This document shows, one piece after another, positions 1-64,000 of a DNA stretch of 64,000 nt. The DNA is from Sphaerolaimus hirsutus (Eukaryota > Nematoda > Chromadorea > Monhysterida > Sphaerolaimidae). The translations under genes were made by a program, and so were the position numbers. Each line of letters begins with the position of its first letter. Position 1 is the first letter of the stretch. The stretch lies in the NCBI GenBank assembly GCA_964036195.1, contig OZ038459.1:744001-808000 (forward strand), written 5' to 3'. The notes under the pieces are model-generated. The model worked only from the letters and a program-made list of their open reading frames with translations. It was not told where the DNA came from and ran no database searches.

Positions 1-110
1 AAAAGTAGAAAATTTTTACTTTACATTTTCTGTATTCAGGTGTGACTAAAAATAAAATACTTTACGTTTACGTTTACTTTGAAAAAAGTTCAGTACTTTA
101 AACAACTCTG
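1..110. mobile_element. Right end of a hAT-like MITE (CAGAGTTGTTAAA family), cut by window edge
   Basis: The stretch ends in AACAACTCTG and contains ACGTTTACGTTTAC arrays. Its last about 80 bases resemble the right end of the complete element at 61943-62558, which has a perfect 8-bp target duplication. Only the right part is inside the window. Confidence 0.6.
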
Positions 111-1116
111 CTGTAATGATGCCCGCCTAAAGTAGCACCCTCTACTTTACGGCCGGGTTTACTTTACGACCGGACCATCCCCTTAGATGACATGTGCATG
201 TAATTTGTTCCCAGTGCATGTAGCACCGATGTGCTGAGTGGTGTGGTGCAGCACAACTTTGCCATGCCACCCCCACCATGTGCTGCAATGGGGCTGCACA
301 ATGAAATATATCCCCTGCCATCACTATATGAAAATTGATTTACATGAAAATCATAATTATATATTTGCATGTATAAATATTTGTTTATGTATTTGCAAAT
401 CAAAATAACAAATCACATGTGCATGTGATCTAAACCAACTGTCACTTATCAATTGCCCATTGCTCATCTATGCATGCTAACCCCCTGCCCACTGCTCAAC
501 TGCACCCCCAACCAGGGGCATAGTGAGCAACGGGTTTAGATTAGCAGCGAGTAGAAGTATACAAGCAGCAGGTCTAGATAAGCAACAGGTTTAGATGACC
601 GTTGTGTAGCACGCCAGCACCATCATTGGTTGAATGTGTTAATCAATGTCTTGAAATGAAATTGTGAAATGACACACATTGTGGAGTGACATTGTGACTG
701 TAAATTAATGCACCCAATCACTCATTTATCTCAACCTGCTGTCACTCATCCCCCCACACTGCATTGCCACAACACACAACCTACCTGCCCACTACTCATC
801 TATACACGCATACATGAGTAGCGGGTATGGGTAGTGGGAGGAATTGGATGAGTGGCGGGTCTAGATGAGTAGTGGGTTTAGACGAGTACTACGCCATAAA
901 AGTATAAACTTAGACCTATATCATGTATTTTCATAAAAAATGTACATGTCACTCAGCAGAAGCTAAATTTCCACTGGGCTGAACTTAGCATTCCGGAATT
1001 TATATATGATAAACCAATGAAAATTTACCAATTAAACAACTACCCACACTCAAACAAATGTTGAATCCCTCAAATGTGTTGTTTAAATATACATACATTA
1101 AAAAGCGTGAACTGAC
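111..1116. other. AT-rich non-coding DNA left of the first exon
   Basis: On the minus strand this lies downstream of the last visible CoA-transferase exon, so it is probably intron. It holds degenerate inverted motifs around 465-620 and 780-900 (ACTGCTCATCTA on one side, TAGATGAGTAG on the other), suggesting an old fold-back repeat. I see no further exon. Confidence 0.4.
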
Positions 1117-1290
1117 CCTGATCATCAGGGGGGCTAACGTGAACAATGCTCAGATCCAAATCAACAATTTTCTTCCTAAAAACCCAATGAATTTCGGACA
1201 AAAACACGGAAATATGGTCTGCCCTTCCCTCGGCGACGGCTTTGCGCACTTTTTTGTCCAAATGAAAGCCGCACGAACGGATGATGCTTG
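1117..1290 (-). CDS. CoA-transferase internal exon (GRADHISVFLSEI block)
   Basis: The acceptor is AAAATGCAG and the donor is CAGG|GTCAGT. The exon encodes KKVRKAVAEGRADHISVFLS, then EIHWVFRKKIVDLDLSIVHV, then SPPDDQ. This corresponds to the family segment NVR(K/E)AVxxGRADxxPxFLSEIPxxF...LDVALVxVSPPD. Confidence 0.88.
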
Positions 1291-4200
1291 CTGCATTTTG
1301 AAGAGCCCAGAAAGTTTGTTGTTTTGAAAAATGTTTGATGTTTGTGTGTGTCGGAAAGAGTTCAGGAAATAATTAGAAAATGCGATGTAATCGAAATACA
1401 CTACCGTGCAGAATAGTTGAGACTTTTTGCACTGCTTGAGTAATGTTGCCAGAATTTGGAAATGGTCAATATGTAAAACATTTGGATACTATACATGGGT
1501 ACCCTGGGGGGTTGACTACACGTGCCCAGGATGACTGCCCCTCAAGTTCAAATCTGCATATATTCCTAGTGTACAAACCATAGTTGGAAAAACGTATTTA
1601 CGTTTACCCGAAATACCCGGTTATTTGGTTACTTAGATTTACGTTTACGTTTACGTTTTCCAAAAATACCATTATGTTTTGTTACGTTTTCCTAACCAAA
1701 ATACCCGGGTACTAGGGAAAACGTAAAAAGTCTGATCTTTAGTGGCTTCTTAGTGGCCGCGCCCTCAGACGGAACTGCATATTTCCATGAATTCTCTACA
1801 GATTTTGATTGTCGAGCACTAAAAATGATCAGAATGATGTGGCGATCCCATAAGTGCAGCGATTAGGATGATTACAAACCATAGCTAAAACATTTTATAA
1901 ACTCCAATCATAGTCACTATTGTCTACCGACCATAGTCGATGCCACACAGATGTAGGTAACTGTATTTTGTCATAATCTGACAACAAATTATGAACAAAA
2001 TAGTGAAAGAAATGTCATATATATGATTAATAATTCAACACAATTCCAGGTACTCTCTTCAGATAGGTGTGGCAGATTTCAAAGTATATTTGATGGAGTG
2101 TTTTTCCAAAATAGACTAAAAACAGTTGTAAAAGTTTCAATGCACTGCAATTACCGTCTGTTCCCCTTACATCGGTGGCTGTAGTGGCCATTTAGCCATG
2201 GGCTTGTGAAATTTGCTAAAATAATCAATTTGGGAACAAAATAATTTGAATGAAAATTATGTATCAGATTTAATTACAAAAAGGTGTAATTTTTGCTAAA
2301 TTTTTATGTTTATCTCATCGCTGTTTGTGTTAGAAAATTATCATTTGTTATAGTTGTCTCACTCATGTTGTTGATTATGGTGAGCATGTAGTGCTAAAGA
2401 CATGAAGATATTGCATGGATATCAGCGATTTCAAAGCACAGTGGCAAATACGACACATAACATTTTTACGTTTACGCTTTTTTTTACGTATTCCTTGGTA
2501 TTTTAAAAATACCTTACGTTTTAGTATTTATACTTTTGATTTGGAAAAGGTATTTACGTTTACGTTTACGTTTTCTAAAAATACCAGTATTTGTACAACT
2601 CTGGTACAAACATATCAACTCAGTTTGTTCATGTTTCAGAATAGTTGAGACTTTTCTTGTTTTGGGCAGTAGCCACCCAGTATCTCACTTTAAAGTCTAT
2701 ATCCAATTCCTATGTTCATTTTTTAACAACATTTTTAGCATGGCAACTGCTTGCCTGCATTGCTGAGCTCTGTGTGCAGCAAGAAACATTCTAAGCATGA
2801 GCAGCATATGGCAATGCATATATGGAACTGTAGCATTTATTTATTTTTGCTTTTTGCTGCAGTTTTGCATCCATTGCCAGCAACTCAGAAATGGGGGTAG
2901 GCATACTACGGAGTGGGGCTATTTGGTGTGTAATTTTGAGGTTTTGGCTTTGCTCTATTAGGGAGAAAAGTTGGCCCAACTGTGAATGAGTAATGTGTAA
3001 TTATTTTGTATGGAATGAAGATGAAAGCTTGTGAGTGCTATAACTTTTGATTGGAAAAAGATATTGAAAAAGAATTTTGTCATATTAATTCTCTCTATCT
3101 TAAGTATTTTATAGACTGTTTGAAAACACAAATTTATTCCTGAAAACCCTAGTAAAATCAGCATAAAATATTGAGACACCATTGATAATTTTGAAGTGCC
3201 ATAACTTTTAATTGGAAAAAGATATTGAACTCATTTTTGTTTTAAATGAATCCCTGTTGTCTAAAGTATATGATAGCAATTTCAAAAAATCATGATTCCA
3301 TGTTCAAAAACTGGGTAAAATCGACATACAGAAATTAGACATCACTAAACCGACCGCAAAAATAGAATCTGCAGGTTTTCCCAATCATTTTAAGTGTTGA
3401 ATGATCGAAATCGGCCCAGAAATGGTCGAGTGATCAAGCTTTAAAGACACTCATCCAGATTGCCCATTTTTGGTATATTTATTGACCATATTTTTATAGA
3501 CCCCCCTTATCTCGGGCCTGGGGGATTTTTTGAGCAAACAAAATTTTTTCGTGCTAGCCCCAGCATCGAACCCCCACATACTCAAACGGCATCCAAATTG
3601 GGCAAGGGACAAGAAATTGGGAAGCAAAAAAGTGTGGTGGACCCACAGCCTACTGTTTATCTATGTGTGAAAAGTCTCAACTATTCTGCACGGTAGTGTA
3701 TATTTACCTTGTAAATTACGCGCTTGCATAGTGAGCTTCATAAGGGCGAGTGCAGGGGATCTTTCACGAACTAATTCCAAGAGCCTCGAGATTTCTCAAT
3801 TTTTTTTCACGAAAAATCTATTTGCAGAAAAAAGTCTTGCAACACAAACGAACAATCGAATCCGTCCGCGAGCCACTTCATGTCGCCGTACAAATGCAAG
3901 TGGTAGAAGCGAATGCCCCGTTTTCCACTCTGCACCGCGTAATCTGTGATCGCGTCCAACAGCGGCGTGGGCGTGGCCGCCGTGCCGTGCACGAAGATTC
4001 GCTGCTCGTCTTCGATGTATCTGTTTTAAGGCGATTTTTTGAAAAGTTAAAAAAATAAAAGTGATTTTGAATTCTCGGAGATAAACAAATGCAATTTTTT
4101 TAAACCAACTTTTCCACCGCCTGCTCCACGCTCATCCAAGCCGGCTGATGTCCACAAACCGGGTGCACCGGTTCCGGACTGTACGAATAATAATTCCGTT

Positions 4201-4348
4201 TTTGAATACCCGACGGGCCGGCGGCTACATTTTTCGGGTACCGGGTACCCGGTTTTGATAGGGACAAGAAATTCAGACAGTTTTGACTGGAAATTATCGG
4301 CGCGCAGCGAGCGAATGAACACCGCAATAAGGTGCTAGAGAAGGACAT
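1117..4348 (-). CDS. Mitochondrial 4-hydroxybutyrate/acetyl-CoA-type CoA-transferase (5' part)
   Basis: This gene reads leftward and its 3' part lies beyond the window. Exon 1 (4348-4110) begins with an Arg/Ser-rich, acid-free leader typical of a mitochondrial presequence, then PEPVHPVCGHQPAWMSVEQAV. Exon 2 (4020-3892) carries the family block QRIFVHGTAATPTPLL followed by FYHLHL. A later exon (1290-1117) carries RKAVAEGRADHISVFLSEI and HVSPPDDQG, the conserved N-lobe of class-I-like CoA-transferases that move CoA between acetyl-CoA and short acids. The exon 1 to exon 2 phase (2) agrees if the donor is AA|GTTGGT at 4109. Exon 2 ends in phase 2 and the 1290 exon begins needing phase 1, so at least one exon between them is missing or is the weak candidate at 3708-3784. 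The enzyme's exact substrate cannot be read from this part. Confidence 0.85.
1399..3698. mobile_element. 2.3 kb TA-flanked inverted-repeat element inside the CoA-transferase gene
   Basis: Both ends read CACTACCGTGCAGAATAGTT in inverted orientation, and each is flanked by TA (1397-1398 and 3699-3700), as in Tc1/mariner-type insertions. No transposase reading frame is visible. Inside are nested pieces, including ACGTTTACG arrays at about 1590-1720 and 2460-2590 that resemble the CAACTCTG family. Confidence 0.85.
3708..3784 (-). CDS. Weak candidate for a missing CoA-transferase exon
   Basis: A stop-free 77-base segment has AG before it, AAG|GTAAAT after it, and phases that join exon 2 to the exon at 1290. 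Its translation does not resemble the Gly-Pro/Tyr-rich segment usually found here in the family, so the match of phase may be chance. Confidence 0.2.
3892..4020 (-). CDS. CoA-transferase exon 2 (VHGTAATPTPLL block)
   Basis: The acceptor is TTAAAACAG ending at 4021. The exon reads YIEDEQRIFVHGTAATPTPLL and then YHLHL up to a donor GTACGG at 3891. HGxAATP is a diagnostic motif of the 4-hydroxybutyrate CoA-transferase/acetyl-CoA hydrolase family. Confidence 0.85.
4110..4348 (-). CDS. CoA-transferase exon 1 (start codon, mitochondrial leader)
   Basis: The ATG is at 4348-4346 and the first about 30 residues look like a matrix-targeting leader. The reading frame stays open to the proposed donor at 4109. 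A donor at TTG|GTTTAA three bases later would give the wrong phase for exon 2. Confidence 0.8.
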
Positions 4349-4552
4349 TTTTGTTGGTGGCGTTGTTAAGAATTTAAAATTTAAAAATAATTACTTTTGG
4401 CCTGGATTATGCATATTTACCTGCGTGTTTTAAAGATTGTATAATATTTACTTATGGTCATTTTTATTTGTAGGGTATGGCGAACGGCTGTCAATGAAGC
4501 CAACGCAAATGTCACTGAAAGTGCAGCACATGAATGTCACGTGAATGCAAAC

Positions 4553-5425
4553 TAGTGATGGAATGACGCCACGGCGCTGGCGCCCTTTTGTTGTTTGGAT
4601 GGCGCCAGAACTTGCGGCAAAATTCTGCATATAAATGTGACCAAATAGGACATTTTTGGACATTTTATTGTAAAATTGTTACACAAAGCAGTCAATGTAC
4701 CATATTTCCTTGAAATACCCCTCGAATTAAACCCCCCTTGAAATACCTCCCATCTGGAATAAGGTACATCATGTACACTATGCACATGATGTATTAATCT
4801 ATGCCAATATGCATCACAGCCACAAATAAGACTAGTTCATGTAGCCATCCTGTAAATATATCCAGTTTGTAACTTTTATTACCAGGTTTGGGTATGTAAA
4901 AGCCCATCTTTACTACGATCTGTCTCAAAAATTTCTGGGGAAAGAATACAACCACCCCTCAAATAAACCCCACCCACCCCTTGAAATGCCCCACTCGAAA
5001 TTTGCACTCAATTTGAAATTTTGCATACCCCTATGGGTATACGGTTAGCTGCGATGTAAATTGGCAGCCATTACAACATCATGTCCATTGCAAACATGAT
5101 GTAAAACCTTGTTACAGATGGGGGGAGGGTGTTGAGTGGGGGTTATTTTTCCCCAGCTCGCTCAGACCTGGGGGTATTTTGAAGGGGGGTTAATTCAAGG
5201 TGTATTTGGATGAAATACAGTAACATACTGCTCCTCTAAAAAAGCTGGTTATGATATGCGTGCTAAAATAGTGACTTTTATCCCAGCATCTTTTTTCTGG
5301 CGCACTTTGGCGCCCGACGACATTTTTTCAGATAGCGCCGTTGGCGCCATTTTTTTCTGGCGTCCTGCGCCATTATTTTGAATGGCGCCATGGCGCCATT
5401 GGCGCCCGGCGCTTTTCCATCACTA
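4553..5425. mobile_element. hAT-like MITE, TAGTGATGGAA ends, GGCGCC arms
   Basis: The element is flanked by a perfect 8-bp duplication ATGCAAAC (4545-4552 and 5426-5433). Its ends are TAGTGATGG and inverted TTCCATCACTA. The arms are dense in GGCGCC/TGGCGCCA. A C-rich TATTTCCTTGAAATACC element is nested in the middle (about 4697-5222). Confidence 0.9.
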
Positions 5426-5433
5426 ATGCAAAC

Positions 5434-6771
5434 TAATGTGCTGCAATCCCCCATATGGGTTTGATTGTAATATGCGATCAAATGGCATGCAACGAACGCT
5501 GCATTTAATTTTTGAAGATTCTGCAAATGGAAAGTGTAAAATGATTGGTGTTGTGCGGTAGTATACGCAGTGGACATCACACTTAATATGAAAACCTACC
5601 ACAACCCATCTGGATAATGAACCAAAAATTATGCAGTTTCTTCATCATAAAAATATATCGTTTTTACTATGGAATACTTATCGTGAAATTAATCACAAGA
5701 TTTTATTTAAAAAATTATGGTAGGATTCTGCGCATACGTTGCGGTCTGCCGAGTACACCAAATTTCAGCACAAAATAGCACTTTGCATGCGAATTTCATG
5801 TGCACGTCACATGCATGCACATGCACGGCCAGATCATCTAAAATGCTGAAGTGCCTGATTTTAAATGCTACTGTGCTACAGTTGCTACTATGCCAGCATG
5901 ATATTTTCTCATGCCAGTCATTTTACACAATTCTGCAACACTATATATCATGTCAGTGCTACACTTTAGCTGCTGCATAATTTTTTTGTGTTCCCAAATC
6001 GTCATGATCCAAGCTGTCATGTTTGGTGCGGTCATGACCGAAATCATAAAAGAATTGAATGGGCTTTATTTCTAATTGTCATAACTTCTAATTTTAATAC
6101 CTTTTCTACTTCTATACCTTAAAAACCCTATATCTGGTTCAACCCTATATATAAGTATATAAAAACCCTATAATATTAAAACGCTGAGGTTCAAATCAAG
6201 ACCCGTGTGTTTCAGCAGAGGTATACCTAAATAGGTAGATAGTTTGAGTGCTGGCTGTTGGGGTTAGATATATAAAAACATGAGATTTAAAAAAGCACTG
6301 GGGTCCTTGCACTGTTTTAATAATGTGATTTTTTTTAAAAGCGGTTGAAAAAAGCTTTGGCCATTCTCAGTCACAAATTGTAAATGTGACTTGCAAATGC
6401 AACAATGTGCCTACACACACTAGTTTTACCCGTGATTTCGTGTGAAAACTGAAATTTTTTCAAATGCAAATTAACGAACACGGTTGAATGATTTTATTCA
6501 ATTTTAATTGGAATTTAATTTAATGAACATTAAAATTTAAAAATTTGAAAACTAAAACACATATAGCATACAATAAGAGTAGGCTGGATGTGGCCATGTG
6601 GCCATTTCAGTTTTCACGTCGGTCACGGTGACAACTAGTGTGTGTAGGGCCATTGCGACTGGCGGAGTAGTATTTATGTTAAATGTTCAGCAAATATTTA
6701 CATAACTTATGCAATCAAATGTATTTCGTGCTGAACATACATATGAGCGTATTTATAACATATAAACATAA
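5434..6771. other. Non-coding stretch, no gene recognised
   Basis: AT-rich sequence with only short chance frames. A diffuse fold-back pair occurs near 6410 and 6630 (cacacactagttttaccc and actagtgtgtgtagggcc). Nothing here resembles a known exon. Confidence 0.4.
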
Positions 6772-7259
6772 AGCCGGAATTAGAGCTCAGCGTCGATTCG
6801 ACGTAAAATGACGACGTAAAATGACGTCGTAAAATTAATTACACGAGTGTGGATCATGCTACGGGTCTACAATTTTCTAAGGATAATATATGAATCAATA
6901 CCCTACTCGTGTCCAATACTGAGTGTTATCAGCCACAACTAGAGCGAATTGAAAAATTCAATTTTTCTCATTTTACGTCAGGGAACTAACTTTACATTTC
7001 ACGTCAACGGTTGCTTGCAATCATTGACGTGAAATGTAAAATTTGTTCCCTGGCATAAAATGATGACGTAGACTAATAAAAATTGAATTTTTCAATTCGC
7101 TCTAGTTGTGGCTGATAACACTAAGTATTGGACACAATTAAGGTATTGATTCATATATTATCCTTAACAAATTGTAGGCCCGTAGCATGATCCACACTCG
7201 TGTAATTAATTTTACGACGTCATTTTACGTCGAATCGACGCTGAGCTTCAATTCCGGCT
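6772..7259. mobile_element. 488-bp fold-back MITE with TAA target duplications
   Basis: Nearly the whole element is one long inverted repeat: AGCCGGAATTAGAGCTCAGC at the left is matched by its inverse at the right, and CGTCGATTCGACGTAAAATG follows inward. It is flanked by TAA (6769-6771, 7260-7262). Half of another copy lies at about 46312-46495. Confidence 0.9.
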
Positions 7260-7971
7260 TAAGAGTACATAAAGGTAAGTAAATATGCATTTGATACGTT
7301 ACGCATTGCACCCATCCTCAAATAAACAGAAACTACTACGTGACAGCAGACGCAATTTCAACGACATTGATTGATGACCGCCGCTCGAATTATGTAAAGA
7401 AATGTCCAAATGTAAGTAAATGGGACGGGATTTACACGAGAAAATCGAGAGAACGCGACGCGGAGTAATTACTTACAATCAGCTAGTATTTTAATAGGAG
7501 CCAAGATTTTACAGGGTTAGTCAAATCAGTGAACAAATCTAGCACCACACTGCACAAGTTTCAATACGAATAGATCACCTTAAGTAGTTTCATTCCAAAA
7601 GTGCACAAATCCACAAATTTGGATTTTCAAAATTTAAAAGTTTGGCAATGAGCCGACGGCGCAATTTTCGACTGACAAAACTTGCTCCACACTTTCCTTT
7701 CGGATACCTTTGGCATTTGTCTATGTTTTTTTATAGCCGCAACTTTTGTCGCCCATCAAACATTTCAAAAATTAAAAAATGTCCCACAGCTGAAAAAGTG
7801 TAAAAATAGAGTTCCTATTTTAAAAGCAACAACATCCAAGTAAAACAATACCCTTTCACTGACAGAAGCGACAAATAAAGTAAACAAAACTGGAACTCTG
7901 TCTGATAAACATCACAATCGATTGCAAAACGTGCTAATGAGGGAAATTTCCTAAGGTAGTAACCAGTAGTG
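7260..7971. other. Non-coding stretch, no gene recognised
   Basis: Only short chance frames. No splice-flanked exon of a recognised family was found. Confidence 0.35.
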
Positions 7972-7972
7972 A

Positions 7973-10616
7973 TGTAAAGGCACTTAGGCACCGGTGACCC
8001 GGTGCTGGGCACCAGCACCGGTGTGGTGCTTTTGCGATGTTCAGTGATGCTACCGGCTCTGTGCCTGTAGACATGTAAACTTACCCGGCATGTAGGTAAA
8101 ATATAGATTTTTTTAGACAATAGGTATAGGTATATCCCAAAACAGCGATTTCAAGGCGAAAATCGGCAAAATAAAACAAGAATTAACAATTTTGAGTGAA
8201 AATGTAGGAAAATCACTCAAAATTTTGATCCACATAAATAGATAGACCGCTGGACGAATGGGGGGGGGGGGCTCAGGGGAAAGAAGCCAAAAATTTGCCT
8301 CAGTAATAAGATAGCTGTCCGATTAGGGTCTGGGAGGGCAGCCCCCCATTGGCATCCCTGCAACGGATCTACTGTATATCCTTGAATAAGTCCCCAGGGG
8401 AGTTATTTTTTCGTCAGCGTTTTTGAGGGGGAAGTTATTCAAGGGGGAGGAGTTATTCGAGAGGGGTCTTATTCGAGTATATACGGTACATGCCTAGCAG
8501 GTTTAGATGCCTGGGGAGCCTACGTCCTGGCACCAGACAGAAGAAGTGGAGCACCAGCATTGACAAGATTTCAAGGGAATGAAATTTGTAGCTTCCAAAG
8601 GTATGTGTCTATGTTTAAAAAGTAATGGGATGAAATGCACGTTTAACATGCTGAAACGTGCTAGCGGTGTAGCATATTACTGTTGCCCAGGGCAACTTGC
8701 CCCACCCATATATTAAAATAAACTTAAGCATCTACATTTTAGTGATATTGAAATGTAAGCATTTCGCCAATAGTTGCATTATATAGAACGCATTTCGCCA
8801 ATAGTTGTATAAAACTAAGCACATAGTGCATTAACATGTTGAAAAAATCAAATTTCAACTCTTTTGACATGTGTTCATATGACATACCACATTAAGAAAA
8901 TATCCGTCTTGTAATAGTAAAAACTTTGTCTACGCGTTAAATAATATTGAACTGCAAATTAAAAAAAAGAATACACCATGGGCCAGTTCCGCAAGTTTAC
9001 AAGTTAAGAGTTAAAAGTTAAGAGTTGAGTAAAATGACAAATGGCGAGTTAAGAGTAAAGTTAAAGTTTAAGAGAAAAGTCAAAGTTTAAAAGAAAAGTT
9101 AAAATTTAAGAGTTGAGTTAAAAGTTGAGTTAAATGTTAAGAGTTGAGTTAAAGGTTGAGTTAAATGTTAAGAGTTGAGTTAAAGGTTAAAAGTTGAGTT
9201 AAGAGTTGAGTTAAAGGTTAAAAGGTGAGTTAAAAGTTGATTTAAAAGACATGGGGGAAAAATAAAAAAAAATTTAAAAAATGAATTTGGATCTTGAGAG
9301 CGTTAGATTTGAAACAATGTTCCGCGATTTTTTCTTTTTTTAGCGATAATTTTTTTGCATAGATTATTTTCAAATGACGTACATAAAGTCGGCGGACATT
9401 TCACCCTACAAAATCGGAGAGTTAGAATTCGCTCGTGAATAGAGCGAACAACAAAACTTGTGTCCCACGCGGACGCTAGAAATTAAAAAAGAAAATCATA
9501 TTAAAAGAAAAATGGACGTTTCGCTGCGTTCGTGCGTGCCACGCCCTAGTTATCAACATTTTCAACGTTGCTCGTGAAGAATTTGACCGTTCAAACTACC
9601 GTTTTGCCCTTCAAACTACCATTTTTGTTTTCATTTTATTTTTCATTCATTGGCTCCATTCCAACAGAAGAGAACTTGGCAGCCGGCCAAAATTTCGAAA
9701 TCCGCTATTAATATGAATCAAATAGGCTCACAATAGCTATATAACCATGTATATAAACAAAAATAGCGATTAAGAAGGTGGAAATTGGCAAAGCGAAGCA
9801 AATTTTAACGATTTTTAGCTAACTTTCAGTTTTCACTCTCATTTGTATAATACGTAACTGGTAACTGGGATAAGGGCCAAGTTTTCATACGTGACCCGAT
9901 CTATTCCAATCGTTAAAATATTGCGTCACAATACCTAATGCCGTCATGCACTCTCCACTGGAGAGATTGACGCAAATGTTTGTAGGGTGATACGTCTGCC
10001 GACTTTACAACATTGGCACCATGTCAGCGAACAGCCGTATCGATACCAATTTCACATTTTTATTTTTTATATATTTTTTACCATCATTTTCCACTTGTCT
10101 CTTAACTCTCAACTCTTAACTCAACTCTTAACTCAACCTTTAACCTTTAACTCAACTCTTAACATTCAACTCAACTCTTAAATTTTAACTTTTCTCTTAA
10201 ACTTTAACTTTTCTCTTAAACTTTAACTTTTCTCTTAAACTTTAACTTTACTCTTAACTCGCCATTTGTCATTTTACTCAACTCTTAACTTTTAACTCTT
10301 AACTTTTAACTCTTAACTTGTCCACTTGCGGAATCGGCACCATGTTGAATGTTCCATGCAACTAGTGTCTTTACTACTACTTTCCCAGAGGCCTCAGGTT
10401 TTCTCAGCATTTTTTCTGAGGTTCAATTATATTCTTGGAGATTTTCCGAGATTACATCACATTTGTTCGAACACCCATTTCTGAACACTATGCAACGTAC
10501 TGCATGATACGACGGTGCCCAAGGGTGCCAGGTGCCCTTTTAGTGCGATTTGAGAGGTGCCGGTGCTGTGCGGTGCCATTTCTGGTGCCGGTGTGGTGAG
10601 GTGCCTTTGACATCGC
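7973..10616. mobile_element. Composite TAGTGATGTAAAGGCACC element
   Basis: The left end (TAGTGATGTAAAGGC then GGTGCCGG motifs) and right end (GGTGCCTTTGACATCGCTA) match the complete copy at 56928-57856. The interior holds the nested 8980-10340 element and a G-run segment with TAGATAG motifs (about 8240-8480). No matching target duplication remains. Confidence 0.6.
8980..10340. mobile_element. 1.36 kb element with GGGCCAGTTCCGC / GTGCCGATTCCGC ends and TTAAGAGTTGAG arms
   Basis: Flanked by CAT on both sides (8977-8979, 10341-10343). One end begins GGGCCAGTTCCGC, the other (inverted) GTGCCGATTCCGC. This asymmetry resembles the introner-like family in HMGCR. Each arm is about 250-300 bases of degenerate TTAAGAGTTGAGTTAAA repeats in inverted orientation. 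A short deletion derivative is at about 56662-56880. Confidence 0.85.
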
Positions 10617-10685
10617 TAGTCCATCAAAGGTAACACAAATAGCGTAAACAACTGTCAGTTCAACGACAAGTTTCACAACAACTAT

Positions 10686-13600
10686 GGGCCTCCACACGCT
10701 AGTTGACATCACATTTTTCGCATGTAAAATGTCAACTCAGAGTCAACTGAAATTTTTCTCAGTTGACTCTAGTTGACAACGTACACACTAGTGATAATGT
10801 CAACTAGTAAATTTGGGCAGTACAGATATTTGTGTCACTGGCCGAGTCAACTAAAGCATACGCGTATGTTTTTTTGCGTACGCGTATGTTTTTTTGGCAT
10901 ACGCGAACGCAGAAAAACGTACGCGTATGTTTTTTTGCGTACTTATACAAATGTTTGCGTACGCGTACACAATTTATGCCTTTTGAATTGCCAAAAGTGT
11001 AAAAGTGAAAAAGTTAATTATGAATGTGATATTATTAGTGTTTTTTATGTCAAATGTGATATGTTGTGATATTTATGATTGTTATTTACTGTTGTTTTTA
11101 CGTTTTTGAATGAAATTTTCCAAATTAGTTTTTTTATTACATATTTATTGAAGACACATACTAAAGTGAAAAATCACACAATCATCGATCTGGATCAAGT
11201 AAACAAACTTTTTTACAAAATTTTACATTTTGAAAAATTGAAATCAATGAAATTAAGTAACAGAAATTGCTGAAAACTTTAAAAAGCAACAATTTTAGAA
11301 TTGGAAACAACAAAGTAAAGCGTGTACTACTCGGGTTTATTGACAAGTTTTGAATATTTTGACAAGTTTTGAATTGTTTAAAGAAAAACGAACAACTAAG
11401 AAAAAAACAGATTTAGAAAAGAGAAAGAAAGATTCTTATCAAGTTGTAAAATTTTGAGAGAAATTGCAAACAGAATCTGTTGAACAAAATTTTTTCTGCT
11501 TTTTACTCAGAAATATTTAGATAGTACATTTTAAAAATTAAATTCTGAAAATTTATAAATGTTGTTGTTGTGGTTTTGTAAATCTTTACATATCAAAAAA
11601 TTTGTAAGAAAAAAAAAGAAGAGGAGATTCATTTTAAACTTGAACAATTTGGAGATTGAAAATAGCAAACATGAAAACTTTAATTGTTGCATTTTTGCAT
11701 ATTTTCAAAAAACATTTACAGCTTTTGACACAACTTTTTGAAATTTTTATTTTGAAAATTCAAGGTAAAAAAATTCAAAATTTAGTTATTCTTTAAAAGT
11801 TGCACTTTTGTGTCTAACAAAGAATTCATATCTGCTATCTATTTACTTTTAACAACAAAACAAAAAGTTTCCAAATTATTATAAAAACAAGCACATTCAA
11901 ATCTTTCCAAAAATTCAAAAATACTCAAAAATCATCGCAAAATACCAAACAAAACCACTAATTCCAGAAAACATTCAAGCCATTTCACTTCAGACACCGC
12001 CCACTGCTGCCACTCTCCTGAAAGTATCAATAGAGTTAAGAATGGATTAGTCTATAAAATGTCAACTTATATATTGTTTACTTCACTACCATGCCCCACA
12101 CAGGCTACTTGACAACGACAGAAAATGTCAACTGTTTCCTGTCCCAATCCAAAGCTTGCTTTTCAATTCCTGAAAGCGAGCTTTGAATGGGGATCAGTTT
12201 GGTTTGGAACTTTACATTTGGTGTTGATGTCAACTAGCCTGTGTGGGCCCTATTTTTCAATTATGAGGTGGAGCCAACCACTTACACACACACTCAAACT
12301 TATATAAGTTGACATTTTCAATCTATAAATATAACTATAAGCAACATAAATGACAACATGCAACCGTAAATGTCAACTAATCTGTGTTTACATTTGCAGT
12401 TGACATTTTCATTTACAGTGTTCATTGAATTGACTTTTTGGCTGTTTCAAAAGTTTCAATAAAAGTGAAAATCATGATCGAAAATGTCAACTGAGCTGAA
12501 AGTGTACGCTGCGTACGCTAGTATACGTTTTTTTTTCATTTCAGTTGACACAAGTGTTGTGCGTACGATGTCAAGTACCCAAAATCGTATGAAAACGTCA
12601 AAAAACGTATGCAAAAGTGCGTATTTCCGGCAGTTGACTCAGCGCTCGCCGACTTTCCAAAAGTAACTTTATTTATCCAATTTACATTCTATTTATACGA
12701 AATTTTAGGTACACATAGAGAAAAATAATGTGCATCTTTCATAGAAGAACTTTTTGCAAAGGAACAGTTCAAAAAAGTGTGAGAATTTTTTTTGTTGAAA
12801 ATTTCCAAGTCAGTTGACATCGCGTTTTTTGTATACTATGAGTGCATACGCATATTGACATAAGCTACATAGACATTTTGTCAACTTCAAATTTTTTTCT
12901 ACACTTCATATGTTCAGTAAACAATGCTTTTCAATACTAATGTTCTGATTTTGTTGATGCAGAGGTAGCTGCACCAGATATTACTATCACAAGGGACACT
13001 ACTTGGTGATTCTGTTCATTTCTGCAAGTGCTGATTTGTGTGTGCAGTATGTGCATCCTTAAATTTATTTTTACACTTATATTTTTTGCTATATTATTAT
13101 TATTTTTAAAATTATTTTTATTTAAATTTTATTTTTTTATTTGTTTTAAATGTTTTTACTTATATTTTAATGTCCATTTTTTTAAATTGTTTTTTTTCTT
13201 AAAGTTTTATTATATTTATTTTTATGGGTATTTTATCTATTTTTTATTTTTCAATTATTTTTATTTTTTTAAATAAATTTTATTGTTTTCATTTTAATTT
13301 TTACTAATTTTTTTATATTTTTACTTGAATTTTATAATTTTTATTATTATTATTTCATATTATAATTACTTTTTATTTATGAATTTTATAATTTTTATTA
13401 TTATTTTTTTCTTCCTATTTTTATAACTTTTTTATTTATATTTCAATTAAATTTTCCTTATTTAATTTAATTTTTTATGTTAATTAATTATGTTTTTTTA
13501 TACAAAAAGATACTGTATACTGGCAAGATTTCTGAGTTAATGAGTCGGATTTAAAAGTTATGTCAACTGATCCATTTCTAGGTGAAATGAATCAGTTGAC

Positions 13601-14410
13601 ATATTTTTGTAAACTGTCAGTGTCAACTCATCAATTTTTTTCAGAGTTAGATATTTAGGTGTTAAAAATTGAAAAAGCTGCCGTTTTTTGAAATTTCTTG
13701 TGTTACTTGCTTCAATAGTCTTAGTATATCAAATTTCACATTCAGTGCTGTCATAACTAGCCAGGAAAACTTTTTAAAATTATTGAAGTTTGAAATATTG
13801 AAAAATTCATATCTTTCTTTTATGTTATGTGATTCTTTCAAAAAAAATACTGCTGTGTTAGCGTTTCTTTCGCCTTTCATTTGGTTATGTTGGCATTATC
13901 ATATGATTCCGTGTTGCGTGATGAAAAATAAATTTCCATTTAAAGAAAAAGATTTTTTATTCTTTCAAAAAAATTTATTACAAATAATAATTACTACAGA
14001 AAAATTCACAGACATTTATAGTACATGAAACAACTATCTAATTAACAAGCATTCACACATGTAAACGATAAAAAATTATTGAATATGGAACATGAAAATA
14101 ATTTTTCATTTGGTTATGCTTCACACAATATATGATAATTAGGTGTCAAAAAATCAGATTAATTATGGTTTATCACATAACACTCTTTAAATCACACAAA
14201 CTGCATCGTAGAAAGCAGGGTCAACTCGTTTCTGAGAATGGATTTTTCCAGTTGACTTTTTCAATGAAATACATGAGCTAAATGCCAAAAATATGGGTTA
14301 ACGCGTATGCTCTTTTAAAAAAGTCAAGTGGTGAGTGATTGTGTCAACTGAAACACTAGTTGACTCTGAGTTGACTCTGAAATGCGATGTCAACTAGCGT
14401 GTGGAGGCCC
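10686..14410. mobile_element. 3.7 kb inverted-repeat element, copy 1
   Basis: The ends are GGGCCTCCACACGCTAGTTG and its inverse, flanked by TAT (10683-10685, 14411-14413). It is almost identical to 42415-46138. The interior is very AT-rich, with many TGTCAACT/AGTTGACA motifs clustered near the ends and TACGCGTA motifs. The longest frame is 119 codons and resembles no transposase. A related short MITE is nested at about 12092-12250. Confidence 0.93.
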
Positions 14411-16199
14411 TATAGGGAGTACTGACATTTATGCGACTAAGTTCAGTATTTCAACGCAGACAAGGTTGCAGAATATATAATACAGGTATTAGACCCTGAC
14501 ATCGATTATGGTTGTTGGAGTGATTTGATCCGACGTGCCCTTCGAATACTCAAATGCACAGAAAATACAAAAAAAACTCAAAAGGGCACAGTTCCTGTTT
14601 GGGACAAATATAATAAGTAATGTAAAAATAAAAAGTTAATGTGCACTCGGGTTATTCCATGACATTTTACTTGACTGTTTACATGAAAAATTTTACAGAG
14701 TTCGTAAATGCCACCAGACAAACATAAGTGCGGATACCTGCCTATCGAATGTAGGAAACAGCATCACAAAAATAAATAGCATGCCTACCCAACCAGCATG
14801 AGGCCAGACCACTTTACATTCTAGCTACTTTACATTCTGTCCAATAGCTCTAGTTTACATCCCACACTGCTTCACTTTACATTCTATAGTGCATTAGTTT
14901 ACATTCTGTGGAGAAATCTGACATCCCCTACGTTCTGCACACTTTACATTCCACCACAGTGCTATACTTCACATCCCATTGTCTACTGCAGATATTGTAA
15001 CTTAATATGCTATGCTTTACATGGTGTACTGTGACCTCCACATCTGTTATGCAATTAGTGTATAGTTTGTGAACTTTTGATGTGTAAGTGTGAATGACAT
15101 GTAGGTGACACTTGAAATGTGCTTTACTTATTCATTTGTGCTACAGATTGTATTTACATAAATATTTGTAATGGCAATTGTATTGTGTGTCACAGGTGTC
15201 TTGGCAAACCCTCTGGAAAAAGTATTTTGATTTTTAAGTGTTTTTTCTCAAATCACTTTACAAATATATTTTTTGAAAATAGTTTTAGAATTTTCAAATC
15301 AAAATTTTCAAATTTTCCTGATTACTCAAATTGATTATTTAATTTTTTAATTTTCAAACTTAAATTTAAAATTTAAAAATAAACAAAATAAAAATAAAAG
15401 AAAGTTTTTGAATTTACAAATTTAGATTTGATTTGATTTTGAGTTTTCAATTTTTTTAATTTTTGTATATTTCTGATTACACTTCTGAACATTTTTATTT
15501 TGAAAATTTTAAAACTCTGAAAAATTCAAAAACTTGTGAACTTTTTTAATTTTAGAATTTTTAGTCATTTTGAAGTTTATAAATTTTTATTTCACAACAA
15601 AAAACATCTATCAAAATTTTTTTATCTATTTTCAATGCCTATAAAATGTAAAACACAATTAAAAACATCCAATTCAAATGGAGTATCAGAATAAAAAAAT
15701 GTGCTGTTGAGTCTGAGTAAAATCTTGGGAGGCCATAGAACATAAAAATATTCAAAATTCAGAACTCATTACTGTACTCTATGGACACTCTATTATTTAC
15801 CTCTATTACATGACCCCTGAATTGTTTTGTAAATGCCAACACAAAAGTAGTGTTTGTATAATATGTCAAATGATTTGATGCACAGCTGTTTGCTGTTGCT
15901 ATCTTATGGGATGTGTAAATATAATAGGGGATTAGTGTGGCCTGCTGTAATAAATGTTTTGATGGAATGTAAAGTGAAGCTTTTCAGTGGAATGAGAAGT
16001 GTGCAAAAAGTACAGGATGTGACATTTTATTGTAGGATGTAAACTGGATCGGTGAACACAGTACTGTGGAATGTAAACTGTGCAAATACAGAGAATGTAA
16101 AGTGACTAGGATGTGAAGTGATGCACCCTCAACCAGCATCAACAAAATCCAATCTGATAAAATATTTACAATGGTAAACAGACGCTTGAATCTTGGGTG
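14411..16199. other. Non-coding, AT-rich interval with MITE remnants
   Basis: Around 14800-15120 and 15830-16130 there are inverted clusters of TTTACATTC / GAATGTAAA motifs, apparently the two arms of a decayed fold-back. The centre (15200-15700) is A/T-rich. No exon was recognised. Confidence 0.4.
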
Positions 16200-16207
16200 T
16201 TTATTGT

Positions 16208-16586
16208 GGGCGTGCACTGATACGCACACGTGCCCGATACGCACATATGCCCGTTTTTTTCACTTGACACTTTTTCAAGTGATTTTCAGATATGAGTAAA
16301 GTGAAAAAAAGTTGCGCAATGACATTAGTAAACTTTTTTCACTTCACTCATATCTGAAAATCACTTGAAAATGTGTCAAATGAAAAACAGTGAAAAATGG
16401 CTATTTTTTTCACTTGACACATTTTCAAGTGATTTTCAGATATGAGTGAAGTGAAAAAAGTTCACTAATGTCATTGCGCAACTTTTTTTCACTTTACTCA
16501 TATCTGAAAATAACTTGAAAAAGTGTCAAGTGAAAAAAACGGGCATATGTGCGTATCGGGCACGTGTGCGTATCAGGCCTGCCCCG
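16208..16586. mobile_element. hAT-like fold-back MITE, GATACGCACACG arms
   Basis: Flanked by an 8-bp duplication TTTATTGT (16200-16207, 16587-16594). The arms contain repeated GATACGCACA units followed by CACTTGACACTTTTTCAAGT and TCAGATATGAGT, inverted about the centre. A second copy lies at about 19966-20193. Confidence 0.9.
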
Positions 16587-16762
16587 TTTATTGTATTTAT
16601 GATGCTTCCTTTCACACATATTATTCGAACTGGAACTATACTTGAACCTACATTTCTGTCGAAGCATTCAAAAATATGTATTTACCATGTTTAACAGTGT
16701 GAACGAGGGTGTGCCTGTGCCCCAGCGCAAGTAGACTCTCAGCGCAAGTGTGCACCTATGTG

Positions 16763-17591
16763 TAGGGTTCAAACGATATATCGTATCGAATATCGAATAT
16801 CGGATATCGACCATTTTTTAATATCGAATATCGAATATAGATATTGAAAATTTAAAAAAAAAACGAATATCGAATATCAATATCAAAAATTTTGAAAAAA
16901 TATCGAATATCGATATCGAATATCGACCATATTTTCGATATATCGAACCTGTATAATGTCCTTAATTAAGTTATTATGTTTGTTTTGAAATATTTGTGAT
17001 TAATTTGATTTGCTTATAGTATATAAGTTGATGAGTAAAAGCAAAGTATTTAATGTCATCTTTGTTGGAGTGCTTACTCCACATACCTACTGAACTACCT
17101 AGCTCAAATTTGAAGCCAGAAAATGCTGATATGCTGCTTTTTTGCAACATGCCCTTAAACAATTGGGTTATAAGTATGAATTGTAATATCTACCAATTTT
17201 TGTTTGTCTGATACAATTTGATTTTTCATGTTTTTTCTTCGATTTTATCATTCTGACCATTGTAAACCTTGTTAAAATCAATTGTACTTTTCAGTAAAGA
17301 GATAATCAACCATGTTTGCAACCATATGAAGATACAATATGCTGCTTGAAATATGCCTTGCTATACCAAAAGCTAAATATCGAATATTGAAAATATTGAA
17401 ATATCGATATCGAATATCGACCATTTTTTAGGATCGAATATTGAATATCGATATCGAGGGTCCATATCGTATCGAATATCGATATCGAAAATTTTGAAAA
17501 AATATCGAATATCGAATATCGATATCGAAAATTTTGAAAAAATATCAAATATCGAATATCGATATCGAAAAGTGATATCGTTTGAACCCTA
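16763..17591. mobile_element. hAT-like MITE, TAGGGTTCAAACG ends, ATATCGAAT arms
   Basis: Flanked by a perfect 8-bp duplication CCTATGTG (16755-16762, 17592-17599). The ends are TAGGGTTCAAACGATAT and its inverse. Both arms are arrays of ATATCGATATCGAA-like units. The centre is unique AT-rich sequence. Confidence 0.93.
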
Positions 17592-17717
17592 CCTATGTGC
17601 TACTGTCGCCGTACAATAGAAAGAGATTTACCGCGCTTTCTCATACAAAAGATCATTGCCTATGTGTCACGTACATTATATTTTAATCATTTTATTCCAT
17701 TTCATTAATTTAATGTA

Positions 17718-18164
17718 CCGTATTTCCTCGAAATACCCCCGGGGGGTTTATTGTTTCAGAGTGAGAATTTTGAGGGGGGGTTAAACGAGGGGGGGGGTAT
17801 TTCGAGGGGGGGGTTTATTATTTCGCCAGAAATTTTTTGAAATCCCAGTACTGAAATGTCGTCTGAAACGTACGCAGACGGCGAAAAATGCAACAAAAAT
17901 CGCCATTTATAAGACTCTAAAGACATTTAGAAGTGTGTAGACGTACAAACACTGTTCTCACATAACAGAGTCATCGTTTTTAACGTGTGTTCTGCATTGT
18001 CGGGATGACAAACCGCATCCTTTGTCATTTACGTTCTCTATACACTAAATTTGGGGGGGGGGGTATTTCGAGGGGGGGGTTTATAAGTTCATAGTGTCCA
18101 TTTTGAGGGGGGGTATTTCGAGGGGGGGGTATTTCGAGGGGGGGGGTATTTCGAGGAAATACGG
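17718..18164. mobile_element. TA-flanked G/C-tract MITE (CCGTATTTCCTCGAAA family)
   Basis: CCGTATTTCCTCGAAATACC at the left is matched by its inverse at the right, with TA outside each end. The arms are repeated GGGGGGTATTTCGAGG blocks, rich in runs of seven to ten G. Confidence 0.88.
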
Positions 18165-18622
18165 TATTTAATTGTATTTCATTTTGACAATTTTGTTCAA
18201 GTAAGCATTTTTTTCTGCCAGGAAACCGGGACAAGGGCCCACATTTAATTATGAAGGCCGATGCGATGAATCGTTTCTTTCTTCAATTCTATCGATCGAG
18301 TCCATCGAATTTTTATTGAAATCGATAACTACCTATATCGATTCACTTGCGTTTGCCGGGCGCGCCTGCTATCCGAAATTATAAAATCTGGGCCAGGTAC
18401 CAATTACCTCAAATCAGCCAACAAATTGGCGACAAAATGAAAAATGCCCAATAACATATTTACAGGGAACCCGATTCTGCCTGTGAAGGCCAGGGAACCC
18501 GATTCCGCCAGGACATTTGGAACTTATCACAAGTGTTACTTAAATTGTCACTTCACAGACCACGCCTCCCAAAAAAAAAACATCTCAAAATTTACATCCA
18601 CAACCCAATCGAAACACATCAA

Positions 18623-18781
18623 TCACTTCGGCTCATAAATCAAAGTGCCTCTCTGAGCCTGCGCCTTCCTATGTCTGGCTTCATCGGCCGCGTCCACGTA
18701 CCGCCTTTTAAGCATGCCCTTGCGGTCCATTTGCTTCTGCACTATGCGCGCGTTGTTCGAATACGATTCAGAGATTTCGCG
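18623..18781 (-). CDS. STEEP1: STEEP1 last exon
   Basis: The acceptor AAAACGCAG precedes CGC GAA ATC. The exon encodes [20 protein letters not shown], then KGMLKRR, and ends LIYEPK with TGA at 18625-18623. A C-run lies just upstream of the acceptor on the coding strand. Confidence 0.95.
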   Translation of the reverse strand, partial: REISESYSNNARIVQKQMDRKGMLKRRYVDAADEARHRKAQAQRGTLIYEPK

Positions 18782-20892
18782 CTGCGTTTTGAGGGGGGGG
18801 GGGGTGTATTTTTCTGGGAGATTTATTTTGTGAGTGGCACTTGTATTTAGCTGATGATAGCCAAGAAGAGAGAAAGTTGACAAAAATGAGTTTTTTAAAT
18901 TTGGATCGGTTTGCACTAAGATTTGGGATAATGCATAAATTTGGTGAATGGTGAAATTCAAGACTTGAATATGGCAGTATCCTGTGCAGAGCAGGGAGTA
19001 TTTGTAGTCTCGGGATTTCTCACTTCCGACACCCCGGTCCCAATTTCGAGGAATTAAAATCTAAGCCCAAATATCAGTCTTGACAAATAACAAACGAAAA
19101 TAACCACTCAACCTGATCCAGGGACCCGTATAATGTCAGGATTTATGTCCCGGTCGCCATTTCCGCGACTGGACAAGCGACAAGAAAAGCGGAAAGTAAG
19201 GCGATAACTATTTAAGTAACAAACTTACTTATCACTTACTTTTTCTCACTTGATTTACCACTTACCACTTTCCTTACCGTTAGAAACGACCCAATTAAAA
19301 TTCAAATAGCGAAGCCAAACTCCGCCCACAAACGTACCGCCTCCACCTCCTCCTCCTCCTCGTCGATGGTGGACACGGTGACCGAACCGAACTTGCCCAT
19401 GTTCTTCACGTGCTTGGTGATGATCACCTTCTTGGGCGCTTCCACTTCCTGCGGTTGCGGTGCGGGAAATACGGTACGGTTTGTCGGTGAACATTTTGGG
19501 TACGGTGCGGTGAATTTAGGTCAGCGGTAGGGTTAAACGACGCTGGCTTTTCGATACCGATACAAAGTATGTCATCGAAATGTTTCGATACCGATACAAA
19601 TGCAACAAATTTTTTTCCCAATATATGGACTTCCTTAGATTTTCAGTTGAATTTTAAAACACAGCGATTGCTTGCAATTGGCATTACATGAGGGATTTTG
19701 AATCTGGAAATGAATTAAGACAATGTTATCTGAGTTGGAAACGCCAAACTTATCAATGAAAAAACGTCAATGAAAAACACGCACGATGTTTGCAAAAAAA
19801 GCGAATCCGACAAAAACCAATCCAAATTATTCAATTTTTTCAACGTGACATCAGGATTTTATCGAAACGTGAGACTCCCATTTTTTCGAATACCGAAATG
19901 AGAATCCCGTTTTTCGAATCCAATACCGGAAAGTACCGCGGTATCGTTTGAACCCTAGTCAACGCGGGGGTGCACTGATACGCACATCTGCCCGATACGC
20001 ACATTTGCCCGCTTTTTTCACTTGACACTTTTTCAAGTGATTTTCAGATATGAGTAAAGTGAAAAAAGTTGCGCAATGACATTAGTGAACTTTTTTCACT
20101 TCACTCATATCTGAAAATCACTTGAAAAAGTGTCAAGTGAAAAAAACAGGCAAATGTGCGTATCGGGCAGATGTGCGTATCAGGCCTGCCCCGTCAACGC
20201 TACCGTAAACTCCGTCAACATACATACCTGCGGTCGGGCGAACGTGACCCCGCCCAATTCGCTGGCCGTGCAGACGGCGTCGGCCACTATGAAGGTGACG
20301 TGCATGTTGCCGCTGTGCTGGTAGTAGAGAAAAAGGCCGCACTTTTTGCACTTTTTTCTGAGTTTCGGGGGATTTGGTTGTAGGATGTGATGTGTGGTGA
20401 TGAAAAAGGGACATCGGGCTGTTTTAAAACTCAAATTGTGAAGTCCGTCAAGGTTTTTTTTTGGCGTATTTACTTTCAATCGATACCGCGTCAATAAATG
20501 TAGCAAAATAATTTGAATAATAAATAAAATAAGAAATTTACGAAAAAGAATTTTTTAAGCTGCTCGATATTCAAGATTTGTTATTGGCACATGATTTTTT
20601 TCAAATCAAATTTTTTTAAATAAAAAAATCTCTTAAAAAATCGAGTCGTCAACTAAAAAGCTTCAGTCAACTCAACCCACCTGTACTGCTGTTCGATGCC
20701 CTCTGCCCTGCGGATATAAACGGTCTCCGAGGGCTCGCAGGTCACCTTGGCCACGTGCCGCTCAGCGTCGATGACCCTGGCGCCGTCGCGCCGCCGCAGC
20801 GGCAGCTTTTGCAGCCGTGTGTTGATAATCAGCGTGATCTGGCCGCACACGCAGTAGTACGTGTGCAGCGGCTTGTCGCCGTGGTAGTCGCC
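18623..20892 (-). CDS. STEEP1: STEEP1 (CXorf56 family) STING ER-exit protein, exon 1 not found
   Basis: Four minus-strand exons join in phase. Exon 20892-20681 gives [18 protein letters not shown], then IDAERHVAK and [11 protein letters not shown]. Exon 20357-20228 gives [16 protein letters not shown] and VTFIVADAV. Exon 19448-19338 gives [21 protein letters not shown]. Exon 18781-18623 gives [11 protein letters not shown] and [10 protein letters not shown], then stop. The order matches animal STEEP1: CxC and CxxC cysteine pairs, the [17 protein letters not shown] signature, a basic coiled C-terminus and a terminal GTLI motif. In vertebrates the protein helps STING leave the ER and also co-purifies with spliceosomal material. 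About 20-25 N-terminal residues are missing, presumably on an exon to the right of 20892. All junctions are GT-AG. Confidence 0.95.
19338..19448 (-). CDS. STEEP1: STEEP1 exon with the [11 protein letters not shown] signature
   Basis: Exactly 37 codons, phase 0 at both ends, from CCGCAG|GAAGTG to GCG|GTACGT. It contains [20 protein letters not shown], the best-conserved part of the family. Confidence 0.96.
19528..19957. mobile_element. TAGGGTTAAACG hAT-like MITE with CGATACCG arms, in a STEEP1 intron
   Basis: Left end TAGGGTTAAACGACG and right end CGTTTGAACCCTA. The arms are TTTCGATACCGATAC-like motifs. The flanks GTCAGCGG and GTCAACGC look like a decayed 8-bp duplication. Confidence 0.8.
19966..20193. 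mobile_element. Second GATACGCACA fold-back MITE, in a STEEP1 intron
   Basis: Same terminal structure as 16208-16586, with TCAACGC on both sides. It abuts the previous element. Confidence 0.85.
20228..20357 (-). CDS. STEEP1: STEEP1 exon with the KKCKKCG cysteine pair
   Basis: The first base completes an Arg codon split across the intron (AG|A). It continues [20 protein letters not shown] and TFIVADAV, and ends at CCGCAG|GTATGT. Confidence 0.95.
20681..20892 (-). CDS. STEEP1: STEEP1 exon with CVCGQ and [11 protein letters not shown]
   Basis: The acceptor is CCCTCCAG and the donor is TACAG|GTGGGT, ending in phase 2. It encodes [33 protein letters not shown] and [16 protein letters not shown]. 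Confidence 0.96.
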
Positions 20893-20960
20893 CTGGAGGG
20901 GAGAGGCTTGCAGTTGGCTTGAGCGCAATTCTGGCAACGCAAAGAAACTGGTCACACCAG

Positions 20961-21267
20961 GGACAGTCCCGCACCGCGTAAATAATAGATAAAGTGTCAA
21001 TGGGTCCACACACGCTAGTTGACATCGACACCAAATGTCAACTGGTGCCGATCCCGATTCAAAGCTTGCTGACGAGTGGACGAACGACGTTCAAACGCAA
21101 TCTTTGAATTGGGAACGGAACCAGTTGACATTTGGTGTCGATGTCAACTAGCGTGTGTGGGGCCAATTGTCATGCAAAACGTGAATGTAAAGAATGAAAA
21201 ATCTATTACTCAACTTGCGACATTTTGCATTTGACACTTCAAAATTTACAGAGTTCGGGACTGCCAC
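20961..21267. mobile_element. GGACAGTCCCGC / GTGGCAGTCCCG element carrying a nested MITE
   Basis: The ends (GGACAGTCCCGC left, CGGGACTGCCAC right) belong to the same family as the introner-like insertions in HMGCR. A different MITE (21002-21164) is inserted in its middle. Confidence 0.7.
21002..21164. mobile_element. 163-bp MITE related to the 3.7 kb elements
   Basis: Ends GGGTCCACACACGCTAGTTG and its inverse, with AAT on both sides (20999-21001, 21165-21167). Near-identical in plan to 34515-34677. Confidence 0.92.
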
Positions 21268-21585
21268 CCACCCTCTAATTAAATGTTAACTTGCCCTACT
21301 CCACGAAATTGATCAATAACTTTCAACTCGAGAAATTTGCACCCGAAATTTTATAACGTGACTGTAGTAGCTAACCCGCTTGTGCTGTTCTTGTTGCTTT
21401 GGCTTCTTGAAGTCACTAGCAGTTGTAACCGTGTGTTGCGCGAAATACATTATGCACGTGCCTAAAAAGTGGGCAAACTACGTCATTAATTAGCGATAAA
21501 CATCGATAATTAGCACTTAACACCGAAAATTCTGTACTGCCGCGAAAAAACCTCACGCATTAGAACTTTTGAGTCGCGAAGCAAA

Positions 21586-21771
21586 GTGACACGGCAGCTG
21601 GGGTATGATTTAGCTCTCAAACAACGTACTTCCCAAATATTTTATCAACTCGCTACAGTTACACGAAAATTGGCAGAAAATCGCTGGGCCAGAACGTGCC
21701 GCCGGAGAGCGAAAATACGACAAATCGAACTAATAGATGAAAAACTTGTACCGCGCCATGTGAACACCAAG
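21586..21771 (+). other. Open frame of unknown status beside STEEP1
   Basis: A 62-codon stretch without stop encodes a basic segment (RKLAENRWARTCRRRAKIRQ) and runs into AAG|GTGCAGTCCCGC, the end of an introner-family element. It could be a first exon of a divergent gene or chance. I recognise no family. Confidence 0.2.
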
Positions 21772-22708
21772 GTGCAGTCCCGCACACTGTAAAATGTCAG
21801 ACAAATTTGTCGAGGCTCGTCCGAAAAACAGGCTTCCGCTAAAATATTGCACGCATTTCATAGCATTATGCAGTTTACATGACATTTGACAAATTTGACT
21901 TGACATTTTACACTTTAACATGACATCTCACAGGGTGTTGGACCCAGCCATGGGCTTGCACTCACCAAATGTTGTAGTTTTATTGCATTGACACGTACAG
22001 GCTGCAATTTTTGGGTCATGTAAATAAATCGTTAGGAAAAAGGGGTTTAGTAACATGTGAGTGGTTTTATACGGTAATCCACCGCTTTTATGCAGTTGAG
22101 AGGAATTAAAAACATTTTGCACCGATTTTGATTATTCTTCGTTCATTTTGGACGCGGATAGCTTTTTCATTCAATAATATTCAGCATTGGCGAAAAATCA
22201 CAGTATTATAGAATTTTAAAAAGACGAAATGAGAAAAGATGCTATAAAATAGTAGTTTATCAGTAAAATATCACAATGATATTTGCGGTAAAATATTATG
22301 AAGTAGCAGATGAAATATATGTAAAGTGATAGTGATAGATAAATATTTAGCAAAGACGATCACTGAAGACTTTGGAATTTTCAGTTTCAACCGTCCACAG
22401 TATGAAAGAATCAATGCGCATGTCTGTCAAGTTTCAAAATTTGGGACTAAGTTTCAAATTCCAGGTAAAATTATGACTGTCATCAATATGAAAGTGTGCT
22501 CGTCACTACGGCACGGGAACTTGTGGGAAATTTATCACTAGACAGCATGCAGGATTGGTATCGGACTAACGAATTTTTATCTAATGTTCACCAAAAAGAT
22601 ATGCTTTATAAATGAGTATTTAATAAAAGAGGGAAAAACAGACAACAAGTTAAAGTCAAGTTAAATCACAATGCAAATAGCTTCGTGCATCAGAATCGGA
22701 TCCTATCC
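21772..22708. other. Non-coding stretch with a decayed GTGCAGTCCC element
   Basis: About 21772-21945 has the TGTAAAATGTCA/TGACATTTTACA body and degenerate ends of the introner-like family. The rest is AT-rich without recognisable exons. Confidence 0.4.
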
Positions 22709-23155
22709 TAGGGTTCAAACGTGATTGACTTTCCGGTATCGGGATTGGGGTTACGGTATCGGAATCGGCTGGTTGAATTTCTGGATCGGGATTGGCATTT
22801 TTTCGCATCGGGATCAGATTTTCGGAAAACGGAATTTTCTCAAATACCTAGTATATGGTTTTCTCTGATTTTTCACAGAAAGGTCCAAAAACACACTTGG
22901 ATGCAAGAATAGCATAAATTTGCACATTGTATGCTTCCCTTCACATTTATCAGTGTAAAAAGTAGTTTGACAATCGTGACGCATTTTTCCAGGGTAGAGA
23001 TAAGGACTATGGAAAGTTTTCGGGTTAGAGATTCGGATTTCAAAAGTTTCAGGGTCGGAATCGGGATTGGAATTGGGGTTGTAATAGGAATTGAGGTTTG
23101 GGGATCGGAACCACAAATTTTCGGGATTCAGGGTCAGGATCCCGTTTGAACCCTA
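22709..23155. mobile_element. TAGGGTTCAAACG hAT-like MITE with ATCGGGAT arms
   Basis: The ends TAGGGTTCAAACGTGAT and CGTTTGAACCCTA are inverted repeats. The arms are GGTATCGGGATTGGG-like units. The target duplication is not clear. Confidence 0.85.
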
Positions 23156-23744
23156 GCTTCAACGCAAAAAATAGGAGAAAAAATCAGTGTTGCGGCTTGA
23201 ATCATACGTCATTGTCGTACGTTATGTAAAAAATACCTCAACGTAAAAAGCAGCAAAGCAGCTCTATACTTGAATGAGTTTACCCCAAACGTTAACATTT
23301 TATAAACAACAACTCTGCCAATTGTTACTCCTACCTTTACCTACATAAAATGTCGGCAAGCGATTTCGCAGCATCGAATCCGATTTTTTAAATAGTTGGC
23401 AATTTTTTTTGGTGAATATGCACTATGTAAAATTCATCTAATAAAACTAGACACTTGCCAAAGTCTCAACAGTTGGCACTTGATGCAATACAAGCCCCAG
23501 CCCTGTCAATTCCGCATATGGGGAAGTAAAAACCTATTTTAGAAGTGGTAGTAAAATGATAAGTGAGAAATAAAATGAGATGTGAAAAGTTTAATGAGGG
23601 GTAAAAAGAATCTCTCATTTCACCATACAATTCTCACTTTATTTCTCAGTTCGCTTCACACTTCTCATTTTACTTCCCACTTCTCATTTTATTTCTCACT
23701 TCAAAAATAGTTTCTTACTTCCCCACTTGCAAAATTGTCACCAG

Positions 23745-23941
23745 GTGGCAGTCCCAAGCCCTGTAAAGTGTAAAATGTAAAGTAAAGTGTCAATCAAAAC
23801 AAAAAAGAAGATTTTATTATTGAACTTTGCATGACAATTGACACTTTACTTTACTTTTGTCATGACAATTGACACTTTACTTTGCACTTGACTTGACATT
23901 TGACACTTTACTTTACACTTTACAGGGCTTGGGACTGCCCC
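23745..23941. mobile_element. Introner-family MITE just downstream of the HMGCR stop codon
   Basis: GTGGCAGTCCCAAGCCCTG at the left is matched by CAGGGCTTGGGACTGCCCC at the right. The body is TGTAAAGTGTAAAATG and TGACATTTGACAC in inverted arrangement. It lies 24 bases past the HMGCR stop, on the 3' side. The flanking triplets are CAG and CTG. Confidence 0.85.
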
Positions 23942-23965
23942 CTGATCACCCACAGGGCACTCAAT

Positions 23966-24178
23966 TCAAGTGAGCATGTTATTGCAACTATTTGGGTCCA
24001 AATAAGCCCTGGTGGCCCTTTCAGCCGCGCGGCCCAGAGTGAACGAACTCGCCGAAGACAATTGCTGACTTTTTTCAGCCATCGCCGACAAGTTTTCCAC
24101 GCTGGCGCTGCGCAAATTCGTGCTCGATCTGTTGTATTTCAGGTGACTTTTCACCAAATCTCCGCTGGCCAACGCGGC
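23966..24178 (-). CDS. HMGCR: HMGCR last exon with DLVKSHL and extended tail
   Basis: Begins [20 protein letters not shown]. The His of KSH is the catalytic histidine and the Ser of NRSS aligns with the AMPK-site region of vertebrates. A further about 50 residues (Ser/Ala-rich) run to TGA at 23968-23966. A possible AATAAA on the minus strand lies at about 23818-23813. Confidence 0.92.
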   Translation of the reverse strand, partial: AALASGDLVKSHLKYNRSSTNLRSASVENLSAMAEKSQQLSSASSFTLGRAAERATRAYLDPNSCNNMLT

Positions 24179-27100
24179 CAGGGGGCAGTCCCAGACCCTG
24201 TAAAGTGGCCTGTAAGATGTCAAATGTCACGCAAAGTGTCTAAAATAATGTAAAGTGTCCTGCAAAATGGCAAACGGCGTTTGCCATTTTGCAGGGCATT
24301 TTACATGACTTTTGACACTTTGCGTGACATTTGACATTTTACAGGCCATTTTACACGGTCTGGGATTGGCACCAGGATCGACAGCTCGCCCGCCAGCACG
24401 GCGGCGCTGATTATTTCGGCTAGGCGTGCCGCGTTGGCGCCGGGCACCTGCAGTTTGGTGGTTTTTGTGTCGTTTTGAAAAGTGAATTTGAAGGAGAATT
24501 TGATTTGGGTTGAAAAAGTGACGATTTTAAATTGAATGTGTGTGAAAAATTGAGATCGGGAACAAAAAATACAGAAACGGTTTGTGATCAAAATTTCTGG
24601 AGTCCGGGTGATGATTGGCATCATTATTTCCTAGATTAGCATTCGATTCACATTTACCTAACTCAATTCAAAACTTGATTTTTCAAATCACGCACCATCA
24701 ACAGTCAACTTTCAACCAACCGTAAATACCCACATTGAAACGCCCAGGAAATCACCCTCAAACCCCCCCCCCCCACCTTATCATTGCTGCCGGCAACCCC
24801 GAGCATCTGCAGGGCGGCGTTCTGCGGGGGGAGCAGCGTGCCCCCGCCCACGGTGCCCACCTCGATGGAGGGCATGGTGACGGACGCGTGCAGGTCGCCC
24901 GACTCGGTCTCCTCCAGCAAGGTCATGCACGAGCTGGACACGCCGCTTTGCGCCGCGTCCTGGGGGGGGGGGGGGGAGTTTATGATGAAATGTATTTACC
25001 ATGTGCCGTATGAATAAAAACCAATGTTTTCATTACAATGTGACGACCAATTTTTTCAATTGCCGGCGCACCTGTCGGGCTCCGACAGTGACAATTTCTT
25101 ATCAAGTTCCATATCTGCAAGAAAAAACAGTGAAGTATACTCACTAGTTCAGTGTACACACATGCCAAATTTCAGATAAATCGGGCTTTTCGTTCCATAG
25201 TTATAAGCATTTTAAAAATTGGATCAAAAAAAGCGAACCGACAACGCAAATTTTTTCAAATGCTTATAACTATGAAACGAAAAGACCGATTTATCTTAAA
25301 TTTGGCATGTGAGTGCACCTAACTAGTGAGTATACTTCACTGTTTTTTCTCGCAGATATGGAACTTTATTCCGGATTTATGGAACTTTTTCACCTTTTTT
25401 TTTGTCAGCACATTTTGCAGTCTGAACGCAGCTTTAAAAGCCACGTTTACACAGCATTTTGTGCCGACAAAAAAAAGTAAGAAAGGTCCATAATTCCGGA
25501 ATAAAGTAACTCTGCAACAAAATCAGTGATGTATACTCACTAGTTGAGTATACACACATGCCAATTTGCAGATAATTCGTGCATGTCATTCAAGTTTGAA
25601 AACAAATTTCAGGTGTCGGTTCGGTTTCAAAACAAAAAGCGAACCGACAACTGAAATTCGTTTTCAGATGCCCAAGTCTTGCACTGCAGGTCAAATTATC
25701 TGCAAATCTGCACGTGTGTACGCTCAACTAGTGAGCACACTTCACACTTTTCTTGCAGATATGAAACTGAGGCGTCTAATTCTAAAAGTCGACAAGTCCA
25801 CAAAATGTGATTTTGAGTAAATCGCATTTTAAGATTCCGATCCAATTCCAGGCCCGTGGTGCATGTCCAATTTGGCTCTCTCATGGTTTTCATAAAGTTC
25901 CATATGTTGACAATAAAGTGTCAAATTCTCAGCCCCTAATCTCAACGTATATGTGAAAAATGGGGTGTCCATAAAATTCCATTCGGTCAGAGCAAAACTG
26001 TTTCGGGGAGGGAATTGGACTTGTCGCCTTCTTGCACTAGAGAACATTTTTGTTCCCGGGGAAGCCGAGGCTGCCTTATGGGAAAAAGTTGGACTTGTCG
26101 CCCTTTAGAAATCGGTTTCCATAGTGGACTTATCACATTTCTTGCGTTTTTTTCCCTTAAAAAGGAAGCGGAGGATGGACTTGTCGCCTTTTAGCCCAAA
26201 ACTAAGTGGACTTGTCGACTTCTTGCCCAAACTTTTTGCATTTTTCTCCAAAAATGTCAGATTTGGCACTTTGCCATATGGGCATGTGAGGTCAAAAAAT
26301 TTATGGAAAATGATGAAAAATGTGCAGAAGTAGCCCCAGATGACGTTTCCGGGCCTAACTCGAAATTTTCATATTTTGGACTTGTCGACTTTTAGAATTG
26401 GACGCATCAACTGTATTCTGAAACTATGGAACTTTCTCACTTATTTTTTGTCGGCACACGAAACCGTGTAAAGGCTGCTCAAAATATCACGCACCTGACC
26501 AGTGGCAATGAAAACCGCAGTGACAATGTTTGCCGCGTGCGCGTTGAATCCAGTCATGGCTCCAGCCATGGCCGATCCGATCAAATTCTTGTCTCTACTC
26601 AGAGCGCACAACGTTTTAACGTCAACATGGAGAATGCGTTTCACAGCGCTGGGGTCCAGCAAAGTTTCTGCTACTACTGATTTTCCGCGACCCGATATCC
26701 TGCACATGTTGCGAATTTTTGACAGTTTTTTTAAAATCGTTGAAAAGGTGCTTTCTCACCAATTCATGGCCGCGGGCTTTTTATCCACGCAGTAGTTTCC
26801 CGACAAGCTGACAATCTGCATTTTCGGAAAGTACTCATCGCGCAGCATGCCTAGCGCCGCTTCAGTTGCCTAAAATTTTTTATTTTATATATTTCGAATA
26901 TTTAAAAAAGTATTTAAAAAAAAATGTTTGATTTGAAAAAAAATGAAAAATAGACAACCTTGGAAACCATGTTCATTCCCATGGCGTCGCCAGTGCTGGC
27001 CAGAAATCGGATAAAGGCCAACCTTCCAGCCACGCCCACGGTGACCTGTCGCAGTCGCGCAAATCTACTGCTGCCATCGAATCTGAGCACAATCTAAACA

Positions 27101-30100
27101 TCTTTAAAATGATAACTAGTTGATTTAACTATTAGATATGAAACATGTGTATGCTTGACTATCAGTATGCGAAAGACCATTTTCACGTCAAAATGGTGCC
27201 CGTTGTGCGGCATCGTTAAATATTCAAAGCACTAGAAACTAGGGTGTACAGAAGAGTTGGAATACATGCGTCGTGCGTAGGGTTCCAACGGGATCCCGAT
27301 CCTGGATCCCGTGAAATTCCGGGATTTAGCAGTCCCGATCCCGAAGTTTTCAAATCCCGATCCCGATCCCGAGAAACTCCCAAGTCCGGGATCCCGATCC
27401 CGGAAAAATTAGTGGAAAAAAAGTGAGAAAATGACATTTTTGCATGCAAAAATGTGAACAGAAACCCCCAGCGTCCATTTTATGCCAATTTTCTGGCATC
27501 CAACAGTGTTTTGCAACCTTTATGAACAACTGTGAATGCCAGAATATTGGGCAAAATCTCTATTCCAAGACCCCAATCCCGATCCCGACAAAATGCCAAT
27601 CCGGATCCCATGACCCCAATCCCGGCCAATCCCGATTCAGAAATCTCAAAAAACCAATCCCGATCCCGACCCCGAAAAGTCAATCCCGTTTGAACCCTAC
27701 GTGCGCCCTATTTCAAGCGCTCACACGCGCACCCGGCGCCTCAGTTGAAGGACAGTGATTTTGGAGGTGACAAACCATAAAACAGGCATGAAAACAAGCG
27801 ATCTTGGGCGAAAATTGGGGCTAAATTGGTCAAAAATCGCTCCAGATCGATAGATAACTGGAGCGTCGGAGGTTAACCCCCCATACCGAACACCTACTTT
27901 GAACCCCAAACCCGACCTCTGTTTCACCAAGCGGAAATTCTCAGCCCGGCCGAGCCAGGACTTCAATTCGACGCACTGGCGGGCGGAGGGCAGCCGCACC
28001 ACGGGCGCCCTGCTCATGCCGTCGTCGTGCACGTGCGACAGCACCCCCTGCCCGTCCGACGAACCTTCCTGTGGGGGGGGGGGGTAGGGCAGTATTAGGT
28101 AGGGGTTTGAGGTAAACGGAATGGCAGAAACAGTGCAAAATGGCACTGCCACAGGCGGGAATCGAACCCGCACCTCTCGTATTGAGCACGAGCCCTAACC
28201 GCTAGACCACAGTGAGCTCTAGTCGGTATTAAGCCGAGAATCCGGGGCGCCCCCCGGTATAAAATCTTCCCCCCGCTCAAAACTCCTGGCAACGTCCCCG
28301 CGTGCACCCATTGGCGCACCGCACACTGAAATTTTGCGTGCAGCGTTCGAACGTTTTTGCACGCTGAACAACAACCGCTGAAATCAAAATCTAAAGAACG
28401 CGATGTTTTTGAAGCGTAAAAATTTCGGAATTTGCAATATTTCGCGCAATTCACATGCGAGTAGTATTTTTTACGCTTCAAAAATGTTGTGTTCTTTAGA
28501 TATTGATTTCAGCGTTTATAGTTCAGCGTGCAAATACGTTCGAACGCTGATCGCTAAATTTCAGTGTGCGGTGCACCCATTAGTACCAAACCACAATTTG
28601 ATCAACCCGTGCAAACCCATTTCACCTTAAAAACTCCAGCCAATTAAATAAACGGACCATGATAAGTTTGCAGCCTCTGGACGTGCTGGCCACCAGAGCG
28701 CCTTCAGTGGTGGCCATGGGGACGAAAACGCACCGACCGTTGATCAGCAAGGGGCCGGCCACGCCTACAGGCACGGGCATGTAGCCGATCACGTTCTCGC
28801 AGCACGCGTTCGACACCTGGGTGGGGAGAATGACTTTTGGAAAGTAAGATGTGCTATGTATAGGGTGTCTAACTTTCCGTTTTCGGTAGGACAAATTTTT
28901 ACTTTTCCGTTATCTGTTTCCGTGAAAAGTTTGCTTTCCGTTTTCCAGCATTTCATTTTTACGTTTTCTGGCCGATAAATTTTTTACCTTTCTTTTTTCC
29001 GTTTTCCATAAAGTGAAATTTTTTACGTCAACATTTTTTTGACATCCTAGCCGTATAGTTAGATAAAAATCGCGCGTTTTTGGATCAAGGTATCTCTGAT
29101 TGTGTGCAGCACCTGCGGAAATCCCATATTTCATTTTACTTTAGTTTTAGACCCCGTTTACACGGATTTTTTGTGACGACTCGACAAAAATAAAACGTTC
29201 AATAAGTTGAGTAAAAATGTTCCATATTTATGAGAAAAAGTGGTCAATTAAACATCTTACCTAGGGGATTATGCATGTCAAATTGCACAACCGCGCTTGT
29301 AGCTCATGAGTTAAAGGCGTTTGACAACTGTTGCAGTTGTCGGACTGTTGTCGGACTGTCTCCGACAGCCAGCGACAATAGCAAACTTTTTTAGAACGTT
29401 ATAAATGTTGAGCTACAAGCACGAGTCTGCAATTTGTCCTGCATATTCGCTAAGGTAGAAGGTATACTTGACCACTTTTTCTAATGAATATGGAACCTTT
29501 TTACTCAACTTATTGAACGTTTTATTGTTGTCAAGTCGTCACAAAAAATCCGTGTAAACGGGGTCTAACGCTTTCGGTATCTAAAGGGTAAACATTAAAT
29601 GGAATGTTGCTCATTAAAAAGAGAGATGTTTTGGTTAATTCGGGTGATATTTCTCGCAGTCTATTGGCCTTTCTGAGTGCAGTGCTGCGCTGTGGGGCGG
29701 GGGTTGTGCAGTAACTTTTTAGTTTACAATTTTTCTGCAAATATGTAAATACATATTTCCGAATACTGACGGTTCACATTTTACATTAAATTAATTTTAC
29801 ATTAAAAAAAAAATTAAATTCGATTTATTTGGGTCAATTTAATGATACACGTGAACGCAGGGATTGAATAAAGAAAACTGCAGTATCATGATATATTTAG
29901 CCATATTTGGTTGTAGTAAGACATATTAATCATATACGAACGTTAGACCCCGTTTACACGGATTTTTTGTGACGACTCGACAAAAATAAAACATTCAATA
30001 AGTTGAGTAAAAAGGTTCCATATTCATTAGAAAAAGTGGTCAAGTATACCTTCTACCTAAGCGAATATGCAAGCCAAATTGCACACTTGTGCTTGTAGCT

Positions 30101-32621
30101 CAAGATTTATAACGTTCGAAAAACGTTTGCTATTGTCGCTGGCTGTCGGAGACAGTCCGACAACTGTCCAACAACTGCAAAAGTTTTCAAATGCCTTTAA
30201 CTCATGAGCTACAAGCACGATTGTGCAATTTGACATGCATATTCGCCTAGGTAAGATGTATAATTGACCACTTTTTCTAATGAATATGGAACCTTTTTAC
30301 TCAACTTATTGAACGTTTTATTGTTGTCGAGTCGTCACAAAAAATCCGTGCAGGGGTCTCCAGGATTTTGGACCTCGCGGGGGCTGGATAGATAGCAAAT
30401 CGCTCCTCCGGAGGGATAGATAGCTGGAAAAAATTTCTGGGGGGGGGCTGGGGGGGGGCTTGGGGGGGGGCTGGCGGGGGCACAATATATAGGCTTTTTC
30501 GAGGTTAAGAAGGCAGAAAGGGGAAAAAATCGCTAATAATCAGTTGAAAGTAGCCAAAAGTAGGTATAAAATGGCTAAAAATAGGTATATCACCATGTGT
30601 ATAGCCGGAAAGCATGATTTTGAAGGTGAAAAACTATAAAAAGGTGCGAAAATTGGTGATTTTGAGCGAAAATTGGGGCAAAATTTCTCAAAAACCACTC
30701 CAGATAGATAGATAGCTGAGCGATTTGGGGGGGGTCTTTGGGGGTAGTGGCCAAAAATTTTGCCTCGGGATAGATAGATAGCTGAGCGGCCTCCGGGATA
30801 GATAGATAGCTGGCCGATTTGGGGGGGGGCAGCCCCCCCCAGCCCCCCCCCTAGGAGACCCCTGAATCCGTGTAAACGGGGCCTAATAAAAAAAGATCCA
30901 AAAAAATTTCACCAGGACATTTATTGCTCACTAATTTTGGATTTTACAGATTACAGACAAAAATACAGATACAGATAAAAATAAACAATTACAGAAAAAT
31001 TCTCAGACAGGCTTTTTATCGGATTTTTTGGCCGAGTGTGATGATTTCCAGTAATTTAATTTTTATATTCCGAAAATCCTTATATTTTAATAAAATACCC
31101 GATTATCCATGCATTCGGATTTCGGAATTCTGCAATACTTCATAAACATTTAGAACCAACATCTAGGGTTGGCCGATGTTTTTTTTAAACGTTTTTTTTT
31201 TAAAAACATGACGTCCGAAATGTTTTGTTTTTAAAAAAAACATCGGCTGAAATTTTTAGTACTAAGCACTAGGTATTTTGCAAAATTTTTGCGCGCAAGC
31301 GCGTAATTTCACACACAAATTGACATTGGTGGTTGTTTTCATTGGTTTTGTTGCATTTTTAGTATCAAAACATTCATTTCTATGTGCTACCATGGGTGAA
31401 TAAGCCGACATATGTTGCTGTAATATATAATATTGAGGTAATGTGCTTCCATGTACCTCCACAGTGTGTAACTTCACTCCCAAAGTAACAACCTCCTTTT
31501 ATAACCTTGTTTGATCACCATTCCGTGCCAAACTTTACCTGAAGTCACGAACATTTGACTATAAGGCGATATACGAACGATATGTCGACGAAAAATGGAT
31601 ATTTTTGACACAAATCACCACTTATAATGCTATCCCATGGCTCCACAGCCATTATATGGTCATATTTAACATCACAGAGTATTGCCAGTGTCTTTTACCT
31701 ATATATGTTGACACTAGGTCATATCTGGGAGCTTTTAAAAAAAAACATCGAGTTAGAAAAAAACGTTTTTTTTCCAACCCTACCAACATCCCCGAACAAA
31801 CCAAAGTGTAATCGTAATTGGTGAAGGGCAGCTGTGGCGCGGGCAGCCCGCATTTCTTGAGTTCAGCAGCGAGCCATTGGCGTCTGCAATTGAGACAAAA
31901 AAAGGGTATAAAAGTTGGAAACGTGACTCATAGAGCAAAGAAACTATCTGTTTCAGAAAACCTGAAATAAGTGTAAGTATATAAATACTGTAAGTACTGT
32001 TTTACAAAATAACTATCTCGATTCTTGAGTTCAGGTCTTTCAAATGTGTAATTTTAAAAAAATGAACACCTAAGAGCCGATTGTAAAAAATTGTAATAAA
32101 AACCATTCTAATTTTATCTGCCTAGAAATTTCAGCCTGAACGATTTCAATCCCAAAAACAACCCACCTAATTCTCAACGCCCTCACTGGATCCCCAATAC
32201 ACTTCTCCAACATAGCCGGGCGCATTTTACCGCATTTCAGCGCGGCAACGATCTCCGCATCCGCACACTCGACCAGTTCATCAATGCGGCCCTGGGGGCA
32301 GTCCCGGACCCTGTAAAATGCCTGTAAAATGTGAAATGTCATGCACTGTCAGAAGACATGTAAAATGTCCTGCAAAACCATTTTCCACGGCTCGGGTGAC
32401 CATTTTTCAGAGCATTTTCCATGACTTTAGACACTTTGCATGACATTTGACATTTTACAGGGTATTTTACATTCGTCTGGGACTGGCACCTGGCTAACTA
32501 GCGCGGCCGCCCTGCCGCCGCCGTCGGACGACTGCAGCTGCGGCTCGTTGTCGCCCAAGCGGAGGTCGGCCAGGCTGTCGCCCGTGATCGACACTTGACA
32601 TGACGCGTCCGACATGCCGCT
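23966..32621 (-). CDS. HMGCR: HMG-CoA reductase (class I), catalytic domain complete, membrane domain not found
   Basis: This enzyme reduces HMG-CoA to mevalonate with two NADPH, the committed step of isoprenoid synthesis. Eleven minus-strand exons are recognisable: about 32621-32490, 32291-32167, 31883-31802, 28816-28658, 28068-27917, 27082-26959, 26869-26760, 26699-26495, 24959-24777, 24447-24373 and 24178-23966. Landmarks in order: [27 protein letters not shown] (catalytic Glu, human E559), [29 protein letters not shown] (Lys, human K691), [33 protein letters not shown] (Asp, human D767), [17 protein letters not shown] and DLVKSHL (His, human H866). All four catalytic residues are present. 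Phases agree throughout. The sterol-sensing membrane domain expected upstream was not found. The C-terminus is about 50 residues longer than in vertebrates. Confidence 0.97.
24182..24372 (-). mobile_element. Introner-family MITE splitting HMGCR between ELSIL and AALASG
   Basis: Flanked by the plus-strand triplet CAG on both sides (24179-24181, 24373-24375), which reads CTG on the coding strand. It starts GTGCCAATCCCAGACC and ends GGTCTGGGACTGCCCC. Removing it with one CTG restores the frame exactly. There is no AG at the right junction, so a canonical intron with these ends cannot form. Confidence 0.92.
24373..24447 (-). CDS. HMGCR: HMGCR exon with LAGELSIL
   Basis: 25 codons: [20 protein letters not shown] and ELSIL. 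The exon stops exactly where a MITE begins (CTG|GTGCCAATCCC). Confidence 0.93.
24777..24959 (-). CDS. HMGCR: HMGCR exon with DAAQ and [12 protein letters not shown]
   Basis: 61 codons, phase 0 at both ends. It begins [20 protein letters not shown] and contains [20 protein letters not shown] and [11 protein letters not shown]. On the coding strand a run of about 14 C precedes the acceptor and a run of about 12 G follows the donor GTGGG. Confidence 0.97.
24960..26494. repeat. HMGCR intron filled with fold-backs
   Basis: About 25110-25400 and 25490-25760 are inverted copies of GTATACTCACTAGTT / CATGCCAAATTTCAGATAA segments. 25768-26409 is the TGAGGCGTC element. No exon-like segment was seen. 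Confidence 0.7.
25768..26409. mobile_element. MITE with TTGAGGCGTC ends and GTCGACAAGTCCA motifs
   Basis: Ends TGAGGCGTCTAATTCTAAAA and the inverse, with GGACTTGTCG / CGACAAGTCC repeated inside. The same element lies inverted at 40713-41358. Confidence 0.88.
26495..26699 (-). CDS. HMGCR: HMGCR exon with GRGKSVV and [10 protein letters not shown]
   Basis: Completes Trp, then [34 protein letters not shown] and [12 protein letters not shown]. It ends in phase 0 at CAG|GTGCGT; the catalytic Asp is the first residue of the next exon. Confidence 0.97.
26760..26869 (-). CDS. HMGCR: HMGCR exon with DKKPAAMNW
   Basis: Encodes [36 protein letters not shown] and two bases of Trp. The Lys of DKKP is catalytic. 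Confidence 0.97.
26959..27082 (-). CDS. HMGCR: HMGCR exon with [13 protein letters not shown]
   Basis: Starts with the base completing Arg, then [20 protein letters not shown] and [18 protein letters not shown]. The donor is AAG|GTTGTC. Confidence 0.96.
27278..27699. mobile_element. TAGGGTTC hAT-like MITE with GATCCCGATCCCG arms, in HMGCR intron
   Basis: Inverted ends TAGGGTTCCAACGGGAT and CGTTTGAACCCTA; flanks share CGTGCG. The arms are arrays of CCCGATCCCGA units. Confidence 0.88.
27917..28068 (-). CDS. HMGCR: HMGCR exon with [13 protein letters not shown]
   Basis: The acceptor is a 12-C run plus ACAG; the donor is CAGAG|GTCGGG. It encodes [32 protein letters not shown]. The first residues ([13 protein letters not shown]) replace the usual GLGGGASSRVLA loop. 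Confidence 0.93.
28148..28222 (-). pseudogene. tRNA-like sequence (pseudogene or SINE head)
   Basis: On the minus strand there is a D-arm (GGTCTAGCGGTTAGG), a perfect five-pair anticodon stem CTCGT/ACGAG with loop GCTCAAT, and a perfect T-arm GCGGGTTCGATTCCCGC. The acceptor stem mispairs at several positions and loop position 33 is C not T, so it is unlikely to be an active tRNA. The nominal anticodon would be TCA. It sits in an HMGCR intron. Confidence 0.65.
28310..28575. mobile_element. Fold-back MITE, CACCGCACACTGAAATTT arms, in HMGCR intron
   Basis: The left arm CACCGCACACTGAAATTT and the right arm AAATTTCAGTGTGCGGTG are inverted, with AGCGTTCGAACG and GAAGCGTAAAAA inside. CACCCATT occurs on both flanks. 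Confidence 0.8.
28658..28816 (-). CDS. HMGCR: HMGCR exon with ENVIGYMP and [11 protein letters not shown]
   Basis: Phase 0 at both ends, from CACCCAG|GTGTCG to ATCATG|GTCCGT. It contains [20 protein letters not shown] and [18 protein letters not shown]. The Glu of TTEG is the catalytic acid. Confidence 0.97.
29150..29565. mobile_element. MITE with GACCCCGTTTACACGGATT ends, copy 1, in HMGCR intron
   Basis: Long inverted arms GACCCCGTTTACACGG, TTGTGACGACTCGACAA and GTTCAATAAGTTGAGTAAAA. The flanks are TTA and TAA. Other copies are at 29946-30883, 48720-48965 and 62766-63168. Confidence 0.9.
29946..30883. mobile_element. MITE with GACCCCGTTTACACGG ends, copy 2, interrupted
   Basis: Same arms as copy 1. 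Its right arm is split by the 514-bp element at 30351-30864. Confidence 0.9.
30351..30864. mobile_element. hAT-like MITE, CAGGGGTCTCC ends, GATAGATAGCT and G-run arms
   Basis: Inserted in the previous element with a perfect 8-bp duplication AATCCGTG (30343-30350, 30865-30872). Ends CAGGGGTCTCC and GGAGACCCCTG. The arms mix GATAGATAGCTG units with runs of eight or nine G. Confidence 0.93.
31164..31782. mobile_element. hAT-like MITE, TAGGGTTGG ends, in HMGCR intron next to a donor
   Basis: Perfect 8-bp duplication CCAACATC (31156-31163, 31783-31790). The ends TAGGGTTGG/CCAACCCTA are followed by TTTTAAACGTTTTTTTT motifs. The right duplication lies ten bases from the HMGCR donor at 31801. Confidence 0.92.
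31802..31883 (-). CDS. HMGCR: HMGCR exon RQWLAAEL...NYDYTL
   Basis: The first base completes Arg. It encodes [20 protein letters not shown] and TNYDYTL, aligned to RRQLLSKKL...YRDYNYSL. The donor is TTG|GTTTGT, ten bases from a hAT insertion duplication. Confidence 0.92.
32167..32291 (-). CDS. HMGCR: HMGCR exon, start of catalytic domain
   Basis: Encodes [20 protein letters not shown] and [18 protein letters not shown], matching the vertebrate segment DAEIIQLV...LETLMETHERGVSIR. It ends in phase 2 at TTAG|GTGGGT. Confidence 0.93.
32292..32489 (-). mobile_element. Introner: a whole HMGCR intron is one MITE plus its duplicated CAG
   Basis: On the coding strand the intron starts GTGCCAGTCCCAGAC and ends GGTCCGGGACTGCCCC-CAG. 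The element proper is 32295-32489. The CAG before the donor and the CAG at the acceptor are a 3-bp target duplication, so the element brings the GT and the host duplication brings the AG. The body is an inverted repeat of TGTAAAATGTCAAATGTCAT-like units. The intron is 198 bases. Confidence 0.92.
32490..32621 (-). CDS. HMGCR: HMGCR linker exon before the catalytic domain
   Basis: Low-complexity acidic/Ser linker [20 protein letters not shown] followed by [14 protein letters not shown], in frame with the next exon. It ends at CAG|GTGCCAGTCCC, where the introner begins. The 5' boundary is uncertain: the best AG is CCCCCAAG ending at 32622. Confidence 0.75.
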
Positions 32622-32806
32622 CTTGGGGGCGATTTGTGTTTGGGGTGCAGGATGTTGTTGATTGGATAAGGTAGAACTTTTTGACCCGGCCTCGCTGGCT
32701 GCGTATGAGAATATCGGTTTTTAATCGGGTTTGAGTTCAAGACAATGGAATGGGAATGTGTTAGATCAATCCAGACGCCACAAGGGCACAAAAATTGGAC
32801 ACGGTG

Positions 32807-33339
32807 TAGGGTTCAAACGGGATTGACTTTTCGGGATCGGGATCGGGATTCACTTTTTGAGATTTCGGGATCGGGATCGGGATTGGGGTTTCGGGATCGG
32901 GATTGGTATTTTGAGATTTCGGGATTGGTATTTTGAGATTTCGGGATCGGGATTGGCCGGGATTGGGGTCACGGGATCGGGATTGACATTTTTTCGGGAT
33001 AGAGATTTTTGTCACTGTTCTGGCATTCACAGTTGTTCATAAAGGTCTCAAAACACTGTTGGATGCCAGAAAAGTGACATAAAATGGACGCTGGGGGTCA
33101 CGCAAAAATGTCATTTTTCCACGTTTTATAATTTCCATTTTCCACTATTTTTTCCGGGATCGGGATCCCGGACTTGGGAGATTCTCGGGATCGGGATCGG
33201 TAGTTGAAAGTTTTCGGGATCGGGATCGGGATTGGTATTTTTGGATTTCGGGATCGGGATTGGGATTGGGGTTTCGGGATCGGGACTGCTAAATCCCGGA
33301 ATTTCACGGGATCGGGATCGGGATCCCGTTTGAACCCTA
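32807..33339. mobile_element. hAT-like MITE, TAGGGTTCAAACG ends, CGGGATCGGGAT arms
   Basis: Perfect 8-bp duplication ACACGGTG (32799-32806, 33340-33347). Both arms are arrays of GATCGGGATCGGGATTGG units. It lies upstream of the known HMGCR exons, probably in another intron. Confidence 0.93.
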
Positions 33340-33347
33340 ACACGGTG

Positions 33348-34511
33348 CCACAGGCTTTTCTATATCATATATTTTACAGTTCTTTATAATCTTACGTTAT
33401 TCACATTCTCTGACGCACATTTGATATTAACAGACGGCTCTTTACGATTGAAAATGCGGCGGCACTTCTCAAAATCTCGACTGTACAAAAACGGGAGGGG
33501 AAAAAGTAATGGGACATACTAAAACAGGAAACAAATGGGCGTAGTGCACGAAACAGAGCATCAACTGTAAAGTGACGCGTATTTTCGCACCCAACGTGTT
33601 TACGTGTTTGTTTACAGCGTGGGCGGGTGGACGTGGCGAAACAGCAAAATCGTTTCGGAAAAAAACGTAAAAGCAGGAGAAATCATGGCATGGATCGCGC
33701 ACATTATCGTATTGTATGTGAATTTGGTAAATTTCCAAATTTGTATTTGGATACGATTACATATTGTACGAACGAGAGTTAAAGACATCAGATCGTTCTC
33801 GTAAAAGACACAAGACATAAGAGTCACCAAAAATGTCCGCGGAATGCGAACAAGTAACCGAAAATGGTCGCTAATGGCGGCCCACACCAGCATGCTGCGC
33901 CGGTTCACCATCGTTAACGGCGGTATACAAACGGGTGTATCCAAACATTTTTTTGGAATGTTGCCAACTTAACATTCGAAATCATTTGCTTGAAAGGATA
34001 AAATAGAAAAACAATAATCCGTGTAAACCAAAATGTTCATGACGTCATAAATTTCTTAGTCAATTAAGTCAATGGAAAACGGCTTTAACTGACCGATTTA
34101 TATGAAAATACATTCAAATAATGCGGTGTTTATCGTATAATAACGGAACAAAAATCAGAGAGTTGCTCAGATGTTTTTCTTGATGTCCACTGAAGGTTAT
34201 TTACCCACTTACCGATTGTGCACACGTACGATTGTGTATTTTCATTATTTCCCGAGAGGATCGGGTCACGTATGTTTACTTGGCACACGTCCAAGTTACT
34301 TGTAGCGTATTGTACTTTGAGAAATTTTTCCTTAATTTGTGCGTTTTCAGGTCCTACAGCAAACTGTTTTAAAATAGTCTCTGATTTGCATATGAAGAGT
34401 GCCATTCTAAAAGTGCACAAGTGCCAAATCGAGAAAAATCGAGTTAAGTGTTTATTTGACTTCCACGTATAGTTTTTCACATAAAAAATCAAGGTCCATG
34501 TCATTCCCAAG
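33348..34511. other. No recognised gene; weak possible exon at 33815-33925
   Basis: Less repetitive than its surroundings. A minus-strand frame beginning MVNRRSMLVWAA could be an N-terminal exon of HMGCR, but it has no convincing match to the HMGCR N-terminus and no clear splice context. The remainder is AT-rich. Confidence 0.25.
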
Positions 34512-34514
34512 ATA

Positions 34515-34677
34515 GGGCCCACACACGCTATTTGACATTAACACCAAATGTCAACTGGTGCCGATCCCAATTCAATGCTTGCTGACGGGTGGACGAACAA
34601 CGTTTAAACGCAATCTTTGAATCGGGAACGGAACCAGTTGACATTTGGCGTCGATGTCAACTAGCGTGTGTGGGGCC
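34515..34677. mobile_element. 163-bp MITE related to the 3.7 kb elements, second copy
   Basis: Ends GGGCCCACACACGCTATTTG and inverse, flanked by ATA (34512-34514, 34678-34680). Confidence 0.92.
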
Positions 34678-36242
34678 ATACAGTGGTACCGATTTTCAGA
34701 CAAACAGAATGCAAACAGAAATTGAAAAATCGCAATGATTTATAGCCTTGTAGGCATTTAGGGATTTTCCTTCTATATAGTCACTAATCCACCCACACTT
34801 CCATTTTTGCATCATGGAATAGAGTTTCAATCAGAATGCCAGCATCTATAAAAATGTACAAATGACCGGACAGGGACAAGGTTTGGAAACCTTATATGTA
34901 ACCGAAATGGAAAACAGAAAGTTAGATTTTCACAGAAATGCGAAAAAATGGGGTCGGAATAAGTTCCAACACACAACAAAATTGTGTCGCGCAGTTTTTG
35001 CGCGACACACGTGTGTCGCGCAGGTAGTGATGGAATGGCGCCATGGCAGTGGTGCAATTTTAGGGCGCCAGGGTGTTGTGCCATGGCACCACTTTTGCAC
35101 GACACACGTTTTGTCGCGCAGTTTTGCGCAAGAAAAGTTTGTTGTGCAGGAGACAACGCTGGTGATGGAATACCGCAATAGCCTCAAGTGGTGCCAGCAC
35201 TATGGCGCCATTCCATCGCTACCTGCGCGACAAACTTATGTCACGCAAAAACTGCGCGACACAATTTTGTTGTGCGTTGAAAATTCCGGTGAGCCGAAAA
35301 AATGACTGAAAGTTTGCTGGTATTTTAACACAAAAATTCACATATACTCGGCGGACCGCAAAGTATGTGCAGTAAATTTAATGAATAAAATCTTGTGATA
35401 AATTTCGTAATTAAGTAGTTATTCCACAGTAAAAACGAAATATTATGACAAAGAACTGCGTAATTTTTGGTTCATTGTTCAGATGTGTTATGGTAGGTTT
35501 CCATACCAAGTGTGATGTCCGTCGAGTATACCATTAACGAAGGCAAAAAAAATTAGATATTCGAAAACATTTTGGAATTTTCAAATTTTTATTCCACGCC
35601 TGGAAAAACACTTAAAAATCGATTTATTTTTCAAACAATTCAAAAATTCAAATTTCTGGTTACCTTTTTGTTCTAAGCTTTGTTCTAAGCCAAATTTGCA
35701 ACATAGGTATCTCATTTCATGTCTATGCATAGGTGGCGAAATAAGGTTTTCGTTTTTTGATCTACACTTGTTTAACAAAGCCGATAAATTCCAAACCCTA
35801 CTGATATTTGCATATTTGCACAGGCTAAATTTAATACCAATCATTTTATTTGCCCCATGGAAGATCGAATGTTTGCGTGTATTTCACTTGCGTTTTTTAA
35901 TTATTTGCAACATTTCAAAAGCATAAATAGTAAATGAGTGGTTAACGTGAATGACGATGCAAAGCAGTTTTGCTAACAGTTCCTTTGTAATAAGAGTTGG
36001 CAAACTCCCATCATATGCCTATACTGTACAATGTGGAGTCGACAGCTTACAAAAAGGTATATTTTTCAATGTGATAATGTGAAACTTTCTCATTGCTGAT
36101 TTTTTACATACATTGCGTGATGCTTCCATCTTTATTAGCCTCAAATTCTACAAAAAATGGCGTAGTAAAATGTGCTTAAAGCAGTGCGCAGTCATATTGC
36201 CCACTGGCATTTATGGCGCCAGCACCACGGTGTCACTGTATA
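34678..36242. repeat. Non-coding, with a palindromic CGCGACACACGTG region and GGCGCC arms
   Basis: At about 34960-35280, inverted GTGTCGCGCAG / CTGCGCGACA arms enclose a TAGTGATGGAATGGCGCC element (about 35028-35221). The rest (35300-36240) is AT-rich with chance frames only. Confidence 0.5.
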
Positions 36243-36358
36243 CCGTATTTACTCGAATAATTCCCCCCACTTGAATAATTCCCCCCTCGAATAATTCCCC
36301 CCTCAAAAATGTCTGACGAAAAAATAATTCCCCGGGGGAATTATTCGAGTAAATACGG
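36243..36358. mobile_element. Short TA-flanked G/C-tract MITE
   Basis: CCGTATTTACTCGAATAATT and its inverse, flanked by TA on each side. Only about 116 bp long. Confidence 0.88.
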
Positions 36359-36659
36359 TAGGTCAAATTTTAGAGGGGGGCTGAGCCCACCCTCATTCAC
36401 TGGACACCATTAACAAACAGCCCTCCGATTCAAAAATCCTGGAAACGTTCTTAATCTTGACAGTAAGTATACAACTGCTTTACAGAAAAGTTATGTACAT
36501 ACCAGTTGACTATGATAATGTAAGAAGAGTGAATTGTTTGAAAGTTATGTCATTGCATTTGTGATGAAGTGATATTGAGTGTCAAAATGTGATGTTGGCA
36601 TATTGATTGGATCGAACGTGGAATAGAAATGAACTCTCCAATTTATTCTGATCATTTTA

Positions 36660-37010
36660 ATGGTAGATTTACAAAAATTGGGTACTGTATTTCTTTTAAT
36701 TGAACAGCATACCTCCAATAGAACGGCAGGTTTTGACTTTTTTGCACTCAGGAAAACGATAGAACGGCAGCCTCCAATAGAACGGCAGGTAGATGAAAGA
36801 TACAAAATGGATGGCGAGAAAATTCAAGGCACTCAAATCTTGATATAAAATAAAAAGTTGATATCAAAAAAATTTAATTAAAAAATGTTCAAATAAAAAT
36901 GCGTTGAATAATTGGTCGAAAAATAGAACGGCAGACTCTAATAGAACGGAGGGTAACGTCGACGGAAAAAATATAACGGCGCTCTTCTAATAGAAATATA
37001 CGTAAAATAA
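36660..37010. repeat. AATAGAACGGCAG motif arrays
   Basis: Repeats of CCAATAGAACGGCAG and TAATAGAACGG like those in 40349-41694, with a CTGTATTTCTTTTAAT start near 36685. No target duplication could be defined. Confidence 0.55.
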
Positions 37011-37029
37011 ACGGTGGAGATTAAAATTC

Positions 37030-37260
37030 AGATTATTGAACCCTGCAAGATTCAGCCCATGCAAAATCCCCAAACCTGCAGACAATGCAAAGTGTCAAAA
37101 GTCGTGTAAAAAGCCATGGAAAATTACATGCTGCAGGGCATTTTACACGAATTTCGACACTTTGCGTGACATTTTGCGTGACAATTTACATTTTCCAAGG
37201 CATTTTAGATTTTGGCACTTTGTCTGACATTTGACATTTTAATGGGCAATTACGATGACT
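37030..37260. repeat. Decayed introner-family copy upstream of the peptide gene
   Basis: CAATGCAAAGTGTCAAAAGTC, GGGCATTTTACACG and TTTGCGTGACATTT units in inverted order, like the body of the HMGCR introners, but with eroded ends. Confidence 0.5.
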
Positions 37261-37458
37261 TTTGGAATGTGCTACTCCAATGGATAATTGGTAGCTACTC
37301 CAATGAATAATTCCCAAGTAATTATTTAGAATACCAATTACCGAGTGCTACACACCAATTAATTTTACAATCCTCAATCAGCGCCAGACATAATTGCCAA
37401 TTAACTAATTAATTACTCAGCGCACGTAAAATTGGCCGGTGGCCGACTTGGCGGCGAG

Positions 37459-37467
37459 TATATATAA
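37459..37467 (+). promoter_or_regulatory. TATA box of peptide gene 1
   Basis: TATATAAAA lies about 100 bases before the ATG. The flanking sequence (37260-37560) is duplicated upstream of gene 2, where the same ACTCGCAG/ACTACAAAAA leader occurs. Confidence 0.6.
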
Positions 37468-37564
37468 AACACGGTTAACAGTAGGTATATAGAAACACAG
37501 CGATAACATACGAGATACCAAATACTACTACTCGCAGTCGAGACTACAAAAAGTGGAAGTGGAG

Positions 37565-37667
37565 ATGGAAAAACTCGGAGCGATCATTTTTTGCGCCGCC
37601 ATTGTGCTTCTGCTGGTCGGAAATGGCGCCGAGGTGGAAGCGAGGAGAGTCAGTTTCGGTTTTCGTG
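37565..37667 (+). CDS. Peptide gene 1, exon 1 (signal peptide)
   Basis: ATG at 37565. 34 codons plus one base, donor CGTG|GTCAGT. A second GTCAGT nine codons earlier would give the wrong phase for exon 2. Confidence 0.75.
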
Positions 37668-38626
37668 GTCAGTTTTGGAATATGCCGCCACAGGTTTTCC
37701 TGGGTTTATGACGGCCAGTTTGTATTTTTCATTTTTGAGTTAAAATGGGGGATTTCTCAAACATAGGTACTCCCTATCGGGAACAAAATACTTTACTCAC
37801 AGTAAAAAAAACACACATTTTCTTCACGTTTTCTGTACTCAGGGGGTGAGTAAAACGAAAATACATTACGTTTAAGTTGAATAGGTTCGATAATTACTTG
37901 TTTACGACGAAAACAAAATTCAAATAAAACAAAATCGAAAAAAATATCACGAAAATATATGATGTAAACGAATGAGCTTGGCCAACTGCCAAAAGGTGAA
38001 TAATTGTCTTAGCTACCTACATTACCCTACAATGGACTCTACATGTGCAGGGGCCCGTTTCTACGCCACTCGGTCGCAGCCGGGCATCAACAGATACCTC
38101 CCTCGGAGGGTGCGCGCTAACTCCCGGCCCTACGGCGGCAGGCGCTTTTCCTTCGGTTTGTGCCATTTTGTTTTATCGGTTTGAGTTTTTAATTGTCATC
38201 GTATGTGAAATGTGAAACGGGAATTCGAGGGGTCGAATTTTCTATTTACACCTCGGTGAAAAGATGAAACGAAAATGATGATAAAATCGTTTTTGGGTTT
38301 TCTGTTACGTCAGGCCATTTTTATTGTGGTGTTTATGTTAATTTAAACAGAAATGTACAGTGACAGCGCACATGTTTTCAAAAGCTCATGTTTTACTATT
38401 GCTGTGGAAAAACATTCTGTTCTGAATATTTCAAGATATTCAGGGTGCACAGTTGATTAATTCGTGGTTTATCTGTAAAAATGTGAGTTCCCACTCTCCT
38501 CGAAGAATTATCATTTGAGTTTGAAAAAATCCTTTGAGGGTTACTCAACGAGTGTGCTGTACGATTTTTGTTGAATTTCATCTCAATAAAACCTCAACAT
38601 TATCAATTTCAGGTCGACGCGGATGA
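37565..38626 (+). CDS. Secreted amidated-peptide precursor, gene 1
   Basis: Three exons (37565-37667, 38051-38155, 38613-38626) join in phase to 73 codons. Residues 1-26 form a signal peptide (MEKLGAIIFCAAIVLLLVGN, then GAEVEA). The rest holds four dibasic RR sites at residues 27-28, 53-54, 65-66 and 71-72. The end reads PYGGRRFSFGRRG, stop. FSFG followed by RR is a classic C-terminal amidation and cleavage signal; the Gly codon and RRG-stop are created only by splicing to the tiny last exon, which supports the model. Candidate products are VRANSRPYGG(RRFSF-amide) and VSFGFRGARFYATRSQPGIN onward. I do not recognise the family. An Arg/aromatic-rich secreted peptide could also be antimicrobial. 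Confidence 0.75.
38051..38155 (+). CDS. Peptide gene 1, exon 2
   Basis: The acceptor is ACATGTGCAG. It encodes ARFYATRSQPGINRYLPRR, VRANSRPYGGRRFSF. The donor is TTCG|GTTTGT. Confidence 0.75.
38613..38626 (+). CDS. Peptide gene 1, exon 3 (amidation signal and stop)
   Basis: TCAATTTCAG precedes GTCGACGCGGATGA. Joined to exon 2 it gives Gly-Arg-Arg-Gly-stop. The same 14 bases occur in gene 2 at 51784. The 3' UTR follows. Confidence 0.7.
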
Positions 38627-38909
38627 CAGACACACAAATGGATAAGTCGACAAATTTTGGTCGTCGCTTATCTGACTTGTGATTTTGTGATACGTGTTTG
38701 AATATTTTCAGTTGATTTTCACGTTATTCTCGGCGGACCACAAAGTATGCATTCACTCATACTTATGTCTTACGCGCCAACGCGATAATTCATTCAAAAA
38801 AAATGCATAGCATGCGGTCCGCAGAGTATAAATACAAATGTGTCATATTGACATAAATATTGTGAAGTTTAGGCTGCATCAGTGCTTTTTGTATTGTGTT
38901 TTCATATTA

Positions 38910-39344
38910 CCGTATTACCTCGAATTATCCCCCCCTTGAATTAACCCCCCCTCGAATTAACCCCCCCTCAAAATCGGCTGGGGAAATAATAAACCCCCCC
39001 CTCGAAATACCCCCCCCCCTTCGGAATGATGTACGTCATGTACATAATAAATACGTCATGTATGCAATGTACATGATGTATATTACTGTTTATCTGTATT
39101 GCAGCTACACATGGACATGTTTGTGTAGCTAATCTACGTTGTTATGTCCAAATATATCTTGTTTGGACACATTTATTACCTGTTTTGGGCATGCAAATGC
39201 CTACAATTTACTACGATCCTTACGAAAATTTCTGACGAAATAATAAGACCCCCCCTCGAATAAACCCCCCCCTCGAATTAACCCCCCCTCAAATTTTGCT
39301 GGCGAAATAATAAACCCCCATGGGGGTATTTCGAGGTAATACGG
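38910..39344. mobile_element. TA-flanked G/C-tract MITE
   Basis: CCGTATTACCTCGAATTATC and the inverse end, TA on both sides, with CCCCCCCTCGAATTAAC blocks. Confidence 0.85.
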
Positions 39345-40348
39345 TATACCCCAATTTGGTGAATATAGATACTGTATATCGACTAAACCGCTCATCATAT
39401 TGGTGTTAGGATATTTATTGTACATTATTTTTGAATAAAGTATTGAAAAATGACTCAACTGTCTGTCGCGTAAAAATGAACCAATCTCTCAGTCGATTAT
39501 TCAGATGGTTATGGTAGATGTCAGTTCAGTACAAGCGCAATTAGCATAGAGAAATAGGTGGTTTTAAGAAAATATAATTCAATATTATCTCTTAAAATCA
39601 AAAAAGAATCAAAGAAAATATAATTTGATCTGTCCAAAAGATGAAAATAAAAAAAAATAAAAAAAACTATACAAAAATCATTTAGTTTCATTTATTTTTG
39701 ATATTTAAAAAAGCAAATCCCTCAGAGACCCCTTGATAAATCCCCTCGATGCTTTTTAAAGCGCTATTATTTTCATCACATCTTTGTCAGCATCACACCT
39801 ACCATATTTCCTCGAAATATCCCCCCTCAAAATGGACACTATGAAATAATTACCCACCCCCTCGAAATACCCCCCCCCCAAATTGAGTGTACAGAGAACG
39901 TAAATACATGACAAACCTGCGGTTTTGTGATTCGGGCAATGCTAAACACACGTAAAAACAATGAATTGTTACGTTAGAACACTTATATAAGTCAATAGAC
40001 TCTTATATATAGCGGTTATTGTTGCATAATAATAAGTCCCTCCTCGTTTAACCCCCCTCAAAATTCTCACTCTGAAACAATCACCCGCCGGGGGGTATTT
40101 CGAGAAAATACGGTAGATTTGTCACAGTTTCGTCTGACAAAAATAGGGCATTGACTTTGGTGCTATTTAGCTGCATGGTGCGGCCGCCGAATTGTCCCGC
40201 CGTTCGGCAATTTTCCAATGTCACAGTGGCTGGGCGGGAAAATTTTTTATGAAAATTCAAAAATTAATATTTTTTCAAAATTTTCCGTGCATCTTAGCGT
40301 GAAAATGCGCGATTCCCAATCCGACACTAGTTGACAACCGATAAGTTA
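39345..40348. repeat. AT-rich interval with another G/C-tract MITE (39802-40113)
   Basis: 39802-40113 has CCATATTTCCTCGAAATA... and ...TATTTCGAGAAAATACGG with TA outside. The rest is A/T-rich with no exon. Confidence 0.6.
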
Positions 40349-41694
40349 TTACTGTATTTCTTCTAATAGAATGGCATACTTCCGATAGAAGGGCACATCC
40401 AACAGAACGGCGTGTTTTGGCACTTTTTACACACAAAAAAAATGGCAGGCAAAAAAATAGAATGGCAGCCTCTAATATAGGCAGTCTCCAATAGAATGGC
40501 AGGCAGAAATCACGTTGGAAGGCTGCTAAAACGAAAAAATATAGCAAAAATGCATAGCGAGAATGTTCAAAGAGTTCAAAACGATTATTATAAGCACTAC
40601 CTATTTGTTTCATATTGGCGCTACACAAGCTTCGTTTCATGGTTCTAATTTGAAAGCTAGACCGAAATCTTGTCGACTGCTTAACCAGTAGTTCATTTCT
40701 GTAAACTAATAATTGAGGCGTCCAATTCTAAAAGTCGACAAGTCCAAAATATGAAAATTTCGAGTTAGGCCCGGAAACGTCATCTGGGGCTACCTCCGCA
40801 CATTATTCATCATTTTCCATAATTTTTTTGACCTCACATGCCCATATGGCAGAGTGCCAAATTTGACATTTTTGGGGAAAAATGCAAAAAATTTGGGCAA
40901 GAAGTCGACAACTCCACTTACTTTTGGGCTAAAAGTCGACAAGTCCATCCTGCGCATCCTTTTTTTATGTGAAAAAAACGCAAGAAATGTGATAAGTCCA
41001 CTATGGGCACCGATTTCTAAAAGCCGACAAGTACATAAATTTCCCATAAGGGAGGCGCAACGCGGGCGGGAACAAAAATGTTCTTGCCTGCAAGAAGGCG
41101 ACAAGTCCAATTCCCTCCCAAAAACAGTTTTGCTCTGACCGAATGGAATTTTATGGACACCCCATTTTTCACATATACGTTGTTATTAGGGGCTGAAAAT
41201 TTGACACTTTATTGTCAACATATGGAACTTAATGGAAAGCATGAGAGAGCCAAATTGGACACGCACCACGGGCCTGGAATTGGGTTTGAAACTTAAAATG
41301 CGATTTACTCAAAATCACATTTTGTGGACTTGTCGACTTTTAGAATTAGACGCCTCAATTGCATCCTGAATAGGTAATACTAGTGCGCTAAGTCTAAGTG
41401 GTCGGTTGCGGGATGGTGGAAGCGTCAATCAGCGTTCGCATCGCCATTCAGTTTTTGAACGAGTTTTCAAATAGGAACCATGAAAACTAGCTTGTGTGGA
41501 TACACTATGTTTTGTTTGAATTGGTGCCCTGATAATCCAACGTTGCATACTCATGTTGTATTAAAAAAGAAAACCATTTTCAAATGTAAAATGTGTGCAA
41601 AAATTGGTGAAAAAATAGAACGGCAGCCTCCAATAGAACGGCAGGTAAAAAAGTTATAAAAATAGACTGGCGTTCTTTTATTAGAAGAAATACG
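40349..41694. mobile_element. TA-flanked MITE with AATAGAACGGCAG arms, interrupted by the TTGAGGCGTC element
   Basis: Left end CTGTATTTCTTCTAATAGAA, right end TTATTAGAAGAAATACGG, with TA outside. The arms carry CCAATAGAACGGCAGG units. The 646-bp element 40713-41358 is inserted inside. Confidence 0.75.
40713..41358. mobile_element. TTGAGGCGTC MITE, second copy, inverted
   Basis: Same sequence as 25768-26409 in opposite orientation. Ends TTGAGGCGTCCAATTCTAAA and inverse. Confidence 0.9.
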
Positions 41695-42414
41695 GTATCA
41701 CAGTATCATTCACTTTGATCGGTAGTGATGCAACAGGCACAGTGTGCAGCAACCCTGGTTGTACCAAGCCTTGTCGATCAATGTGACACAATCTTTGGGA
41801 AAATCTTTCCCATGATACAATGCCAAATTAAACCAAATGTTGAGCAATTTGACGTCTGCGCCACATATAAAAGTTCATGTAAAAGGTGCTGTCAATGAAA
41901 GGCAGGCGCTGTCAATGAAAGGCGACATTCCTAGACCATACCAAATGCGTTGGAAATGTCAAATGTCACATGTCAATGCAAAGTGCCCAAAGATGTGTAA
42001 AATGGCATGGAAAAATACTTGCTGCATGGGCATTTTACCCGAATTTTGACACTTTGCATGACTTATGAGATTTTACAGGGCATTTTACACAAGTTTTGAC
42101 ACTTTGCATGACCTTTTACATTTTAATGAGTTTTTTCCGAGGTTTTCCGAGGTTTGACAGCATGACACACGACATCGCATTTCACACGACTTTTAAGAGG
42201 CAGGTCCAAAAGACTTTTGTTGCTTTTTAGATAACATTCATTGGATAGCATTTTGGATGGATACAACCCCCCGCCTGCGATAAACTTTTCAAGTTTTTTG
42301 AAATTAATTTTTTGAAAAAGTCTGTATTTGTGGTTGGCGTTTATTTTAAAGCTTTTTTGACATTTGTCATTTTAAAGGGAATTTTATAGGACTTTTGAAA
42401 TTTTGCGTGACATT
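41695..42414. repeat. Decayed introner-family sequence
   Basis: At about 41940-42130 and 42360-42414, repeats of GGGCATTTTACACAA, TTTTGACACTTTGCATGAC and GTGCCCAAAGATGTGTAAAA resemble the introner body. The ends are not intact. Confidence 0.45.
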
Positions 42415-45400
42415 GGGCCTCCACACGCTAGTTGACATCGCATTTTTCGCATGTAAAATGTCAACTCAGAGTCAACTGAAATTTTTCTCAGTTGACTCTA
42501 GTTGACAACGTACACACTAGTGATAATGTCAACTAGTAAATTTGGGCAGTACAGATATTTGTGTCACTGGCCGAGGCAACTAAAGCATACGCGTATTTTT
42601 TTTTGCGTACGCGTATGTTTTTTTGGCATACGCGAACGCAGAAAAACGTACGTGTATGTTTTTTTTGCGTACTTATACAAATGTTTGCGTACGCGTACAC
42701 AATTTATGCCTTTTGAATTGCCAAAAGTGTAAAAGTGAAAAAGTTAATTATGAATGTGATATTATTAGTGTTTTTTATGTCAAATGTGATATGTTGTGAT
42801 ATTTATGATTGTTATTTACTGTTGTTTTTACGTTTTTGAATGAAATTTTCCAAATTAGTTTTTTTATTACATATTTATTGAAGACACATACTAAAGTGAA
42901 AAATCACACAATCATCGATCTGGATCAAGTAAACGAACTTTTTTACGAAATTTTACATTTTGAAAAATTGAAATCAACGAAATTAAGTAACAGAAATTGC
43001 TGAAAACTTTAAAAAGCAACAATTTTAGAATTGGAAACAACAAAGTAAAGTGTGTACTACTCGGGTTTATTGACAAGTTTTGAATATTTTGACAAGTTTT
43101 GAATTGTTTAAAGAAAAACGAACAACTAAGAAAAAAAACAGATTTAGAAAAGAGAAAGAAAGATTCTTATCAAGTTGTAAAATTTTGAGAGAAATTGCAA
43201 ACAGAATCTGTTGAACAAAATTTTTTCTGCTTTTTACTCAGAAATATTTAGATAGTACATTTTAAAAATTAAATTCTGAAAATTTATAAATGTTGTTGTT
43301 GTGGTTTTGTAAATCTTTACATATCAAAAAATTTGTACGAAAAAAAAGAAGAGGAGATTCATTTTAAACTTGAACAATTTGGAGATTGAAAATAGCAAAC
43401 ATGAAAACTTTAATTGTTGCATTTTTGCATATTTTCAAAAAACATTTACAGCTTTTGACACAACTTTTTGAAATTTTTATTTTGAAAATTCAAGGTAAAA
43501 AAATTCAAAATTTAGTTATTCTTTAAAAGTTGCACTTTTGTGTCTAACAAAGAATTCATATCTGCTATCTATTTACTATTAACAACAAAACAAAAAGTTT
43601 CCAAATTATTATAAAAACAAGCACATTCAAATCTTTCCAAAAATTCAAAAATACTCAAAAATCATCGCAAAATACCAAACAAAACCACTAATTCCAGAAA
43701 ACATTCAAGCCATTTCACTTCAGACACCGCCCACTGCTGCCACTCTCCTGAAAGTATCAATAGAGTTAAGAATGGATTAGTCTATAAAATGTCAACTTAT
43801 ATATTGTTTACTTCACTACCATGCCCCACACAGGCTACTTGACAACGACAGAAAATGTCAACTGTTTCCTGTCCCAATCCAAAGCTTGCTTTTCAATTCC
43901 TGAAAGCGAGCTTTGAATGGGGATCAGTTTGGTTTGGAACTTTACATTTGGTGTTAATGTCAACTAGCCTGTGTGGGCCCTATTTTTCAATTATGAGGTG
44001 GAGCCAACCACTTACACACACACTCAAACTTATATAAGTTGACATTTTCAATCTATAAATATAACTATAAGCAACATAAATGACAACATGCAACCGTAAA
44101 TGTCAACTAATCTGTGTTTACATTTGCAGTTGACATTTTCATTTACAGTGTTCATTGAATTGACTTTTTGGCTGTTTCAAAAGTTTCAATAAAAGTGAAA
44201 ATCATGATCGAAAATGTCAACTGAGCTGAAAGTGTACGCTGCGTACGCTAGTATACGTTTTTTTTCATTTCAGTTGACACAAGTGTTGTGCGTACGATGT
44301 CAAGTACCCAAAATCGTATGAAAACGTCAAAAAACGTATGCAAAAGTGCGTATTTCCGGCAGTTGACTCAGCGCTCGCCGACTTTCCAAAAGTAACTTTA
44401 TTTATCCAATTTACATTCTATTTATACGAAATTTTAGGTACACATAGAGAAAAATAATGTGCATCTTTCATAGAAGAACTTTTTGCAAAGGAACAGTTCA
44501 AAAAAGTGTGAGAATTTTTTTTGTTGAAAATTTCCAAGTCAGTTGACATTGCGTTTTTTGTATACTATGAGTGCATATGCATATTGACATAAGCTACATA
44601 GACATTTTGTCAACTTCCAATTTTTTTCTACACTTCATGTGTTCAATAAACAATGCTTTTCAATACTAATGTTCTGATTTTGTTGATGCAGAGGTAGCTG
44701 CACCAGATATTACTATCACAAGGGACACTACTTGGTGACTGTTCATTTCTGCAAGTGCTGATTTGTGTGTGCAGTATGTGCATCCTTAAATTTATTTTTA
44801 CACTTATATTTTTTGCTATATTATTATTATTTTTTAAATTATTTTTATTTAAATTTTATTTTTTTATTTGTTTTAAATGTTTTTACTTATATTTTAATGT
44901 CCATTTTTTTAAATTGTTTTTTTTCTTAAAGTTTTATTATATTTATTTTTATGGGTATTTTATCTATTTTTTATTTTTCAATTATTTTTATTTTTTTAAA
45001 TAAATTTTATTGTTTTCATTTTAATTTTTACTAATTTTTTTATATTTTTACTTGAATTTTATAATTTTTATTATTATTATTTCATATTATAATTACTTTT
45101 TATTTATGAATTTTATAATTTTTATTATTATTTTTTTCTTCCTATTTTTATAACTTTTTTATTTATATTTCAATTAAATTTTCCTTATTTAATTCAATTT
45201 TTTATGTTAATTAATTATGTTTTTTTTATACAAAAAGATACTGTATACTGGCAAGATTTCTGAGTTAATGAGTCGGATTTAAAAGTTATGTCAACTGATC
45301 CATTTCTAGGTGAAATGAATCAGTTGACATATTTTTGTAAACTGTCAGTGTCAACTCATCAATTTTTGTCAGAGTTAGATATTTAGGTGTTAAAAATTGA

Positions 45401-46138
45401 AAAAGCTGCCGTTTTTTGAAATTTCTTGTGTTACTTGCTTCAATAGTCTTAGTATATCAAATTTCACATTCAGTGCTGTCATAACTTGCCAGGAAAACTT
45501 TTTAAAATTATTGAAGTTTGAAATATTGAAAAATTCATATCTTTCTTTTATGTTATGTGATTCTTTCAAAAAAAATACTGCTGTGTTAGCGTTTCTTTCG
45601 CCTTTCATTTGGTTATGTTGGCATTATGATATGATTCCGTGTTGCGTGATGAAAAATAAATTTCCATTTAAAGAAAAAGATTTTTTATTCTTTCAAAAAA
45701 ATTTATTACAAAAAATAATTACTACAGAAAAATTCACAGACATTTATAGTACATGAAACAACTATCTAATTAACAAGCATTCACACATGTAAACGATAAA
45801 AAATTATTGAATATGGAACATGAAAATAATTTTTCATTTGGTTATGCTTCACACAATATATGATAATTAGGTGTCAAAAAATCAGATTAATTATGGTTTA
45901 TCACATAACACTCTTTAAATCACACAAACTGCATCGTAGAAAGCAGGGTCAACTCGTTTCTGAGAATGGATTTTTCCAGTTGACTTTTTCAATGAAATAC
46001 ATGAGCTAAATGCCAAAAATATGGGTTAACGCGTATGCTCTTTTAAAAAAGTCAAGTGGTGAGTGATTGTGTCAACTGAAACACTAGTTGACTCTGAGTT
46101 GACTCTGAAATGCGATGTCAACTAGCGTGTGGAGGCCC
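42415..46138. mobile_element. 3.7 kb inverted-repeat element, copy 2
   Basis: Same ends as 10686-14410, flanked by ATT (42412-42414, 46139-46141). By eye the two copies differ by only scattered substitutions and one- to few-base indels, so the family moved recently. It encodes no recognisable transposase. Confidence 0.94.
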
Positions 46139-46141
46139 ATT

Positions 46142-47100
46142 CTTCATTTTCCACAGCAGTTTACACAAATTTTTATACATTTTATAGGACATTTTTAATG
46201 ACTTTTGAAACTTTGAAACATTTTCCTATGCATTTTACACAACTTTTGACAATTTGCATAACATTTGACATGGATTTTACAGCGTACACCTTTACAGTAC
46301 TTTAGCTTATTTTTCAATTCGCTCTAGTTGTGGCTGATAACACTCAGTATTGGACACGATTAAGGTATTGATTCATATATTATCCTTAGAAAATTGTAGA
46401 CCCGTAGCATGATCCACACTCGTGTAATTAATTTCACGACGACATTTCACGTCATCATTTCACGTCGAATCGACGCTGAGCTCTAATTCCCGCTTTAAGG
46501 TGAAAATATTTTTAAAAATGTGAAAATTTGCAATTTTGAGCAACGATATGTTTCAATCACAACAATGAAAGATACAACAAATCACTAGTTCTGCAAATTG
46601 GCAGCTAGGAACTTAAGCAACATGATAGAAAACGTTCTATAGAATTCAACAGACACTCGAGTTTTTGTAAAATTTTACTAAAATTGTACAAAAATTCGAA
46701 TTATTGTACTATTTTACTAAAATTTTACAAAAATTCGAATTTTAGTAAAATTGTATTTTTATTTTATTAATTTTCCATTTTATTTTATTTTGTTTTATTC
46801 TCTAATTTTCCATTTTATTTTCATTTTTTTCTGAGATTGTGCCAACCCTGATTGTACACACTTATTTACCCTGGCGCCATTGGCGTTGTATTTTCCATAT
46901 GGCACCATGGTGCCCTTGGTGCTTGGTGCCCTCTTTCAGTGGTGCCTTTGGCGCCCACTTTTCCATCATTAGTTATAACCCACCAAAATTCTATTTCTGT
47001 CTCCTTCACATCTCAAATTTAAATTTGCCCAACATTCCTTTCAACAAATGACCAGACAAAGCTACAACACACTCATTACTAACACTACGTGACGTTTGAG
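46142..47100. repeat. Fragments: introner body, half fold-back, GGCGCC element
   Basis: 46142-46300 is introner-body-like; 46312-46495 is the right half of the 6772-7259 fold-back; about 46860-46975 carries GGCGCC/GGTGCC and TTTTCCATCATTA of the TAGTGATGG family. Confidence 0.55.
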
Positions 47101-47104
47101 ATAA

Positions 47105-47205
47105 TATAATATATAAGTATGTACTGATGGTAATCTCAATTGGATTACCAATTGTACAGATTACCACTGAGCAGATTACCAACAGGAATCTACCCTCCCC
47201 CCCAG
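47105..47205. mobile_element. Short GTACTGATGGTAATC MITE
   Basis: GTACTGATGGTAATCTCAAT at the left; GCAGATTACCAACAGGAATC then TACCCTCCC at the right. It is inverted relative to the insertion inside peptide gene 2. Confidence 0.7.
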
Positions 47206-47660
47206 GGAGCTCGGCGGTCAGGTCACTCACCGCGGACCGCTGCGCAATTAAATCACTGTACACAGTTACACAGTAATTACTACACTGTAATTATTTTTTT
47301 GAATTTTCTTGAAATTGACTATCTGAACATAGACTACACGCAGTTGGGACTACAAAAACGGCAGAGTAAAGCGATGTTTAAGCTACCCGTTATTCAACCC
47401 ATTGACTGTAGAGCCCATTGACTGTAAGTATGGCGACATTTAAGTGCATTTTAGATGAGTTTTGACACTCATCTAACATTTGACACTTTAAAGGGAGTTT
47501 TTTACATGACTTTTGAAAAATGCCACTCCGATGGATAATTCCCAAGTAATTAGAATACCAATTACCAAGTGCCGCTTTAACTATATTACCCTCAATCAGC
47601 GCCCAACATAATTGCCAATTACTTCATTAATACTCAGCGCATATAAAATTGACCAGTGGT

Positions 47661-47690
47661 AAATATATATATATATATATATATAACACG
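47661..47690 (+). promoter_or_regulatory. TATA-like (TA)n promoter of peptide gene 2
   Basis: ATATATATATATATATATAA occupies the place of the gene 1 TATA box and is followed by the conserved AACACGGT and CAACTCGCAGACAAGACTAC leader. Confidence 0.5.
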
Positions 47691-47803
47691 GTAAATATAC
47701 ATATTTATAACAACACAGTAACAAAATATCAGGATCCAAATTCAACAACTCGCAGACAAGACTACAAAAAAGCAACAACAAAAAAAACAGTCAAAAAGTC
47801 AAG

Positions 47804-50800
47804 ATGGAAAAACACCGAGCTATCATTTTTTGTGCCGCCATTCTAATTATTCTGATCGGAGGTAGATTCCTGATGGTAATCTGCTCAGTGGTAATCTGTA
47901 CCGTTGGTAATCCAATTGTGATTACCATCCGTACATAGCGGATTACCATTCATACATATGGATTACCATCAGTACAAGATGATGGAGGTAAAAATCAGGT
48001 GCTGCTTATTCATTACTAGTGATGGAAAAAATGCCAGGAATTTGGCGCCAAAAGCGCCATGGTGATTTTTTAGACCTAATGCCAAACTTCACACTATAAG
48101 TAATAATAAAAGTTATAAATGGCAGGAATGTTGCTGGAAACACTAGTTTACTAATGATTTTTTTTAAATTGAGTAAACTCATAAATGAGCCTTGAACTCA
48201 TTTGACTTGTCTGGAAGGACTTACATATTTCCTCAAAATACCCCCATTTTTTCAGGGTGTGTTTCAAATTTTTTTATTTTTTCATTTTCATTCCATTTTT
48301 TTCTGGGGTATTTCCAGGGGCTTGGCGCTATGGTCTAGAAAAGTGCCATGGTGCTTTTGGCATTTGGTGCAAAAAGTCTGGCATGTTTTCCATCACTTAT
48401 CATGAGTGCATATAAGATTACCAACTGTACATATAAGATTACCACCAGTACATGGAAACTTCTGCATATGGTTCAGCAAAGGATTACCATCAGTACATGA
48501 AGGGGATTACCATCGCGGAGATTACCATCAGTACCCTCCCATCGGAAATGGCGCCGATGTAGAAGCGAGGAGAGGTTTTTTTCGTGAGTTTTGGAATCTG
48601 GTGCTTTAGTGATTCTTTGAGGTGATAAAATGGCGTCATCGGCGCTTGGGTCTACTTTTCCTTGGCGCCACTGTTTTTCCTGGAGTATATGGCGGCAAGG
48701 TTACATTTTCATTAGGCCGCGTTTACACGGATTTTTTTGACGACTCGACAACATTAAAAAGTCCAATAAGTTGAGTAAAAAGATTCCATATTCATGAGAA
48801 GAAGTGGTCAACTATACATTCTCCTTAGGTGAATATGCATGTCAAATTGCATAATCGTGCTTGAAGTTCAGGTGTAGATGTTTGGAAACATGTTGCTGTT
48901 GTCGGAAGCTGTCGGGAGACTTTTTAATGTTGTCGAGTCGTCACAAAAAATCCGTGTAAACGCGGCCTTACATTACCAAACACATTGGGCGGCACACTTG
49001 TTTACGACCGAAATTTCGGGAACTGGGAAACAGCTGTGGACACATCCGAGTTTACCGGAATGATGAGTCGGTCAACTACTGTTGACGTATAGAGAACATA
49101 TTCTCATTTTAGTAAATTCAAATCAAATCAATCAGATTTATGGAGGGGCGGGTTTGCGCCGCCATTCTAATTATTCTGATCGGAAATGGCACCTATGTAG
49201 AAATAAAATAAATTACATAAAATAAAAAATACGGGAAATAAAATGCAGTAGGAAATTTAAGCAAATAAGTAAAAAAATTGTGAATGGGCGCCCGGCTCGG
49301 GTGGATTGGAGTCTCGGCTCGGCTGGCGGCGGATTGGCGCCGCTAACTACCGTATTTGCTCGAATTACCCCCGGGGTTTTTTTTTCAGAGTGGAAATGTT
49401 GAGGGTGGTTAAACGAGGGGGGTATTATTTCGCCAGAAATTTTTTGAAATCCCAGTACTAAATCACCGTTTGTAATGTACACGTCGAAAAATGCAATAAA
49501 AAACGCCATTTATAAGACTATTTAGACTTATATAAGTACGTAAACAGCAGAAACCCTGTTCTCACATAACATAGTCATTGTTTTAACCTGTGTTCTGCGT
49601 TTCCCGGATCGCAGCTTTTGTCATCCACGTAGGGGGAGTATTTCAAGGGGGGGTTAATAAATTCATAGTGCCCATTTTGAGGGGGGCGAGTATTTCGAGA
49701 GGGGGGAGTATTTCGAGGAAATACGGTACATGTGATTATCCATATACATGGATGCGTTGAGGCACACCGCCTATTTTTCCTCAGCCCGTTGAAACCTGGG
49801 GTATGTCGAGGGAGGTTCAAGGGGGGGGGGGCTGATTCGAGTAAATACGATAACAAACGGGCTCAATATCAGCAGGTCCCCGCGCGTACAGCGTCCGGTC
49901 GCGGCCGAGCATCGACAGCCTGTACCTGACCGACCGGGTGCGCGCCAACGCCCGGCTGGGCTACAGCGGCGGCAGGCGCTTCGGCTTTGGTGGGTTCCAT
50001 TTTTATTTGTTTTCTCGGTTTGACTTTTTGATGAGTTGTATGAATGTGAATGGGGAATATCGAGGGTCTAATACGAGGGTATTTACACCTCCAACGTATA
50101 CGGTATTTCCGGGAATTACCCCCCCCCCTCGAAAAACCTCCCCCACCCCTCAACATGGGCACTATGAATTAATAACCCCCCCTCGAAATACCCCTCCCTA
50201 ATTGAGTGTAAATAGAACGTCAATGACAAAAGCTGCGGTTCATGACGCATGCAATGCATAACACACGTTAAAAACAATGATTGTGTTACGTTAGAACATG
50301 GTTTATACCATCTGCATACTTATATATATACCGTATTTCCTCGAAATACCCCCGGGGGGTTTATTTTTTCAGAGTGAGAATTTTGAGGGGGGGTTAAACG
50401 AGGGGGGTATTTCGAGGGGGGGTTATTATTTCGCCAGAAATTTTTTGAAATACCAGTACTAAAATGTCGTCTGAAACGTACACAGACGTCGAAAAATACA
50501 ACAAAAATCGCCATTTAAAAGACTCTAAAGACATTTATAAGTGGGTAGACGTACAAACACTGTACTTACATAACAGAGTCATCGTTTTTAACGTGTGTTC
50601 TGCATTGCCGGGATGACAAACCGCAGCCTTTGTCATTTACGTTCTCTATGTACACAATTTGGGGGGGTATTTCGAGGGGGTGGGGGTTTATAAGTTCATA
50701 GTGTCCATTTTGAGGGCGGTATTTCGAGGGGGGGGGGGTATTTCGAGGGGGGGTATTTCGAGGGGGGGGGGGGGGGTATTTCGAGGAAATACGGTATATA

Positions 50801-51797
50801 TATTTATATATCGTATATATGGTGGTTTTTGTTGCATTTTTCTACGTCTGCGTACATCATTAGCACCGAGACTTCAAAAATTTCTGTCGAAATAATACCC
50901 CCCCTCGGATTACCCCCTCGAAATAATAACCCCCCTCGAATTACCCCCCTCGAAATACCCCCGCCCTCAAAATTCTCACTCTAAAAAAAATAAACCCCGT
51001 GGGGGTATTTCGAGGAAATACGGTATCTACCTAGGTAGTAGGTTAGGTACACTGAAACGAAAATGTTGATAGAATGATTTTTGAGTTTTCTGTTTCTTCA
51101 GACGATTGTTTTGTGTGGTTTTTATGTTAATTTAAGCAGAAATGTGACTAAAACGAGAAATATGGTGCAGTGACTTTTTAATTTTTATGCTATGTTTCTA
51201 TTCGCTCTTGCTGTAGGGAAAAACATTCCGTTCTAAGTATTTTGATAGGGGAGATATTCGAGGTGCAAGGTCGATAAATTGGTGGTTTCTGTTCCCTTCG
51301 AACAACTCCCGTCGAAGAATTATCCTAGTAAAAAATCCTTTAGGGTTACTCAAAGAATGTGCTGTACAATTTTTGTTTGATTTTATCGGCATTTTCTATT
51401 TCCACCTCCAACGTGAAAACGAAAATGCTGGTAAAATCGTTTTTTTGGGGGTTTTCTGTTTCGTCAGGCCATTTTTATTGCGGTGTTTGCCTTAATTTAA
51501 ACAGAAATGTACAGTGACAGCGCACATGTTTTCAAAAGCTTATATTTCTATTCACTATTGCTGTGGAACAACATTATGTTCAAAATATTTTCTACATTCT
51601 GTTCTGGAAAGATATTCAAGGTGCACAGTTGATTAATTCGTGGTATATCTGTAAAAATGTGAGTTCCCACGCTCCTCGAAGAATTATCAATAGAAAAAAA
51701 TCCCTTGAGGGTTACTCAACGAGTGTGCTGTACAATTTTTTTTGAATTTTATCTCAATAAAACCTCAACATTATCAATTTCAGGTCGACGCGGATGA
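47804..51797 (+). CDS. Secreted amidated-peptide precursor, gene 2 (exon 1 interrupted)
   Basis: Paralogue of gene 1. Exon 1 is in two pieces (47804-47860 and 48547-48583) separated by a 680-bp insertion, followed by 49876-49989 and 51784-51797. Without the insertion the protein is also 73 codons: MEKHRAIIFCAAILIILIGN, GADVEARRGFFRPRAYSVRS, RPSIDSLYLTDRVRANARLG, then YSGGRRFGFGRRG, stop. The C-terminus again gives an F-x-F-Gly-Arg-Arg amidation signal. Retained, the insertion shifts the frame. It could be removed by splicing between GGAG|GTAGAT and GCGGAG|ATTACC, which would add eight residues in frame after the hydrophobic core. Whether the gene is active is open. Confidence 0.65.
47861..48540. 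mobile_element. 680-bp GATTACCATCAGTAC element inside the signal peptide of gene 2
   Basis: Flanked by a 6-bp duplication ATCGGA (47855-47860, 48541-48546). Ends GGTAGATTCCTGATGGTAAT and inverse GGGAGGGTACTGATGGTAAT. A TAGTGATGG/GGCGCC-type element is nested inside (about 48016-48398). Confidence 0.85.
48720..48965. mobile_element. Short GGCCGCGTTTACACGG MITE in gene 2 intron
   Basis: Deletion derivative of the GACCCCGTTTACACGG family, with TTA on both sides. Confidence 0.85.
49153..49206 (+). pseudogene. Broken third copy of peptide exon 1
   Basis: Reads CAAILIILIGNGTYVEIK then stop. It matches the gene 2 exon 1 core without the insertion, so it was copied from a form that predates the insertion. 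It lacks the start codon and any following exon. Confidence 0.8.
49350..49726. mobile_element. TA-flanked G/C-tract MITE in gene 2 intron
   Basis: CCGTATTTGCTCGAATTACC and inverse end, TA outside. Confidence 0.82.
49876..49989 (+). CDS. Peptide gene 2, exon 2
   Basis: Acceptor ATCAGCAG, donor TTTG|GTGGGT. Conserved with gene 1 exon 2 at VRAN(A/S)R and GGRRF(G/S)F. It is markedly GC-rich against the AT-rich surroundings. Confidence 0.75.
50331..50794. mobile_element. TA-flanked G/C-tract MITE in gene 2 intron
   Basis: CCGTATTTCCTCGAAATACC and inverse, TA outside. It holds G runs up to about 16. It is very similar in its unique centre to 17718-18164 and 61074-61560. Confidence 0.88.
50795..51783. 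repeat. Gene 2 intron: tandemly duplicated copy of the gene 1 intron segment
   Basis: The roughly 400-base segment seen once at 38215-38612 (ACGAAAATG...GTAAAATCG, TTTTCTGTTTCGTCAGGCCA, GAATTATC...GGGTTACTCAACG) occurs twice here, at about 51050-51400 (diverged) and 51410-51783 (close). This is a second duplication after the gene duplication. Confidence 0.75.
51784..51797 (+). CDS. Peptide gene 2, exon 3
   Basis: TCAATTTCAG then GTCGACGCGGATGA, identical to gene 1 exon 3, giving Gly-Arg-Arg-Gly-stop. Confidence 0.7.
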
Positions 51798-53160
51798 CAG
51801 ACACGCAAATCGAAAAGTCGACGAATTTGGGTCGTCGCTTATCGGACTTATGTTTTCCTGATGCTTAAATGCGTGTTTGAATATTTTCAGTTGATTTTCA
51901 GGTTTATTTCGGCGGACCGCAAAGTATTTATGCATGCACATAGTTGTGCACATGTTCACAAAAATTCAGATTCACAATTTACATTCCCTCTCGAAGTACC
52001 CCCAGGTCTGAGAGAGCTTATGAAACCCCCTTAGAAATGGCCCTGTGCTGGCGCGCATGTAAACCCGGTGCACATGTAGGTCAAATTTCCCACATTTTTC
52101 CATCACGCTACTATTTTATAAGTAAATCGGTCCGTATAGTGTCAATTTTCCATAAAATACACTGAATGGCATTGGCACCAAAAATCACTAATATGTATAT
52201 AAATATACCGTATTACCTCGAATTAGCCCCCCCCCCTTGAAATAAGCATGAGATAATCGCACATTGACGTGTCATTATTGTAAATTCTGTCGTCACAAAC
52301 AAATATTATTTCAAGAATAATATAAAATAATTTACGTACTTTTTACCGCACGCGCGATATTTACAATCAACACAAAGTACGCGTTGAATTTAAACATTAT
52401 AAATAATTTTCATCACATTTATGACACCCCTAATTCCCGGACACAACATTTGTAATTGCAAACACAATGAAATCCCCAAAATCCATGTTTCACACAATCG
52501 GGCGGTGGCAGATCAAAGTGAAATCCATGATAAAACCTCCCGACGCTTGGATTCTCGCTACGGCCGTGAAAAACAGAAACACTACCCAGTTGAATTGAAC
52601 CAATCCGCGTCACCGGTGACAATTGTCAAAACAAACAAACAATTGAAATCAAACCTGTCACGGAATAGAATGCCGGCTGTCAATCACACGTCGCTTCAAA
52701 CAAATCCAATCTCGATATCGACCTCTTACACAGGTTCACATTGGACAATAGATGTTGACATTCGATTTTCGGGGGGCACATCTAAATCAATCCAGCATTT
52801 GCGCATCCTTTTACCGCGCGGCCATAAATCCTACGATTGTTGTGCTGTGCCGCACTTGGCCGTGGATGGATATAAATGATTTGGTTTCAGTTGGTGCGGT
52901 TCTGGTTCATGGATTTAGACTGTTTTCTCGTGTGGTGGAATATTTATACTGCGGCAACTTGTGCCCGTTTAAGTCCACTGTGAACTGGAAACTGGAACTC
53001 TTTTCTGTAAACTGGAAATTCGGGAAACTCGTTTTGGCACAAGAAATTTGTGGCACTTTTCTTACCACTTACGACTTTAATTTAAAATCACTTATAACTC
53101 CCGCTATAACGTAATTGTCACTTGATTGATACCCCCCTCAGTATCTTTTCACTTTTTGTT
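51798..53160. other. No recognised gene; long open frames without family match
   Basis: After the gene 2 3' UTR there is a MITE fragment (about 52208-52250) and a relatively non-repetitive segment at 52380-53130 with a 152-codon plus-strand frame. I find no motif, signal or splice pattern to support it as a protein. Confidence 0.35.
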
Positions 53161-54766
53161 ATCACTTTCTTTACACTTGACAAGGCGCGGAATTGGCCCC
53201 AGGATCCAAATTTGAATATTTATCTATCTGTTAATGCTGTTTAGGTTAAATTCAGACTTTTTCACCCAAGTACAATACCGGCACCATGTCTAAGGCTGAA
53301 TACCTAATAAATTTCCCAGGTCATGTTGTTGATACATTGACACTTGATCTGATCACTTTTCACAATTTCTTTAAAAAAGTTGATGGGGCTTCGGAATTGT
53401 ACGCGTGTATTTTTTAAGATTCAAGAACACACATGCAATGGATATTTTGCAATCAAAGTCATGCTTGAAATTGTGTTTATATTTATACTCCAGTGACGTA
53501 ACACACTGCACGCTCAGTCATTCATGTCTCACGTTGGAAGTGTGCCAATGATAATTAGGTGAGCATGCCATCTTTGTGAAAGTAGAAATAAGATTAGCTT
53601 TGAATATGCTGACGAAAAACATTATAACAGCAATCAAATTTGTCGTTTTTTTCCTACGGAACCCGCATGCGTTTAATATTGGTGGCACGCTTCCAACGCG
53701 AATTTCGCATGCAGTGTAAAGTCACTAAAGTATAACAGGATACTCAATTCACTATTTAGGTACCTATATCTACCCCCAAAAAGTCTGCCAATTTCCGACG
53801 CACTGCACTGCGCACGCACAACCGCCAGCGATGGCTGAAACACGCGCGCGCCGCGCGACAGTGCCGCAAGCGGTGGCGACACTGCCGCGGTGCCAGCCGC
53901 GGCGGCCCACACGCAGTCGCGTTGTCGCAGCCGCTGCAAGCGCATCTGCCGCGCCGCGCCCATAGAAGGGTTAAAACATGGCCCAAGGTCAAATTCTGCC
54001 GCGCCCGTGCCATCCGCCCACCTGTACGCCTGCAGCGCGACCGCCCGCAGAAACTATGCGCCGCCGCGCCGGCCAAAGTTCATAGTAGTTGCGCCGCGCG
54101 GCGCAGTTCATTTGGGCGCCCGCGGCCGGCCATTGCACAAATATCACTGTGCGCGCCGCTCCTACCTGTGCCGCTGGTTCCAAGCTGCCGTGGTCGTTGG
54201 CGGAAAATTTGTCGTGTCGGTTTTTTGGGTGCTGCTGTAGCTGAGCTTTGTGTGACTTCGCAGATTTACTGAATCTCCAAAAGCGTTAGTGCAGCGTATT
54301 TACAATACAAGATTGCGTGTATGATTCGCAGATGATTGTTGCGAAGAGCAGACTTCACACTGCTGTTTGCTTCACACTTCACATTGCACACTTCACATTG
54401 CTTCACCAACCATATTATATCAAGTACGTCACGTTTTTTGGAAAATCTCGCTTACCATCAGTAAAAAATACTCAACATCAGCTCTGTCCAGTCCACTTCT
54501 ACGGTCAAACACACCACGAACCGTATTTTAAAGGGCAAATATTTACACAGCTGCAACTTACACACAAAAAAACTTCACGTTTCACACTTTCTCGCGTCAA
54601 AAATCAGCGCACACTTTTCCGCCGCGGCGGCGGGGATTGGCGCGCGGATGTGGCCAAATTCTGGCGCAGTCTCCCTCCAGTGGGGCCCTCACAATCGTCA
54701 TGTCCCACCGCAGGTGTCCAATTTCGCCGCGCTGCCTTTAGATTTATATACATATCTATCTAGGTA
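53161..54766. other. GC-rich interval 53770-54240 and 54600-54740 in non-coding DNA
   Basis: CpG-rich blocks stand out from AT-rich flanks. Frames in both directions are Arg/Ala-rich and mutually exclusive. They might be a promoter or diverged exon, but nothing is recognisable. 53170-53205 resembles one end (GCGGAATTGGCCCC) of the TTCCGC family. Confidence 0.35.
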
Positions 54767-55079
54767 CCGTATTTCCTTGAATAGGGCCCCCTTGAATAAT
54801 TCTCCCTCTCGAAAAATTCCCCCTGTAAGGGAGTGAGGAAAGAAAAATTTCCCTTGAATAAATCCCTCCTTAACAGATTTTATCAATTTGCTGTGCCCAA
54901 TTTTAACTAAAAAATCAGTGTTAATAAAGCATGTTTCGTGAAATCAGTTGATTGAAAAATGCTTGACAATTTTGACGAAATAATAATCCCCCCTTGAATA
55001 ATTCCCCCTCAAATAGTTCACCCTCAAAAAAGTCTGGCGAAATAATAATTCCCCAGGGGAATTATTCAAGCAAATACGG
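54767..55079. mobile_element. TA-flanked MITE, CCGTATTTCCTTGAATA ends
   Basis: Inverted ends with TA outside. The arms carry CCCCCTTGAATAATTC blocks. Confidence 0.85.
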
Positions 55080-55551
55080 TATATATACGATTGCGCCGCC
55101 GCGCCTTCTAGCGACTGAAGGAATGGAATCATGATTAGGGCATTCGTGCGGCAGCGTATCGATAATTCGTGTGGTCAGTACTGCGGTCGGATGGAAATGG
55201 TGCCAATTTTGATTACAGCAAGTGTGATGTTACAGCTGCGATTTGTTAACACTTTATTTTGTTTTTGAGCCATGTTCCCCTTTGATGCAAACACAACCAG
55301 GATTTATGTTTGAGTCATGTTCACAGCATTTATACTCACAGTTTGTTCACAGCATTCCTAAATCTATAAAAGTTTGGCTTAGATCACGAATTTATAACTT
55401 AGGTACAGTGTAGTGTACTACAGGTTTCTAGTGTACATTCATTCAAATTCCAATTCAAACCCAACGAAAAACTCAACCGCCGAAATGTTGAGCCACTTCA
55501 AAAGGTCGATCTACAAATGCCATTGCACTTTCGAAAGCGCGATTTAGCACA

Positions 55552-55627
55552 CCCGTTCCCCGGCAGCGGCACCGCCGCCATTGTGGCCTTCGGCGGCGCG
55601 TCCGTCAAGCACTTTCACCACTTCGAG
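55552..55627 (+). other. Possible exon broken by a hAT-like insertion
   Basis: GC-rich frame HPFPGSGTAAIVAFGGASVK, HFHHFE, stopping exactly at the CAGAGTTGTTAAA end of the following element. Past the element a frame remains open. No family was recognised, so this is only a suspicion. Confidence 0.25.
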
Positions 55628-56264
55628 CAGAGTTGTTAAACTCCGGTTACTTTACACCTTGCACGCTTGGTTCCCGCTGGGAGTGTGCCAACGATGGTGC
55701 ACGCGTGCGAGTTTCATAAAAATATGACAAAATTGATTGTTGTTATAATGTTTTTCATTAACATATTCACATCGATGAATTTTTCCATCTTTTTACGGAA
55801 ATCGCATGAGGTTGAAATCATTGGCACGCTTCCAACAGGAGACATAAATCCGTGCGAGGGCAGAGTATCATGTACGCCGAGTATAAAATGAATGTACTTT
55901 TACCCTTTGTTAAATAAACTGGGAAAGAAACTGAGAAAGTATGCTTACATTTCGTCTCAAAAAACGTCTCTCTTAATCGGTATATTTTTAAGTATCTCAG
56001 TAGAGAAAATACTGATTCACTGCATTTTGACCACTATGATTGAGCAATTTGAATGTTTTTCCTTTCATGTTTTCTCCTTGGATTGAATCCTGGGATTGAA
56101 AATCCGCTTAGGTATTTTTAGTTGTTTGAGTATCTACTTTTTACCGCTTTTAGCGAGACTTTTTTCATTGCCCTGAGTCACAATATTAAAATTAACTTTC
56201 TAACAGGCAGTGAGTAAATTACATATAGGTACTTTTCAAAAGTATTTTACTTTTAACAACTCTG
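55628..56264. mobile_element. hAT-like element, CAGAGTTGTTAAA ends
   Basis: CAGAGTTGTTAAA at the left and TTTTAACAACTCTG at the right. The flanks CACTTCGAG and CACTTTCGG could be a decayed duplication. Confidence 0.75.
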
Positions 56265-56660
56265 GCACTTTCGGAGCCGGGTTTCTTGCAGAATAAACAG
56301 CGTGTGTAAGCAAATAGTGCCGCGTCGGGGCGACAATTACAGGGCACAAATTATTGATGGATTTGGAATTGTTGCCAATTTGAGATTTTGGTTATTGCCG
56401 TGACGGCGGGAGAAATCGGTCTGTCAAAGAAAATCATCGGTGAAGCGGTTTTATTTGAATCTGGAACCCTGCCGAGTCACGAATATGAAACAAATATTAA
56501 ATTTCTGTTGACTTGTTGTGTAAAAATTGCGAATGCAATGTCAAAATAACAAGTAGGTACAGATTCATACAGATACAGGAGAACTCTATAAATATTCTTA
56601 TAAATACCGTGAACTTTTATTAATTTTGGTCAAAAATCAACCATTCAATAGTGCGCCTGG
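56265..56660. other. Non-coding, nothing recognised
   Basis: AT-rich sequence between two elements; no exon seen. Confidence 0.3.
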
Positions 56661-56661
56661 G

Positions 56662-56880
56662 GCCAGTTCCGCAAGTAGACAAGTTAAGAGTTAAAACTTA
56701 AGAGTTGAGTAAAATGACAAATGACAAGTTATGAATAAATTTAAGAGTTAAGAGTTGAGTAAAACGACAAATGATTTTACTTAACTCTTAACTTTTAACT
56801 TTACTCTTAACTTATCATTTACCATTTTACTCAACTCTTAAGTTCTAACTCTTAACTTTTCCACTTGCGGAACCGGCACC
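56662..56880. mobile_element. Short TTCCGC-family element, TTAAGAGTTGAG arms
   Basis: GGGCCAGTTCCGCAAGTAGAC at the left (first 20 bases), and GTGCCGGTTCCGCAAGTGG inverted at the right. Deletion form of 8980-10340. Flanking triplets CTG and CAG. Confidence 0.8.
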
Positions 56881-56927
56881 AGATGAAGTTGACCTGGCGC
56901 AGCAAGTGAGAAAAATGGTGTGATCAG

Positions 56928-57856
56928 TAGTGATGTTAAAGGCACCGGGAAAAATGGCACCGCACCGCACCGGCACCTTTGCCAACGCATGAAAAGGGCA
57001 CCTGGCACCCTGGGGCACCGGCCAGAAAATGGCACCGCACCGCACCGGCACCGGTGCCTTTTGGAAAAAATGGCACCGGCACCGAAGGGCACCGGCGGGT
57101 TGCCGGTGCTAGCACCGAAAGGCACCGCACCGGGCTGGAATTTCTGAAGTAAATATCGGGCAGTTTCTCAGCGGTCTCACCTTTGGAAGTGCATATTACC
57201 ATGAATTTTCAACCGATTTTGATGGTTGAGCACTTAAAATGATAAGAATGATGTGGCAATCACTTTTATGAAGCAACTACAACGATTACAAAAGAAAGAA
57301 AAAATATTTAATTCACTACAATGTCCATAGCCACTGCTGATCGTAGTCGTTGCTGTAAAGAGAATGAAACTATCTCTGTCATAAACTGACAACAAGTTTT
57401 GAACAAAAAAGTAAGATAAATATAAAATATAAATATGATTTAAAATTCAACAAAATTTAGATTTGCTCATCAGATCACGTATCGGGTATAATGGATTTCA
57501 CAGTATGTATATTTATTTGATGGGAGGTTTACAAAATAGGCAAAAACGGTTGGGTAAATATATCGCTGTTTTTTGAAATATGAATAAGCACATACTAGGT
57601 ACAAAATTGCACAGCACATGAAACCTTGGCCGGTGCCTTTCCCGGTGCCTTTTACTTTGGCCCTGGTGCTAGCACCTTAGGCACCGGCAAAAAAATGGCA
57701 CCGCACCGCACCGGCACCGGTGCTATTCTGAAAAAAATGGCACCGGCACCGGCATGGCACCCCTGAAGATTGCAATGGCACCGCACCAGCACCGGTGCTG
57801 GTGCCCTTCGGTGCCCAGCACCGGGGCACCGGTGCCCCGGTGCCTTTACATCACTA
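56928..57856. mobile_element. hAT-like MITE, TAGTGATG ends, GGCACCGG arms
   Basis: Perfect 8-bp duplication GTGATCAG (56920-56927, 57857-57864). The arms are GGCACCGCACCGGCACC-like arrays in inverted orientation around a unique AT-rich centre. Confidence 0.94.
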
Positions 57857-58059
57857 GTGATCAGTTTAGGCAAGTTATAGGCACAGCTCATCGTTTCTCT
57901 TTTCACTTGTCTATTTTACTTGCGCAGCTTTTTTTTCTACAAACCGGTACTTGTAAACATAGCAAGACAGAAGTAATCTGTCTCAGCAAATTCTACATGC
58001 AAACTAAAATCGTGATATTGTGAGGTTAATCATGCAAGGAATAATAAAATACCCCTTCA

Positions 58060-58473
58060 CAGCAAAAAATTGGTGTGTGGATGCGCGGTGAAGCGTCGGG
58101 AAGTGTCTTCACGCCAACACTTCCCGAACGCTTCACCATACTGCCAGCGCTTCCACACACATCACGAAAATCTGCGTGAAGGCACTTCACGCTTCTTAAT
58201 ATGGCGCTCCCACGCAAATGTATACGCGGGGGAAGCGTGTGGAAGCGCCAGCGCGGTGAAGTGTCTTCCACATGTTTGGATGCGCGTGAAGCGCGCGGTG
58301 AAGATAGGTGAAGCGTGTGGAAGACACTTCCCCCAGAATCTCGTGATGTTGGTGGAAGCGTGTGGAAGACACTTCCCCCAGAATCTCGTGATGTTGGTGG
58401 AAGCGTGTGGAAGCGCGCCGCTTCACGCGCATCCAGCCCGCTTCCACACGCATCACGGATCCATTTTTTGCTG
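58060..58473. mobile_element. MITE with CAGCAAAAAATTGG ends and GTGTGGAAGCG arms
   Basis: Inverted ends. The interior is repeats of GTGGAAGCG/CGCTTCCAC. A 45-base unit (GTGTGGAAGACACTTCCCCC...) is repeated twice in tandem at about 58313-58402. Confidence 0.75.
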
Positions 58474-59640
58474 TGCTTTAATTGTTTACCCTACTCAAGG
58501 TTAGCCCAAAGGTTTGAATAATGACCCATTCAGATGATCTATACGGATCCCTTGAAAAATTTACGTTTACGTAATTATATTTAGTAAAACAAACTTTACA
58601 AACTTACAATTAAACATTAATTTTTACAACTGTTCTACGGAGACATAGGCGCGTCGCTTCAGTGCGATTCCCGGCCAGAAAAATAGCCAGTACATTGTCA
58701 CTTACACACTAGTTTATCAAAGGAAATTACGAAAATTTAGTTAACTCGTGAATCAGCCTTGAATGCATTTGATGGTACACTGGAATAAGGGTGTTCACCA
58801 CCCGTCAACTGTAGTTGACGAAAACTAAGAACTCCAGTGAACTTCAAGTTGACTTACGAGTTGACTAAATTTTCAGTTGACTGGCGGTCAACTGTTGGAT
58901 CTATCACCAGTTGCCAGTTCAACTTTCACCCTTCCCAATCCTCGCTCGTTCTCGCCGGCGCAATTGCCACTCAAGTTGCAAGTTTGCAACGCAACCCGCG
59001 GCGGTGCAAAAACGCCATTAGAGCGACCTTGGCGAGGCTGTGCGCCTACGGCCTTGGCGGCAGCGCGGCGCAGAACCGTTTCACGGGCGGCTAGCGTTGC
59101 CAAATTTCTGGGTTTTTTTATTGGATGTCGATGGTTTGATTTTTTTGGATTGTTTTTCGATATGAGTGGTTTTAGGACGATATTGGGATGTCATAGCGAA
59201 TTTACTCCCACCCCAAACTTGGCAAAATGTTAAATGTGATGCAAGCGTCAAAAGTCATGGCATTTTAGAGGGCCTCTGGGCCAAAACACACAAATATAGC
59301 TTCGAAATTACAAAATAAGTAAACATTGACGTCAAAATTTTTCCAACCCTACCTAAATATTTATTATACTCGTGATTTTTCCACTTGTCAGATACGGACT
59401 ATCCACGCAGATTTCTCCCACACGTGTGAATGTGAAAGTTTTGCTAAACGCTCCACTGCAGAATATCTAGAATGAAGGACATTAGATGTCCTTGTTTATC
59501 TGACATGTCAACGATTCCAAAAGTTTACTTTATGTGGCGTAATCGTTCGGTCGCCGAAACACTTTGCATCGCGATTTTTGTCAATTTTAATCGTTTGACG
59601 CGGTGCGTATCACATAAATATGCAGTGCGCTGCAGACCCC
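58474..59640. other. Non-coding with one CpG-rich patch
   Basis: 58915-59095 is CpG-rich with Ala/Arg-rich frames in both directions and no recognisable family. 58795-58890 is rich in GTTGAC motifs. Otherwise AT-rich. Confidence 0.35.
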
Positions 59641-59644
59641 TGGG

Positions 59645-60237
59645 GCAGTCCCGCACACTGTATGTATGTTCTAAAGTAAAGTGTCAAATGTCATGTAAAA
59701 TGTCAGATAAAATAAACAGGAAAAGACTTCATTGCTTAACGTTTGACAAATTTGTATGGAATTTTATGTATTTACATGACGGTTGACGCCGACTCTGGGT
59801 CAAGCCCATTCTGCATGTAAGCCCATCCCGCATGTAGACCAATTATAGACACATTATACCCGCAGGGGTATGAAAAGGGAGAAGGTAACCCCTTCCCAAA
59901 CCGCCCAGCTCTCTATCTATCCCTGGGAAAAATTTTTCGGCTACTTTCCCCTGAATATCCCCCCCTTCGCAAATTGCCTAGCTATCTAGCTATCTGGAGC
60001 GCTTTTCTGCAATTTTACCCTTTTGCCCGCTTTTGTGCAATTTTCACCTAAAATCACGAATTTTTATACTTTTTGTAAATTTTCACATTCAAAATCACTG
60101 GGTCATGTGTTTGATTGCCTATTTTCAGCATGCCGGGTATGATTAAATGTGTTTCGGGTCAACATGCGGGATGGGTTTACATGCGGAATAGTGCAGCGCC
60201 GTTGACTCTTACGCTGTATTGGGTGCGGGACTGCCAC
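59645..60237. mobile_element. Introner-family element interrupted by a fold-back
   Basis: Ends GGGGCAGTCCCGCACACTG and inverse GTGCGGGACTGCCAC, as in the HMGCR introners. About 59810-60215 is an inserted fold-back with AAGCCCATCCCGCATGTA arms and TAGCTATCT motifs. Confidence 0.7.
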
Positions 60238-60616
60238 GGCATGAGTGAATTTGCTCGGCGAGGAAAAAATTTCAATTCAGCAGGTTGAAGCTTGATGAGA
60301 AATGTGGTAAAGCAATAAATGACAATTAGGTAAACTATTAAAAAAAGTACCTGGCCCCCAAAAGTGTACTTGTCAGTTTCTTATGACTTATAAATAACCG
60401 TATTTACGTATCGGTTACCACTTGTTACTTATCTAATTGCGGATTTCACGCCAGCCTCAGGTATTTTCCTTAAACGTGTCAGTCAAAGACTACAATCCTA
60501 TGCCCACATCCAAACCCCAACCCAAACCCATCTCTCAGTTTTCGCGCCCTCTAAAAACCTCTAAAAATTCATTTACCCCCTCCCCAAAAAAAAAGAAAAA
60601 AGAAAATGGAATTGGA

Positions 60617-60816
60617 NNNNNNNNNNNNNNNNNNNNNNNNNNNNNNNNNNNNNNNNNNNNNNNNNNNNNNNNNNNNNNNNNNNNNNNNNNNNNNNNNNNN
60701 NNNNNNNNNNNNNNNNNNNNNNNNNNNNNNNNNNNNNNNNNNNNNNNNNNNNNNNNNNNNNNNNNNNNNNNNNNNNNNNNNNNNNNNNNNNNNNNNNNNN
60801 NNNNNNNNNNNNNNNN
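60617..60816. other. Assembly gap (200 N)
   Basis: A run of 200 undetermined bases. It sits at the left side of a GGCGCC element whose right end is at about 61043. Confidence 1.
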
Positions 60817-61047
60817 AAACCCTGCTGGCGCCTTTTTGACGCCCTTTAAAAGCAGGGCGCCAGGCGCCAAAGGCGCCACGGAAAAAGGGCGCCAAGCGCC
60901 AAGGGCGCCATGGCGCCTTTCAGTATGTGGGCGCCAGGCGCCAAGGGCGCCACAGAAAAAGGGCGCCAAGCGCCAATGGCGCCATGGCGCGGCGCCCTTT
61001 GGCGCCCTCAAATGGCGCCAGCGCCATGGCGCCATTCCATCACTATA
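60817..61047. mobile_element. GGCGCC arm of a TAGTGATGGAA element, left part in the gap
   Basis: Dense GGCGCCAAGGGCGCC units ending GGCGCCATTCCATCACTA. The matching left end must lie in or left of the N gap. Confidence 0.75.
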
Positions 61048-61073
61048 CTAGATATATATTCTAAATTTATATA

Positions 61074-61560
61074 CCGTATTTCCTCGATATACCCCCCCCC
61101 CCTCGAAATACCCCCCCTCAAAATGGACACTATGAACTTATAAACCCCCCCTCGAAATACCCCCCCTCAAAATGGACACTATGAACTTATAAACTCCCCC
61201 CTCGAAATACCCCCCCCCCCCAAATGTAGTGTATAGAGAACGTAAATGACAAAGGCTGCGGTTTGTCATCCCGGCAATGCAGAACACTCGTTAAAAACGA
61301 TGACTCTGTTATGTGAGAACAGTGTTTGTACGTCTACACACTTATAAATGTCTTTAAGAGTCTTATAAATGGCGATTTTTGTTGCATTTTTCGACGTCTG
61401 CGTACGTTTCAGACGACATTTTAGTACTGGGATTTCAAAAAATTTCTGGCGAAATAATAAACCCCCCCTCGAAATACCCCCCCCCCTCGTTTAACCCCCC
61501 CCCCCCAAATTCTCACTCTGAAAAAAATAAACCCCCCGGGGGTATTTCGAGGAAATACGG
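61074..61560. mobile_element. TA-flanked G/C-tract MITE
   Basis: CCGTATTTCCTCGATATACC and inverse end, TA outside. The unique centre matches 17718-18164. Confidence 0.88.
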
Positions 61561-61942
61561 TACCTAAAAAGTTGCAAGAATTCTCCGGTCCACATCACAA
61601 CCACAAAAAAAACAAATTTCACTCTCACTTATCAACCCCAATAAACCTGGGCCCAATTCCAATTCATCAATCAAAATCGCAGTGATTCCAGCTGCGAGCG
61701 TCAGCGTGCAGCCCCTGCGTACTTACCCAGTGGGCACATGGGCCCAACATCAAATGGATGGACACACTGAAGGTTGGTTGTTTTTGTTTGTTTGTTTTTG
61801 GGTTTCAAGTTTGCTGTTTGGATGTCTAGTGGGCTGGGTTGTGTCTTGGGTGTTGGATGTTTAGTGGGCCTCGGATGAGAAAGTGGTGTGTTCAGTGGAT
61901 GTCTTATGAGCTGAGTTGTGTTCTGAGCGAGTGGGTTGTTTG
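61561..61942. other. Non-coding, nothing recognised
   Basis: Short chance frames only; the 61770-61930 stretch is rich in GTTTG and GTGGG words. Confidence 0.3.
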
Positions 61943-62558
61943 CAGAGTTGTTAAAAGGTACATACGTTTACTCGAAAAATACGCGTACGCGAGTACGCGG
62001 TAAATACATTTACATATACTTTTCAAAAAAATACCGTACGCACTTGTACGCGTACACTTTCAAAGCGTACGCGTACGGAAAATGTATTTATGAAAATTCA
62101 ATGTGGGACAGATTTCTAAAGTAACTACACTGCTATGTATTTACAGAAGTGGTTCCATTGAATATTTTAGATATGCGGGGGTTTAAAAATTTCAAAATTT
62201 GCAACCAAATCGAAATGGTTGTGGAGACAATGGATGTGGTAAACGAGTCGGGAGAACGATGATTTTTATCTCCTAGGAAAAAGAGACCTTGAAAACTAAA
62301 TAATCTGTCATTTGCTTATAGAAAAACATACGTTGTGCTGTACACGATGTGTGCTATACGTTGTGATGAAAGTGCCCACTTTTACACATTCTATGAAGAA
62401 AAGTAGTCGTTTCTACACTCACAAAAAGTGACCACATTTACGCGTACGTACGAGTAAAAAAAAAGTATTTTACGTTTTCTATACTTTGTGGTGAGTAAAA
62501 AAAAATACTTAACGTTTACATATACTTTTAAAAAAGTTCAGTAATTCTAACAACTCTG
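61943..62558. mobile_element. hAT-like MITE, CAGAGTTGTTAAA ends, TACGCGTACG arms
   Basis: Perfect 8-bp duplication GTTGTTTG (61935-61942, 62559-62566). The arms carry ACGCGTACG units where relatives carry ACGTTTACG. Confidence 0.94.
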
Positions 62559-62765
62559 GTTGTTTGTGGGGATTGTGTCATCTACTGGATCTGTTTGTTG
62601 TCTGCGCTACGAGAACTGTTCCGCGACTTATGTAACTCGTTACTATTTATGTAAATATCTTAGTCATTTGGCATTCTTTGAGCGAACAAGTCCATCATAG
62701 TGCGGGTCATAAAATTTTTCCACAAAGTATCCAAAAGACATTGTGGAAAGACATAATAACCATAA

Positions 62766-63168
62766 GACCCCGTTTACACGGATTTTTTGTGACGACTCGA
62801 CAACAATAAAACGTTCAATAAGTTGAGTAAAAAGGTTCCATATTCATTAGAAAAAGTGGTTAAGTATACCTTCTACCTAAGCGAATATGCAGCCAAATTG
62901 CAGACTCGTGCTTGTAGCTCAAGATTTATAACGTTTGAAAAAAGTTTGCTATTGTTGATGGCTGTTGGAGACAACTGTCCGACAACTGCAAAAGTTTTCA
63001 AACGCCTTTAATTCATGAGCTACAAGCACGATTGTGCAATTTGACATGCAAATTCGCCTAGGTAAGATGTATAATTGACCTTCTCATAAATATGGAACAT
63101 TTTTACTCAACTTATTGAACGTTTTATTTTTGTCAAGTCATCACAAAAAATCCGTGTAAACAGGGTCT
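62766..63168. mobile_element. MITE with GACCCCGTTTACACGG ends, copy
   Basis: Long inverted arms as at 29150-29565, with TAA on both sides. Confidence 0.9.
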
Positions 63169-63459
63169 AAGGCATCATATACGCGCATATAGACTGGATA
63201 ATTTATCACAGAATATACCTAAATACCCTAAATCCTCGAATAAGACCCCAGGGGAGTTATTTTTTGCTCAGACGTTTTTGAGGGGGAGTTATTCGAGGGG
63301 GGGGTTATTTTTTCCTCATAAACCTTGGACTTAATTCATTGTATGGGTGCAGTCTGTAAACTCATGTAATTCAGGTATTTAACTGTCTAACAACAGTAAA
63401 AAGATGTGTATACACTGATACGCATAATGTAAATATCTGCTGTCGTTACTCTAGACTTA

Positions 63460-63883
63460 CCGTATTACCTCGAAATACCCCCAGGGGGTTTATTATTTCG
63501 CCAGCAAAATTTGATGAGGGGATAATTCGAGGGGGGGTTTATTCGAGGGGGGGTCTATTATTTCGCCAGAAATTTTCGGAAATTCCCCATACTCGGACGT
63601 AGAAAAATCGAACAATTACATAGATGTATATGTATTTATAGGTATATATAACTGTATATGCACATAAACTCTACCCTAACGTCACTCAATCATCAGTTTT
63701 AACGTGTGTTCTGCATTGTACAGATAACAAACTACGGTATTTGTCATGTACGTTATCTTTACACTCAATGTTAGGGGGGGTATTTCGAGGGGGGGTTTAT
63801 TATTTCCTCGGCCGAATTTCAGGGGGGGTATTTCGAGGGGGGGGGGTTAATTCAAGGGGGGGGGATAATTCGAGGTAATACGG
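63460..63883. mobile_element. TA-flanked G/C-tract MITE
   Basis: CCGTATTACCTCGAAATACC and inverse end, TA outside; the centre resembles that of 38910-39344. Confidence 0.86.
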
Positions 63884-64000
63884 TATATTCTTTTGTATTT
63901 TTGTATTGTATTGTTTTCATCCACGATGTGAACGCGAGGCTGAATGAAGCTGCAGCGAGTGTTCTGCGCGTTATTCAAGAAGGGGGAGTTATTCAAGAAG

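Follow-up and report, generated by a model that had tools for sequence, protein, structure and literature searches.

Can a transposon become an intron of a conserved animal gene, and must such an intron end in AG? The question arises in a 64,000-nucleotide stretch of DNA from the nematode Sphaerolaimus hirsutus (the window), where the original prediction had read one HMGCR intron as a transposon that carries its own 5' splice site and takes its 3' splice site from a duplicated target CAG. Pfam PF00368 matches across several exons confirm the identity of the gene, and on the minus strand positions 32292-32489 hold a foldback element, GTGCCAGTCCC...GGGACTGCCCC, flanked by CAGs inside the HMGCR reading frame. 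The layout of this copy (copy 1) is exon ...GTTAGCCAG / GTGCCAGTCCCAGAC...GTCCGGGACTGCCCC-CAG / GGCCGCATTGATGAACTGGTC next exon, with the GT coming from the element and the AG from the right-hand CAG flank, as had been proposed. The next exon does continue in phase, copy 1 being phase 0 at both edges, and the element, if retained, brings in two in-frame stops. The eight other HMGCR introns, with boundaries set by eye, are all GT-AG. Judged from the letters of the window, a short hairpin transposon appears to have entered this one cholesterol-pathway gene twice and to be removed from its message as an intron (Table 1). The second copy is located before the protein segment that can be aligned to 1dq8, and an AG at the 3' end, as in U2-type GT-AG introns, is present for 32292-32489 and absent for CTG/CTG copies such as 24179-24372. 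A further copy, on the opposite strand, follows closely after the HMGCR stop.

Table 1 Features of the HMGCR locus in window coordinates
Feature	Position	Strand	Description
HMGCR, part examined	23966..32615	-	First ATG of the exon in the original prediction to the stop; the gene may begin further upstream
Copy 1, foldback MITE in HMGCR	32295..32489	-	Subfamily A, 195 nt, carries the 5' GT
Copy 1, left-hand CAG flank	32490..32492	-	Gln codon that closes the exon upstream
Copy 1, right-hand CAG flank	32292..32294	-	Ends the inferred intron and supplies its 3' AG
Copy 2, foldback MITE in HMGCR	24182..24372	-	191 nt, orientation as copy 1, between ...GELSIL and AALASG...
Copy 2, left-hand CTG flank	24373..24375	-	Leu codon
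Copy 2, right-hand CTG flank	24179..24181	-	Inferred intron end is TG, not AG
Further copy	23745..23941	+	GTGG left end, AAGCC interior (subfamily B-like), mixed flanks CAG/CTG

CAG is the usual exon end, and CAG/GT...CAG/G is also the ordinary splice consensus, so paired CAGs alone are weak evidence of target duplication. Those of copy 1 count as such evidence because many further copies share its exact ends and lie between 3-bp CWG flanks. A search of the genome for more such elements, as the original prediction had suggested, returned, over four pattern searches, 822 copies with exact ends and 3-bp CWG on both sides (CWG being required by the patterns), and the reversed control pattern gave 0 matches in each of the four; the reading of the intron as a transposon is borne out by this family. 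A search by similarity alone gave 21 distinct places, 18 of them with CWG on the left. Within the exact copies, for which the patterns required CWG, the two flanks are equal (both CAG or both CTG) in 640 of 822 and unequal in 182 (CTG/CAG 130, CAG/CTG 52), and therefore the flank does not always duplicate the target faithfully. The CAG rule is correct for copy 1 and is not general, since the flank is CWG and 263 of the 822 copies, HMGCR copy 2 among them, are CTG/CTG. Mixed flanks are also found in subfamily B, which accounts for 16 of the 52 CAG/CTG copies and for 24 among the first 72 CTG/CAG matches listed. Overall, the right-hand flank is CAG in 507 copies versus CTG in 315. Selection for a right-hand AG was considered on these counts and dropped, because non-exonic subfamily B has its share of mixed flanks and is similarly skewed (CAG:CTG 137:97 versus 370:218 in the rest; Fisher p 0.27, with one extra base permitted in the inner gap of the subfamily B patterns).

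At about 189 nt, the element is a nearly perfect palindrome. Its consensus folds as one hairpin (-166.9 kcal/mol) with the ends alone unpaired, and the fold of copy 1 is far better than that of shuffled sequence (z -9.0; 0 of 200 shuffles equally good). Across 82 copies, 575 of 594 internal AGs have a paired base. At donor position 2, variants occur in 14 copies versus 35 at control position 6 (p 0.004), and the last G of the flank varies in 19 versus 35 (p 0.04, weak), a contrast that uses a single control position and mixes subfamilies in the sets for positions 2, 6, and the last G. Position 4 was dropped as a mutation control, since 534 copies have another base there; we infer from the window copy at 23745 that these variants are a subfamily. 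Because non-exonic copies have the GT at their end as well, its presence by itself does not point to splicing.

Subfamily A, the older one, is concentrated in coding-like context, with 51 of 73 sampled loci compared with 0 of 9 for subfamily B (Fisher p 7e-5). Coding-like context was seen in 20 of 28 sampled CTG/CTG copies and in 22 of 33 CAG/CAG copies (14 of 22 and 19 of 29 without the training loci). Loci L029-L088 are the first 30 matches of each of two patterns in genome order and thus come from C1 and C2 only, and L089-L093 are five places hand-picked from the CTG/CAG list. Before codon scoring we omitted L008, L015-L017, and L023, whose ends were unmatched by the patterns, as well as L009-L014 and L025, which are the same places as others; L053 and L054, with near-identical flanks, were both kept among the 73, and L085 and L086 are also alike. 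Strand was judged by a home-made codon score, for which 10 loci (two of HMGCR and eight having Pfam hits) and six HMGCR exon pieces served as the training set, each locus being omitted when itself scored. The sense strand scored higher in 35 of the 42 non-training coding-like loci, and at a score margin above 5 the split was 28 sense to 1 antisense; in coding sequence the element mostly has GTGCC... on the coding strand. A longest-ORF comparison (15 sense and 14 antisense among 30 loci; 18 versus 11 among 30 in a second set) was uninformative because GC-rich exons leave long shadow frames, and the codon score was used instead. The exonic subfamily A copies diverge by ~9% from their consensus, so that very recent insertion is less likely unless there was divergence among the source copies beforehand.

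When the element and one flank were removed from 20 sense frames selected for their conserved look, 18 of the joined frames gave Pfam hits, and none was found in 10 antisense joined frames (seven non-training coding-like loci with a higher antisense score, plus L007, L039, and L049). In 10 of the 20, a match above cut-off runs through the junction itself: Laminin_N (L004), Oscp1 (L061), Srx GPCR (L066), Rcd1 (L070), Sugar_tr (L071), 7tm_1 (L077), EFTu_D2 (L078), and HMGCR copy 2 with CTG/CTG flanks, a cadherin (L035) with CAG/CAG, and a zinc finger (L026) with CAG/CGG. The match of L027 crosses the junction with a score slightly under cut-off (22.2 versus 22.7 bits); hits lie beside the junction in L003, L030, L034, and L042 and are below cut-off only in L041, L086, and L090, and the sense joined frames of L093 and L032 have no Pfam hit. 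If the element were retained, 43 of 43 coding-like copies in sense orientation would gain a stop or shift the frame. The family thus sits in conserved animal genes as introners do, in agreement with the original prediction: many similar putative introns occupy different genes, and their removal restores the predicted coding sequence. CTG/CTG copies in conserved coding sequence, including CNOT9-, EFTUD2-, laminin-, and OSCP1-like genes, are without AG at the protein-restoring position, which suggests either GT-TG introns or another route of removal.

Taken together, the exact-ended family, the sense bias of exonic copies, and the domains restored by removal indicate that the element behaves as an introner, and we regard it as a probable NuwaI-group-like MITE (of the PIF/Harbinger-related PHIS superfamily). 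In the account that we hold with good confidence, a non-autonomous DNA transposon that duplicates CWG forms the intron. Folded into a single long hairpin, its transcript would have almost every internal AG paired and its unpaired ends, GTGC and CCCC-CWG, side by side; the GT of the element would then serve the spliceosome as donor and the last two bases of the right-hand flank as acceptor, which means AG in CAG copies (copy 1 among them) and TG in CTG copies (copy 2 among them). A point against this account is that the branch point would fall within the long stem. Extrapolating from 182 exact CTG/CTG copies outside subfamily B and the 20/28 coding-like fraction, about 130 CTG/CTG copies would be exonic, and the chances seem evenly balanced that they form a large class of animal introns ending in TG, or removed by a hairpin-guided route with no need of AG.

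Other explanations fit parts of these data. The least probable, to which we give hardly any weight, is an ordinary old intron that happens to contain a MITE, with CAG...CAG as plain splice consensus; the boundary is indeed a normal one, but in both HMGCR copies the element starts and stops precisely at the exon edges, and in other sampled copies the reading frame continues across the joined flanks. GC-AG splicing within the element, from a GC two bases in to the acceptor TTTTACAG 16 nt before the flank, is in frame for the consensus ends and would add 21 nt (7 residues) to each protein. An AG occupies the acceptor place in 43 of 51 coding-like subfamily A copies, yet it is equally common in those not scored coding (20 of 22) and is absent in the EFTUD2-like L078, whose last upstream AG is 47 nt away; as the 7 residues would moreover enter conserved domains, this reading is very improbable.

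That the CTG/CTG copies simply stay in, as null, polymorphic, or decaying alleles, with only AG-ending copies being true introns, has the largest share among these alternatives and is still unlikely. The assembly gives one sequence per locus, which would allow it, but such copies lie in several conserved genes, in HMGCR before the segment aligning to 1dq8, and the divergence of the exonic subfamily A copies from their consensus makes very recent insertion less likely, with the same proviso about the source copies. An HMGCR paralogue as rescue copy was considered and rejected: only the window HMGCR has PF00368 matches in more than one exon, and three further places match in one exon each, cover only profile positions 268-330, and are chimeric in the 900 bases read of each, two of the three having one-base gaps relative to the window gene in the exon preceding the element. 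Somewhat less likely again is removal without the classic spliceosome, in which the hairpin joins the ends and putative other machinery cuts at the repeated CWG, as modelled on proposals for euglenid nonconventional introns (PMC4770533) and Amoebophrya introners (PMC7789003). In its favour, besides these precedents, the element folds over its full length into a single hairpin that has the two ends at the base, and CTG/CTG copies are as exonic as CAG/CAG copies. The 28:1 sense bias would be unexpected if only a near-symmetric hairpin counted, the ordinary HMGCR introns are GT-AG, and the CAG/CTG spacing from the ends is 4 and 7 nt here versus 3 and 5 in the euglenid description (PMC4770533).

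The preferred account, a CWG-duplicating transposon spliced out as an intron, has relatives among known systems, compared here as far as the cited parts of each source describe them. Introners are intron-making non-autonomous DNA transposons, some families having inverted ends and target duplications, and some bring the 5' splice site and co-opt the 3' one from the duplication (Gozashti et al. 2022, PMC9860276; Fig. 2C, Chrysochromulina). Our element is likewise non-autonomous, with its own 5' splice site and, in CAG copies, a 3' site from the flank; unlike those, its duplication is 3-bp CWG, which contains AG in just one of two forms, and it is a full-length palindrome, whereas the Fig. 2C family is described with 4-bp duplications and no inverted ends. 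Its host is an animal, a group rare in that survey (PMC9860276). The NuwaI group of PHIS (PIF/Harbinger-like) transposons, mainly in animals, makes 5'-CWG-3' target duplications (PMC4482050), as found here; our element differs in its 182 of 822 copies with unequal CWG flanks, and the cited part of the NuwaI account does not mention introns. The non-canonical introns of the dinoflagellate Amoebophrya also form hairpins with direct repeats at the exon edges (3-5 nt there), many without GT-AG, but their borders are variable (PMC7789003), whereas here the 5' GT is constant and variation falls mainly on the 3' dinucleotide. Euglenid nonconventional introns share a hairpin that brings the intron ends together, CAG/CTG paired near its base, and a suspected MITE origin; they differ in lacking the constant GT and in the position of the pairing, +4..+6/-8..-6 there versus +5..+7/-10..-8 here when counted from the frame-restoring GT junction (PMC4770533). 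TG as a 3' splice site is described for few cases, the GT-TG introns of human GNAS and TSPYL2 (PMC4176328); here, if removal is confirmed, a whole transposon-made class would be involved. In the literature consulted, we recognised no account of this hairpin family, which may still stand in the supplementary tables of Gozashti et al.

Many of these hairpin insertions, as read from the genome, are without the usual intron end signal. The family offers a natural experiment on the requirements of a new intron: the same donor and hairpin in hundreds of insertions, while the target base decides between AG and TG. If the TG copies splice well, this animal would follow the AG rule less strictly than assumed, and the hairpin may substitute for it; if they splice badly, the cost would be measurable. 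A CWG target preference includes CAG and can thereby predispose a transposon to intron making.

The HMGCR exons in the window match Pfam PF00368 and solved HMG-CoA reductases, and the remaining HMGCR introns seen are all GT-AG (8 of 8, with boundaries placed by eye from the alignments). As originally predicted, a foldback element (copy 1) is located between two CAGs, and the downstream HMGCR exon follows in phase 0. The gene also contains a related element, copy 2. The coding sequence to its left aligns to reductase 8ecg and that to its right to 1dq8, the latter alignment being weak alone (5.1 bits); the joined piece gives a PF00368 match across the junction (E 3.5e-12). As copy 2 has CTG flanks on both sides, the protein-restoring junction ends in TG. 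The AGs closest to this junction lie 16 nt before the flank and 14 nt into the exon, and either one would break the frame.

Features in the window, with sampled loci where indicated
Feature	Position	Strand	Basis or context
Upstream HMGCR exon end, CAG	32490-32492	-	sequence
Element GTGCCAGTCCC...GGGACTGCCCC (copy 1)	32295-32489	-	sequence
Second CAG, then next exon in phase 0	32292-32294	-	sequence
Related element, copy 2	24182-24372	as copy 1	between codons of ...GELSIL and AALASG...
Unequal-flank examples	23742-23944		also sampled loci L005, L020, L028, L089-L093
tRNA-Leu (CAA) prediction	28147-28216	-	in HMGCR intron
AT-rich stretches	13058-14028; 44795-45756
150-bp unit x1.9	16254-16537
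Forms similar to the 17-bp repeats	19977; 20147

Other repeats were observed in the window. The tRNA-Leu (CAA) prediction, just over the Rfam cut-off, may be a tRNA-derived repeat. The two AT-rich stretches, a further repeat, are near-identical, with a 120-residue open frame (KLKKLPFFEISCV...) almost alike in both. The 150-bp unit lies between 17-bp repeats, GATACGCACACATGCCC and CGGGCACATGTGCGTAT.

The genome-wide search for further elements that the original prediction called for (348 Mb, 762 contigs; patterns with exact ends) returned 822 exact-ended copies, comprising 377 CAG/CAG, 263 CTG/CTG, 130 CTG/CAG, and 52 CAG/CTG flank pairs (left/right); the reversed control pattern gave 0 matches in every exact-end search. 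Subfamily A (marker ...TCCCAGACCCTGTAAAATG...) has a 189-nt consensus that folds into a single stem capped by a 3-base loop; the unpaired bases are limited to 5' GTGC and 3' CCCC plus the flank. Its copies diverge from the consensus by about 10%. Subfamily B (marker ...TCCCAAGCCCTGTAAAGTG...) is more homogeneous, at 2.7% (9 copies). In addition, the left-end pattern GTGD found 534 copies genome-wide with a non-C base at position 4 after GTG, a second large left-end class that retains the GT start.

By a home-made codon score, 51/73 sampled loci of subfamily A were coding-like, compared with 0/9 of subfamily B. The sense strand, with GTGCC on the coding strand (the opposite orientation would begin GGGGC), scored higher in 35 of 42 coding-like loci, training loci excluded; at a margin >5, 28 of these were sense versus 1 antisense. 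Element retention would introduce a stop or frameshift in all 43 sense coding-like copies. Of 20 sense joined frames, picked by us as conserved-looking, 18 had Pfam matches, compared with 0/10 antisense frames (the 7 non-training coding-like loci in which antisense scored higher, plus 3 others). In 10 of the 20 sense frames, an above-cut-off match spans the junction. Eight of these come from CTG/CTG copies: laminin N-terminal, Rcd1/CNOT9-like, EFTu domain 2 (EFTUD2-like protein), sugar transporter, two GPCRs, Oscp1, and HMGCR copy 2; the others are a cadherin (CAG/CAG) and a zinc finger (CAG/CGG). The searches give domains, and CNOT9 and EFTUD2 are names we presume for two loci. The genes in the genome include Laminin_N, Neur_chan_LBD, and FAT4-like cadherin genes, which points to an animal.

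The proposal that the duplicated flank supplies AG, as in introners, fits copy 1 with its CAG but not the CTG/CTG copies, which are coding-like as often as CAG/CAG copies (20/28 versus 22/33, p 0.78; without training loci, 14/22 versus 19/29). The excess of right-hand CAG is shared by copies outside exons. All 8 sampled CTG/CAG loci are coding-like, and in 7 of them the sense strand scores higher; provided that the right flank belongs to the intron, such copies end in AG and the CTG codon is kept. Donor position 2 varies in 14 copies and control position 6 in 35 (p 0.004); the lower variability of the donor hints modestly at constraint.

The CWG flanks differ at the middle base in 182 of the 822 copies, subfamily B included, with CTG/CAG exceeding CAG/CTG. 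Point mutation at 2.7% divergence hardly accounts for the unequal flanks in B; unfaithful copying of the middle base at insertion, or recombination between elements, seems to be the source. Separately, three HMGCR fragments are fused via the element to foreign sequence (L094, C6:13793880; L095, C2:18842440; L096, C2:15909400). Each contains one or more exons plus the following exon as far as the element, of which the left part is included, and the foreign sequence beyond is common to L094 and L095. Capture, or recombination via the hairpin, would seem to account for these fusions.

Among known relatives, one survey describes introners with one splice site supplied by target duplication, and there, among animals and land plants, introners occur in only two groups (PMC9860276). 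The NuwaI group is defined by CWG duplications (PMC4482050), Amoebophrya (PMC7789003) and euglenids (PMC4770533) have hairpin introns that combine direct repeats with non-canonical ends, and a few GT-TG introns occur in human genes (PMC4176328).

In the mechanism we propose, the GT of the element would act as donor, and the acceptor would be whichever dinucleotide, AG or TG, closes the right-hand flank. Among 82 sampled copies folded as RNA, 79 have their first four bases unpaired and 77 their last seven, and pairing involves one or both bases of 575 of the 594 internal AGs. This folding suggests that the hairpin may mask internal acceptors and draw the intron ends together.
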